Assembly: GCA_947034885.2 (NCBI GenBank)
Contig: OX344749.2
Span: 45,413,682 to 45,477,681 of the forward strand
Origin: Thuidium tamariscinum
Lineage: Eukaryota > Streptophyta > Bryopsida > Hypnales > Thuidiaceae
DNA: 64,000 nt
Direction: 5' to 3'
Under the pieces are notes generated by a model. It was not told the DNA's origin. It did no database searches and was given only the letters and a program-made list of their open reading frames with translations. Below, in pieces: positions 1 through 64,000 of this stretch. Position 1 is the first letter of the stretch. Each line of letters starts with the position of its first letter. The position numbers and the translations under genes are program-made.

Positions 1-145
1 CAAGAAAATTCAAATATTAGCTTTCAGACGGCTACAAGAACCTGAGGCGAAATCTTGTGCCAGAAAAAACAAACTATCGAACTCCATACGATATGCGACT
101 GGAAACAATTTACCATAACCAATCTATCAGAAAGCAGTTACGCAC

Positions 146-1721
146 CTGGAAGCAGATGGATGAGCACACTAACAATCTTGTCAACCGAGCTGAAGACAAG
201 ACTACAGCGCCAAACAATAAGTGCCCATGCCAGTGGTCCCTGAAAAGCAAGCCAATTCCTGCTATATGAGGATCAAGCGGCAATATCTTCAATCATAACA
301 TCAAGAGACAAAGAGTGAAGAAAGTCGCAAGGGGTAGATAGAAAAGGGTAACGCCCGTCTTAACGTGCAAGGGATAGAACACTAACCTCTGAAAAGGAGA
401 AGCATATCAGGAACAGTTTGTCACTCATTGGGAAAAAAAGAAGCATCACTACAAATATGACATTGGCGTAGTAGCAAAAATCCTGCTCACGTGACCAAAA
501 AAACTTCTCAGTATTGCACAGCGGCGCATATCACGAACAGAAATGTGCTCATTATACAAAAAATAAAGTCAGTACATTACTACACTCTGGAGGGAAGAGG
601 TAAAAATGTGAAAATTCCCGAGAAATAGACGATAAAAAGCATTCGTGGTGTGCCATTACTGGTAGCTATCTCAAGAAAGTACTAATCACTAAAGACAGGC
701 CTGGTAAGCACAAGGATGACGCCACCCTAAAATAAAACTTAAGATCGACAATAGGACAGGCAGCTCCATTGTGATTCTGGAAATAGATAAGTTAACTAAA
801 ATCTGGAGTTACAAGAATAGGGTTCCATTTAATATAATTGCAAAATTGCAATGTGAGTGAAAATTGATGCAATTTTCAAAATGAGCTATTAAGAAGCAAA
901 GATAAATGTCAAAAGCGAATAATCAGGCACACATAGAAGTCAAATTACCAGGAGGAAATAGTGCCATTTCTTGATGCGATAATACATCCATCTCAAAGGC
1001 GCCACGATGAGAAAGAATAGGCAATAAAGTTTTGGGATATCAGCAGGTCCTGCCATCATAGGCAATCCCTTTCAGTGAGTTTGGACAGGACAACTTTCTC
1101 TGTCAAATATACAATCACATCAACTTATGAATTGAACGGGTTCAAACTTCTACAAACTTAAAAATGCAGCAACATCTAAAATAGCATCATTAAAAATGCG
1201 GCGCAAACTTACTTGAGCCCAACAAGTAGCAAAATGTTCCAAAGGAGACAACTCCTAAACAATACGTAACCTGCAGAAGTACAGCAACAAAGAAGTAGCT
1301 CAAGTAGTGAAACAAAAAGATCCAGTGAACAGAAAACCAGCACAAAATCGGTAAGCAGCATAAATCACGGAGCCGCAAAGATATGGAGCAAGAGCTGGTT
1401 ACCTTGGTAATAAACTCTTCATGCTCATCTGCACGCTTAGCTAATACATTTGCTTGCTTGGAAAGCATTTCCTTTGTTTTTTTCACCACCTGCAATTCCC
1501 ATTAATTAGTCATACAGCAACCAAACGATCCTGATTATTGGAAGACAAATTATAAGAAATCAGTCCCAAAAGATAAGCAATTACTTTTGATTTCCATTTT
1601 CTTTAAGAAAAATCCGCACCTTGGGAGGATACTCAGCCCCTCTATCTCTTAAAGGCTTTGTGGTTTTCTCGTGACCATCACCGCTGCCTTTGGAAGTCCC
1701 ATTTGATTTTCCACGGTCCAT
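146..1721 (-). CDS. GPC1: Glycerophosphocholine acyltransferase (DUF2838 family), 5' part, truncated by window edge
   Basis: The family transfers an acyl group from acyl-CoA to glycerophosphocholine, making lysophosphatidylcholine in the ER membrane. Six exons are readable on the minus strand: 1620-1721 (ATG at 1721), 1403-1489, 1213-1270, 949-1049, 387-482 and 146-239. All have GT..AG borders and compatible phases, giving about 179 residues. Family landmarks seen are [20 protein letters not shown] (about 40-59), [14 protein letters not shown] (about 68-81), [18 protein letters not shown] (about 99-116), DFCYYAN (117-123) and [18 protein letters not shown] (149-166), followed by [12 protein letters not shown]. 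The hydrophobic stretches fit a multi-pass membrane protein. The N-terminal 34 residues are hydrophilic and poorly conserved, as in the family. The remaining exons lie left of position 1. The gene symbol follows the yeast/plant enzyme name and rests on remembered family similarity. Confidence 0.9.
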
Positions 1722-4700
1722 TCCGTCCTAATGGCTTGACAGTTAAGCCCCTTCAATTAATTGGGTAAAATCAACGATAAGTCCACGCTTGCAGTTTCTT
1801 TGCTGCCCTCTGCTCCTTCGATCTGGCTGGAGGAAGCGTATCAGCAGAACGAAGCCCTGACAAAACACATCATCTAGGAATTGTGAGCAGGGTGTATGTG
1901 CATTGGTTAGTAAACACATTCCAGGAAGATGATTCATTCATCGTGCACATCGTGCACCACGAGGCTTAAACTGCCACGGTAATTCAGGAGCTACTGTAAT
2001 GTGGAGATAGTTTCAATATAATTAATTACAACGTGACACAATCTTACCGCAGATTAATCTCAAAACTATGATATGCAAGCATACACCAGTAGGTGTCAAG
2101 GCTGGAAAATTGAAGCAGTAGAATGAACTCTGGTTATCACACGAGGCGAGTCAAGAGAGAACCTTGACAGCCCTTTAATCGCGTGAGGAAAAATAGGAGG
2201 AAACAAGAGAGTCGCAAGGAGAGAGCAACAAAAACAGATTCTCAAATCATGAAGATTCTCAAAACGCAGCACCTCCCCCTTGAATTTTATAAAAAAACAA
2301 ATTTTCAGTGTTCATGAAGTGTAGGCCAGCCTCATATGTAGCCAAAACCAGAAGTTCATAAACTGCTCCAGAATTCAGCACTGACGCCCCTTACTAGCAA
2401 TCCTTTAGTACAAAAATGAGAAGACCTCTTTTTCGGGCATGAGTTTCCTTCTGAACTTACTAAAACTCACAACGTAAAGTACACCTGTGGACACTTCGAT
2501 TCACTTCCTAAGTCATTCCCTGATTTTTGATACTGCGATCAATTTGGTGCACGAAAAATTTACAATTCTCTACATCAACTTCCAACCGCTCCGGATTCCT
2601 CCCGCGTGCAGAATCCTCAGAAGCGTAGATCCTCAACAACATTCATAGTCGGGACATAAAAGTTCTACGCTCTGAAAAAATCAACCGAACCACTGCAGGA
2701 TAATCATCTCTCATAACATTGACGCAAACAAAGATCGTCGCCACTGAGTCAATTAAACAAATTGAGCTAGAACAAATTCAAATCTTGTAACTCACAACAG
2801 TAGCTACTCATGGGATTAGGGTCTATCATCAAAGTCAAACCCAAGAGAAGAAGCATCACTACTACAAATAGATGCACATTCTGATTCATTTGAGCACGGC
2901 AACCGTCGAAACTAGAAAACAAGGATAGCGCAACACTATGTAATTGAATCCCTCGTATCTCCCTCCCATTCAATTCGGCATAGCCAAAAAGGATGAAATA
3001 CAGGTTCTACAAGAATGAGAGCAATCCCATCGCGTACAGCTCCTCAAAACTATAAGAACTGTGGTTCAGGGAAAAACATAAAAAAAGACCAAGCGACAAT
3101 CGTCCAATTACTGTGAATGAAGTAATCACCGGCGACAAAACCCCAACAATTACTGTAAGTGAAATAAAGCTTAGCATCGCGCTCGCCAGCCTTGCACATC
3201 AGAAAATCTAATAGCAATCGACAAGCGAATAACAAAGTCACACACGCGAACACCTAAGGCGATCCACGAAAAAAAGATGATCACCCGTACCTGGCAAGGA
3301 CTAAGTGAAGTTGCACGGCGTCCACAGGTTGCTCACTCTCCTCCTACCTGTTCTTGACCACGAGAACATTCTCCCCTTCCCCACCCATCCTTACAAACGA
3401 AATCGTCGCCTCTTACTTCCGTCCTACACTCTACACACCATCCACTCCCTAAAAGATCTTCCACGGCACTCAATCGCTCGACAGTAAACCTCCCCTTAAA
3501 ACCTAATAATCGAAAAATCAAAGATTTCTCTTGCTCGCACCAAGAAGGGGTGGAATTACTCTTTCACCGGAAAAGAAAACGAAGCAGTAGATCTCTCCAT
3601 TCGCCCTACCTAATCTCTCACGTTCACTAAATCCTCGCTCTCACGCACACACTTCCAAATCGCCTAGAACCGAACTCCAAAATCTCAACAAACCTTCAAT
3701 CTTACTCAAAAACCTGGAAAAAAACCCGCCACGGGAACCACGATACTCGCAGTCCTGATATAATCGGTCAACCAGCAAGCACAGCACTAAAATCTCTCTC
3801 TGCTTCACTAAAATCACATGACTGTGCCCTCCAGCTCCCAGCTCACGCCAACCCAATCACCGAAGAAACAAATTCAAGACTCCAGAAATCTTCGCCCTTA
3901 CTCAAAAAACGTGAAGGAAAAACGCGACAGGCCAGCTGGCCAGGTGCAGTTCGAGATCCTGCAACGTAGAATCGCACGCTTGAATTAACTTACAAATTTC
4001 AAGCGTGATAGAAATAAACCTCCTCTCGAAACCTAAAATTAAAACTAAAGGTAGATTAACCTATAGTTCCGTCCAAGAATCAAAATCAGCAGTTCATCCC
4101 TACCTTCGCGCTAGCTAAAATCTCACCCTCTTCACTAAAATCTTGGAACTGAGCCCTCCAGTTTCTAGTGCACGCAAACCAACACCAAATCGCCCCAAAT
4201 TTGAAATCACGGTATCAGAAACCTCGACTCTTAACACAAAAAAACGCCACAGACCTGAATCCCGGGGCGCAGAAATGTACCGTAGACCGAGGTTGGAGAT
4301 GCGAAGCCGATTCACCGGTAGCGAGTGACGGAGACGCTACTACTACTGCTTGAGATTCTTTTGAAACAACAAAACGATTCTCGGGCAACGCCGACTAGAG
4401 CGGCGTTGCTGTCGCTAGTGCTCCTGAGTAATGGCAGCTGGCAGTTGATGAGAACTGGCCTCTGACACGGGGAGTGCCAGTTAGGCGCCAGGTCAGACCT
4501 TCATTGGAGGAGGGCACTCATACACACGATTGATTTTGACCGAGTATTAGAAGTACTTGAAGGTCACATTTGGCACAAATTAAGTCATTTGGGGAAAAAA
4601 CCCGCCACGTGTCATCTTGTGAATTGTGTGAGGTGATGCTGACCCCAAAGAATTTAATTTGGAAATTCAATTTTGGCAAAGAAGTTCTAAATAAGATCTG

Positions 4701-4752
4701 TGCGTGTAGTAGTATTAAACTTTGAAAGTTGTTACGTAATTTGGGGATAAAC
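1722..4752. other. 5' flank and probable leader of the acyltransferase gene; no coding exon recognised
   Basis: This stretch lies upstream of the minus-strand acyltransferase. From about 3.3 to 4.4 kb it is richer in G+C than the surrounding spacer and has short open frames on both strands, as expected for promoter or leader DNA. None resembles a protein I know or shows coherent splice phasing with the gene. A leader intron is possible but cannot be placed. Confidence 0.4.
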
Positions 4753-5076
4753 GGTGGAAGCACCTAAAACTGTTCAAATAAAGAATCCAGCATAGTTGGA
4801 GGCATCTTTTTCTAAAAATTATATTTTTTCTAGTATTGGCGAGTGAAAATCATAAATATTAAAAAAAAATAGATTTTTCAGATGTTGTATGTAATTTCTC
4901 TAATTTTTCAAAGTACTGGTTCCTTAGACCATTGAAACTATGCAATAGGTGCATCCATAACTAAACCCTACTAAAATCAGAAGTGAGCCAATCAGATATT
5001 TACATGTATCCTTGAAATGCATCAACCAATTAGAATCAAGCATGTGGCAAACACATTAAAGGAACTCTACTGACAC
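4753..5076 (-). repeat. Dispersed repeat family A, copy 1
   Basis: About 320 bp similar to 20848-21160 (opposite orientation), 53513-53722 (partial, opposite) and 59711-60042 (same orientation). Shared stretches include AGCATAGTTGGAGGC, TCTAGTATTGGCGAGTGAAA and a conserved tail ending CTACTGACAC. No coding capacity and no clear terminal inverted repeat was seen. Confidence 0.75.
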
Positions 5077-6656
5077 AATTAGATGAGCCTACGATCCACT
5101 ACAAGGGACACATTCCGGAATGGGGATTTCTCCCTTATCAATTGTAATAGTTTTGAATTTTTGAATCCATTAATAGTTGTCCCTATTTTTTGACATCCTA
5201 AATTTAAGATTAGTGTGTTTTTTTAAGTACTATTTTTGTTCAATTGTTGGCAACAATCAAAAGACATTGACTATTTTTTGTAAAGTAAAATTTCATTTTG
5301 GGGGTATAATTGCCATGTTAGAGTTGTTTTTTAAGACCAATAACCAAATCTTACATCACTATCATTTAGTATAGACATAGACATCACCAAGTATTATATG
5401 AGTATAAAAAGAATAGCTAGTTATTTCTCTAAAATTTTTAAAAAAATCATTGGTTGAAATTTTTGTCAAATATAATATGCAATTTAAAAAAAAATTGAGG
5501 CCAAAATTTGCATTCTAAGAAGAATGAAACGTCATTTACTTTGTTGGGTGATTTTTAGGAACATTTTTTTCTAACTTCAAATGCTATAATTTTCTTGTAA
5601 GTTGTGTATCCAAAGATTTTAAATTTTTTCCCTAACATTTTTATTATGTGTTTGGCTCTATATATTTCAATGTTTGGATTTTCTAAAAATAAGTCTTTAG
5701 TACAAAAAAATCATCAAAATTGGCTATTGTACTACTAATTTATTTAACCTCTACATATAGCAAGGTGATTTATGGTAAAGTAGACTACTTATTAATCTTG
5801 CTTCTACAATTTTTCATGTATTAAGCATTTATAAGATGTATTTCATCATAGCTAGAGGCTCAATTTTGGAGGCAAACAAATATCTTACTTCAAGGAAGTG
5901 CTTAGTGTGTTGGTTGTGTTTTAGGGATGAAAAGAAACTTTCTCACAAAATTCAAGTATTTTTAACTTGCAATCTATAAGATCAAATGGACTAAAAAAAA
6001 TACCACTCATTGCCCTAATAGTCTTCTACATTATGGTTCAATTGGAGTTCCACAAAATGACACTTTCACTTGAAAAGTACTCTCAATCAATCTTTAGGTG
6101 ATAAGATACAAATGTATAGTAGCATTCACTAACTAATTGTTAAACCATCTCTTTGCTAACATAATAACATTACAAGTCATAAATTTTGATCACGTGTAGA
6201 TATAAGACCTTATTGGACAAGGAACACCTTTAAATATGAATAAGGTGGATCCCCCAGTACAATCATTTTTTGCTATTATATCTAGTTACTATCATTAGAA
6301 TAATTAAATTTTCATATATTTTTGTTGGTAAGTGAAAAGAGATTCCAATGCTCCAAAGAACATGGCATTTGGATAGCTGGTATATAGAAGCTATGAAGGA
6401 TCAAAAGTAGTTTGTTTTTTTACTAGTGTCTCTCCTCTAACCTCACTACACAAGCCAATTTTTAGAGGGAGGGATGAATATAGGTTAGAATTTCAACAAT
6501 TTGACAAAATTTTGCTAGAAAAAAACCCCTTAGTCGAGAGCTTTCTTTTACAAATATTCCAAAATTCTTTCTTTTACATATATACATATTAATTTTGCAA
6601 ATGTACATAGAGTGGTGATGATGATAGATTTTAGGCATGGTGCAATTTGGGACATA
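5077..6656. other. AT-rich spacer, nothing recognised
   Basis: The sequence is strongly AT-rich with homopolymer runs. Its open frames are short and their translations are low in complexity. I see no gene, RNA gene or repeat with readable ends. Confidence 0.5.
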
Positions 6657-6819
6657 CAATAAAACCTCTCTAAGTCGATCCTCTCATATGTCAATTCAAT
6701 CCTAGATTGAGCCAAACTACAAAGGTTGCAACTACATCTGACCTTTTCTCAACCAATAAACATTTTAAGCCAATGTATCAAGCTAGTCTAGGACCTATTG
6801 AGTTAGAGAGGTTTTAATA
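6657..6819. mobile_element. Emigrant/pogo-like MITE
   Basis: A 163-bp non-coding element. The left end reads CAATAAAACCTCTCTAAGTC and the reverse complement of the right end reads TATTAAAACCTCTCTAACTC. Each end is bordered by a TA dinucleotide (6655-6656 and 6820-6821). TA target duplication and an AAAACCTCT terminal motif are typical of plant Emigrant/Lemi1 (pogo-type Tc1/mariner) MITEs. The family name is from memory; the inverted repeats are seen directly. Confidence 0.7.
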
Positions 6820-6865
6820 TACCACCACAAATATCTAACAAATGATCAAGAATATGAGGCCATGC

Positions 6866-7226
6866 AAATTTTTTCCATGTAGAAAGATAGGAAATACGAG
6901 GATTGCAAATTTTTTGTAATTTTATTCCTAAAACTAAAATTACTATGAATTTTGAAAGCCAAAAAGTGCATTGAATCTATAGCCAATGTTTAGAGTCTTC
7001 CAATTTGGATCATGGCCAAGGCTACTTTCCTACTCAGTACTTTCCACACACTTTAAGACACTTTGGGATATGTGTCATGACCTTATTAGTCCCAACCTTG
7101 AAAATGGGAAAAAAGTACATCCCGAGCTTTGATTGCAAATCTCTTCTAACTTTGATTGGAAATAGTAGCATCCTATAGGTTGGGTATGGGTCCTTGATTG
7201 GGAATAGGTGGTTCTACCTTAAGATC
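6866..7226 (+). repeat. Dispersed repeat family D, copy 1
   Basis: About 360 bp closely similar to 45268-45634, with inverted partial copies at 46262-46478 and 60962-61224. Shared markers are GATAGGAAATA, GACACTTTGGGA, TTATTAGTCCCAACCTTGAA and TTGGGAATAGGTGGTTCTAC. It is non-coding. Confidence 0.75.
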
Positions 7227-7321
7227 TTTTTCAAGTACACTATAATATAAGATGATGATCCGTCCACTTGGGGATGAACAGTACTCGGGACAGTACTGCC
7301 TGTTCGGAGGTCACTACCTGC

Positions 7322-7384
7322 TCAGTCGGTCACCTCACCTGATCAGTCGGTTGCCTCACCTGGTCAGTCGGTCACCTTGCCTGG
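7322..7384 (+). repeat. Three 21-bp tandem repeats
   Basis: Three adjacent 21-bp units begin TCAGTCGG at 7322, 7343 and 7364 and end at 7384, differing at a few bases. They lie in a GC-rich patch between spacer repeats and the CWF19 gene. The array reads through in one plus frame but no gene is supported there. Confidence 0.85.
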
Positions 7385-9611
7385 AGACGGAGGTCCGTCC
7401 GCGGTCCGCCTCACTCAGGGAGTCAGGGATATTCCAGAGGATAACTTAACCGTCGTGAACGAACGAAAGTGAAGGGTATATCGTTCCGGAATATACTTAA
7501 CTTCCTGCAGTTAGCGGTATGGGCTTCGTTGGAAGAGTGTTGAGCAGACAACCGTCACTACCGGTATCTCCTTAAAATCACGTACCTAATAAGGGTGCGA
7601 TTATAAAGGGTAGCTAGATATAGCCCTTTGAGCAACGAAATTTCCTGTGGTGGATTGCCGTCCTCGACAGAGACGAACGAGACTGAGTATCGTCCGTCGA
7701 GACTTTACCCCTTCTTTCGCTCGTTCTCGCAGCCCTGGTGCCTGGAATCCTCTTCCCTCCGCCAAAGTGATCTGTCGATGCGCTTCTCCTCTGCAGGTGA
7801 CGGATATCGTTGCTTCCGAGCAATGTGGAGCGATTTTGGAGCTTCTAGGAGCAATTTTGGAGCAGATCGGTGCACTATTGTCGCGATTCAGGTTAGGGTT
7901 TACTGCGCGGTTGGTCAATTTGCTTTCAAGATTTTGTTCTGCAATTGCGGGACGATCGTTATCTTCTGTTTGAGATCGAGTATGAAGTTGAAATTGGATA
8001 TCTGTTTTTAGCGTTTGAGCTTGTTTAGAAAGGTCGCTGAGCTGATTTAGAGAGACCGTCAATTTGGAAGCCCGCCCTTTAAGCTCGTACATGTCCGTCC
8101 TTTTTCTGTCATTTTCTAGGCCTAATTCGGGCCTGTGCGCACTGATAGGAAAATGATTGGAGTTTCTTAGTTTCCCATATCGCCTGCAAGCACACCGTCG
8201 TGTAAGCGCTGAAATCCCCAATGCAAACGTGACACATTAGTTTCAGAAATACATAATCCATGCCTGCCCCGAACAATCTGCCTGGCGAGGAAACCCTACA
8301 CCGGAGTCTCTTTCAACAACAACTGACTTACGGTCGTTCCTTTGCATTCACCTGCAGGAGTGTCATCCGAATTGCAAAAGTTCTAAGTATATTGATGTCA
8401 ATTTCATCAGATTCACGACACTTTCAAATTTGATTTAGTTCTTGCATGGAAATTGAGCCTAGGGTTTGGTGGAATTATGGTTGAGGTCTGGATTATGACA
8501 GCTCTCGGTCTAGAATTAGGTGGATGGTTCCATTGAGTCGCAGTGAACTGGTTTGATTTCATGGTTGAATCCAAATTCTGAAAGGCTCGCGCGATGAGAT
8601 GTGACTGTCGAAGCGGTGTATTGTCTCTTCTGGAGGGAGAATTAATCTAACGACTATTAGGAAGCGATGGACTGGCTCAAATCTCACAGTTCGGCATCTT
8701 TTGAAGAATGTTTGGCAACTGTGGGATTTATTTTTCGTTTAGCCTCTCACTATGTGCAGGGTTTAATCGTGATTCTTGTCCTGTCCTGTAAATGGCTGGA
8801 TCTGCTGCTTTTAGAATTGATTAGGGTATGATTCCTCCTCCGTTTATGGGTTCTGCACTTCCGGTTGTTGTAAGCCGCTTGTTGCTTACAGACGAATGTT
8901 ACGGACTAGGGTCCTACATTGAACCCAAATGCAACATCATTAGATTTTAATCATGCCATGAGGTCGAGGCTTGTAAAAGCAACTCTTTAAGCGCTGCGAA
9001 TGGGTTCTTATTGTTAGACTTGACGTTTCTGTTAGCGATCGCATGGGGATTATAACGCACCAAGTATGCATGTGTTGGATATCATAAGAAATAGTTATAG
9101 AAGTTACACGGGTTCAAAAGTTTGATTCGAAGACGATTTAAAACCGACATGCACTAATATTAAGGGTGTTGCACACTCTTAACAGGAATTTGGACTCATC
9201 GTGCTAGCTTTTAGGGTGTTTGCATTTCCTTAACCAAGTAAGCATGCACACTAAGCCAATCTTGGTTGTCTCCAGTTGAAGGCACGGATCGCAATCAGGT
9301 ATCTTTCCCTGACATTGTTAACCAAATGCAACATGGTTAGGTCATAATCTTGCAATTAATACTGTAGTGTACATATAATATGCTACCGTTGATGGTGCTT
9401 TCGCTTTTTCCTGAACCTAATGACGGTTGTTTGTTGGATCTCCTTCATGTTTGCATGCCTATGTGGTACAATTTGCTGGCGTCGCGTGTCTTGTTGTAAT
9501 TCGCTACGAGTTAAAGTGGATTGGTAACCCTAAGAGTAAGGATTGAGTTTTGTCTGGCATTCTAATGGGGCATTCAAAGGACCTTGTTCGCAGTAAGGCG
9601 CATCGGACGCT
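7385..9611 (+). other. Upstream region and probable leader of the CWF19-like gene
   Basis: About 2.2 kb precede the CWF19 ATG. Positions 7600-8220 are GC-richer and open in several frames on both strands without resembling a protein, consistent with a promoter or untranslated first exon. Positions 8230-9580 are T-rich with intron-like texture. A leader intron is likely but unproven. Confidence 0.4.
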
Positions 9612-12600
9612 ATGTTGGGAAGCGTGCGCTTTATTCCCAGGGACGAACTGCTTGCCACCGCTGCCGATGTAAGTATAGTTTCTCTCAACTTATGTGTGAA
9701 TTTCTCATTCTGGATGGTATAAGGGAACTTACATTTGTACTACATTGGTGGTATAGGGACGCGATGAGGAGCGCAAGGGGGAAAGGACTTCGAAGAAACG
9801 GAAGCATGGATTGAAGGAAGATAAATATGATCGTAAAGGAAAATCAAAGCACAGTAAAGACGAGAAGCGGAAGCATGGGTTGAAAGATGATCACAAAAGA
9901 AAAAAAAAGCACAAGCACATGGATGAAGTAGAAGAAGAGGAGTACAGCAGTGACGAGAGCAACAAGTCATCTGAGGACTCAGGTATTTTTAATTTTTTAT
10001 CAAGTTGTGCTGTCGTTGAGTTGTTTATATCTAGGGTTGATGATCTAATGACAAATTCTATTCGCTAGTAGAAAACCCAAGAACCTGTTTTAGAAAACCT
10101 AGTCTGTTGTATTAGGCCTGGCGTTTCAATAGGTAGGGTTTAACGCTCTTAAGTGTAAGGGAGGGTAATAGTTTGTGTTATCCCTCCCACTGACAATTCC
10201 TTGGTATTGATGTTTTTTAATATCCTACTGCAGAGGATCTTACTAGCAAGAAGGCAAGTCGTGAGTTGCAAGAGAGTAAGAGAAAAGAAGCAGGTTTAGA
10301 ATGGATGAGCCTTGCACCCGAACGACCACCTGCTCCGAAACAGGATGATGCGCTACGTCTTGAACCAGAGGTAGACTGCCGGGCTTAAGGCCAATTTGTA
10401 TCTCCATCCTTTTTGAAATTTGTCGGCTGGCCTCGAGTATGGTCCGGGGCTCAGTTACTGATGCATCTTTTTTGTGTGTTGCCTTCAGAAACCGGTCAGT
10501 AACATCAAAGAACTCAATCCCTACTGGAAAAACGATGGCAAAGGACTGCCCTCTGAAGAAGCGAAGGGAGGTTTGCGTGCGGGAGGTCCTGGGAGGTTGC
10601 CGCCACCTCCAGGTGTTGGTGATGGAGGTGCAAGTTGGCGAATGAAAGCTTTGAAAAGAGCACAAGAGCAGGCTGCACGAGAGGGGAGAAAGCTGGATGA
10701 GGTTTGCGTTCTAATTTGTGATGATTTAATGTGTGGGGGAAAAATAGGACTCGTGAAATATTTTTAGTGTATTACGCCTGATGCATTTGACATGTTCTTT
10801 GAGGAATTCACTGGATATTGGATTTCGCAGGTTGTTGAGGAGCGATGGGGATCGTTAGCCTCATTGACCAACAGCGTCTCAGTCCAAAGGGCAGCGCATG
10901 CAAATGCACACATGCACGCTAAGAGAGACAGAACGAGAAGAACTACGGACGACGCTCCTCAAGTTTCGGAGGGGAGGAAAGAAGAAGAAACCAACGAAGG
11001 AGAGGATGCCGATGATAAGAGAATAAGAACAGGGAGTAGAGATTATTTGAAAGATGTCAAAGCCAAAGATAATCGCATGAGGGAACCTCAGGTAGACCGA
11101 AAATTGTCATGGAGAAATAGAGGAAGCGTTAGACCTGAGGATGCTGCTGTACTGAAGGCTGCTGCTCAAACGTACAACAAATTCAACAACGATGGATCTT
11201 TCTTGAAGAGCTTGGATTCTTCCATGCCTCGGGACGAGGCGAACGCTTCAATTCGTGTCTCAACTGTGACGAGCACTTTTACTGCTAGTATAGAAACCAC
11301 TAGGACTGTGAAGGAGGGTGATGCCAAGTCCGACACTAGTACTCGTGTAGCTAAAATTTCAAAGTCGGTCACAACAGTGGAAGCTCACAAGGATGCAAAC
11401 GCGACTGGTTCATCTGAGGTCGAAAATGCTGCAATTACTGAGCCTGTTGCAAAACTGGATGCTCCTAATGCGGGTGTAAATAATGACATGGGACCACCAT
11501 CTACGAGAGTGGTTGGTGCTGAGCGAAAGGGTGAAGGTAGTGTTGTGCAGGTTCAAAACATAAGTAGTAATCAAATTGCCGCAAAGGTGATGCAGTTGCG
11601 GCTACGAGGCAAACATAAAGAAGCAGACGAGCTTCAGGTACGAGGGCAAATTATCTTGTGTCATTTTTGGCATTTTGTTCATATGCAACGAATATGTCAA
11701 CCGAGTGCCGTCAATTAGCTGAATCTTGTGTGTAGTTCGACCTTGTATTTCCTAAGTGTTGAGGTATCTAATCCTAATTCCATTTAGCTTTGTGCTCTAC
11801 TTGCTTGGTGCGGGCAGGGCCTAGGGATTATTGTGTGGGACGAAATCCTAATTGAATGGAGTTTGTAGATCATAAGAGATCCTTTTATTGAGGCTTTTCA
11901 AAGAGAAGAGTCCATGTGCAAGGTTGATTTGTGGGTCTGCAGTTATATTGTCTCTTACAGCAATTGTGCGATTTGTTTTCGTGTCAGCAGAAGCAAGCTG
12001 CAAATGTACCTAGGGAGCGACCAGCTGACGGAGAAGAAGAAGAAGAAGAAAAGCAGTCTAAATCCGGGCCGTCGCAAGTTCTGGCAAGACTTGAGGCTCT
12101 GGGAAAGAAGACTTTAGAATTGCGGAGGGAAAGCACAGACAACGCAATGGCAGGAATGATAGGTCGGAACAAGACGTTTAAAGTAGAGGACGAGTATGAC
12201 GACTTAGGTCCTCAAGCCGAGAAGAAGAAGAAGAAACCTGCAAAAGAACGCCCCACAGTTCAAAGTTACAATCGCATTCAAACCCAAGCGGAGCGTTGTC
12301 AACTATGTTTCGACAATGTAAATAGACCCAAGCATCTGACGATGGCTATTGCGAACTTCACGTACCTCGCCTTACCTCCCAGACGGCCTCTTGTAGATGG
12401 CCATTGCTACATAGTACCTATGCAACATGAGGGAGCTACGCGTAATGTTGATGATGACACTTGGGAGGAGCTTCGTAATTTCAAGAAATGTCTGGTGCGC
12501 ATGTTTGCTGAGCAGAAGAAGGAAGCTATATTCTTGGAGACAGCCATGCACCTTGCACGCCAGAAGCGCCATTGCGTTGTGGAATGTATCCCCATTCCAA

Positions 12601-13271
12601 GTTCCTTTGCAAAGGATGCACCTCTCTACTTCAAAAAGGTCAGATTTCAAATCCTTGTGCCCCAACTCATCTCTCGATTTGGAGTTTTGTGAAGATGTAT
12701 TATGATCAACAACTTGGAGGATAACTTGTATATCGATATTTGATCAATTGTGAATTGACTAGAGCAAAAGGCGCATAATGCATTGTTTCTGCTTTTTCCG
12801 ATTCTTGCCATCATCTAGAACATGCACTTCAGGGTGCTTCAGGGTTAATGTGTGCTGATTTTGCTTTTGGAAGGCACTTTTGGATGTTCTTGCCCTTATT
12901 GTAACCCTTTTAAATATTTTAATTCGATGTTTGTGAATTCAACGCAGGCTATCGATGAAGCAGAGAGTGAGTGGTCTCAACATAATGCGAAAAGGCTTAT
13001 AGACACTAGGATAAGAGGATTACGTTCCTCCGTGCCCAAGAACTTTCCCTATTTCCATGTGGAGTTTGGGATGAATGGAGGGTATGCTCATGTGATTGAT
13101 GACGAGAGCAAATTCAAGGCGGACTTTGGCAGGGTTGTACTGGAAGGAATGTTAGAAATTGAAGAAGAGGATTTTCACGCTCAGGCATTGTCGAGGAAGG
13201 ACCAAGAAAAGTTGGCTAAAGATTTTGCTAAGATGTGGGAACCTCATGACTGGACCAAAATGTTGGAGTAA
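9612..13271 (+). CDS. CWF19L2: CWF19-like protein 2 (spliceosome / lariat-debranching cofactor)
   Basis: Cwf19 proteins associate with late and post-catalytic spliceosomes and bind the debranching enzyme Dbr1 during intron-lariat turnover in the nucleus. Seven exons: 9612-9668, 9757-9982, 10234-10370, 10489-10701, 10831-11637, 11991-12638 and 12948-13271. All have GT..AG borders and matching phase, giving about 803 aa. The N-terminus MLGSVRFIPRDEL matches the family's short conserved start, which fixes the ATG. A Lys/Glu-rich region follows, then a KELNPYWKN motif (about 147-155). The HIT-like CwfJ domain 1 spans about 575-690 with CQLC (583-586), GHCYIVPMQHEGAT (617-630) and HCVVECIPIP (674-683). 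CwfJ domain 2 ends the protein with NFPYFHVEFGMNGGYAHVI. Exon 5 is mostly low-complexity and probably disordered. Exon 6 could start 3 bases earlier at a second AG. Confidence 0.95.
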
Positions 13272-14437
13272 TGCAATAGCGGCACAATCACTCTTCCTCC
13301 GGGTAGCTGTAGTAAGCTATTTGAATCCCCGTTGGATTGTTCATTCACTTTTGTATTTTACGGTTGAAGGAATTTTATTGTTGCAGATAACGTTTTTCTC
13401 TGCTTTCAAGTGCATATGAAATTTGGCCCTCTGTATGGCAGAGAGGAAGGGAGTGTACAAAGTCAAGTTCTTCGATCAATTGATCATCTGTTGACTCTGG
13501 ATCAAAGTGGAGGAGGCTTGCATGGACAGAGGCCACAACCCTCACATTCAGAGTCGTTGTTTGAGCGCCTTGTTCGACGTTTTGATGAAGCCCCCCATGC
13601 TCTATGGCATCTCGAAGAAACAACTGTTACAGGTACAACTTTAATTTGGAATTCTGGCTTCTGGTTGTTTGGGAGTTTGGAATTCTCTTGTGGCAACGCT
13701 TTTGTGTGTTTGTGTTTGTGGCTTGCATCTGTTTTATGACCTGGTGTTCTCTGGATTGTCAATGAGCATTTTCACCTCAAATTGTCCGAGGAAGCAGTTC
13801 AGCCATGTTTTCTATCGTCAAACGAAGGTAGAGCGACCTGAAATTACTCCCTTCAAGTGCTGTGCATGTAAAGGCAAGAATTGCAGTTTTGTGGTACATA
13901 TTTTTATTATATATCTGCATTCTTTCTGGAGTTCTTTGGCTTAGCAAAAATATTGTGATTTTGCTAGGAACAACAACTCTGCCAAAACTATATTTTCTTT
14001 CACCAAAAGACTTGTGGTTGGTTGGAAGATAGAATAGCAAGTTGCACTTGCGGGGCAAATAAGAATTTGTTGCAACCAAATAGTGTCTTGTGATTTAGCT
14101 AAATGAATATTTCATGTACCATTGGTGGCCAAATTTTATAGTTGTGTAGTAATCACTTGTCTTTTATGTTCCATTTTGGATCCTTCAACATTGATAAAAA
14201 TTATGTAGGTTGCTTCTCTAGGTGCCCCATGTTTACTAGTGGGGTGGAGTCCTTGCTTTATTACGAAGTAGAGGGAATTGGATAGGGCAAAGTTGTGCAT
14301 CCAAGGACTAGTAAGGAATATGGAAAAATACCTGTTCCTAAATGATTCATCAGAGAGTCGGTACATTTTGAGGATGATTGTCTCACTATTTGTAATAGAG
14401 CACCTTCAAAGAATAAAATTGCAGCGTAAGCTAGTCA
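13272..14437. other. CWF19 3' flank; no supported gene
   Basis: Probable 3' untranslated region of the CWF19 gene followed by AT-rich spacer. An open plus-strand stretch at 13410-13640 is balanced by an equally open minus frame and resembles nothing I know. Confidence 0.4.
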
Positions 14438-15240
14438 CTAGGTGTCTGCTGTGTCCTCATCGTCAGCCATTGCCGCTCCATCGTCGTAATCTCCATTCGC
14501 AGTCTCCCCTTCAGCCGAATTTCTGTTGGATTTCCGTTTCTTGGACGTGGGTGCACCAAAACTCTTTCGCTTATCAATTTTCTTCGTGTCTTGGTCCTCC
14601 CGAAATACTGTAACAAGTGGATGATATTAAGGAAGAGGATTACTAAATGCGTTAAGGATCCCTGGTACAAACAGCGACTGATCTCTTCCAATTCACTAGG
14701 TTGGCTCTCAATTAGCAAGTTCGGCGTATGCTTGACTTGGCTAATAATGTCGTCTTTGAATGGAAATGAGATTGAGGTCTACATGAACTCCTAGTGTTAG
14801 AATAATTGCATAAGAAAACATCATAGATTGAACAAGTAAATGACTTGATCTGGAGAGTTTGGCTCTAATGAATAATCTTCCCATTCAAGAAAGCCTCTAC
14901 ATACTGGTTGAAATGCTTTGAACAGTATCTTCTACCTTCGCACACGAAATTCCAGACATTAGAACTCAATACGAGCAATTTCCGTAACTAACCCTAAAGA
15001 AACAATCCACATGCGAAGAAGTTGGAAAGTCATGCCCAATATTAAAAAAATTATCATCCTGCTTACTGTAATGATGAGACTGACCTGAAAGACAGCGCAT
15101 CAAAGGCTCAGAAAACTCTGCAAAATCCAACTCCTCCACTGCCTTGAGCACGTCGTCGGCATTGATAGTTTGCCGCTTAATTTGACTCCCGGCATATTGC
15201 ATTTGCACTTCTGGATATATTATCACCAATCGATTCCGCG
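14438..15240 (-). pseudogene. 3' half of a histone-fold protein gene (POLE3/DPB4/NF-YB-like), apparently decayed
   Basis: The family consists of small histone-fold subunits of DNA polymerase epsilon and NF-Y-like complexes. On the minus strand the stretch at about 15085-15180 encodes RQTINADDVLKAVEELDF, the diagnostic core, followed by AEFSEPLMRCLS and a good donor (GTCAGT) at 15084. A second exon at 14438-14607 continues in phase with VFREDQDTKK, a basic region, then an acidic tail ending ADDEDTADT and a TAG stop. Just upstream, pieces matching the preceding helix (SANAICRES and RLVIIY) lie in different frames. This implies at least two indels, one a 4-bp gain near 15180. No N-terminus is found next to it. 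Two well-kept exons leave a chance that the gene is real and I have mis-joined its 5' part. Confidence 0.6.
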
Positions 15241-15509
15241 ACTCTATTTCCGACCACTGAACACAGTTTGCTAAACATAACTTGAGACAAAAACAAACTC
15301 GCAGCACTCATGGCAGCGAAACCATATTCCTCTCCATGTGCACGAACTGCAGAGCTGTGGAAACGGAGGCTCTTGAATAGATCGAAGTTTGGCGTCTAGA
15401 AAGTGCCAAGGTTGCAGAATTCTGTCAATCTAGCGAATTGGGTACATGTTTTAGCAAATCCACAGTCAACTCTGATCTTGTTGATCGAAACGTACATTCA
15501 AACTCATTC

Positions 15510-16357
15510 TCTCAATGTAGGACTCTCATGTTCAGGCGTACGTTTTCGACATCTAAATATATTTGAAGGGCTGGTTTGGGAACATGGTAGCAATTGGGTC
15601 GTAGTAAGGTGCGGTTCTTTCAAACAGGCTCGAACACAGTCCGTTGAAATCTAAGTTGATTGCCTGACGTACCCAGACTGATCGATCGACACAGGAGAAT
15701 TTTGTGTGCAAATTGAAGTCCTTTTGTGTCCAAATTCCATTCCTTGTGTCAATATAATCCCCAATGTATAGAAACAGTCTGGACATGAAACTGACAGAGC
15801 TCTCTTCAAAACTTCCAGAGATGGACATTTCGAATAATATCTCCAGTGAGTGAGAGATTTCGTAAGCACGAACCAGGAGCCCGGCCACGGGACATTGGCT
15901 ATGGAAGTAATGGAACTCTTCAAAACTTCCATCGAATGATGGACGTTAATTAATCAAGGACTTGGACTGCAGTACATGTGAGGTTCCATATGCACGCACG
16001 AGGAGTCCATTCGGACATGGGACTATGGAATTTCTTCCAAAGCATCCTCACCAGATGAACATTAAGATCTTCAACTCCAGTGTACGTGCATGAGCTTTGG
16101 CACAGAGTCGACCAGGCACTCACCAGGACCCGGAGAGCGTGGCCACAAACTGCACTTGCGGAGCCGGATGCAACGGCTGTGCCAACCCCACCGCCAGCTC
16201 CGTTAGCACCATCCGCCTGGGCTCTCCGCCGAAGTCCGACCTCACAAACTGCGGCAACGACGAGTAATTAAACCGTAGTCACGAAACAGAGCAGATTCCA
16301 GGCCAAGACGACCACAAGCAGACTTCCTGCACTCCTGCTACTCGATCCCATCGCCAT
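15510..16357 (-). pseudogene. Truncated tandem copy of the cupin gene's first exon and intron
   Basis: Positions 16104-16357 copy exon 1 of the cupin-like gene (19138-19575), and 15510-16100 copy its adjoining intron (about 18200-19130). Shared segments include GACTCTCATGTTCAGG, the CTCGAACACAGTCC segment and a signal-peptide start in the same orientation (ATG at 16357, MAMGSSSRSAGSLL). About 165 bp of the coding exon are missing (gene positions about 19287-19457), covering the Pro-rich linker and start of the fold. The frame meets a TAA soon after the signal sequence. No copy of exon 2 was found. It is therefore a non-functional segmental duplicate. Confidence 0.8.
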
Positions 16358-16836
16358 CGATGTATACATGCATACACTGGTAGCCCGACTGTTAGTAGCT
16401 CTTCCTTCTCCTTCAATTTGCTCCCTGCTCTTGCTACTACTGATGTCTGGCTATTCCGGCGAGATTTTGTAAGAACTTGGCTTGTAATCAAACGCTTGCT
16501 ACTTTCATAATGGTAGGATATGACTTCACTCATGAACAATTAATAGAGTATATCGACCAGGCAGGGAGCTAGAAGGCCCGCACTCGCTCCGAGATAATTA
16601 ATTGCCAGAAAGTCACTGAAGGCATGGCGGCCGGTGACATCGTTTTAAGACTGCTGCAAGCTTCACTGCAACAAGGTTTCCCTAATACAAAGCTTTCAGT
16701 CTCTGGTTCTGTGGTGTGGCGGCATCATTGTCGTGCTTGGGAAGGATAGTGACGGATAGTGACGGGTAGACTTGACTGACTGGTTTTGTGGTGCGGCAGC
16801 AGCATCATTGTTGTGCTTGTAAGAGAGGTTTCAACA

Positions 16837-17009
16837 GATATTTCGTTAAAATGGCGGTATTCCTACGCCATTTTTCCATTCATTTTCCAGGACGGGGATA
16901 GATTTCAGACTTCAGGGTCTTAAAATCTAGGACAGGTATACAGTTTAAACCGCACAGTCTCAACCTGAAATGCCAAGTTTGTGGCATACCGCCATTTTAA
17001 CGAAATATC
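16837..17009. mobile_element. MITE with 24-bp perfect terminal inverted repeats
   Basis: A 173-bp element with a perfect inverted repeat at 16837-16860 and 16986-17009, containing CGTTAAAATGGCGGTAT and its complement. The interior has no open frame. A target duplication is not obvious, so the superfamily is undetermined. Confidence 0.75.
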
Positions 17010-17447
17010 CGTTTTTCTTACCTTGTTGAAGGGTTAAAGGGAAAGACCAGTGCTCAATGTTTGTTTTTATTCTTACTTCTCATAGATCTCTAGGAGCTTC
17101 TAATTCAAGCTCCTCGATCACATGCTCAAAGCAATACACAATAACTTGTACTGCAGATCAACTAGTACACCACCCTCACAAGCTGATTGCGGTGTGTTTC
17201 CATTTAAGCCGATCAACATTACAAAAGCAACATTACCAAGCCTAACAAAAATCTGGTCAATCTCATCTACTTCTCAAAGTAGAATCCATAGGCAGGAGGT
17301 TCCCTAACCCCTAAAATGCCACATCTTGAAGAGTAAATTTAAAACTTGACTGGATGTGATCTGATGTGCATCAAGGTGGCGGTTGTTCTGCCAGAGTGAC
17401 AGGACTTCGAAGAAGTCGACTGTAGCTGATGTGCATGTGTCAGCCAT

Positions 17448-19575
17448 TCAAAAAGGGCAAACATTGTCCACTTGGGGAGGCCTGGTGATTTGCACCACCA
17501 ACTGCTGGCAAGGCTCGTTGCCGACGGTGCCGGAGTAGTGCTGCGGGATTTTGTCCGCGGGGGAATTCTTGGTGTTGTCTTGGAAGAGCAAGTCTCCCTT
17601 CACGAACTCGTGGCGCGTTCCATCCGTGGTCTCAATGTACCTGGAATTTAAACAAAACGCAATCAACGCAGTCCAAGTGTGAAAATCTTACAGCACATCA
17701 AGTTTCAGAGCTTTCCTTGTATTGCTGCTACAGAAATGACAAACAAGATGCAGAAATTTGAGCTTCCGTGGAGAAAAACAAAAAAATGACCCCAAAAATG
17801 GCTGACCAGTGTCACCCGTTAATACAACATTCAGCTAGAGTTGCAAGCTCAATCGAGACGTCCCATGAGGCTCGATTACATCTGCTGGAACAGCAGACAA
17901 AAAATTCGGAGTTTGCCATATTGGGTTGTACGTATATTACGCAATGTTTGTTTCACTGGAGTCTTTCAGATCGCCAATATTGTGACCTTCAAGTGCAACA
18001 TTTCAGCGCCTTAACTACAAGGTTCCTGGCAGTAAATGGCTATAGCTCGAATACATTTAATTTTCTTTACAAGCGGAAGGTTTTGTGGGCAATTGGAAGA
18101 CGAATTCAGATTCTTTTAACATCATGTATTTTTTGGCACCGTATGAATGAACTATGAATTTTCAAAGTGCTCATTAAAGGTATTAATACCAAGATTCATC
18201 CTAGACTCTCATGTTCAGGAGTACATTTTCGACACATAAATATTTGAAGGGGTCACCTTGGGAACATGGTTTTGCAATTAGGTCGGTTTGCAATAGGCAA
18301 CAAGGTCGCAATAAGGTGCGGATCCCTTGACCAAGCTCGAACACAGTCCATTGTGATTCAAGTTGTTTCTCTTGCACTAATTCTAAGAAAACTTTCCCAA
18401 GCTGCCTCAACACAAACCCACATGAAAAAATTTAATGAACTCCGTTCCAGAAGGCGAAGCAGTCGTAGGACTCCAGCGGGAATTCAAGAGTGAACCTGGG
18501 AATCGAATAAACATCTGGGAACCAGTGATTCAAGCGCTTGCCTAATACTTCGGGATGTGAAACGAGCTGGATGGAAGCTACGTTCAGAAATCCTAAAACT
18601 TAGAGAATCTCCGCAGTGGACTGCCAAACGTACGTAAAACGGAGATTAGCACAGGAAAAAATAATTGAAAATCCGGTATGAAAATTGGGCAAATTAGTAT
18701 CTTTTGTGTCCAAATTCCATTCCTTGTGTACCCCTCGTGTTTCCTTTTGTATCGACACAGTCTGGACAGTCATGCACTGACAGAACTCTTTCAAACTTCC
18801 AGAGATGGACATTTTGAGTTTCTACAGTGTTTGATTTCGCAAGCACGAACTAGGGTCGGAGACCACCGAACACCAATTGGCTACGGAATTCTTCAACACT
18901 TCCATCGAGTGATGGACGTTAAGCTAGGATTTTGACTCCGGGGTGAGGTTTCAATGCAATTCATAAGAACGTACCAGCTTGGAGCCGGAGAGCGTGACAA
19001 CGAACGAACTGTAGTCTGTGTATCGATCCAAGTGTATCTAACACTGGACATGGATTATGGAATTTCTTCCAAAACTTCCTGACATGGACAATATATTCTT
19101 CAACTCCAGGGTGTGTGAGATTTGGCTCAGAGTCAGGCACTCACCACGATCCGGAGAGCGTGGCCACGAACTGCACTTGCGGAGCCGGGTGCAACGGCTG
19201 CGCCAATCCCACCGCCAGCTCCGTGAGCACCATCGTCGTGGGCACTCCGCCGAAGTCCGACCTCACGAACTGCGGCAGCGACGAGAACACCGTCAGGTTG
19301 AACCCGTGCATCGTGCAACTGGTGAAGTGCGTCTCGCCTTCCTGGTCCGCCCACAGCTGGTAATATGCGAAGTCCTGCGGCTGGGCACTGGTCGGAGTCG
19401 GTGCAGGACTTGGAGACAGACTTGGAGAGCCAGTTGGAGCGTCGTCTAGAGCTGCTGCTACTCCTGTAACCATGAAACCGAGCAGAGTCCAGGCCAAGAC
19501 GACGACGACGACTACAGTCAGGCTTCCTGCTCTCCTGCTACTCGATCCCGTCGCCATAGCCATCACAATCGCCAT
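17448..19575 (-). CDS. Secreted cupin-fold protein, function unknown
   Basis: Two exons, 19145-19575 and 17448-17640, join across a 1.5-kb intron (donor GTGAGT, phase 2; acceptor CCAG) to give 207 aa. Residues 1-41 look like a signal peptide with the core TVVVVVVLAWTLLGFMV. A Pro/Ser/Thr-rich linker follows (about 46-66), then a small domain beginning DFAYYQLWADQEGETHF (68-84). The exon junction falls in a beta-rich stretch (LSGSWYIETTDGTRHEFVKG), the usual G..I.T.DG...F..GD pattern of cupins, followed by DLLFQDN and QHYSGTVGNEPCQQLVVQI. The metal-binding His pattern of enzymatic cupins is only partly present, so I do not assign a reaction. The first Met of three (19575) is chosen; MAMATG just inside is an alternative. 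A decayed copy of the 5' part lies just downstream. Confidence 0.8.
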
Positions 19576-20427
19576 CGATATCGATATAGATATCGATTTC
19601 TCTCTTCTGTCGCCTTTGCTCCCAGCTCTTGCTAACTTACTACTGATGTCTAGCTAGTTCAAGGTACAGTCGCGGACAGTTGCTGCAAAGATTGCTGCAT
19701 AACTTACAGTGAGCTCATCTAAGTTAGATGTAGAGAGCTACAGTACCTGTGAGAAAAGTCTTGGTAGGCGGCAGGAAGAAAATCTAGCTAAGCTAAGCTC
19801 CAGGAGACTGGTGATCGGAGCTAGCTGTGAGCTACTGAGCTGTGACTGGAGGATGTCCAATTGTCCAGCTTTCGGTATTCAGTGTGAGTTTCGTTAACTG
19901 AATCTTCCGTCGTTGCACTCATGCAAGGAAAAGAAACTCGTGTTGGGAACTTGGGATGCTTTGCAAGGGGTTACGTGCGCCAGTCGTGACGTTGCATGTC
20001 AGAGGATTCAGTTCGGTGTGGGGGAGCTTTTTGGGCGAAAATTGAAAAGTGTGCTCACATTGATTTTGGGGATGTGCACACTGAGTGACGACGGCATGCG
20101 GTTTGGGAAGAGCATTGGGAATAAGTTACACTTGGACCGCTTTGATTTGACATTCTGACCCCCAGTCTATCTCCTCAATGATATTCTACAGTAACGTAGA
20201 AAGGAATCCTACACTTCAGTTGAATGGCAGTCACGCTATGATCACATGTTGGACACTTGTGACACATTCAAACTAGAAAGGTAGAGCCACCCATACCGGA
20301 TCACTTAACATCTGAACGCCACAGGGGATTGTTTTCAGACCTCCATATCTGGAAGACTAAGGCTAAAACACCCATTCTCGCACCTGTTCCTTGTAATGGA
20401 TTGTAGATTCACTCAAAAGTGTGAGTA
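19576..20427. other. Cupin gene upstream region
   Basis: Upstream of the minus-strand cupin gene. A GATATC-rich palindromic run (about 19575-19600) sits at the leader. Beyond it no coding signal is recognised before the MITE at 20428. Confidence 0.4.
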
Positions 20428-20837
20428 AGGTAGAAGGTCCTGAAATGGACCATCTAAGCATTGAATCTGAATTTCGGGCAGGTGAAACTTCTTGAGATAC
20501 TTTTCAGTAAATTTTTATTGAAAGACAAGAGGAATCGGCATCTAACCCAAGTTGTTTTACATTTTTTGGATCATTTTTGAATTAGTTATGAATTTTCAAA
20601 TGAGATGTGTTGTAGGTCCCTATTTATGATCCTAGGTCCTTCTTGAAGTGTTCATTGTAGCTTCCAAAGAAAAATGGGAAAAGTAAGGGAAATGATTGGC
20701 TCTTAGAATGATGAATAATATTTTTCTTGATTCATTCAATGACTACGGAGGTCAATTTGGTAACCACATCCAGTCCATTCAACCACCATTTATAGGATCC
20801 ATTCTTAATACCCGCTCTATTTCAAGACCTCCTACCT
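20428..20837 (+). mobile_element. TA-flanked Stowaway-like MITE, family B copy 1
   Basis: The left tip AGGTAGAAGGTC and right tip GACCTCCTACCT are near-perfect inverted repeats, each bordered by TA (20426-20427 and 20838-20839). The left 200 bp match copies at 46702, 58688, 60635 and 62130 (GGGCAGGTGAAAC, GGCATCTAACCCAAGTTGTT). The interior differs from the other copies after the first half, making it about 100 bp longer. It is non-coding. Confidence 0.8.
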
Positions 20838-20847
20838 TAGAGTTCCC

Positions 20848-21160
20848 CTAATGTGTTCATCACATGTGTGATTGAAATTTGTTGACACAATTGAAGGACA
20901 CATAGAAAAATCTAGTTGGCTAACTGCTAATTTTTGTAGGGTTCAGTTTTGGGGGCACCTACAAGACAGTTTCACAGGTGTAGGGAGCCAACACTTTGAA
21001 AATTTGTAGAAATTACATACTATATCCGAAAATTTTATTTTCATTTGGAATATTCATGATTTTCACTCACTAATACTAGAAAAATATCATTTTTAGAAAA
21101 CATTGCCTCCAACTCTACTGAATTCCTTATTTGGACGTTTTTGGGCGTTTCCACTGTAGG
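20848..21160 (+). repeat. Dispersed repeat family A, copy 2
   Basis: Matches 59711-60042 in reverse over nearly its whole length, with markers GTTCAGTTTTGGGGGCACCT, AGGGAGCCAACACTTTGAAA and TCCTTATTTGGAC. It abuts the family B MITE on its left and another MITE on its right. Confidence 0.8.
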
Positions 21161-21183
21161 TTCATCAAACTGAACTTTATAAT

Positions 21184-21456
21184 CATTAGAAGAAATTTGA
21201 GGGCATTAGGAGACTGCGGGTTCCCGGACTACGGGAATGCAGTTTGTGCCCTGTGAACTCGAATCCTACGTGGTCGAGACACTGCCAAGTAATAAATTTT
21301 TTTTTTTCAAATTTTTTTTGGACTTATTTTCATATTTCAGGACCCAATTTTTTTTTTTTTTGATAGAAGTCGGCCTGACAGGGGTTAGCGGCATTGGGAG
21401 CCGTTTCGGGAACAGACTCGAAACGGCCCTGTAATGCCCTCAGATTTCATCTAATG
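21184..21456. mobile_element. MITE with about 24-bp terminal inverted repeats
   Basis: A 273-bp element. The left end CATTAGAAGAAATTTGAGGG and the reverse complement of the right end, CATTAGATGAAATCTGAGGG, differ at two positions. The inside is GC-rich at both shoulders with T-tracts between and no credible frame. No clear target duplication was seen. Confidence 0.7.
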
Positions 21457-23310
21457 GTTTTCATTCTTATGGTGGATTATCTAAAGAAGTACATTTGGAC
21501 CCATGAGGTTGTTGGCTATAAATCTATACATTAAAGAATGCAACAACCAATTCAAATTCAAGTTATGCTGCTTTTTCTAAAAGAGTCCTATCTTCAAAGC
21601 TATTTGGTTTGTGACACTTAGAGATTAAGCAAACTTAGGATAGATGAGGAGGAGTTTGAGCCATTGGAAGTTTTTCTCATGTAGTAATAAAAAATATTGA
21701 CATTGTGAATTTTTTATAATTGTTCCGTTGGTTGAATTGTAACAGGTTTTTGGAAAAGCAAGCAATGGCCAATTGATGAGGATTTCATTGCAAATTCTAT
21801 AGAAATTGGTATCTTAAACCAATTTAGTGATTGATGTTTGAATTGACGAAGGTTTGAGGTGCAATTTTTGATTACTATTGATTAATCAATTCTATAAACA
21901 GAATCACAACAAGGAGATAAGTCCAAGAAGGCGGAGAAGAAATACGTTTGGTTTGGCGTAGCTGCCTCGACTACACATATTTTGAGTAAATACATGTAAT
22001 TAGAAATTTTAATATTTATCTTTGAAATTTTTCATATAACATGTGGTTAAGGAATATCTTGAAGGACCAACAATTTTGGTAACTTTACACCATATAGTTT
22101 AAAAGTTATTGTATGATATGTTGTTTCTTTCTCAATTGGGTAGTCTAGGCAGATTTGAAATAATGACCTTATTGAGAAATAAAAATTTTAAATTAGCTTT
22201 CTAGACTTGTATATGCATGGAAAGCTTAAAATCATTGTGTTTCTTTTATTAGGATTCTTAGGATGCATACAATTATAGATTCTATATCCTAGAATAAACT
22301 ATTAAGTCCATTATTTAACTCAATTTCCAATAGTTTTAGAAAAAAAAATAAAAACATTAGGTATAGGTTCCTATTTACAACATTGCAACCATTGAAATTG
22401 ACATTTTTCTATTTGATAAATAAATTTTTAACAATTTAGTATTTTGAATCATTCTCTACTTTTCTCTACTTACGATTTTTTTCCTATATGATGTACAACT
22501 CCATATGATTTGAAAATCTCTAAACATGTAACCTACTTGCTATAAAAAATGAATTTGGAAAGTAACAACCATTTTGGACATTTTTTCATAGCAATGTGGA
22601 CTTATGAAGTGCAAGTGCTCATTTTTTTGTACAACCAACAAATGATTTTTTGTCAATTCAAATGCTATATCTTACAATCTACGTAGTAGAAAATTTTGAA
22701 TTTTTTTTGTATCTCTTCAAAATAGTATACTACAAGATCTCATGGTTACATGTGCCAAAAATGTTATTTTTCTAAAGTTTGTACTTATACTAAAAATGGA
22801 AATTTTGAAGTATTTAAAGTGAAAACATGGTCAAGTAACTTTAGGAGTTAAAGTAGTAAAATCAATAAAATACACAAAATCAAATTTGACTATTTGTAAA
22901 AACTCTACTTGAAACTCTATAGAGATGGTCATTCACCAAAAGAACCACCAAAATACACCATATACACACCATATATACACCAAATATACACCAAATACTC
23001 AAGATGCAACATACCAAGATCTCCCACATGTGAGAAATTCATTCTTCTAACTCAAAGCATCAAATACAAGAAACTGTTATGGGACAAGCGATGGATGCAT
23101 TGCTGACCATCAAAACCTTGAATCGATGTGTAACACAAAAATCAAATTCTAAGAATGTTGTGTACATGAGTTTGGTTCTCAGAAAACAGCAACATGGAGC
23201 TGTCAAATATATCGACCATGACAACCACGAAAGCTCTGATGCTATCATAGACAGGATTACAAAATTCAGAAGAGCGCAAAAAACCAGAAGACCTAAGACA
23301 TTCTAAAAAG
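21457..23310. other. AT-rich spacer, nothing recognised
   Basis: AT-rich sequence without supported genes. A short run of ACACCA/TATACACC microsatellite-like sequence occurs at about 22945-23000. Small frames near 23079-23306 show no family resemblance. Confidence 0.45.
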
Positions 23311-23497
23311 GTGCAGCACGTAAGGAAATGGATGAAAATCTTGGCGCTCTCAGGCCGTCAGAAAACGCAAGCAGCGCATCCTAGTTCACAGCCACGTCCC
23401 GCTCTTCCCTGTACTACTCCTGCGCCAGCTCCTGCAGCTTCGTCTTCACCACACGCTTCACGTTAGCCAGCAACAAGTCCTCGCTCTCTGCTCCCAT
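23311..23497 (-). pseudogene. 5' fragment of a histone-fold protein gene (POLE3/DPB4/NF-YB-like)
   Basis: Reading the minus strand from an ATG at 23497 gives MGAESEDLLLANVKRVVKTK, then LQELAQE, a TAG, YREERDVAVN, a second TAG, and DALLAFSD. After a frame change comes AKIFIHFLT. This follows the order of the family's N-terminal half (IVRRVVKEKL, then DALLAFSES, then ARIFIHYLSATA). Two nonsense codons and a frameshift within 190 bp mark it as dead. Homology stops at about 23311. The complementary half of a similar gene lies at 14438-15240 on the same strand. Confidence 0.65.
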
Positions 23498-24351
23498 CGG
23501 TTCACACAAAACCCTAGCTCCTCAAAACAGAAAGAAAGGAAAAGAAACCGAAACACCAGCTTATTACAGATTTGTGCCCTCAAAAAGATTCTTCAAAAAT
23601 TTGATACATTGCTTGATACCACAGTTCTACGATTCCGCACAAGGTCCCAATCTCGCAATTACTTAATCCATCACCAAATATCACGGAGGTTTGGAAGCTC
23701 TGGGAAAAATATGGCGTGGCTCGAAAGATAAGCAACCCCACGAATGGTCGATATTTGCATCGGGAAAAAGCACGGTACATTGAGGGTACGTACCCCGGGA
23801 GAACGCCGAAGTTCCCCGTCAGACAAGACAATCACTTGCTCCTGAATCTTGTAGAAGTTGCACATGTCTCCCAAAATTGACAAAGAATCATGATTTTGAT
23901 GAAGAATGACATGCTTTGCTTGGGTAGTGGCGAGGAATCCCTTCTTAATAAGTCATTTCTTTGGGGTATCGGATTAATTTCGATACCTAAGATTTATTTC
24001 TGCTGCACCATTACAGACTTGAATGCGTTTCACTCAACCCTCTTCGTTGTGACCTTCAACAACATCCAGCACACATGCCACACTATCATGTCGCACATTA
24101 TAACTGCGTCATTGTTAGAAGTTGGCACCCCAAATGGTACAACAGATGAGGTTTGCTCCGAATCAGGCTAACCTTGGGTTTTAATGGGACTCTCCTTTAT
24201 TATATGCAGTTGTGAAGAACCCTCAACCCGTGAAGAATTCAGGGAGTGTGAAGAGAAACGGAGAAGGAGCTCGTTCTGCTGTGATTCCGGTGGAGTTAAA
24301 GGGAAACAAGATTTTGATCTGCCATTCGATTTTTTTCTAGTTTTGCCTCTT
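23498..24351. other. DNAJC17 3' flank; no supported gene
   Basis: Between the histone-fold fragment and the DNAJC17 stop. A minus-strand frame at about 23671-23883 has ordinary-looking composition but no recognised homology or splice partner. Positions 24168-24351 are probably 3' untranslated. Confidence 0.4.
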
Positions 24352-25489
24352 TTAGCTTGCATTAGCTCCGGGGAGGAGAGGTACTACCAACAGAGGATTA
24401 GAGTACTCTCCACACACATTTTCGGTGGCTTTTACTGCTGCCTGCTTAGTGACCATGACTATCAACGCAGATCGCTTCTTGCGAGACTTCCCTGACTTGA
24501 CCACTAAATCCTCTACAGCACCGAATTCTTCAAAAATTTGTTTTAGTTCAGTTGCCGAGTAATCCCCAGCGCCTCCCTCAAAGCACGTCCACGAAACTTT
24601 AAGTGTCCTTTCTGCATGCGAAGCATCTACATCAGAACTTTGCGGCGGAACCTCAACTCTCTCCGAAGGAACCGTCCCGAAACCGAAAACCGGAGGGTCA
24701 GAATCTCGCTCGCGAGCATCAACACCAGCAGAATTTCCCTGATCGAAAGACGGAGGTATATTGAATTGTCGACCGCGCTTCTTGGATATCCTTGCAATCT
24801 CAGCTTTCAATCGCCTACTCACATCCTCCCCTTCAGATTTGACCTGTCTCTCCCTTTCATATGCTTTCTCTTTCTCAGCTAAATCCCGCATCATCTTCTG
24901 ACGCTTCTCACTCTGCCTGTTTTCTTTCTGCGCCCGCTCCTTTCGAACCCGCTGTAATTCATCATACGAAGCTCGAGCTTTCTCATCACTTAATATATCA
25001 TATGCCTTCTGCAACTTCTGAAACTCAACAGCTGCATCCAAAACATCAAAGGCAAATTATGAGAACAATAATCCTCAACATTCTCACCGACATAAACGCA
25101 AACACGAAACCTAAAATTCGCGTCCGAAATGTTACATCGACAAACCAACTCCATATTACGACGGGAGTCTTTAGGGTTTAGGGTTATGTAAAAAGGTCTG
25201 AGTAAACGCCGATCATGCCTCTCGGTTATCCGATCAATTTAGACTAACCTGTTTTCAGTCCCAAACCTAATTCAATACTTCATAGAGGAGGAGTAAAGAC
25301 AGGGTAAATCAAATAATCTCCAGAAAAAAACACCAGAAAAGAAACAAACGCACCAGCAACAGGATCATCGCCACGCTTATCAGGATGAAGCTCAAGAGCC
25401 CGCTTGCGATAAGCCTTCCTAATGAGCGCGTGCACCACCTGCGGTCCGGACTCTCCCAGCCGCAACACAGCGTACAAGTCCTCTTCCAT
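24352..25489 (-). CDS. DNAJC17: DNAJC17-like J-domain protein with C-terminal RRM
   Basis: DNAJC17 proteins are nuclear Hsp40-type co-chaperones tied to the spliceosome. Two exons, 25354-25489 and 24352-25031, join in phase 1 (donor GTGCGT, acceptor GCAG) to give 271 aa. The J-domain is at 1-75 with LYAVL near the start, the catalytic HPD at 35-37 and AYDILSD at 55-61. A long Lys/Glu/Arg-rich helical region follows (about 75-135). An RRM-like domain starts with RTLKVSW (187-193) and ends NPLLVVPLL. The domain order and length match human DNAJC17 (about 300 aa). The ATG at 25489 is the first in frame and gives the family's usual J-domain start. This start lies in an inverted repeat (separate entry). 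The intron carries a telomere-like TTAGGGTTTAGGG at 25171. Confidence 0.92.
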
Positions 25490-25546
25490 CTCCACACCAA
25501 AACGACGACGCTGTTTTGCTGTGGAGTTGGAAGAGGACTTGTACGC
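25470..25546 (-). promoter_or_regulatory. Inverted repeat folding the DNAJC17 start codon into a hairpin
   Basis: The arm 25470-25495 (first codons and ATG) is the reverse complement of 25521-25546 (upstream DNA) at 25 of 26 positions. The core is GTACAAGTCCTCTTCC against GGAAGAGGACTTGTAC. The 25-base loop is itself partly self-complementary (AAAAC/GTTTT). If transcribed, the leader would pair with the first eight codons and bury the start. An effect on translation is inference. Confidence 0.85.
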
Positions 25547-27417
25547 CGATAGCAAGCGAAAGCAGCCGCTCTCCTACTGTAGGTGAAGACTCCGCTCGCC
25601 CTGGCCCCATATCCGGCAAATCGATCCATACCCGGAACATACTCGGCATACACCCACCATCTGAGACTGTCTATCCCCGGTCCTCGCAGATGAGATTTTT
25701 TTAAAAAATTTTATTCTAAAAATAGTAAAATTCTACAGTACAAGAATTAGGACTTCGGGGCTGCTTGGGAAAATGCAAAATTTTTTTTCCATGCATGATA
25801 AAATTTGCAAATTCTGAATTCATATTTGCAATCAGTGGCTCCAAATTAGTTAAGAGAGATGTACAAGGTAAGTTAATCAAGAACAAATAGGAAACTTTTA
25901 TTTTTACTTGCACCTTTGGAATGACTTAGAGTAGCCAAACTAGGGGACCACTTGATCCCGACCAACTTCCTGTTGCTACACACATCTATGAATGATTGTG
26001 TTGCAAGAAAAATCCAGATGTATCATATTATTCTATTATTTTTCTTTTTAAAAATATTCTATGAAAAATAATGAAAGAAAAGACATAACATTGCAAACAC
26101 ACAAATAGATCAATTTCTCATTTTTTTTCAATCACTAAGAGAGTTTTATAATTCAATTTAGAATAAACCCTCTTCAATATAAATATCATCAATAAAAAAT
26201 TTCTCCCCATAGAAAACAATTTGTGAAAACAATATTCCAAAAAATTGGTAACTTATCTACTATAGTTTTTGTAGATTTTACTTTGCCCCTAATTACAATT
26301 AATTTACAAAAGTTTAATGGCTTACAAAGGTTGTGTGCTCAACAATGACACTGATTCTTAAGCATGTTAAAAGCAACACAAGTTTATTATGTCTTTCTCA
26401 CATTGTCATTAGGGTGTAGAATCTACAACAGGAGGTGAGTTGTCAATTCTAGCATCAAGCTACAAATTCAGCCATTGGATTGTGGATTTCAAAATAATCC
26501 TCTCTTGCATTAAATACTTGAGAACATGCACTTGCTTGTGCATTGTGCCATTCAAGCAATTATACGTCTTGTCTTATCGGGCCCAATCTATAGTTGCTTG
26601 TGTAGTAGAATGTGCAAGCAACTGCTTAGTTTCTAATACAAGAAAGTTAAGCAAGTGAGACTTTCTTTTGAAATTTAGTGATTCACAACAATCACATTTT
26701 TATTGCCCCAAACAAATGAAATTTAGAAACAAGTAGCTATTGCAAATGTCTCTATCCAATCATATAAGGCACTTAAATGAGACAATGAGAGGCACAATGC
26801 TTTATTTTCTATGGTGGCATTGTTTATTTATTTTTAAATACCACTCAAAGATAAATAAAAGAAATGGAGAGAGCAATTGAAATTTTATTTTTTTGGACAA
26901 CATATGAATTTGTTGGGAATTTTTGAAGTGTACTACCTGATTAGCCCTCCCTATCAAAAGAATTTGGACTACCCCAAACTAGCAAAAAATTTATCCATAA
27001 TAGTCATCTTCACTCCTTTAAAGCAATTTCAATATTTTCTTATATGAACACCATATGAAAGGTCTAAAAAAGGTCACTTTTTGTGATGAAATTACACTCA
27101 AAAAGTAGAGGTTCCTATGACATCCACTAATAACTCCAGCAACATATTCTAAAGCATCAATTTTGGCCATTAATTCAACCTAATGTAGTCCAAATCTCAT
27201 TTATTGAAAAAAACATGTTATAGGTTGATGCAAGACTATACTCAATCATTCCCTAGGTACTTGTTATGGATCTTTTGCATATCATAGGTTGGTTTATTTC
27301 TTGTTTTTCATTGAATTTTTTGTTTTAAAGATCAACAACAATTAGATTCTTATTGCCCCTTATAACTATAACTCAAATACAAGTGGCTATTATAAATCTC
27401 TTGACCCTATTATACAG
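25547..27417. other. AT-rich spacer
   Basis: A GC-richer stretch to about 25690 is the likely DNAJC17 promoter. The rest is AT-rich. A diverged direct repeat is visible between about 26680-26770 and 27330-27415 (shared ATTGCCCC and AAGTGGCTAT-like segments). No gene was seen. Confidence 0.4.
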
Positions 27418-28437
27418 TGGGGTCCCAATCAAATTGGCATTTTGGAATCCGCAATGAAAACAATTTTAGCTCTACTAACTTTGGTAGCCTCCCAAGAGCT
27501 CAAGAATTGATATTTTACTATGAATTTTTTTAAACATAATCTATAAGTTAATAATATGCACGCCAAATTTCAAATCCAAAAAACTTACATGAAAAAAGAT
27601 ATTCAAAATTTGCCAACATGTGTAGCTGTGAAAAACATTTCACTACTTCCAACTTTAACACCCTCCCAAGGATTGAATTTTTTTTTTCCATGAGATTTTT
27701 GTCATGAAATAATCTCTATGTTTTTAATATGTGTAAAAAATTTCAAGGTCAGAAAAAAGATATTTGAAATCTCCCAACATGTGTAGTTTTGAGAATTTTT
27801 TTCACAATTGCCAACTTTGACACCCTTCTAAGGGTCGAAAAATTGGTTTCTTACCATGAATTTTTTTGTGTGAAGTCATCTCTATATTGATAACATGTGC
27901 TCCAAATTTCAAGTTCAAATGAATTACCAAAAAAACATGTCCAAAATCTCTCAATATATGTAGTTGTGTGGAGGAGTTTTTGAGTCTTCAGTATAGTGTT
28001 ATTTTGTAGGGTAAAGTTTGACATGGATGTAAAAACTCATCCTCACAACTACACATGTTGGGAGATTTTGAATATCTTTTTTTAAGTGAGTGTTTTGAAC
28101 TTGAAATTTTGAACACATGTTATCAACGTAGAGGTGATCTTGAGCCAAAAAATTCATGTTAAATAGACAAATTTTTAGCCCTTAGAAGGGTGTCAAAGTT
28201 AGCAATAGTGAAAATTTTCTCACAACTAGCTACACAAGTTGGTAGATTTTGAATATCTTTTTTGTGTAATTCTTTTGGCCTTGAAATTTGATATGCATGT
28301 TATTAATTTACAGATAATGTTGGAAAAAATTTCATAGTAAAATATCAATTTTTGAGCTCTTGGAAGGCTGGCAAAGTTGGCAAAGCTAAAATTGTTTTCA
28401 CTACGGATCCCAAAACACCATTTTGATTGGGACCCCA
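27418..28437. mobile_element. Modular fold-back element, copy 1 (about 1.0 kb)
   Basis: The ends TGGGGTCCCAATC and GATTGGGACCCCA are inverted repeats. The whole element is a long imperfect palindrome around about 27990. Each arm is built of tandem modules of roughly 160-180 bp carrying a CAACATGTGTAG-type motif: three on the left (about 27618, 27775, 27951) and two on the right in reverse (about 28044, 28222). The loop (CAGTATAGTGTTATTTTGTA) is conserved in copy 2 at 54251. No coding capacity. The architecture recalls Foldback/Galileo-type DNA elements, but no superfamily can be named. Confidence 0.85.
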
Positions 28438-30821
28438 ACATACACATTTTTCCTTTTATATTAAAATTGCATATAAAATCAAACTCACACTATATGATTA
28501 TTCATCAATACAAAATTTGATTGGGATACATGCAAAATTATAACAACTTTCCAATAGTGAGTACACAATTGGGAGATGCATGAGGTAGAAGATCTCAATG
28601 TAACAAAGAAAAGAAATCAAAATAAACAATCTATCCTAAAGGTATGGATATAAAATATGTTATGTTTTAGTGTATACCAATGATGCGACTTTTGTAACTT
28701 TGGGCTAATTATATACTTGTGCAACGCAAGTTCAAAAATTAGAAAGATAAAATTTTATACCAAAATTATAATGTTATTCTAAATATTTATTTAGCTTGTT
28801 GGAATTTTCAAAATTTTCATTAAAAAAAAAATTCCTAAAATCTCCCATTACATAATATTTGAAGGTAAGAAAGGGCCACTTCAATTTTTTACATTTTTGA
28901 AAAAAAATTGAAACATTAGGTGTACTAAGTTGTTTATTACAACATTACTTTGGAAGGCAACAAAAAATAATTGCATCCCACATATTTTGTAGGATTAAAG
29001 AGAGAATACATTTGTTTCTTCCCTGTATTTTGTATTGTGAACTACACTAAATATGATATTTAGTGTTGGGTTACAATTAGTGTTTTTACCACCCTACCAG
29101 CCGCAACACTAAATCTAAACTGTAGGACAATTAGTGTTGTGTTAAACGTCAATCAGAGTTGTCATATCGGACCGACTGCAAAGTTCAGAGCTCTGTAAAT
29201 TTTGCAAAACATATCATATGTCCGATTCAGATTTGTTTTGCAAAATTTACAGAGCTCTGAACTTTGCAGTAAAAAATTGTCCGATATGACAACTCTGACT
29301 TCAATGCACCACCTCCACTTTCTCTTCTCTTCCCTTCCCATTAATGTGTTCTAACACTAAATGTAAACCTTTTCAGATTTCAGATTTACTATGGAGTACA
29401 TTTAGTGTTTGAATTGACATTTAATGTTACTTACTTTTATAGGGTAATTGGCTTTTAGTGTATGCCTTCGTATTTAGTGTACAAGACACTAAATATCATC
29501 ATTAGTGTAGTGAGTATTATAAGAAATTATAAATTCAAAAAAGTTCAAAAATTAGTAAAAATTAATAAGATATTTTTTAAAATATTGATTTATTAATAGT
29601 ATCTTATATAATAGTGTCTTGACCATATAAGATCATAGATGTAGTGAATTCCCACCATTCAAGAACTCTAAAGAACTTACAAGCTTCTTTAGGCCCAAAA
29701 TTTCTTTTTATGTTACAAACTAAAATGGATTTTGAGAAATTTGGGCATCTAAAATGAAGTGGTAGAATCCATTTTTTCTTCTTCATATTCTTTTGGTGAG
29801 ATTAGGAAAATACAAACTTTAAGGAAATCATGTTTTTAAGAAGATCCAATGGTTGAAAAAAAGTTATGTATTGTTTTTATTTTCAATCCTCAAATGGGTA
29901 AGAAGAAGGCAACATCTATTTGCTTTAAAAAATTTGCACAATTCTTCCAAACTTTAGGCCCTATTCAAAATTTGAAGTATCTAAATGTTTTGTATTGATG
30001 AAAGTGCAATTACATTACATCATATAGTTCATTGCAAATTTTATAAGTTAGATTGATGATGTATGACATATATTAAATCTCCTATGAATATAGGACAACA
30101 ACCCTTCGAAATTGTTGTATAATATAGTTCTTATTCATTTAAAAATGAAACATAATAATTTACATGAAAATAAATTAGGAACTACAAAATACATAAATTA
30201 AAAAAAGGTGAAAAAAAATTCATTTAAATAGCATTAACTCTTAAAAGGACCAAGTTACATTTTTTGGCAACACAACGATTTTTGGCAACATAGCAATTTA
30301 GGGTAGTTCACTATAAATGAAAATTTAATTTTTTTTCTTTGAATTTTCCACAAAAAATGTGGACAAGGTTTTCTCCAAGGCCCAAATAATTTTTATAACT
30401 CTTGACTACATGGTTAAAATCATACTACATAGTATGTATTTTTTTTTCCCCAATAGAACAATCTAAGCAAATTTTTAAAAATCACTTTATTTGTGAAAAA
30501 AAAATTGAAATTGGTTTCATAAATTTAATTATTTGTGGAAAGCTTTAAATTATTGCGTTTTGATTAATGTGATGACAGTTATTAGGAATTGTATATAACT
30601 TTGCGGGGAGTTATAGATTGACTACTCTAAATTAAATTTTGAAGCTTGTTATTTAATTCAATTTGCAATATTTTTGGAATAAAAAATAATTCTAGGATGT
30701 AGATTGTTTATTACAACATTGCAAACATTGGAATTGGAATTTTTTTAATTTCATAACTAATTCCTAACAATTTTACATTTTGAATCAATCTCTACTTCTT
30801 TCCACTTAGCATTTTTTCTTA
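28438..30821. other. AT-rich spacer with a TAGTGT-rich repeat block
   Basis: Positions about 29045-29520 contain many TTAGTGT/ACACTAA motifs with imperfect outer inverted repeats (CTACACTAAATATGATATTT and CTACACTAATGATGATATTT as reverse complement). A perfect palindrome is embedded inside (separate entry). The rest is AT-rich without genes. Confidence 0.45.
29153..29298. repeat. Long hairpin-forming palindrome
   Basis: Two nested perfect arm pairs: 29153-29171 with 29280-29298 (19 bp) and 29176-29210 with 29235-29269 (35 bp), with a loop of about 24 bases. The core is GCAAAGTTCAGAGCTCTG. A transcript would form an almost continuous 54-bp stem. It could be a young MITE, a small-RNA precursor or both. 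Confidence 0.9.
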
Positions 30822-31093
30822 TACATTTGAGTTATTTGTAAAGTCCCCCCACTTTGGGCATGACTTTTTTTGAAGTTGAAAAGGCAACTATAGTTGGAGT
30901 GTCAAACTTTTTTGCAAGATACTTATGTCACACGACTTCAAAAGTGGGGACCAAACTTTTTTAGGCACCATTTTGATGGAAAAATAAGTTTCGTACCTAC
31001 TTTTATTTCAACTTTTTTAACTCAACCAGCTTTTTCACAAAACTCATGGGTTTAAACCCTGGTTTAGGGTACTTTACAAATAACTCAATTGTA
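30822..31093. mobile_element. TA-flanked MITE, about 270 bp
   Basis: The left end TACATTTGAGTTATTTGTAA and right-end reverse complement TACAATTGAGTTATTTGTAA differ at one position. The TA at each extremity may be the target duplication. The interior has short inverted segments but no open frame. Likely Tc1/mariner-type by the TA, as inference. Confidence 0.65.
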
Positions 31094-31468
31094 CAATTTC
31101 AAATGATCTGAAATTTTCAAGTGTATAGCTAACTTGCCTTAAAGAATAAATTGAAGAAGCATCACCAATACGGAGATTTTTTCATACAAATGTGACCCTG
31201 TAAAGTCATGTGTAAAGTACAAGTATCATGTTTTCTATAAGGCTAAAAAAATGATTTTTGTCCATTTAAATGCTTTAAGATTATTGTAGGAGGTTTTGAA
31301 TGAGATCATGTAGAGATTAATGAGTTTTTTTCCATTATTTTTTGGGAGGCACACAAATCAATACACTATTCACATTGATTAAAGTAAATGAAACATACAA
31401 ATTATAGATGGGAATGCATGCAATCATCCAAAAATGTATATAGTTGAGGCTAGCTGTTACAGCCACTT

Positions 31469-31610
31469 CATGGTGCATAGTGAGAAACTATGCACCATGA
31501 TTAATTTTAAAATTTTTGATTTTTAATTCACCCCTTCTCCCTACTCCCAAAAATTTTAAAATTTTAATTTGGAAGGGGGTGAATTAAAAATTAAAAATTA
31601 AATTTTTTGT
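31469..31610. repeat. Two adjacent hairpins
   Basis: CATGGTGCATAGT at 31469-31481 is perfectly inverted at 31487-31499 around five bases. Immediately after, TTTTTAATTCACCCC is inverted as GGGGGTGAATTAAAAA by about 31595. Both are non-coding. Confidence 0.8.
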
Positions 31611-31680
31611 TTTACCTACCCCCCCTCCTCTTGTAATTTTCAGGGGGTGTAGGGAGTTGCAAACATTATGGAATAAATGT

Positions 31681-31826
31681 GTATTTGTATTCATATACAT
31701 ATATGTATTTGTATTCATATACATATATGTATTTATATTCATATACATATATGTATTTGTATTCATATACATATATGTATTTGTATTCATATACATATAT
31801 GTATTTGTATTCTATATACATATTCT
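31681..31826 (+). repeat. 24-bp minisatellite
   Basis: Five 24-bp units start at 31681, 31705, 31729, 31753 and 31777, each beginning GTATTTGTATTCATATAC (one substitution in unit 3), and a diverged sixth follows from 31801. The period is a multiple of three, so long repetitive frames exist on both strands without being genes. Confidence 0.95.
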
Positions 31827-32307
31827 ATATACATATTATGTATTAGAATCTATATCTGTATCTATATACGTCTTCTATATCTGTATTTTGTATACGTATG
31901 CATATGTGTATCCCCATCCAATGGCTCCTGATTTTTCATTGAACGGGGGGGGGATTCTTTTCCCCCATCCAATGGCTCTTGATTTTTGGGGAGGGGGGGA
32001 CCACAAATTGAAAACCTAGGAGTGACAGGCAAGTCACCCTAGATAGTCATCCATAATAAAGTAAAGTTGCCTCTAGATTCCATAACAATTGAACAATATC
32101 ATCAATTGAAAATAGAAGAATCTAATAACTTAACATATCTTAAATTTTTTTATTTTTTTGTGTTCTTATCAATGATAAAATTATCCTATGAAAAATATTT
32201 GTGGAGATGTAAAAGAATTTTTAAATTTTTTTCTAATGTGAAGTCTAGATTTTTATTTGACTAGAATTTTTGTTGCATAAAAAGCTCTAAATTTGTCGTT
32301 GTATAAC

Positions 32308-32449
32308 CCATTAAGGACCAAGTCGATGACTAGTTGATAACTTTGGTTGAAAATGATAGGTTTTCAATAGTAGTGACTTTAGCTATTGATGAAAACATGT
32401 CATTTTCAGCCAAATATTCATTTGTTGTCATCGACTTGGTCTTTAATGG
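32308..32449. mobile_element. Small MITE, 142 bp
   Basis: Terminal inverted repeats CCATTAAGGACCAAGTCGAT and ATCGACTTGGTCTTTAATGG (23 bp in all, one mismatch), with further inner complementarity (TTGAAAATGA against TCATTTTCA). It lies about 400 bp upstream of the VPS52 start. No target duplication is evident. Confidence 0.75.
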
Positions 32450-32455
32450 AATAAG

Positions 32456-32531
32456 AAAGAAATGGATTGTTTTGATTGGAAGATTATCATAGTACCAACC
32501 CAAAGTTCCAATCAAGACACTCCATTTCTTT
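32456..32531. repeat. Short inverted repeat upstream of VPS52
   Basis: AAAGAAATGGATTGTTTTGA at 32456 pairs with the segment ending CACTCCATTTCTTT at 32531, giving 25-bp arms with about two mismatches and a 26-base loop. It follows the 142-bp MITE by six bases. Confidence 0.7.
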
Positions 32532-32850
32532 TGACTTTAACCCAAATATTTTAGGTGTAAACAAGCCCTAAAGTACTTTGAAATACTATAACCAGCCAAT
32601 TATTGGCATGTCCGACTCTATTCATACAGACATCGTAAATGAGCTGTAACGAAATTCATCCCCATTCATCCTCATTCATCCATTCTGCAGGTCTCTCTTC
32701 TCCGTCTGCTCAAGCAAGGGGTAGACCGAGCTCGGCATTTGATCGCAAAAGCGTGGATCTCGATTCCGAACTGCATCGATCGTGCACTGGCAAGCACACT
32801 AGTTGAGTAGAAATTCTTTTCGCCGCAGAATTTGCGATCCGACAGTGGCT

Positions 32851-35800
32851 ATGGTGGACGCATCTGCGGGGGCTGTGGTGGCCGTCCGCGCAATTTCGAT
32901 GTCGGATCCTCTGACGGAGACGACGACTGGGAGTGAGGGCGAGGAGAGCGGTGTGGAAACCAACGCCGTTTCAGAGAAGCCGCTCACAGCAGAAGAGTAC
33001 GCGCAAGTGGCACTCGAGAAGCTCTTCGCATCGCCACTCTTCGCTTCCTCGGTAAATGCTAGGTTTCTTGTTTTTGTGAAAAATTTGAGTCTGAAGCCTG
33101 GTCTTTGATCCGCTCTGTTGTCGTTCTGAAAGGATCGAATCTGAGAGCACCTGCAGAAATTTCACATTTCATACCCTGGCTTGCAATCTGCGGGCTTAGT
33201 GTAGGAATATGGAAGGATTATACGCATTTGCGGTTGTGGAGCTAAAATGCAGCTGGCATGGATTATCGGAGGGGGCTTAGGTTGCAGTTATCGCATTCTG
33301 GACTATCAAGTAGACCAGTGCTTTGATTATTGTGAGATCCAACGTGAGTACTCGAAGTGCTTGTATGCGTTCCATTAGGTCATTAATTGTTTCGAAAGTA
33401 TTTCAATGACTGATAGTGGCGGTAGCATTTTGGATTTCAGTACATGAGGGTTTGCTAGGACTGTTTCACTATAACAGGATCGGATCTGAGAGCACCTGCA
33501 GTACTCTTCAGACCTTACGCGCATTTTATGCCCTAGCTATGCAAATGTGAGATAAGGTGCGGGCGTGATTCTGGAATATGGAAGGTGTATAAGCATTATG
33601 TTTTAGGAGTAAATGGAGCTGGCATTCAAATACTGAAGAGGATTGGAGTTGCGCTTATCAGCAGAAAATATGATGTTACTATTTTCTGTAGACCAGAGCT
33701 AATCTTATTGTGAGATTCCATTAGGGAATTCCAATGAGTGTTTGAATTGCGTTATACGTTTTATTAGATCAAATATTTAGGTGAAGTGCGTTTGAAAATC
33801 ATTTGACTTACAGATAGTGACTATAGCATATGGGGATTTGCTAGGACGTCTTTGTGGCATGGAAAGAATGAGTGAGGGACATCACTTGTACCTTTTCATT
33901 CAATCTTCATGCTGAATCCTGGATATGAGCAGATGATGACATGGCTCTTGAAACAAAACTCTACCCAAATACGAAGCTGGACAGTCAAACCTCGCTACAT
34001 CAACTTTCGTCTTTTTAAGTGGATTTTTTTGCGCCTTTACGGATTCATGAATTTGGTCTTAAAAAATATGCAGGAGACCGAGCTAGGTGAAGCGGAACAG
34101 CAAGCAGCTGATTTAACTGTTACTGCTGGTGATCTTACGTTTGGAGACGAATCTGGGTAGGCACATCACCTTTACAGTTTAATGAGCTTCAATTCTATAT
34201 ACCCATACTTTGCGAAATCAGTATGGATGGAGAAATCGAAGTCGCATTGTCTTATTCCAATATATTGTTTAGTTGTTAGGGAAGTTTACCTGTATTTCAT
34301 TTTGCGAGCGTGTTTAACCTCAGGAAAATAATGAAGTCTTTTCTTAGCTTCTATTGCAATCAGTTATGTCCCTTTAGCATTTTTTAATATTTATTTTGGA
34401 GAAGTAGAGCATAACAGCGTTAGTATAATTGGGCTTCTTGGATTGACCTGACAGTGATGAAGTGGATCTGGAGGGTCTGGAGGAGGAGTTGGAACGCCTC
34501 AAAGGTCACCAGGTATTCCAACTCTGCTAATGTTTGCTCGAAATGCAGAGCAATGAAGTGCCCCCTTGGGTATCTTGGCATGGTTTTATTTCTGCACTGG
34601 TTCAATTGGTCTATTCTACTTCTCTTTGGAATAATCTGTTTCCTTGAATCATTTTGTTCTTCTCCTGCTTTTTTTTTGTTCAGAATTTAGTTGAAGACGC
34701 ATAGACGTAGATTAAGCTTTTTGCCACGACCTGCAGATGGTAGGAAGCATACTTGGCCAGGGTATTCAGTTGCGGGAGTATGCAGTTGAGGTGGAGGAGA
34801 ATCTCCGCCAAGTGGAGCTTGAGTCCATTCAGGTCATTTGGTCCTTCTTCCTCGTGTTAGATGTTTTGAAGGTTTAGCTAGATTTAAGTTCAATCATTCT
34901 CATCTCTATGAAAAGCATTCCATTACTTTTTACTTTATTAATAAGCTATGTACCTCAGAGATGTTCGCGCTGTCACACGGATAGTGTGCTGATGTTGTCT
35001 ATTTCTTCACGTACAGGACTATATGAAAGAAAGTGACAATTTGGTGTCATTACATGCTCAAATACGAGAGTGTGATACAATCTTGACGCAAATGGAGTCC
35101 TTACTTGGTGGTTTTCAGGTCATTAGCTTGAGCACTAAACTCATGGTTTGCTTGTCTGATATATGTTTCTTTGTCTGTGCTTGCTCTCCTAGATTTCAAC
35201 GTGTCACGCTTCTCGTGTGCTGAGATAGTATCTTGTCCTGCTCAGGCAGATTTGGGATCAATAAGCTCAGAGATTAAAAGTCTTCAGGAGCAATCAATGA
35301 GCATGGGCATCAAATTGAAGAACCGGAAGGTATGTCAATTTCATTCGTGGAAATGCGATTATGATGATATCTTGTAATTATGTTGTTTTGAGGGATAATT
35401 TTCTTTCTTTCACTACATAAGAAGCCATACATATTGTCATGACGACTGTTTTACACTTTCTCCTCCCCCTTACTCACTGGTCTTCCATCAGTGGTTCGGC
35501 TGGAACAGGGACTTGAACGGTGATTTAAGATTGAGCAGTAACGTTACCTGTCGGATATACTGTGGGATTTATGTAGGTTGCAGAGGCGAAGTTGGCTACG
35601 TTCATTGAAGAAGTAGTAGTCCCCCCAGGCATGATTGACACAATTGTCGATGGAGAGGTAGGCCTCTTTTCTGGCTGAGTATTTCAATGAGCTGAATATT
35701 CATGTGATTAAGTTAGATTCGAGTTCCACGGACTTCAATATTCCTAGCAGGATTTTTTCTGTCGAGTCAAATACGAACCCTGATGATCATTGAATTTCAA

Positions 35801-38800
35801 TTAGCCCCCGAGTGTCCAGCCTATGAATCAGAGTGTTTGCTTTGCAAAGAAATTGGTCAATTACTGCCATTATATAGTAAATGAAAAATGAAACTATTCA
35901 ATGAACCTGTTCGAGAAGGTATACCTAGTGTTCTAAGATAAGTGAGTTGAATGTATGTTTGCGAGCTTCGGTGTGTTTTCAGATCGTTTATTGTCCCGGC
36001 CGGAGGAATAAAATTGTGTACTAATGGCAGTCATTCAGATTTTGGTAAATGCAGTGGCTGTGGTTTCATAAACCCGTAGAGGAATCTTAATTAGAAATTG
36101 AGTGTGATAAGCCCAACACTGGCTGTCCTGAGCCCAATCGACTGGAGTTTTGTTGCAGCCCTGCCTGTACTAAACTATGCTTTTTCTTATTTTCAAAATG
36201 TTTACTAAACAATTTTGAAGGTGGCTTATCACCCCCCCTAGTATATTGGATTGGTTTCCTGATAGGTCCTCTTGCTTGAGTACTTTCAGGTCAACGAGGA
36301 ATATGTGAACATTCTTCAGTCACTAAGTAAGAAGTTGGCATATGTAGCTGAAAGCAAAGGCTCCAAAGATTCTCTGGCAATGCAAGACGTCATTCCAGAA
36401 TTTGAAAGATTGCGTGCCAAGGCGGTTGTTAAGGTATCTTTTTTGCTTCACACTCGTCTTCGATTGCATGTATCTGCTTAGATTGTTGTGTATGAGAGCC
36501 AGGCGTTTAATGTTATCAATGTGTGCCAAGTGTAACTGTTTCTTGCTGAAGTCACCAGATTCAAAAAAATTTAAGGTTTACGTCAACTCGAGCTGTGATG
36601 ACCTAGACGTTTGAACGATTGATGTTTCACACCTGAAAATTGTCTTTCAAATATGCAGGCACGGGAATTTTTAATGCAGAAACTGTATGCTTTGAAACGA
36701 CCGAAAACCAACATCCAAATTTTGCAGCAGAATGTCCTTCTGAAGTACAAGTATGCCCTCTACAATCCTTTCGCTTGGAGCCTTGCGTCTTAATCACAGT
36801 GATATCTGTTCTCTGCCTGTCCCCTTTTTCAGCTTCGTCCTTCTCCTGTGTGCTTTTTCGGTTGTATTACGTGTAGACAGGCCCACAAATTGCTGCTTTG
36901 TCGATTGGATGTAGGTATGTGGCAACATTTCTACAAGATCATGGTCATGAGGTTTATCCAGAGGTGCGAGCAGCTTATGTGGACACTATGAGCAAGGTGA
37001 ACATTCTTACCCTAGATACTTTCAACTTGAGGCTATTGGGCCGTATTATGGAACTCAGTGTGTCTTTCGGATTCCATTCTTTGGTGAGCGACTGATTTCC
37101 TTAACGGTGTTCCAGGTTTTGAGTGTGCATTTCCGGAGCTACATCCAAGCACTTGAAAAGCTTCAGCTTGATATAGTGACCAGGAATGACCTTCTAGGAG
37201 TGGAGGATGTTGGCACCCGAAGTACGGGCCTGTTTTCTCGGCCCAGGGAGCCTCTGAAAAATCGTGGAGCTGTCTTTGCTCTTGGTGATCGAGCTTCTGT
37301 GCTAAGGGTACTGAATCTTATATTTATATTTGCAAAGCTCGAGCGCCCCAAAAGTATAAAATTTAACCCAAAATAGAATGTCCACTTTGGAATTCAATAC
37401 TCGTTTATAGAATCCTTTACACCATATTTTTTTCGTTCAGAAATGTAGATTGTGGTTTCTTCTTTCTAGTGGTTCATTTTGTTGCCTTCCTTGAAGCTTT
37501 CTAAATGATTTACTTCAATGACCGCTTTTGGCCGCTTGAACACTTGAGAGGTTAGCAATATGCTGTGTGAATTTGAGAAAGTCGGTGTGAATTTTATTCC
37601 TCACTTGAAGATAATGTATCAAGTCCTTGGCTTTGTAACGGGTTTTCTCGGGCTACAGGAAGTGGATGGACCAGCAATCATTCCCCACATCGCTGAATCT
37701 AGTAGCCAAAAGTTCCCCTACGAAGTTCTGTTTCGCAGTCTACACAAGCTTCTTATGGACACTGCTACCTCCGAGTAAAGCACTTTTCCCTTCTCTTGGT
37801 TGTGACCCTTGTCTGGTCATTTGAATGTCTGTGCACCAGTGAGCACATTTAGATTGACTGACCTTGCACTGATATCCAGCAGGGTTTGTGGAGTTAAAAT
37901 ACTTTATGATCTTAACTTTTTCTAGTGAACAAAGCAGAATTAGAGTCAGATTCATTTTCGTTGATCTAATCGGTCACAAAACTTGCAGGTATTTATTTTG
38001 CACAAATTTTTTCGGGGAGGATGCGATTTTTAATGAAATTTTTGCTGGTACGATCATATTCATCTCTTAATTTGCTTTCAAGCGTGATTCAACATAATCG
38101 TACGCAGTTGTATCTCTAGGCTGTTTTGCTTCAGCGGCAGGGTACTTACTCTCTGTATCTATGCTTTCAGGTTCATTTGCTGTTATTGAGGAGCATACTA
38201 ATGCAGTTTTACCAAACTGTTTTGACGCTATTGGTCTCTTGCTCATGATCCGGCTGACGAATGAACACAAGGTGATTCTTTCGGGAGAACTTGTCGTGTT
38301 TAGGTGAAGCCTTCGTTCATCAGTTAAATTTTTGTTCATTTTTGTTTCCCAATCATACTGACTTGCTTTTAAATTCTTGGGATGCAGCTCATCATGTGGA
38401 ATAGACGGATTCCTTCTTTAGACTCCTACTTTGACAAGGTGAACATTCATGCACTTGTCCTGTTTTCTTAGCCCGATTGTTCCCCGAGCTAGATTTCACG
38501 AATTTTAAAGTACTTTCAGAGGATTACAGCTAACGCGAATGGGGCGTTTATTTTTCTCTAGTTAAATCAAAGAATTGTAATCGAAGTCCCTATACTTGGT
38601 TCTGCTTTGTTGAGATAATTGCGACCTTTTTATCCTTCGTAAAGTGAACCCTTCTTTGTGTCCTACTTTTGGTGAGATTTGCATGTTCAACGAGCATCTC
38701 GCCAGCAAAAAATACCTTTTAGTCTTGTGAGTAGTGAGTACTTACATTTTAGTAGAACGGCTGAACTGACTGTTGGACGATTGAATAGAAATTGCTAATG

Positions 38801-40930
38801 AATATTATGGTCTTACCAAAAGTCTTACCGGTAGTATGATAACATCACTGAATTCGTTGGATCATTTTGGGTGTTTAACCCTTTAAGGACCACAAGGCCA
38901 CCAGGTGGCTTCTGCAACACGATATTTTGCACCCCCGGTCCCTTGGGGGTTAACAAGGAATACAAGAGAAATTTCTTTTCTTTATTATGGATAGAGACCG
39001 CTTACATGCACTTGTCAGCTAAGTTTGGGTGAGTTGCGATGAATGCAGTTGGTCCTTGTACTGTGGCCGCGTTTCAAAATGGTGTTTGACATGCATCTCA
39101 GCAGCTTGCGGACTGCTAACCCCCGAGCACTTTGGGAAGATGATGTTCGTCCACACTACGTGACTAGGCGCTATGCTGAATTTGCCGCGAGTCTTCTACA
39201 CCTTACGATCAAGAATGGAGATGGTCAGGTGGGTGATTGCTTTGTTTAGAGCATCTCCAGACATCCCAGTAGCCGCTCTTGAGTTTCACTTGAATCTGTG
39301 CACTATTTCCGTGGTCCATCTTGATTTGTAAAACAAAACATACGTTTTAAATGGTTCAGTGAGATTGTTAATGCCTCCAAATTTGACCAAATGGTATCTT
39401 GGGTTTCAGTTAGTAATGCAGACTGATCATTCTGGTGTGAGTTGTGCAGCTAGATTTAAATTTGGAGCGATTGCGTGTGGCAGTGGATGATTTACTCGTG
39501 AAGCTTGCACGCATGTTCAAACAGCAAAAGCAACAGACAATATTCCTTATCAACAACTATGACCTCGTTCTTTCTGTTCTCAAGGTCAGCGACCAGATCC
39601 AACCTTACTATCCTTTTGTTTTAAACGGAAGTGCCCAAGCTAGAATTAGAGATCCCATTATGGAATCTAATGGTTGATTATAGTAACTTTCAAACTTATT
39701 TCTATCGCTCAAAGGATATAGGGGGTATTGGGTTCTTCTTTCTAATGGCATGTTTCTTACCTCCTATAAGCTCTCGGTGTAAATTAAATCAACTCCGATG
39801 CGTATTGAAGCGGCAACTTTTGGCTACTTGGGCACTTCCTGGTCGAGCTCTTCACTTAAATGTTATATTTGAATTTTGACTGATTAATTATAACTTGACC
39901 CCCTACCTGTGTGTTGTTTCTTGTTCAGGAAGCTGGTACGGATGGTGGAAAAACACAACAGCAGTTTGAAGAACTATTGAAAAGCAGTACCACAGTATTT
40001 GTGGTATGTTCCTTTGTAGCGTAGGCTGCCTGCTCCCAGTTGGCATCCCTGTACTCAACAAGAATTTTCGAAGTACCAGTATTCTAGTAAATTAAAATTT
40101 CTGATAATGATTACCTTTTACGCAGGAGGAGGAACTGAGGGAGCATTTTGGTGCACTTATAGCATTTGTGAAAACACGCGCAGGTTTGTCACTAACTGAA
40201 ATGCCTTTTCGGCATTACCTTTAATACAATTTTGTGGGCGCCCCCGCACCAAGCAAGTAGCGCCAAGTAGCTAACTGGAAATTAACTAATCTATTGTATG
40301 CCTGCTCTTGCAAGGGAACTAATTGGGGGTAGGCTTTCAAGTTAGTTAACTGCTGCTACTTGGTTAGTGTGGTCGGATTCAACACTTAAACGATTGGTTT
40401 TGGCTCAATTAAATTACTTGTCCAAAATCGGGTCAAGTCAACTGGTGAGAAAGAATGTAAAGTCATTGCAAGATAGTTTAGCTGGAGTTAGCTCCAATTT
40501 GCTGACACAACCCTGTACAGTTCAGGTATTGAGTATCTAATTCCAATGAGCTATCAGTGCTATTTGGTGATCCTTGGACACTCTAGATTTGAGCCCTTTT
40601 AACGAATTGCATGTCTTCCACACAGGTGAGGATACTGCGACCAGCAATGCACAACCAATCAGACTGGAGGAGGTTGAACCCCTGGTGAAGGACTTTGCAG
40701 TTCGATGGAAGACGGCGATCGAAGTGATGCACAAGGACGTCATCACCTCATTTAGCAACTTCGTGTGTGGCATGGAGATTCTGCGAGCCGCACTCACACA
40801 ACTACTTCTGTACTATACTCGCTTGTCTGACTCGCTCAAGCGAGTGGGTGGGGGTGATGCACTTGGCAAAGATGTTGTGTCTATATCCTCAATCATGTAT
40901 GAGATCAAGAAGTACTCTAGAACGTTTTAG
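32851..40930 (+). CDS. VPS52: VPS52, GARP/EARP tethering complex subunit
   Basis: VPS52 is a core subunit of the GARP/EARP complex, which tethers endosome-derived vesicles at the trans-Golgi network. The Arabidopsis gene is POK. Twenty exons: 32851-33051, 34074-34156, 34455-34512, 34737-34832, 35017-35118, 35246-35329, 35577-35657, 36290-36433, 36659-36750, 36915-36996, 37116-37307, 37659-37774, 37989-38047, 38171-38271, 38388-38438, 39049-39228, 39450-39584, 39929-40003, 40126-40183 and 40626-40930. Every junction is GT..AG and phase-consistent, giving about 764 aa (Arabidopsis about 707). Signatures in order: YMKESDNLVSLHAQI, NEEYVNILQSLSKKL, AAYVDTMSKVLSVHFRSYIQ, GLFSRPREPLKNRGAVFALG, FPYEVLFRSLHKLLMDTATS, ALWEDDVRPHYVTRRYAEF and the C-terminus MYEIKKYSRTF, nearly invariant in plants. 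The first exon is poorly conserved; the ATG at 32851 is the first in frame. The 0.6-kb intron 15 holds a small repeat (38874-38952). Confidence 0.95.
38874..38952. repeat. Short inverted repeat in VPS52 intron 15
   Basis: TTTAACCCTTTAAGGACC at about 38877 is inverted as GGTCCCTTGGGGGTTAA near 38952. The ends resemble those of the element at 43423-43652, so it may be a deletion derivative of that family. Confidence 0.5.
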
Positions 40931-43422
40931 GTTCCTTGCACAATTTTGTCTGCTTTATTTTAAGCGCTATCTCCAGTCCTCATTTTGCTCTGCATTTAGT
41001 TCCTTGAGGAGCCCCTAGTGCCTGAGGTAGTCGTCTCGCTCTGCCAATCGGTCTCTTCTCTCATTACCCATTCCTGGCCGAAATTTTCGATTGCTTAAGT
41101 CAGCAATCAACCTCATTTGTTTAAGTTTACAGGGACGACTGATAGCCCTTCGAGCTGAGCGAGATATTCTTTGTACAGCAAATCTTGAACGTGGAAAGCT
41201 CTGTTCAATCTACAGTCGTTCTGTCAATTCTTGCTAGAGATTGATCACTGTTCTACTCAGTGAGGTATGTGATGGATTTTATGCCCTCTGTTGTGTTTGA
41301 AGAGGCGTTAATACAGACATATCTTGAAGAGAGATGGGAAAATCCTGCTTTGATGGCTTTTCTATATGTAGTCCTACTTCTGAAGCTGAAGACTCTTGGT
41401 TTCAACGACTTTTGGTAGATTGTGACCTAAAGGACCTAGAAGCCAAAATTGTCAGTTGTGTTTGTTTTAACAATTTGAAGTATGCCTTATTGGGATTCTT
41501 TGTTGTTGAATTTTATTTATTCTTCAACCAACACATGGAATGTTCTTGTAGTGAGATACAGGGTTTTTTTTTTGGTACTGTTCATCTACAGTAAAGCCCT
41601 CTGTGGCCTCCCACCAGAGGCCAATATTGCGAGGGAGCAACGAGCACTGGTGAACCAGAGCGGGAAGCTGGCGATAAATCGCCAGAAAAAAAAACCCTGG
41701 TGAGATAATCAATTATTTTACTTAAATTTTTCTTCATAACATAGTTGATTGGATTGATCCCTTGCAAAATCATGATTCCTTGACCTTTATAGGATTAAAT
41801 TGTACATTGCACTTAAGGACACTAATAACCAATCTTTTTGGTCAATGATCAAATTTGCACACATTAGAGCTAAGGTAGAAGAAATTTATTCAATTTTTTT
41901 TACTAGAATGTCAAGAAAATAAAAGTTGATGCTTCTAGCAATTTTATTCCAAAATGTTCATCATTTGAATATTAAAACTCCTATAAGTGTAAGATGACAC
42001 TTTTTGATGTAGGAAAATATGATATGTATATAAGGTAGCAATCACTATAAATTAAGAGACATTTTTTGTTTTTCAACATCTAAGAAATGACTTAAATGAC
42101 CACTTCCATGACTCTAAACAATTGAGACTTTTTAGAAGCAATCAACAAGAGGTGAAGAGACTTTTTGTACTTTAGGAGTGTTCAATCAAAGAGAGTCTAA
42201 GGTATACTACCTATTTTCAACAATGCTAAAGTCTTTTAGAATGTGCCTAATTGAGCAATGGTGGTCGTGGTGGTGAGATAATTTTTTTGATCACAAATAG
42301 AAATAATGAAGATTGTATTAGTTTTTGCCAATTTTTCTTCAAGTTAGAATTTATAAAACTTAAAGAAATATAGATTATAATTCAACTTGTTCTTGATGTA
42401 TTGGCAAACTTGTTTTAAGAAGTACAAAACTAAAGTGCATTGTTAAAATGTGTGTTGTGTCACACAACAATGAAGTAGCCAAACCACATGATTATATTAT
42501 CCTCATCCACAAAACTTTAGATCATTCTATATTGGGGAATTGGGCCATTGTCGGAAACATGTTGTATACCCTTAGTGTTAAATATAGGCTATCCTATATT
42601 TTCAATAGCTTTGAAAATTTGTAAAATTTTTTAGTCAAAGAGTGTTATAAAGTTATGAAACTTCTTCGGGAGCAATTTATCACTATCATCAAAAAAATTT
42701 GGTCATTTGATCTTAGAAGAACTAGGACTAGAAAATGTGTCTTTTAGGTACTCCTACCTTATTATCCCCCCAAAATTGATGGCAAACAACTAGGTGAATA
42801 GGCAGTGACATGTAGCTTAGTTTGGTGATTTTTTGGAAATATGACTTAATATAATCATTTAATTATTTGTATATAAATATTAATTTAAATTTGAATATTA
42901 ATTTAAATCTAAAAAGATGTTGTAGACACTAAATCTATAATGGAAGATAGGAAGGGAGTCCTTGTATGGAGCATAAAAATGTAGATGTTCATCTTTGGAA
43001 TTTTGTGTAAAAAACGAGGTCTTCTACAATAGTTTGACCTCCAATGAGTGCTCTAATTTGGGCTTTTTTAAGCAATGATTCACACAATATCACAAACTAT
43101 GCCCTAAACCCTAAACCCTTTTGGAGTGAAAATAAACACTAACTATCATCCTATTCATGCCCTAATTACACATATTTAGTCATTTCCAAATGAACCCTTA
43201 AACGATGCTACAACCATTTTCCAAATCAATGAATGACAAAGAATCCTTTTATATAGGACAAAATTGCAACTTATTCATCTTCAAAATCTTGTGTGGAAAG
43301 GGGAGGTGACTTATATACTACACTATAATAGTTTGACTTCTAGTGAGTGCTTTCAAAATTCTTTTCACCAACTATTCTCACAAAGTCAAGCCGGATGATT
43401 TCTACAATCACCAATCCGCCCT
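40931..43422. other. VPS52 3' flank and AT-rich spacer
   Basis: Positions 40931-41300 are the likely 3' untranslated region and downstream sequence of VPS52. Around 41590-41701 a GC-richer patch holds a palindrome CTGGCGATAAATCGCCAG (41668-41685). From 41702 the DNA is AT-rich without genes. Positions about 43200-43440 share diverged segments with 61440-61690 (GATGATTTCTACAA, CTTTGACTT). Confidence 0.45.
43102..43120 (+). repeat. Interstitial telomere-like repeat
   Basis: CCCTAAACCCTAAACCCTT is 2.6 copies of the plant telomere unit in otherwise AT-rich spacer. A similar short run occurs at 25171-25186. Confidence 0.85.
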
Positions 43423-43652
43423 TTAACCCCTGAAGGATGGACTAGTGGCTATGGAAACCATTCATTTTGATACCGTGTGACATCACCTACTTTGAAAAAG
43501 CCAAATATATGCATTGGAAGTCAAAGTACTGTACATGATCTTCCCTTTCCACCCCCAATACCGAGGATGAAAAGTTGCATTTCTATCCTGGAAGGAAAGA
43601 TTCTTTGTCATTCAGCGGACACCAAACGTCCGCGATGTCGTTCAAGGGTTAA
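43423..43652. mobile_element. Small MITE with TTAACCC ends
   Basis: The left end TTAACCCCTGAAGGA and right-end reverse complement TTAACCCTTGAACGA match at 13 of 15 positions over a 230-bp element without open frame. The ends resemble the short repeat in VPS52 intron 15. Confidence 0.5.
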
Positions 43653-44859
43653 GGGTTAAATCATTTTTTTGCTTGGCGTCCCAACCAAGGTTTCCACAGC
43701 AAGTTTCAAAACCACCACGGCGCTCACTGCCATCATGAACCTCTCCGCAGAGCAAATCCTAATATCCATATCTTACCCGAAAACTCCTCCCGCCACACAG
43801 ACACTCCACGGAATAAGTCATGACCACACCAATTCCTGGCCACACCATTTGAACCTTAACTGGGAGGAGACGTTTCCCAGCACCTGAAGCAATGTCCTGG
43901 CTTGTCCTTGTCATCATTCAATTGACTAGGTAACAACTTAACTTAGCTTACATTGATCGTCAGAAGGGCACTCATGGATTCAGTTCATCATATTGACTCA
44001 GTGACTCAGTCACATCCACTCATTCAATTCATTCAATGGCAATCCAAATTTTACCATGTCAATCTCCTTAGTCACCGTCATTTTCGGTGACCTCTAGAGT
44101 ATTTCACCCATTTCCAACCACTTAAGCAATTCATAAGAGGTTGTGCAGAAGACTACAAGTTTCCGGATCAATGAAAGGTACCACACAAGCAATCTGACGT
44201 GGCCAAGAGACTGCCATATCAGATATTAATATTTAATTAATTTTTTAATAAGTTTTTTCAATTTTCTTTTAATTTAAAATTTTTATTATTATATTTTTAT
44301 TATATATTTTTATTTTATTTTATTTTAAATTATTATTTAATCTGATGGGTTCATAGACTGGGAAACAACTGAAGGCTGAAACAGTCTCTCAAAGCCCTGA
44401 AAAAACCTCTTATGACATATATATAGAGTACATCTTTTTTAATGCAAACTTTTTTTCATGTATAGAAATAGAATTTGAAAGGATACCATATTTTCTTAGA
44501 ATTTTATCACACAAATTATAATTACTATGAATTTTTTAGCAGAAGATTCTCTACGACCTATAATGGTAATATAGTCTGATTGCAAAACCAACCAAGGACT
44601 AGTTGCATTTATGAAAGCCTTGCAACCAATCATAATGTGTCATAGTTGCATTGGGAATTGCACCATAACTTTGCGGAAAGAAAACAGCCTATTGATTGGA
44701 AATGGAGACTGATCAGAAATGGGTTGCCATCTTCTAATTTCTAAATGCTCAATGTCCAAGGGTTTTTTGGGTGTTTTTTTTTTACACAAATGAAACAAAA
44801 TTTCATTGCAAAAGACAAGAACCAAGGACTTTTTTTTATATTCCTAGGAGTTTGTGAGA

Positions 44860-45150
44860 AACTAAACCACGGAGAACAGTAAATCCTCCCATCAAAGGTG
44901 GACCCCAACAGGGTGGATTTACCTCAAGGAAATATGCAATAATTTTTATTTTTGTTGCAAATAATTTTTTTTTATTCATATTTGCAATTAGAAGACCCCA
45001 CATGAGCTAGAAGAGGTATAGAACATACCCTAGACATGGCACAAAATAGGGGCTTTATTTCACTTTTACCCTAGGAGAACCCAAAATCTATCCTAGTTTG
45101 TTGGGCCCAAAATTTTGATGGTAGGATTTAACGTCCTCCCTAAACTAAAA
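44860..45150. mobile_element. MITE family E, copy 1
   Basis: About 290 bp whose ends contain TAAATCCTCCC and GGTAGGATTTA in inverted orientation, with further complementarity outward (GTTTAGTTT against AACTAAA). The same terminal architecture is at 63451-63742, including a CCAACAGGGT segment. Non-coding. Confidence 0.6.
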
Positions 45151-45267
45151 GCCCCCTATTTTTATTAGCTTGATTAAATTTTTTTTGAAAACCTAATTGC
45201 ACAAATCCAATGGAGCCATGATGTTATACTATAATTGTATAGTAGGGTCAGCAAAAATAAATTCTAA

Positions 45268-45634
45268 AAATAAATTCCCAAATTTTTCCCATGTTAAAAG
45301 ATAGGAAATATAGGGATTGCAAATTTTTTGTAATTTTATTCCCCAAACTGAAATTACTATGATTTTTGGAAGCCAAAAAGTGTTTTGAACCTATAGTCAA
45401 TGTTTAGAGTTCCCAAATTCGGATTATAGCCAAGATTACCTTCCTACTTGGTACTACCTACACACTTTATGACACTTTGGGACATGCGTCATGGCCTTAT
45501 TAGTCCCAACCTTGAAAATGGTAAAAAACTGCATTCCATGCTTTGATTGGAAATCTCTTCTAGCCTTGGTTGGAAATAGTCGCATTCTACAAGTTGGGTA
45601 TGGATCCCTAGTTGGGAATAGGTGGTTCTACCTT
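45268..45634 (+). repeat. Dispersed repeat family D, copy 2
   Basis: Close match to 6866-7226 over about 360 bp. It shares GATTGCAAATTTTTTGTAAT, TTAGTCCCAACCTTGAAAAT and the end GGGAATAGGTGGTTCTACCT. Confidence 0.8.
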
Positions 45635-46261
45635 ATAATATTTGATGAAGAATGTGTTAATCCTCTTTATAAGTGTCAAATTTAAAATTGAGATCTTGGA
45701 AAAAAAAATATGGGGTTAAAGAACATTGATAACATGCATAACCTAATCAATTTACGTCTTTTTAAAATCTATTACACAATTTTTTTTTCAAATGAATTTT
45801 CAATGTGCTTTTTTCCCCCAAGACTTAGTGTATTTGAGGCTCAATCATCTGCAAGGCCCTCTAATACTAATAAATCAAAGTTTGGCAATGGACATCCTTC
45901 CACAAAATCTTCATTAAAAAAATCATAAATATTTTTTCTCAAAATCAGATTTTGGATGCTTAAAATAGACTTTATAGAATATCCAACTTTCAAAATAATA
46001 CTTTGGTAAGTTTCAAATATCTTCAAAATTTAATCAACACCAAAATGCAGTGCCCTTGGCATTCATGGGTTAAATTGATATATTCCACAACTTATTGTGG
46101 TACTTTCTGAACATGTGGTCTGAAATTGAATGTAATCGTTAACCTATCCTAATGGTTATAGTAGAGGGACCCATTCTCGACACACACACCATCAACAATA
46201 AATAGGATATCCTATTCCAAACAAAATTGAAATGGATTTCCGTTTTCTCCTTGGAATGTGT

Positions 46262-46478
46262 GTCTTTGTATTTTTTCAAGGCTTGGACCAATAAGTTAAT
46301 GACACATAAGTGAGCATAAATGTAGGAAGTAATTAGTGGGAAAGTATTCTTAAATGATGGAAATTAGATGACTCTAGATATTGGTTATAGGTCAAGCCCA
46401 ACTTTTGCTTTTCAAAATTCATAGTAATTTCAATTCAAGAGATAAAATTACCAAAATTTTTACAATCTTCATCATTTT
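46262..46478 (-). repeat. Dispersed repeat family D, partial inverted copy 3
   Basis: Inverted, diverged relative of 45268-45634. The order of CAAGGCTTGGACCAATAAG, GTAGGAAGTAATTAG and AATTCATAGTAATTTCA is the reverse complement of copy 2. Confidence 0.55.
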
Positions 46479-46701
46479 TGTCAATGCACTTTTGAAAATA
46501 TTTGCTTTGCCTTGCATTTGCCTAAATTGTGTCCGGATGTGCTTATTTTATCGGTTATGGGTCCCTCTACCGTAGACCTTTGCATCAATTTGAGGCCACA
46601 TTCAAGTTTTGGCGTAGGAATCAAAACTATGGATCCTCACTGTTTTGGCAACATTCAATCCAATATTTGAAAATCAACAACATCACAAAATACCTACACC
46701 A

Positions 46702-47015
46702 AGGTAGGAGGTCCATAAACCAACCATCTAATGACTGGGACCAAATTTTTGAGAGGTGAAACATCTTTATATGTTTTTCAGTAAGTTTTCCTTGAAAGAC
46801 AAGTGAAATAGGCATCTAACCTAAGTCGCCTTTCATATTTTTTGGAGCTTTGTGGAATTAGATACAAATTTTTGAAGTTGGAAAAAAGTGGTCAATTGTG
46901 GTCATCAAGCACCCACCTCCTGAAATGTACAAATTGGGTACATAGAAGAAAGCAGAATGTACCTCTGAGTCATGTTTGCTTATTAATGCCCCATGGGAGG
47001 TTGAGCCTCCGACCT
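46702..47015 (+). mobile_element. TA-flanked Stowaway-like MITE, family B copy 2
   Basis: Left tip AGGTAGGAGGTCC, right tip GAGCCTCCGACCT followed by TA. The left flanking TA appears mutated. The internal match to the other B copies is strong (GTGAAACATCTT, AGACAAGTGAAATAGGCATC, TTTTTTGGAGCTTTGTGGAA). Confidence 0.75.
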
Positions 47016-48174
47016 TAGATTCTATTGCAATTCCTCACTTTAGGGCATGGATTTCCAATTGATTGGGACTCCCAGGCAGAGCCTCATTCAATTCATTCAA
47101 AGTCAATTTCATGTCAATTTCATGACAGTTTCCTGGAGTCACATCATTCACTGGATCCAACCTCGTGTTGCAGTTTGTTTTCAACCCAATGTTTGAAAAA
47201 AATCACAAAACATACACACGATTTGCAAATTGCAATCCCCCCACAAAGTCCACCACCACCATTTCAATCATCGACTGATCTCGTGCTGATGACGAAGGTT
47301 CCACGCACATGTCCACGTCCAGTCAAAAGACGACGGCCTATCTCGCTCATCGGCGAAGATTTCCAATTGACCAGGACATTAATTCAATCAATCAATTAAT
47401 CAATCTATCATCGATTCAAAAACTCCAAAGAATTCCTTCTCCTGGAACCACATCTTGACATCCATCGCTGAATGTGCTGCTGAAAAATATGCATTTGGCT
47501 CTTCGATTCATAGCCCAGTACCCCACATTCAATCCTGAAGTTTGTTTTTTTAAATTACAATTTTCAGTACTTGTTTCAAAGTCAAAACATTGCTGTTTAT
47601 GGAAATATGGAGGTGTGTTTGTGTATACATAGACTTTAAGAGTAGAAGGTGAAAATTAATGCACTTAGTGTTACCGATTGTTGTGGTATTCCAGATTTGG
47701 TGCACATTTGCAACAGAATTTGTGTAATGTAATACACGTATTTGGATTGTTTGCGTATTTCCTACTGACCGCTTCGATCAGTAGTAATTATGCTGTCCTG
47801 AACCTCTCGCAGTCTAAGTAAATGGTTGTCCCGGATTGCATCCAGACAACTACTGCGGAGTGCTTAGTTAGTCCGACTGGAGCTTCAGTTTATTTCAATG
47901 CACTCGATCACACTCTACCTCGAACAACCGAAGGCATAAGCAAATCATGTGAAAACTATTTGAAATCATGCATAGACTAGTTGAAATTCTTGGATACAAG
48001 ATCCTCTCACTACGGCAGTAGCGATTTGAATTATCCTCTCACAAGTCTAATATACTTAGTTAATGATAACACTATCTGCGCGCATATAAGTCTCTTCAAC
48101 TTCACATGCATGCATATGACACAAAGCTGCTGTGCATGCGAAAGAGTTGGCGATGGAAGGCTCAGTCTGGCGCT
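47016..48174. other. Spacer, nothing recognised
   Basis: Contains ATTCATTCAA-type simple repeats around 47080-47110 and 47380-47415 that resemble 44010-44040. The frame at 47025-47399 has no supporting homology. The 3' untranslated end of the minus-strand gene at 48175 is expected here. Confidence 0.4.
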
Positions 48175-49656
48175 TCACATCTCGATCAGCTGCGTCGGCA
48201 ATCGATCAGCGATCTCGGCGGCCAAGGCTCTCAGAAATGCAGAGTATGGTGATGTGGTGAGCACATAAACACCGGAACTCCCAACCAGGGAAGGACACTT
48301 CTCTTCCACGGTCTTCATTTCTTTCATGAGCTCGCCCAACGAAGCCTTCCACAGAGACATGTTCAAAACATCCCAAGGCAATGGCTCATTCCCTGGCGTA
48401 AGCACCTTCACGTTCTCAGCCATGTTCAACAACATGCGGCAAATCGTGTCTTGGTCCTCAAGGTTTCTCATCAGAAGATTGGGCCCAAGTTTTGTGCCCA
48501 GAAACTCAAGGCACTGGGAGTGGGAAAGAGCACCGACAACACCATCAGCAGCTTCACTGAAAGACTCAGATTCGAATGCTCCGGATCTCGCCGTGGACGG
48601 GTCTCCATGTGAACCTAGTTATCAAACATTGCAGTTCAGAATTGGAAAATGTATATCATCAGTTCTGTTGCTGGAGCACTGAGCGTACTGACAGTCACGG
48701 GTTCTGTTTTTCTGAACAGAGAATGAAAATCTAGAGTTTCAGTTAAGTTAGATAATTCAAATTGATCAAGCACCATGGAAAGCAAGCTAGAAACAACGAA
48801 ACTCACTACTACCTGGTCCCAGAATCTTCATGGCAGCGTGGTCAGAGCCCCACTCTCGCACGGTCTGCTGACATTCGGAAACGGAATTGAAACAATTGAA
48901 ACGAAATAGTGACGTTCTCGTGAAATTGCACCAACACGATCGATGTTGAAGAATGCAACAAATTTAACACTCATTCATTTCTGCCATAAATCCGGCCCGT
49001 CACCACCGATTGTATCGGAACCGATTCAATTCAATGTCAGGTCAATCAACCTCCTCACGACCATCGGCTTCAAAGCAACCACATACAACATGCATGGAGT
49101 TATGGACATCGATCGATCGATCGCAAGACATGGCAGGATCCTATCCAATGGACTCAAACGTACAATCACCCAATCCCTCATTCCGTACGTGCAACCGGAT
49201 TAACTTGTTGAGATAGAGTCCATTAATAAAACATTTCTTTGGAGCCACAATGAATCATGCGTGCCCTGCAAATGAAAATTAACAGTCGATCGATCCGCGA
49301 CCCCAGTTGCACCAACAGAATAGCGAATGATAATTTAATTAAACACGTAATTACGAGCTGATCTCACTGTTCATTTGCAATTCCATCGATCCCATTTCTT
49401 ATGCTGAACAAATCGATCTCTAACGTCCGCTGCAGCAGTTTCGAGTCGGAATCGAGTTCCAAGCTAAGCCAAAACGTGCGTAACTCAGATCAGCGCGTGT
49501 CCGCCCGCCCGCCCGCCCGCCGACTACGTCACGTCTCGCCACCAGCAAATAATAAAAGCTGCTGCGCACTCACAATTGCAAGCTTCTGGGTGCTTATCAA
49601 TTCCACGTACGTCATTCCCAAGAGCGATGCCACCTGGAATTGAACGTCCTCTGGTC
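48175..49656 (-). CDS. Unrecognised multi-exon protein-coding gene (3' exons)
   Basis: Three minus-strand exons splice in phase: 49574-49656 (acceptor TTGCAG, donor GTGAGT), 48813-48867 (alternative acceptor 3 bases on) and 48175-48614. They give at least 192 residues ending in TGA. Notable strings are PEDVQFQVASLLGMTYVELI, REWGSDHAAMKILGPG, SHSQCLEFLGTKLGPNLLMR, PLPWDVLNMSLWKASLGELM and SGVYVLTTSPYSAFLRALAA. Codon-like composition, clean borders and lack of stops support a real gene. I do not recognise the family and predict no function. The first exon shown begins in phase 1, so at least one exon lies upstream in 49657-50300, or translation starts at the internal ATG at 49615. The gene is divergent from the desaturase. 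Confidence 0.6.
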
Positions 49657-50421
49657 CTGCAAGTGACGCGCATCAAGATCCCCCCACCCCTGGGACTTCA
49701 GAGTATATACTATTTAGTGTGAATGAAAACCTGACACGGCGGCGGGGCCGCGGATCCGTCTGTCACGTCGGCCTGCTGGTCCTGCCACCCCCACTAAATG
49801 ACTTACTGTAATATCGGCGCTTTCCTTCCCTTCTCTGGAATACCGGAAAGGCCGGATGGGCCCCCTGCCACGAAAGGGTCCAATCGGCCTCGCCTCGGAA
49901 ACTCCGTCCCCCCATTGGGCGGGGGCGGGGGCGAGGCTTGCCCCCAGCCCCCCACTACTCACTCGGCAAAGGGCTCAATAATAAGACGGAGTAATAACAA
50001 TAATAATTATGAGGGAAATGAGAAGTCTTCGACGGACATTGAGTTCGTTGTTTTCATCGCCGTTGCTCACGTAGGGCCGTCCGTACGTGTTGGTGTACGC
50101 AGGCAGCCTGCTATTCAAAAGGCAGACAACAGACTGGGATACTCACTTGCAGGCTTATCATACCGTAGTCACTAGTCAGCCTCATAGTTTACTTGAGTTT
50201 GCTTGTCATTGCCAAGTTGGAAGCTCTGTTGGGTTGCTCGCTCGTTCGCTCGCTCGCACTTGGGCTCGCTCGTGCAGCGTGGCCATGGTTGGCATGGGGA
50301 TTTGATGTTTGCTAAGGAGCCTCTGTTTTTCCGTTTGTGGGTGGCAGCAGTTTGATTGCATTGGATTGGATCAGGCCAGGCGTGTTCCTTTCGTTTGTGG
50401 TGGTGGTGGTGGATTTCAGCG
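49657..50421. promoter_or_regulatory. Shared divergent upstream region between the unrecognised gene and FAD3
   Basis: A head-to-head spacer of about 0.76 kb. Positions 49735-49960 are GC-rich with C/G runs (such as GCGGGGGCGGGGGCGAGG), and 50228-50275 is a GCTC microsatellite in the likely FAD3 leader. No TATA box can be assigned with confidence. The first exon of the minus-strand gene may also be here. Confidence 0.5.
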
Positions 50422-51621
50422 ATGTCGTCCCGTCGCGGGATGATCTCGTTAGACCAAGCCACCACGATCGCGGACCCCATTATTCCGCCCGTGGTAATGG
50501 CGGACGTGACGGTCAGTAAGCTCTCCCTCTCCACTGACGACGACGAATTTGACGCGTCGAGCAAGCCGCCTTTCAGTCTGGGCCAGATCCGCGCCGCCAT
50601 CCCCAAGCACTGCTGGGTGCGCAACCCCTGGCGTTCCTTCAGTTACGTCTTCCGCGACCTCTTTGTCGTCGCCACTCTCGCTGCCGTCGCGGCTCACTTC
50701 GACAGCTACTGGCTTTACCCCTTCTACTGGCTCGCCCAAGGTACCATGTTCTGGGCCATTTTCGTCCTCGGCCACGACTGCGGGCACCAGAGCTTCAGCA
50801 GCAGCAAGCGCCTAAACAACGTTGTGGGCCACTTCTTGCATTCTTTCATTCTGGTGCCTTACCATGGCTGGCGCATCAGTCACCGAACCCACCACGCGAA
50901 TCACGGCCACGTCGAGAACGACGAGTCGTGGTACCCCATGACGGAAGGGCTCTACAACACTTTGGACTTTTGGGGCAAGTTTGGAAGGCTGTACTTCCCG
51001 GCGCCCTTGTTTGCGTATCCGATTTACCTTTGGACGAGGTCACCAGGGAAGCGAGGCTCCCATTTCAGTCCTTCCAGTGAGCTTTTCGACGCGAGTGAAT
51101 GGAAAGAAGTCGCCACTTCCACGGCGTGTTGGTGCGCCATGGTCATCACGCTCGTGGCGCTTTCCAACTACTTTGGGTTTGCGTTTGTGGTGAAGCTGTA
51201 CTTGGTTCCGTATGTGATTAATGTGATGTGGCTGGACGCGGTGACTTACTTACATCACCACGGGTACGAGAAGAAGGTGCCGTGGTACAGGGGCCAAGAA
51301 TGGAGTTACATGCGAGGGGGGTTGAGCACGATTGATCGAGATTATGGGATGTTCAATAAGATTCATCATGACATTGGGACGCATGTGGTGCACCATCTGT
51401 TTCCGCAGATCCCGCATTACCATTTGTGTGAGGCGACGGCGGCCGTGAAGCCGCTGCTAGGGAGCTATTACAGGGAGCCGGAGAAGTCGGGACTGATTCC
51501 CGTGCACTTGGTGCCGGTGATGGTGAAAAGCCTCAAGGAAGATCACTTCGTGGCGGATGAGGGAGATGTGGTGTTTTATCAAAGTGGGGGGGACGGAGGG
51601 AAGAAGACCAAGGGACTGTAA
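50422..51621 (+). CDS. FAD3: Microsomal omega-3 (delta-15) fatty acid desaturase, single exon
   Basis: FAD3 enzymes convert linoleoyl to alpha-linolenoyl groups on ER phospholipids, using cytochrome b5 and a di-iron site. The frame encodes 399 aa with all three His boxes: HDCGH (118-122), HRTHH (154-158) and HVVHH (321-325). Other family signatures are [57 protein letters not shown] and FPQIPHYHL. There is no plastid transit peptide; the 5' part aligns with ER-type FAD3. The C-terminus ends KTKGL, fitting a K-x-K-x-x ER-retrieval signal like the KSKIN of Arabidopsis FAD3. ATG 50422 is the first in frame. ATG 50497 (ATGGCG) has a better context and would give 374 aa. Seed-plant FAD3 genes have about eight exons; this one has none interrupted. 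Confidence 0.95.
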
Positions 51622-51684
51622 ACCCTAATTTGTGTAGTAGGTAGAGAGAAGACGACGTAATGGTAGTGGTAGTAGCGACCTTAC

Positions 51685-52290
51685 ATGATTCTTGTGCAAG
51701 TGGTTTCATTTCATGTGTCTTCGATGTCTTGAATCGAAAACCATTGTAGTATAGAAATTGATCGCCCAAGTGACCGATCGATTCTGTCTTCCCTGGCTGC
51801 GAATCAGAGGAAGCAAGCATGATCGACAGACAGCTCACGGATGATTCAGGAAGGCTTCTGGACCAAAAAATCAGATAGTTTTAGGGTTGGAGGAGGGGCG
51901 CTAGCTTGTCCATGTCCAGCTTCAATTTATACGAAAAAGGATTCATTTTTGGTGCGAGGGCTTGTGTGCGATCAGTGGTTTGCACTGGGAATCTGCTTGT
52001 GGGTTTTGCTAATGTTTTCTCTTCTTATTACCATGCATGATTCTTCTTCGAGTGGTTGAAGCTCTTCAATCGAAAACCATTGAAGTATAAAGAGGGGATC
52101 GATTCGATCTTCCCCGATTTCGGAACATAGACAGCACACGCGCTGTTGATGGGAGGCTTGAGACAAAACAGAGAGTTTTTAGGGTTAGAGGAGGCCATGT
52201 CCAGCTTCATTCCTACGAGAAGGATTCATTTTTGGTGCTATTTCTTGTGTGATGAATGGTTTGGGATTTCGCCTGAGGGTTTTGCTGGGA
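51685..52290 (+). repeat. Diverged tandem duplication behind FAD3
   Basis: 51685-51990 and 52034-52290 share CATGATTCTT, AATCGAAAACCATTG, TTAGGGTT, CATGTCCAGCTTCA and AGGATTCATTTTTGGTGC in the same order. The first copy begins about 65 bp after the FAD3 stop, so FAD3 3' sequence may be part of the unit. Neither copy has a credible gene. Confidence 0.75.
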
Positions 52291-53512
52291 ACGGAGTTTT
52301 TGAGCTCTGCTACAGTTTTTAAATTCTAAATTTCTTTTTGATTATATTTCTCTGGTTTCGTACTTTGGTTTCTCCGTTTTAGGGTTTGGCGGATCAGTTC
52401 CGTGCTTTGTGTCTGGTTTCCCGTCATCCAAGTAGCTTGGTCGGTGGGTTTCGGAAGTCGAAATTGTTAGAAACTCTCCTCTTTGGGGGAAAAGATCAGA
52501 TGGTTAGAAGACTCAGTTTCGGAGGAATGTACAGTAAATGCTGCATGCATGCATGCAGCGATTTTTTCTTCAACTCGGACTGGTAGGGCCAGTCAGTCGT
52601 GCCGATTTTCAACGAATTGCTGAAACTAATGGATTCGTGATTCATGAATTCGGACGAAACTGTGGAATGTGGGTAAAATGAGTCATTTCTTCACTTCAAA
52701 AATAGCATAAATTATGTTCACATTACGCACATTACGCACGATCGCATCTCAACCCCCAAATGGTGAATCTTCACACAAATTCTTATGTTCTTGCTGCTGT
52801 CGAAATATCAAGTTTGAAACTTTGGACTCATCGATCGCCGAAGGGAATCAGTCCTCAAAAATTCCTCTCATCAGTTGATTATGATGATTACTGTTGCCTG
52901 CATTGTTGCATCCTCGGCTCTTTTTTCCTTTTTCCTTTTGCACGCGTAACCAATGAGTTGCAAATATTCCCCAAGGCTGTTGCCTGATTGGATTCCTTAA
53001 AGTATTCTGTCTGCAGATTTTTCGACCTTTTCCCGGTGGGCTTTTTCCTCGCACAGTGAAGGAAAAAGTTCCACGAAAAGTCAAGCTTGCCTTCGGCCCA
53101 CTCCACTTCTACTGTTAAGGTGACGTGGGCGAGATGGTACAGACTGTCGGAGGAGGAGTGAGGAGTGGTCCCAATTGCCCAATGGACGGAGTTTTTCATA
53201 AGTTGCTGGAAATCCTGCAAAATCACGTGGATTCCCACGGTGGGAGCAGAAGTGGGGCTAAGTTTAGACCCACTTGGAAACCGCAGTGGTTCTGGACTTC
53301 TGGTGCGTGTGCAATGCTTGGCCGAGTGTTTCCAGTGTTAAGGGAGAAACCCATTTCCGTCCCTGTACCTATTCCTAGACCCTAGAGTATCACTAAATCT
53401 GTCCATAAGCATTCATTAAAGCGTTCGACAAATGTTGAATTCTAATTTGCTGATGCAGTTGTAAGACACATGTACAGTTTTCATTCACTGACAACTGATT
53501 TCAACAGGTGTT
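52291..53512. other. Spacer, nothing recognised
   Basis: Ordinary composition to about 53390 with short frames on both strands, none recognised. Confidence 0.4.
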
Positions 53513-53722
53513 CAGTTAAAGGTACACCTACATGACAGTTCCAGTGGTCTAGGGAGCCAACATTTTGGAAATTTATAGAAATTACATACTGATCCGAAAA
53601 GTTTAATTTTTTTTTTGAATATTCATGATTTTCACTCGTTATTACTAAAAAAATATCATTTTTAGAAAAAGGTGCCTCCAACTATGCTGAATTCCTTATT
53701 TGGACAGCTTTGGGTGTTTCTA
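53513..53722 (+). repeat. Dispersed repeat family A, partial copy 3
   Basis: A 210-bp piece aligned with the right two thirds of 20848-21160, with markers AGGGAGCCAACATTTTGGAA, AGAAATTACATACTGATCC and TGAATTCCTTATTTGGACAG. Confidence 0.75.
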
Positions 53723-53992
53723 GGACCTCATTTTTGCAATTCCAAGATTGAACTAGAAGCAACACAAGTCAACCACTTGACATACTTCTAGATTTGTAAT
53801 TTTAGAAAAATATGTACCCTAGAAATTCCAAATCCAATTTTTGGATAGGATCACAACTTTATAAAGAATCTCTCAAAATTAGAATGACTTTCATCTAAGT
53901 GTTAATGAGAAAGAAATTTGATTTTTAATCTATAAATTGTCCAGAAAGTAGACATTGGAGCACTCTAGGGTTGATTCCTATATGGAGCTACA

Positions 53993-54194
53993 CTAAATAG
54001 GGATTTTTGAGGGGACCCATAATAATCAACTAGCATTTCACACTATATAAACATCTACATTGAAAAGGACTTTTATAGGGACCTATACTAATCAACCAAC
54101 ATTTCACACTGTGCAAACAACTAAATTGAATAGGGATTTTAGGGGAACCCAAACTAATTAACCAACATTTTATTCTATATAAACATCTACCTTA
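53993..54194 (+). repeat. Three tandem units of about 67 bp
   Basis: The units start near 53993, 54063 and 54131. Each carries a TAGGGATTTT-like start, a GGGACC/GGAACC block, AATCAACYARCATTT and AAACATCTAC-like ends. They are diverged from one another and end about 20 bp before a G-run. Confidence 0.7.
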
Positions 54195-54215
54195 GCAATA
54201 CATGAATAGTTATTA

Positions 54216-54241
54216 GGGGGGAAGGGGGGGGGGGGGGGGGG
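54216..54241 (+). repeat. Poly-G tract
   Basis: Six Gs, two As and about eighteen Gs, ten bases left of the fold-back element. It is a potential G-quadruplex and likely to be length-variable in assemblies. Confidence 0.9.
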
Positions 54242-54250
54242 AGTGTTCAA

Positions 54251-55624
54251 TGGGGTCTCAATGAAAATGGCGTTTGGGGATCCGCAGTGAAAACAATTTC
54301 AACTTTGCTAGCCTCCTGAGAGCTGAGAAATTGATAATTTGCTATGAAATTTTCTTACAACATCATCAGTAAGTTAATAACATAAATGCCAAATTTTAAG
54401 GCCAAAAGATTTACAAAAAAAAAGATATTCAAAATCTACCAACATGTGTAGTTGTGAGAAACATTTTACTACTTCCAACTTTGACACCCTCCCAAGGATT
54501 GAGTTTTTATTTTTTTGCCATGAGATTTTTTGTCATGAAATAATCTCTATGTTTTCAACATGTGTAAGAAATTTCAAGGTCAAAATAAAGATATTCGAAA
54601 TCTCCCAACATGTGTAGTTTCGAGAAACTTTTTACAATTGCCAACTTTGACACCTTCCAAGGGCCTGAAAAATTGATTTCGTACCATGAAATTTTTGCAT
54701 AAAATCACCTCTATATAGATAATATGTATTCCAAATTTCAATTTCAAATGAATTACCAAAAAAAAAATATCTAAAATCTCTCAACATGTGTAGTTGTAAG
54801 GAGGGTTTTTTGAACCTTTAGTATAGTGTTATTTTGTGGAGCAAAGTTTGACATGGATGTAAAAACTCATCCTTACAACTACACATGTTGGGAAATTTTG
54901 AATATCTTCTTTTGGGTAAGTCTTTTGAACTTGAAATTTGGAACACATGTTATCAACATAGAGGTGATTTTATGCAAAATTTCATGTTGAATAGACAAAT
55001 TTTCAGCCCTTGGGAGGATGTCAAAGTTGGCAATAGTGAAAATTTTCTCAGAACTGTACATGTTGGGAGATTTTGTATATCTTACTTTTGGTAATTTATT
55101 TGAAATTGAAATTTGGAACACATATTATTAACATAGAGATGACTCCACAGAAAAAATTCATGGTAAGAAACCAATTTTTCAGCCTTTGGAAGGGTGTCAA
55201 AGACTCAAAGTTGGCAATTATGAAAATTTTCTCAAAACTACACATGTTGGGAAATTTCAAATATCTTTTTTTGAGTTAATATTTTGACCTTGAAATTTTT
55301 TAATACATACTAGGAACATAGATTTTATTTCATGAAAAAAAATTTATGCAAAAAAAAAAGAAAATCGATCCTTGGGAAGGTGTCAAAGTTGGAAGTAGTG
55401 AAATGTTTTCACTACTATACATGTTGGTAGATTTTGAATATCTTCTTATCTGTAAATCTCTTGGCCTTGAAATTTGGCATGCATCTTATTAACTTATAGA
55501 TGATATTGTGAAAAAAATTTCATAGTAAAATATCATTTTTTGAACTCTTGGGAGGCTGGCAAAGTTGGCAAAGATGAAATTGTTTCACTGTGGATCCCAA
55601 AACGCCATTTTGATTGGGACCCCA
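54251..55624. mobile_element. Modular fold-back element, copy 2 (about 1.37 kb)
   Basis: The ends TGGGGTCTCAATGAAAATGG and CCATTTTGATTGGGACCCCA are inverted. Complementarity may extend seven bases further out. The left arm has three modules (CAACATGTGTAG near 54440, 54606, 54782). The right arm has four in reverse (near 54880, 55058, 55237, 55418), spaced 168-180 bp. The loop (AGTATAGTGTTATTTTGT at about 54820) matches copy 1 at 27418-28437. Each module has a GACACC/GGTGTC and AACTTTG/CAAAGTT segment. It is non-coding and a single transcript would fold into a very long hairpin. Confidence 0.88.
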
Positions 55625-55826
55625 TTGTACAAAGTAAATAAACAAATTGAATGGTACATTCCCCAAAAGAGTCACTTGATCTCTAATACACTTCATTGAA
55701 GTCTATATTTTTTGGACAAAGAAGTTTTTAGAATTAAAAAGAATATGAATGGTCACCACAAAATAAAATGCTAAGCTTAGTATTAAAACAAATTTAGAAG
55801 TTATGTACTTAATCATATGATCTTCA

Positions 55827-55984
55827 CACTACAAGAGAATGGGATCTTTTAAGTAGTTTCCTAGACATCATGTCTTTTAAGTAATGTCCTTTAATGCATC
55901 TTTTAAGTAAATTTTTACTTAAAAAACGCATTAAAAGACATGATGTCTAGAAAACTACTTAGAAGACCCCATTCTCTTGTAGTG
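55827..55984. mobile_element. CACTA (CMC/EnSpm)-type MITE with TCA target duplication
   Basis: A 158-bp element with ends CACTACAAGAGAATGGG and CCCATTCTCTTGTAGTG. Complementarity continues through most of both halves (AGACATCATGTCTTTTAA against TTAAAAGACATGATGTCT). It is flanked by TCA at 55824-55826 and 55985-55987. The CACTACAAG tip and 3-bp duplication are diagnostic of CACTA elements. Confidence 0.9.
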
Positions 55985-55987
55985 TCA

Positions 55988-58499
55988 ATAGAATTTTTTA
56001 AATTTAATTCAACTAAATTATTTGATTCTTGTCATTATTCAAATGATCAAGGTAACAAAGTCAATATGATACACAAATGGATAGAAAAGATACTTTTAAA
56101 GTTGTCAATGAATGAATAAGATAGTGACATATGTAACTAATTGTAACTTTTGGGTGGATAGTGAGGAATATCCAAAAGACAAACTGTTAAAAAAATTTTG
56201 AACAAAAATAATAAATTCTCCACCAAGCCCTTCTCCTCGGGCTTAAAAAAATTCAATTAATTAAAATTAATTCCCTCCCCTCCCTCCTCTCCCCTCCTGC
56301 TTGTAATTTTGAGAATCCAATTTACTTTACAATCAATATTGGACAATTCAAAATCCCATACCGCATATTGCATATCCATATCCATATTCAATATTCAAAC
56401 CATAGCAAGTATCCATACCCATATTTGGTATCATATTCCATATTTTGTATTCATATTGTGTCCATATTTATACTCTAAATTTGTTTTTTGAGAGTTCAAA
56501 TTAAATCTCACAAAGATCAACAACTTGTGATTTTTTGAGAAATCAACGACATATTGGAGGGGAAGCATTCTAGGAAGCATTTTTTAAAATAAAAATCAAT
56601 GGCCTATGATTTTTGAGAGAGGGAGGAGGGAACTAATGGCAAACCAAGAGGTGATTTCATCTTTTCAGGACATAGGCATAGTAAGGCCCAACTATTAGAG
56701 TTTGTTGTATTGTATAGGAGAAAGAGAGCATATTTGAATTAGCATGGTAGTTTGGTGGGCTATTTTTGAATGGTATGAAAATTTGGTTCATATTGATGGA
56801 ATTCTGGCATAAGATTTAATTATTCCAATAAATATAAACCATTACTGTAGTAAGAGAGATTTTTTGAATCAAAATATGATTAAAAAACATATTCAATTTA
56901 TGCTTTAGTTGGAAATCTTCCAGGTACTTATGAACATTAAACATCCATTTATACAAGATTAATATTGAGGACATATTTTGGGTTGAGCAAAAATAGAAAA
57001 AATGACCTTTGGATTTGAAACATGCAAAATGTTTCAATTTTTTTTTATTATCATTTTGTGACAAGTTTAGTTGTGTCAACTTCAAGTTCTGTTGAGTCAA
57101 CTTCAAGTTCTATATGTCACTTGAAGGATAATATTTTTCAATAAAACATTAGTTGAAAGAAAAATTTGAGGTGAGTAGAAACTCAACATGATTTGTTAAA
57201 TTTCAACATTGATCCAAATGATTACACTAAGGTGAAAACACCCCAAGCAATCCATGCACCTATTCATGGCCATTAGACTTCCAATGAAAGTATCTCCAAA
57301 CGTACAATCGAACCATCCCCATACTTAACTATTAGTTTATTGTTGGGCTATTGATTTTTGAGATTTTGATTTTGTTTTCAAGCTATGCATTAGTTTCATA
57401 ACTTTCATTGGCTCAAGGAGATTTCACTTAAAAAAATTATAGCAATTATATGTCTTGTTTTAAAATTCTAATTGTTTTTTTGAAAATTCATGATTTTCAA
57501 TTGGTAGTACTACAAAAATGTTTTTTTCTTTTCAAAAAATTATCTCAAATTATGTTGAAATGCATATTTTGATATGTTCACCTTATTTTGTTTTTTTGAA
57601 ATTGGAAGTTTATTTCAAAAAACATAACATTGCATTAGAGCAAATTCCATGCTATGGGAGGGCCACTTCTATGCCTCATACAATGGGATAGTGGAAAATA
57701 TTGCCCAAATTGGCTCATATAGAGTTATACCTCTAAAAGTCAATTTATGTGCCTTGTTGGTTTTTTGATTAAAATTTTATTTATTTATTTATTATTTTTT
57801 AAATTAAAAAATTATTTCAATACTATATTCTTACATTTGCCAAAATTGAAATGACCTTCTATTGGGCTTAAATCTTCTATAATGGTTAATTTGCCTTTTT
57901 GTAATCATATTTTTCTTAAAACTTTAACAATTCGGCCTTTGTTGTGAATAGTTGTAGGCAAAAGTTGTGTCAATTTAGTTTTGATTGGTCAATTCAATTC
58001 AATTTTTATTTTAATGTAAAAAGGACTAATAGTCAAATAGAAGAAAAAAATAGATGGATGGATAATTGGATATGGAATCGAGATAGGCAACATGATCAAG
58101 ATTTGTAGAGTCACCTTGAAGTTGTGGTATAAATTCATTTTGTCTTTTATTTTTAGAAGTCATGTAGTCATTATGTGACTCCTTTGTTGTTTTAAAAACT
58201 TGAGTTCTTTTTTAATAGAATATTTTTGTGGCAATTGGACTACATTTGTGTATGATTTGATTTAGCTAGTGATTGGCTTTATAATTTGCATTTTATTTGT
58301 TACAATTCCTATTCCGTAACGAATAAAATTCCCTATGTATGAACCTTTGCCACTAATCTATTATAAAAATGACAATCTTCTTGGGGTTTTTACTTTTAGG
58401 CTCCACACTTTTATAAATCATCATGCCTTGGAGATTGGAATAATCCTTCTTTGTATCTTTGAGCATGAATTTAGTTGAATTTGCAAAGAGTCATTTATT
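55988..58499. other. AT-rich spacer
   Basis: No genes. A CCATATT/TCCATAT-rich low-complexity block lies at about 56345-56470, and a direct doublet of TCAACTTCAAGTTCT at 57076-57107. Confidence 0.45.
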
Positions 58500-59250
58500 G
58501 ACAAGGAAGTTACAAAACTAGTGTCATCAACTAACCAAGAAGTTTCAACAATATGTCATTGATTGACAAGGAAGTTGCAATCCAAGTGTCATTGGCTAAT
58601 TTCAAAAGTTACAACACTTGTGTCATGGGCTAATTGGAGAAGTTGCAACACAAGTGTCATTGGCTAACATAGGAAGTTGCAATACTAGGGGAAGAGGCTC
58701 GAAAACCACTCAGGCTCCAAAATCGCTCACCTTCTGAAATGTACATTTCTGGTACACGATGCTTTTTGATCCTTACAGTAATGTACAAATAGTCAACATT
58801 TGAGGGGGCGGGCGGTTTAAGAGCCCTATGCCATATTGACTTCAGAAATTCATAACTAATTCTACAAAGCTCCAAAACATATGAAACAACTTGAGGTAGA
58901 TGCCTATTCAAGTTGTCTTTCAAGAAAAATTCACTAAAAAATATTTCAAGATGTTTCACCTACCCAAAATTCTGTTCCAACCCTTAGATGGTCAGTTTAT
59001 GGACCTCCTCCTATAGTGTCATTGGCTGAAGAATTGATAAGTTGCAAGACTAGTAAACAATTGAGTACCCATGAAGTTGCAACGCAAGTGTCATTGGTTA
59101 CCTTTAGAGGTTGCCACCCTAGTACAATTGAGTACCGAGGAAGTTGCAACGCAAGTGTCATTAGTTAGTTGGAAATTGCAACACTACGGTAGTACAATTG
59201 AGTACCCGTGCAGGAAGTTACATAAAATCATTGACAAGCGAGGAAGTTGC
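58500..59250 (+). repeat. Degenerate tandem repeat array, interrupted by a MITE
   Basis: Units of roughly 35-60 bp contain GGAAGTTGCAACRCAAGTGT and GTCATTGGCTAA-like segments before 58686 and again after 59014. The later units add CAATTGAGTACC. The array is split by the family B element 58688-59013. Confidence 0.75.
58688..59013 (-). mobile_element. TA-flanked Stowaway-like MITE, family B copy 3 (inverted)
   Basis: The ends GGGGAAGAGGCTCG and GGACCTCCTCCTA are flanked by TA at 58686-58687 and 59014-59015. Removing the element and one TA restores GCAATACTAGTGTCATTGG, a normal unit of the surrounding tandem array. The interior matches the other B copies in reverse complement. Confidence 0.85.
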
Positions 59251-59710
59251 ACCACTTTCTGGAGGAGCCAAAAGGACCCTCTCAGCAAGCTTTGGTGGCT
59301 CGAGTGTTGTGGGCGAAAATTCAAAGAGCTGCGCCACTGCACTGTTTTGCACGCCATGCCGGCTCCTGATCAGTGATCCCCAAACTGGCTAAATTTCGCC
59401 CATTTTCTATTAAATTTTTACATGCCTTTTGTATAAATTGTAAAAAATCTTCCAAAAATGAACGTTTGGTTAAAAATCCTGAACCTGTTTGGAGATCACT
59501 GCTCCTGATACTTTGTCTGCTCGGTAAGTAAGTTTCGCTGCTCTGGTGTCTCCGTCCGTGGTTGACCGAGGATGGACTCTCTCCGAAGCTCTCAGTTGAC
59601 CGTTTCCTTGGCTGTGTCCCGTGAATCTGCCTGTGGCAGCAGACAGACAGACACTCAGAACAAGGCTGCTGCAGCAGTGAGTTTCCTGGCCTTGGGTGGG
59701 GCGGCACTAC

Positions 59711-60042
59711 AGTGGAAACACCCCAAACCGTCCAAATAAGGAATTCAGCATAGTTGGAGGCCACGTTTTGTAAAAAAAAATGATATTTTTCTAGTATTAG
59801 CGAGTGAAAATCATGAATATTTGGAAAAAAAATTAGATTTTTTGGATACACTATGTAATTTCTACAAATTTTCAAAGTGTTGGCTCCCTAGACCTATGGA
59901 ACCGTCCTGTACGTGCCCCCAAAACTGAACCCTGCGAAAATCAGCACTCAGCCAACTGAAATTTCCCTATGTGTCCTTCAGTTGTGTCAGCAAATTACAA
60001 TCGTACATGTGACGAATACATTAAGGGAAGTCTACTGACGTG
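59711..60042 (-). repeat. Dispersed repeat family A, copy 4
   Basis: Full-length match to 4753-5076 (same orientation) and 20848-21160 (inverted): AGCATAGTTGGAGGCCACG, TAGCGAGTGAAAATCATGAA, GTGTTGGCTCCCTAGACC and the tail GTCTACTGACG. A GC-rich patch with palindromes (GTCCGGACTTCCGGAC near 60175) follows at 60050-60350. Confidence 0.8.
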
Positions 60043-60355
60043 TTTGGGTGAATTTACAGTCCACTGCAAGGAATAGGTGCAGGAACGGGTGTTTTGCCCT
60101 TAGGTAATGTAACGAGCTTGGGACTCAGTGGACTTGGTTTTTCAAATCCGCGCCAGCCAGCCAGGGCTCTGGAGTCCGGACTTCCGGACCGCCCTGCAAG
60201 TGGCTTGCTTGGCTTTGGAGTTTGGGCTCTGGGCAACTTATTAAGGCAGGCTATTCCATGTGCTATTGGGGACCGGTGCAAGCCCACCGATCAACGGTGG
60301 AATGGAGGTTTTGTCAGGTGGGCAGTTTTATCGGCCCCAACAGTGAGGTAAACTA

Positions 60356-60628
60356 AGGTAGGTACACCCCAAAGTGCCACTTATTCATACTGAGCCTAGT
60401 TCCTGCTATGAATTAGTTCAAATTTTTATGTAGTCTTGTTGGCAAGTGAAAGCATGTTCCAACGCACCAAAGAGCACATGATTTGGATACCGTATGCAAA
60501 AGTTGTTAACAGTGAAAGTCCGTTTCTGAAAGCGCCATCTACAATCTATGAACATGACTGATTTTGGAAATGTATGTGCATTGTAGATGGTGCTTTTAGG
60601 AACAGGGCACTTTTGGGTGTACCTACCT
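60356..60628. mobile_element. TA-flanked MITE, family G
   Basis: A 273-bp element. The left end AGGTAGGTACACCCCAAAGT and reverse complement of the right end AGGTAGGTACACCCAAAAGT differ at one position. TA lies on both sides (60354-60355, 60629-60630). An inner palindrome pairs GCCATCTACAAT with ATTGTAGATGG. The first seven bases (AGGTAGG) equal those of family B. Confidence 0.88.
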
Positions 60629-60634
60629 TAGGTA

Positions 60635-60948
60635 AGGTAGGAGGTTCATAAAGCAATCATCTAAGCGTTGAAACTGAATTTTGGGGAGGGAAAACATTTG
60701 AAATATTTTTCAATAAATTTTCTTTGAAAGACTAGAGAAAATGACATCTAACCCAAGTTGTTTCATGTTTTTTGGAGCTTTGTGGAATTAGTTATGAAAT
60801 TTTGAAGTTGAAATGCCATAAGGCTCTAAAAGCCACCACCTCCTAGAATGTACACAGTTTCTACATTTTTGTACATTGAAGAAAGAAAAATGTACCTCTG
60901 TGTCATGTTCAGTTCAAAATGTCCTATCAGAGTTCGAGCCTCCTACCT
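60635..60948 (+). mobile_element. TA-flanked Stowaway-like MITE, family B copy 4
   Basis: Perfect tips AGGTAGGAGG and CCTCCTACCT with TA at 60633-60634 and 60949-60950. It is the cleanest B copy and begins six bases after family G ends. Internal markers: CATCTAACCCAAGTTGTTTC and TTTTTTGGAGCTTTGTGGAA. Confidence 0.9.
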
Positions 60949-60961
60949 TACTTATTCCCAA

Positions 60962-61224
60962 CTTGGAACCCATATTTTTTCCTCTATTTCAAGGTTGGGC
61001 CCAATAAGATCATGACACATGTTCCAAAGTAGTGAGCAAGAAAGTAGGAAGTATGAGTAGGAAAGTATTTAGTTTATGATTAGAATTGGAAGAATCTAGG
61101 CATTGGTTTTTAGTCTAGACAACTTTTGGGCTTCCAAAAATCACACTCAAGAAGTTCAATTTTAGGAATACAATTCTGGAAAAAATTTGAAGTCTCTATA
61201 TTTCCTATCTTTCTACTTGGCAAA
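60962..61224 (-). repeat. Dispersed repeat family D, partial inverted copy 4
   Basis: Reverse-complement relative of 45268-45634: CCCAACTTGGAACCCATA, AAGGTTGGGCCCAATAAG, GGAAAGTATTTAG and ATATTTCCTATCTTTCTAC. Confidence 0.65.
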
Positions 61225-62129
61225 AATTTCACTTGCCCCATACTGCTTACAATCTACCTGAAAATCACTTAAATAATTGACTATGAGTACCTCTACCATA
61301 CCCCATTTGTGGTTAGAATTTGAGCATGCCTATTGTGGGCAAAATAGTGATGGTGGTGTACACTTGAGAACTTGAATGTAAACCACCATTAATTATACAA
61401 TGGGCTTGCTTCAATTCTGACTACAATAGGATAATTCACTTTATATGGAAGGAGGCCTTCAACCTAGAAAGGATGCCATGGACATTGAATGTTTGATGAA
61501 TGACAAGGCATTTTTTTTGTATAAGACAGAAATGTAACTATTCATCCTTGGAACTAGGGGTGGAAAGTAGAGATCTTCTACAATACTTTGACTTTGAATG
61601 AGTTCTTTTGTTGTTTTTTATTACTGATGATTTCCATGGTTTCAGAAAGGATGATTTCTACAAGGATCCAACATTCTTCTAAAATTAACCTCTAAAGGAT
61701 GTTAGAGTATTCCCAAGCCTAGCTTGGGCAAATGGCCCGGCCAAGGACCACTTGCCGAGCCATTATGGAAGCCCGGGCCCGGCTAAAAAAAATTGCCCCA
61801 CCTCAACACGACTAACGAGGTAGGGAAGCAAGCTATTTCAAAATTTGAGGTGCCACCTAAGTAGATTCCAACAAGAAAAAGTCTTTTTCTAATCTCAAGT
61901 GCCTCGGAAGTTGGAAAAAAAGCCAAAAAAAAGATATGTCAAGTTGACTTTTGATTTGGTGATGGCTTGCCATTTGGTCAAGCCATCACCAAATTTGCTC
62001 AAGCTTGGCCTTTTTTTTCCCCTTCCTCATTCGTGCCTTGGGGCAATTCAAATGGCCTGGCCCAACCACTTGTCCAATTTGTGTCTTACTTCGCATTGTC
62101 GTGGGGATGCTTTTAGCATCATTCATATA

Positions 62130-62440
62130 AGGGAGGAGGTCCATAAACCGACCATCTAAGGGCTGGAACATAATTTTGGGCAGGTGAAACATCTTAAAAT
62201 ATTTTTTCGGTGAACTTTTTCTAGAAAGATAGCTTCAATAGGCATCTAACCCAAGTCATTTCATATTTTTTGGAACTTTGTAGAATTAGTTATGAATTTT
62301 TGAAGTCAATATGGCATAGGGCTCCAAAACTATCTACCCCTTCAAATGTTCACTGTTTGTACATTACTGTAGAGATCAAAAAGCATCATGTACCTGAAAT
62401 ATACATTTCAGAAGTTGAGTGGTTTTCGAGCCTCTTCCCT
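62130..62440 (+). mobile_element. TA-flanked Stowaway-like MITE, family B copy 5
   Basis: Tips AGGGAGGAGGTCC and GAGCCTCTTCCCT with TA at 62128-62129 and 62441-62442. The tip change GGTAGG to GGGAGG is matched on both ends. The interior agrees with copy 3 (GTTTGTACATTACTGTA and CATAGGGCTCCAAAA). Confidence 0.85.
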
Positions 62441-63450
62441 TAGTGCAAATATTGTTGCAACTTCGGTGTAAAAAGGGCATTTGTGCGTAGTAAAAACCTG
62501 CCAATTTTTTCGCTGCCAATTTTCTTTGAAGATTGCCTGGGATTGCACCCTTGCTTTTGTGATTTTCACAGGATTTTTTGTGACATGATTGTGTGAGAGA
62601 AAAAAATCTTGAATACACGTTTTGACTGGAAACCCAATCAAGGAAGGAAGGAGTCTGCTACTCTGCTAGAGCTGGGGTTGACTGTGGGCCTCGTGTGAAT
62701 GGTTGTTGACTTCAACAACCATTTTTTTTTCATGGGTTTTGCCGGCAGTCATACTTTCCACAAATGCACACTCTGATCTCTGGACAACGTGCTCTCAACT
62801 GTTTCACATTTTCTTTGTGCGGGAGATCTGAATCTTCCACGATGCCGTCTCCAGCTCTCCCCATCTTAAGATAGGTATTTTGTTTTGTTCGGTTTGGTTG
62901 TCACATTGAGATATCCCAGTCCGTGCTTGGTACTGTCGGAAAGCTCTCGGCAAGGAGGGGTGCGCGGGCTTGGTTTCATGGCATTTGGACTGACGATGAA
63001 AAAGTTATTGAATTTCAGAGTTTTAATGAATTAAAAAATTGAAAAAATATTTTTACTTTACTTCTGACTATGGCATCAGCACAGGGCCCACTAGTTAAGA
63101 AGTAAAAACAACCCATTGTTGTCAAAATTTATTAGGAGTCTGCCACCATGCCCAAGCTGAAATTTTTAATAAAAAAATTCCCACATGAAGACAAATATGA
63201 GAAGACAAATGTGAGAGATAGTGAAAACCATTAAAATTATTATTTTGGGGGGGCAAAGTATGAATTTTCTATGAATTTTTAAAGTGTTCAGCCCATCATG
63301 GTCCAAGAGAATCTCTAAACTGCCTCTATACAAGTTTTTCAAGATGAATGGGAACAATTGTATTTCCATACAATATTACGTCCATCAAATTTCTTGAAGA
63401 CTAAAGGTACAGAGACATCTGTTTGGATACACTCTTAAATTCTTGAACTT
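62441..63450. other. Spacer, nothing recognised
   Basis: Mixed composition to about 63000, AT-rich after. No coding region, RNA gene or repeat with clear ends was seen. Confidence 0.4.
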
Positions 63451-63742
63451 CATCAAAGTTTCGCAAGACATTAAATCCTACCTTGGAAGGTGGGTCCAAC
63501 AGGGTAAATTTTGGGATCTCCAAGTACAAAGTGAACAAAAAGACCTCTATTTTGGGCTGTGTCTAAGCTATGCTCTAGACCTCTCCATGCTAATTAGGGG
63601 TCTCTGATTGCAAACATGAATTTTAAATTTGCAAAAATGAAAAATTGCACAAAATAAAAAATTTCTGCGTTTTCCCCCAAGGTAAATCCACCTGTTGGGT
63701 CCACCGTCAATGGTAGGATTTAACGTCCTGCCAAAGTTTCAA
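63451..63742. mobile_element. MITE family E, copy 2
   Basis: Inverted ends of about 30 bp: the reverse complement of the left, GGTAGGATTTAATGTCTTGC, against the right, GGTAGGATTTAACGTCCTGC, continuing with partial matches outward. A second inner pair is TGGGTCCAACAGG against CCTGTTGGGTCCA. Non-coding; same architecture as 44860-45150. Confidence 0.75.
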
Positions 63743-63869
63743 TCACAATTTTGCACCTGTTTATCATTAAAAACTTGCTGGCACACTACCATGGCTGTCA
63801 AAGAAATTTCTCAGCGGACATACAGAAACTTCTGTTTGGTGAGGTACCTGTCGGTGCCGTTGGTCAAAA

Positions 63870-63897
63870 CCCCACCCCCACCCCCACCCCCACCCAT
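63870..63897 (+). repeat. C-rich microsatellite (CCCCCA)n
   Basis: Repeated CCCCCA units in a short tract; the complementary strand is G4-prone. No gene is supported here. Confidence 0.9.
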
Positions 63898-64000
63898 CAC
63901 CACCAAGATCGATTTTGGGGTCCAACCCACGTTGCAAGTCTTCAGCACGGTTTGGAAAAATAAGAAAATTCAAACACGGTGGGAGCCGCACTGAATCCTC

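Follow-up and report, generated by a model that had tools for sequence, protein, structure and literature searches.

Template switching is described as a process that creates perfect stems in one event, with mismatches accruing later (Monttinen and Loytynoja 2022, PMC8794818), and template switch mutations are reported to be prevalent in great apes (Walker et al. 2021, PMC7954356). For plants, inverted duplication is a described route to microRNA genes (PMC3237417), and the leader structures called uAUG-ds mostly start no more than 25 nt past an upstream AUG (PMC10499604). These statements hold for the portions of the four reports that we draw on here. We have analyzed a hairpin that covers the start codon of a J-protein gene in a 64-kb stretch of DNA (the window). 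It is a genuine inverted duplication, and mutations of its kind are already known. It predates the duplication of the gene that carries it and is strikingly positioned, while evidence for a maintained function is absent.

The gene lies on the minus strand, as do all of its features given below. Our gene model, in which the splice sites were picked by hand, has two coding exons and an open frame of 271 amino acids. Coding exon 1 spans 25354-25489 (136 nt), and coding exon 2 spans 24352-25031 (680 nt) and contains the end of the J-domain, the RRM and the stop codon. Pfam places DnaJ at residues 4-69 (65.4 bits) and RRM_1 at residues 202-253 (25.8 bits), both above cut-off, i.e., the protein has the N-terminal J-domain and the RRM near the C-terminus of a DNAJC17-like J-protein. 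The name DNAJC17 comes from an earlier, sequence-only reading of the window and is presumably apt, given the DnaJ/RRM architecture. The 13 NCBIfam matches were all under their respective cut-offs, and no solved structure matched at E 1e-10.

The sequence-only reading had described 26-base arms at 25470-25495 and 25521-25546, 25 bases apart and matching at 25 of 26 positions, which is exactly what we find. The inverted repeat is real and lies at that place, and it is longer than reported. A repeat finder gives arms of 34 nt each (25470-25503 and 25513-25546) that are 94% complementary and separated by a 9-nt loop, and the arms reach 36 nt (25468-25503 and 25513-25548) if two extra columns, paired in the inferred ancestor, are added. 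The 26-nt arms are the outer part of the 34-nt arms, and what had been seen as a partly self-complementary loop is the continuation of the stem. In the 36-nt version, the gene-side arm (25468-25503) consists of 14 bases 5' of the ATG and the first 22 coding bases, and would be the source of the copy under the best explanation. It is followed upstream by the loop (25504-25512) and by the upstream arm (25513-25548), which is a reverse-complement copy of the start region. The start codon (25487-25489, read from 25489 to 25487) is within the stem. The coding bases in the gene-side arm number 20 in the 34-nt arm and 22 in the 36-nt arm, which corresponds to six to seven whole codons plus the 14 bases before the ATG, and not to eight codons as first thought.

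Chance was rejected as the origin of the hairpin. In a hairpin scan with loops of up to 60, in which a hairpin passes if its score is at least 18 and its arms are 18 nt or longer and at least 88% complementary, this one scores 28, compared with best scores of 11 to 15 in each of six resampled windows in which first-order base dependence was preserved. The 77-nt RNA is predicted to fold at -57 kcal/mol with a z-score of -13.6, and none of 200 shuffles was equally stable.

In this genome, long hairpins are in themselves nothing unusual. Five hairpins pass the scan in the window, two of them stronger than the one at the J-protein start, and 40 kb elsewhere contain one stronger and one weaker hairpin (four stretches of 10 kb, chosen by hand from a list of 100 random places). 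The hairpin at 29175-29270 has 41-nt arms that are 97.6% complementary, with a loop of 14. At least 144 pieces match it, including the window's own, many of them 96-99% identical over 75 bases and with a second, inverted piece nearby, and it is probably a MITE-like element. The hairpin at 55826-55985 has 55-nt arms that are 94.5% complementary, with a loop of 50. It belongs to a family of at least 80 pieces including the window's own, which besides itself are 77-87% identical and mostly match on both strands, in a palindrome-like manner. In both family searches, 40 candidates were scored. Elsewhere, the RuBisCO large-subunit gene is open on contig C19, and pieces of it at C1:38347545-38348475 and C2:45922033-45922155, one with a TAG inside, look like plastid DNA copied into the nucleus. 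Together with an assembly of 363 Mb in 19 contigs, these RuBisCO sequences point to a plant genome.

The hairpin at the J-protein start was found at two loci in the 363-Mb genome (19 contigs), both of them copies of the J-protein gene, and the genome search found no third locus. Its arm 17-mer occurs exactly at four places, i.e., in both arms at both loci. The second locus, C8a (contig C8 around 17.889 Mb), is 94% identical over 1842 alignment columns to the window's own copy, C1, in a block (23825-25649) that includes the hairpin, and in the scan the C8a hairpin has 29-nt arms and a score of 26. An assembly artefact, which had been raised as a worry, is excluded by this second hairpin, since its mismatches are not those of C1. 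A local array (C8:17885670-17886946) follows downstream of the C8a gene and adjoins another dispersed repeat, and a 298-base stretch of it matches seven overlapping places (itself included), about 160-170 bases apart and 84-92% identical.

Comparison of the two copies shows how the stem has changed since they split. Within a copy, the arms match at 33 of 36 positions in C1 and at 32 of 36 in C8a. When the four arms are aligned, 29 of the 36 positions are the same in all, and the remaining seven are singletons, three private to C1 and four private to C8a, with no shared differences. Since all seven differences are private singletons, the stem was perfect, with 36 of 36 positions complementary, at the C1/C8a split. 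Six of the seven changes since then broke a pair, one turned a G-C into a G-U pair, and none was compensatory. Non-coding arm sites differ between the copies at 6 of 50 positions, against 41 of 846 in the intron and 3' flank (Fisher p 0.04, in the direction of faster change). As the 5' flank also differs at 10 of 86 positions, the whole leader seems to evolve somewhat faster. The upstream arm alone differs at 4 of 36 positions, against 51 of 932 in all non-coding flank and intron (p 0.14). The loop is identical in the two hairpin-bearing copies (0 of 9 positions differ), which says little at such a length. The sequences thus give no sign that the pairing of the arms is under constraint, with the little power that two copies provide. 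The predicted stability of both hairpins is still very high (-60.5 and -53.7 kcal/mol).

An older copy, C8b (C8 around 5.968 Mb), bears on the time of origin. It is 76% identical over a block of 1276 columns and 84% identical over another of 122 columns, and is broken by a frame shift and a TAG stop in the exon-2 match. The upstream arm is absent from C8b: no upstream stretch agrees with the reverse complement of this copy's start region at more than 18 of 36 positions, a level that 21 of 300 shuffles also reached, and the scan gave no hairpin in the 7 kb around this copy. C8b is therefore a related sequence without the inverted copy, yet it is the sole outgroup, diverged and broken, with ambiguous gap edges. 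MAFFT gives the segment missing from C8b as a 27-nt gap at the arm edge, with edges that depend on the method, and single-gap scoring prefers 39 nt for C1 and leaves 27 and 41 nt tied for C8a. The view that the missing segment starts exactly at the arm edge was dropped, since single-gap scoring gives these other lengths.

The upstream region of C1 is common to C1 and C8b. About 200 bases upstream of the J-protein gene (25764-25963) are a dispersed repeat that also occurs upstream of C8b, with at least 48 further pieces, 76-89% identical, besides those of the window and C8b. The upstream flank of C8a (L006:4658-5220) is 79-80% identical to C8:5957554-5958614, about 10 kb upstream of C8b, which in terms of sequence suggests an old segmental duplication within C8. 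Given this match, C1 need not be the source of the C8a copy, and the duplication may have run in either direction.

The explanation that we favor, with a probability of about 0.72, is that one short-range template switch during DNA replication made the hairpin before the gene was duplicated, and that the hairpin now decays neutrally. Close to the gene start, a strand in synthesis would have turned back on itself or switched to the sister strand, used some 30 bases or more of the start region as template, so that their reverse complement was added, and then resumed on its original template. A single step would thus have produced a stem of 36 bp or more without mismatches, closed by a 9-nt loop. 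The gene would then have been duplicated together with its hairpin, giving the copies now on C1 and C8, and ordinary substitutions would since have eroded both hairpins while the reading frame was retained. The perfect ancestral stem, its presence at the two loci found, the private and mostly pair-breaking changes and the armless C8b are observed. How the copy was made and how long it was, where the C8b split falls in this history, that no role was selected, which strand was copied and where exactly the switches lay are inferred. A templated inversion was one of three readings offered earlier, and it is the best supported of them: when C1 and C8a split, the two arms still matched throughout, and the older C8b has no upstream arm. 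Its description as recent holds only in a relative sense, as the event predates a duplication whose copies have diverged by 5.3% at silent sites. With regard to the other two readings, a throttle of translation and a target of small RNA, the sequence argues against selected pairing.

The order of events could have been different. If the hairpin predates the C8b split, C8b would have lost its upstream arm, and template switching would have re-matched the arms in the C1/C8a ancestor. The part of the literature drawn on here describes how template switching can homogenise the arms of imperfect inverted repeats (PMC8604942), and a decayed copy such as C8b could have lost an arm. This course requires two events and not one. 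A rough clock, i.e., a hand estimate from the copy identities with equal rates assumed, predicts about 4-5 arm mismatches by the C1/C8a split for a hairpin older than the C8b split, while 0 are seen, which favors a hairpin that either arose not long before that split or had its arms re-matched at that time. On balance, we regard the older origin as unlikely.

Selection for a hairpin that sequesters the start codon and thereby regulates translation of the J-protein would be compatible with an origin by template switching. The next in-frame Met is residue 92, beyond the J-domain (4-69), and an AUG start for the whole J-domain must therefore be in the stem. If the hairpin is transcribed, it would be expected to impede initiation at this AUG, the only one ahead of the J-domain, or to serve as a source of small RNAs. 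The predicted stability given above fits such a role. With each of the six tested 5' ends that lie at -50 or beyond, the predicted pairing probability is 0.985 or more for the U and the G of the AUG. However, the A of the C1 AUG is unpaired, in a mismatch, in the folds with these 5' ends. With a 5' end at -40, the U and G are predicted to be unpaired with a probability of 0.15 to 0.17. Leaders whose 5' ends are at -20 to -30 cannot form the long stem, and in them the A and U are mostly paired in another predicted structure (unpaired 0.10 to 0.14), with the G mostly free.

The hairpin and the protein are both kept in the two copies. The frame is retained in C1 and C8a with a pN/pS of 0.39 (13 non-synonymous and 10 synonymous differences; Fisher p 0.04), which suggests that the protein has been made despite the hairpin. 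Against selection for pairing stand the lack of compensatory changes, the breaking of pairs by six of the seven substitutions since the duplication, the lack of any reduction in arm divergence, and the armless C8b, though C8b is broken. A throttle of translation or a small-RNA target, as the sequence-only reading proposed, is physically possible, while selected pairing is what the substitutions speak against, and we consider a selected throttle rather improbable. Additionally, several upstream frames are open in both C1 and C8a, with alignment gaps of 7, 3 and 5 that shift the frame between the copies. One of them starts at an upstream AUG and covers 25422-25649 (minus strand; 76 codons, with the stop just beyond), overlapping the main frame out of phase. 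It could be used only if transcription begins upstream of it.

It is doubtful that the upstream arm yields small RNAs complementary to the parent mRNAs around their start, as in the inverted-duplication model, although this too would be compatible with a template-switch origin. Hairpins of this length and near-perfect pairing suit Dicer processing. The stem also matches microRNA models below threshold, and these we take to be animal ones; the best is mir-788 at 36.4 bits (E 1e-6), where 90 are needed. Inverted duplication as a route to plant microRNA genes, cited at the outset, lends the idea some support, and in maize miRNA-like structures in genes and transposable elements are reported, in the portion of the study considered, to correlate with small RNAs (PMC10760457). 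However, Rfam gave no family at gathering score over 25300-25700, and a known RNA family was rejected for that interval; the 11 weak matches at E up to 10 are of a kind that may arise from any long hairpin. Six arm strings were absent from the main text of the papers in an open-licence library, and a search of the same library for DNAJC17 with plant and miRNA gave nothing relevant, its only match being on sturgeon breeding. The decay of the arms shows no bias towards pairing either. To our knowledge, no small RNA from this hairpin has been described.

A bolder combination of these ideas is a long shot: one replication error would have made a ready-made self-silencing switch, in which the only AUG before the J-domain is hidden in two paralogous mRNAs and antisense small RNAs act on both. 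If true, a microRNA gene would have been born inside the very gene that it targets. Least credible of all is that the hairpin is all or part of a miniature inverted-repeat transposable element. In favor of this, the window's two stronger hairpins belong to multi-copy families. Against it, this one was found at only two loci genome-wide, both in copies of the J-protein gene, and one of its arms is gene sequence with the start codon. A transposable element was rejected on copy number.

With a template-switch origin as the preferred reading, the locus is a clear case of a long perfect hairpin that arose over a start codon, probably in one mutation, survived in two copies and is decaying. New regulatory hairpins and small RNAs could evolve from cases like this one, and with the C1/C8a pair one can test directly if it makes a difference that a start codon lies under a strong hairpin.

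Among the known systems, the likeness to uAUG-ds is that upstream AUGs, provided that they are transcribed, are followed by a strong hairpin. Here, however, the base of the stem is at -59, while the closest of these AUGs lies at -121 in C1 and at -106 in C8a, i.e., further away than the roughly 25 nt of that class, and the main AUG is inside the stem. The inverted-duplication model (PMC3237417), in the form in which we draw on it, shares with our locus an inverted copy of gene sequence and a hairpin arm antisense to the gene. Our hairpin differs in that it sits in the start region of the gene itself and not at a separate locus. The closest agreement is with the hairpins created by template switching (PMC8794818, PMC7954356): as in the portions of those reports used here, a reverse-complement copy lies a few bases from its source, and the stem was born perfect and acquired its mismatches later. 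While the cases in those portions concern mammalian microRNAs, rRNA genes and great-ape genomes, the J-protein hairpin lies over the start codon of a protein-coding plant gene, and hairpin and gene were later duplicated together.
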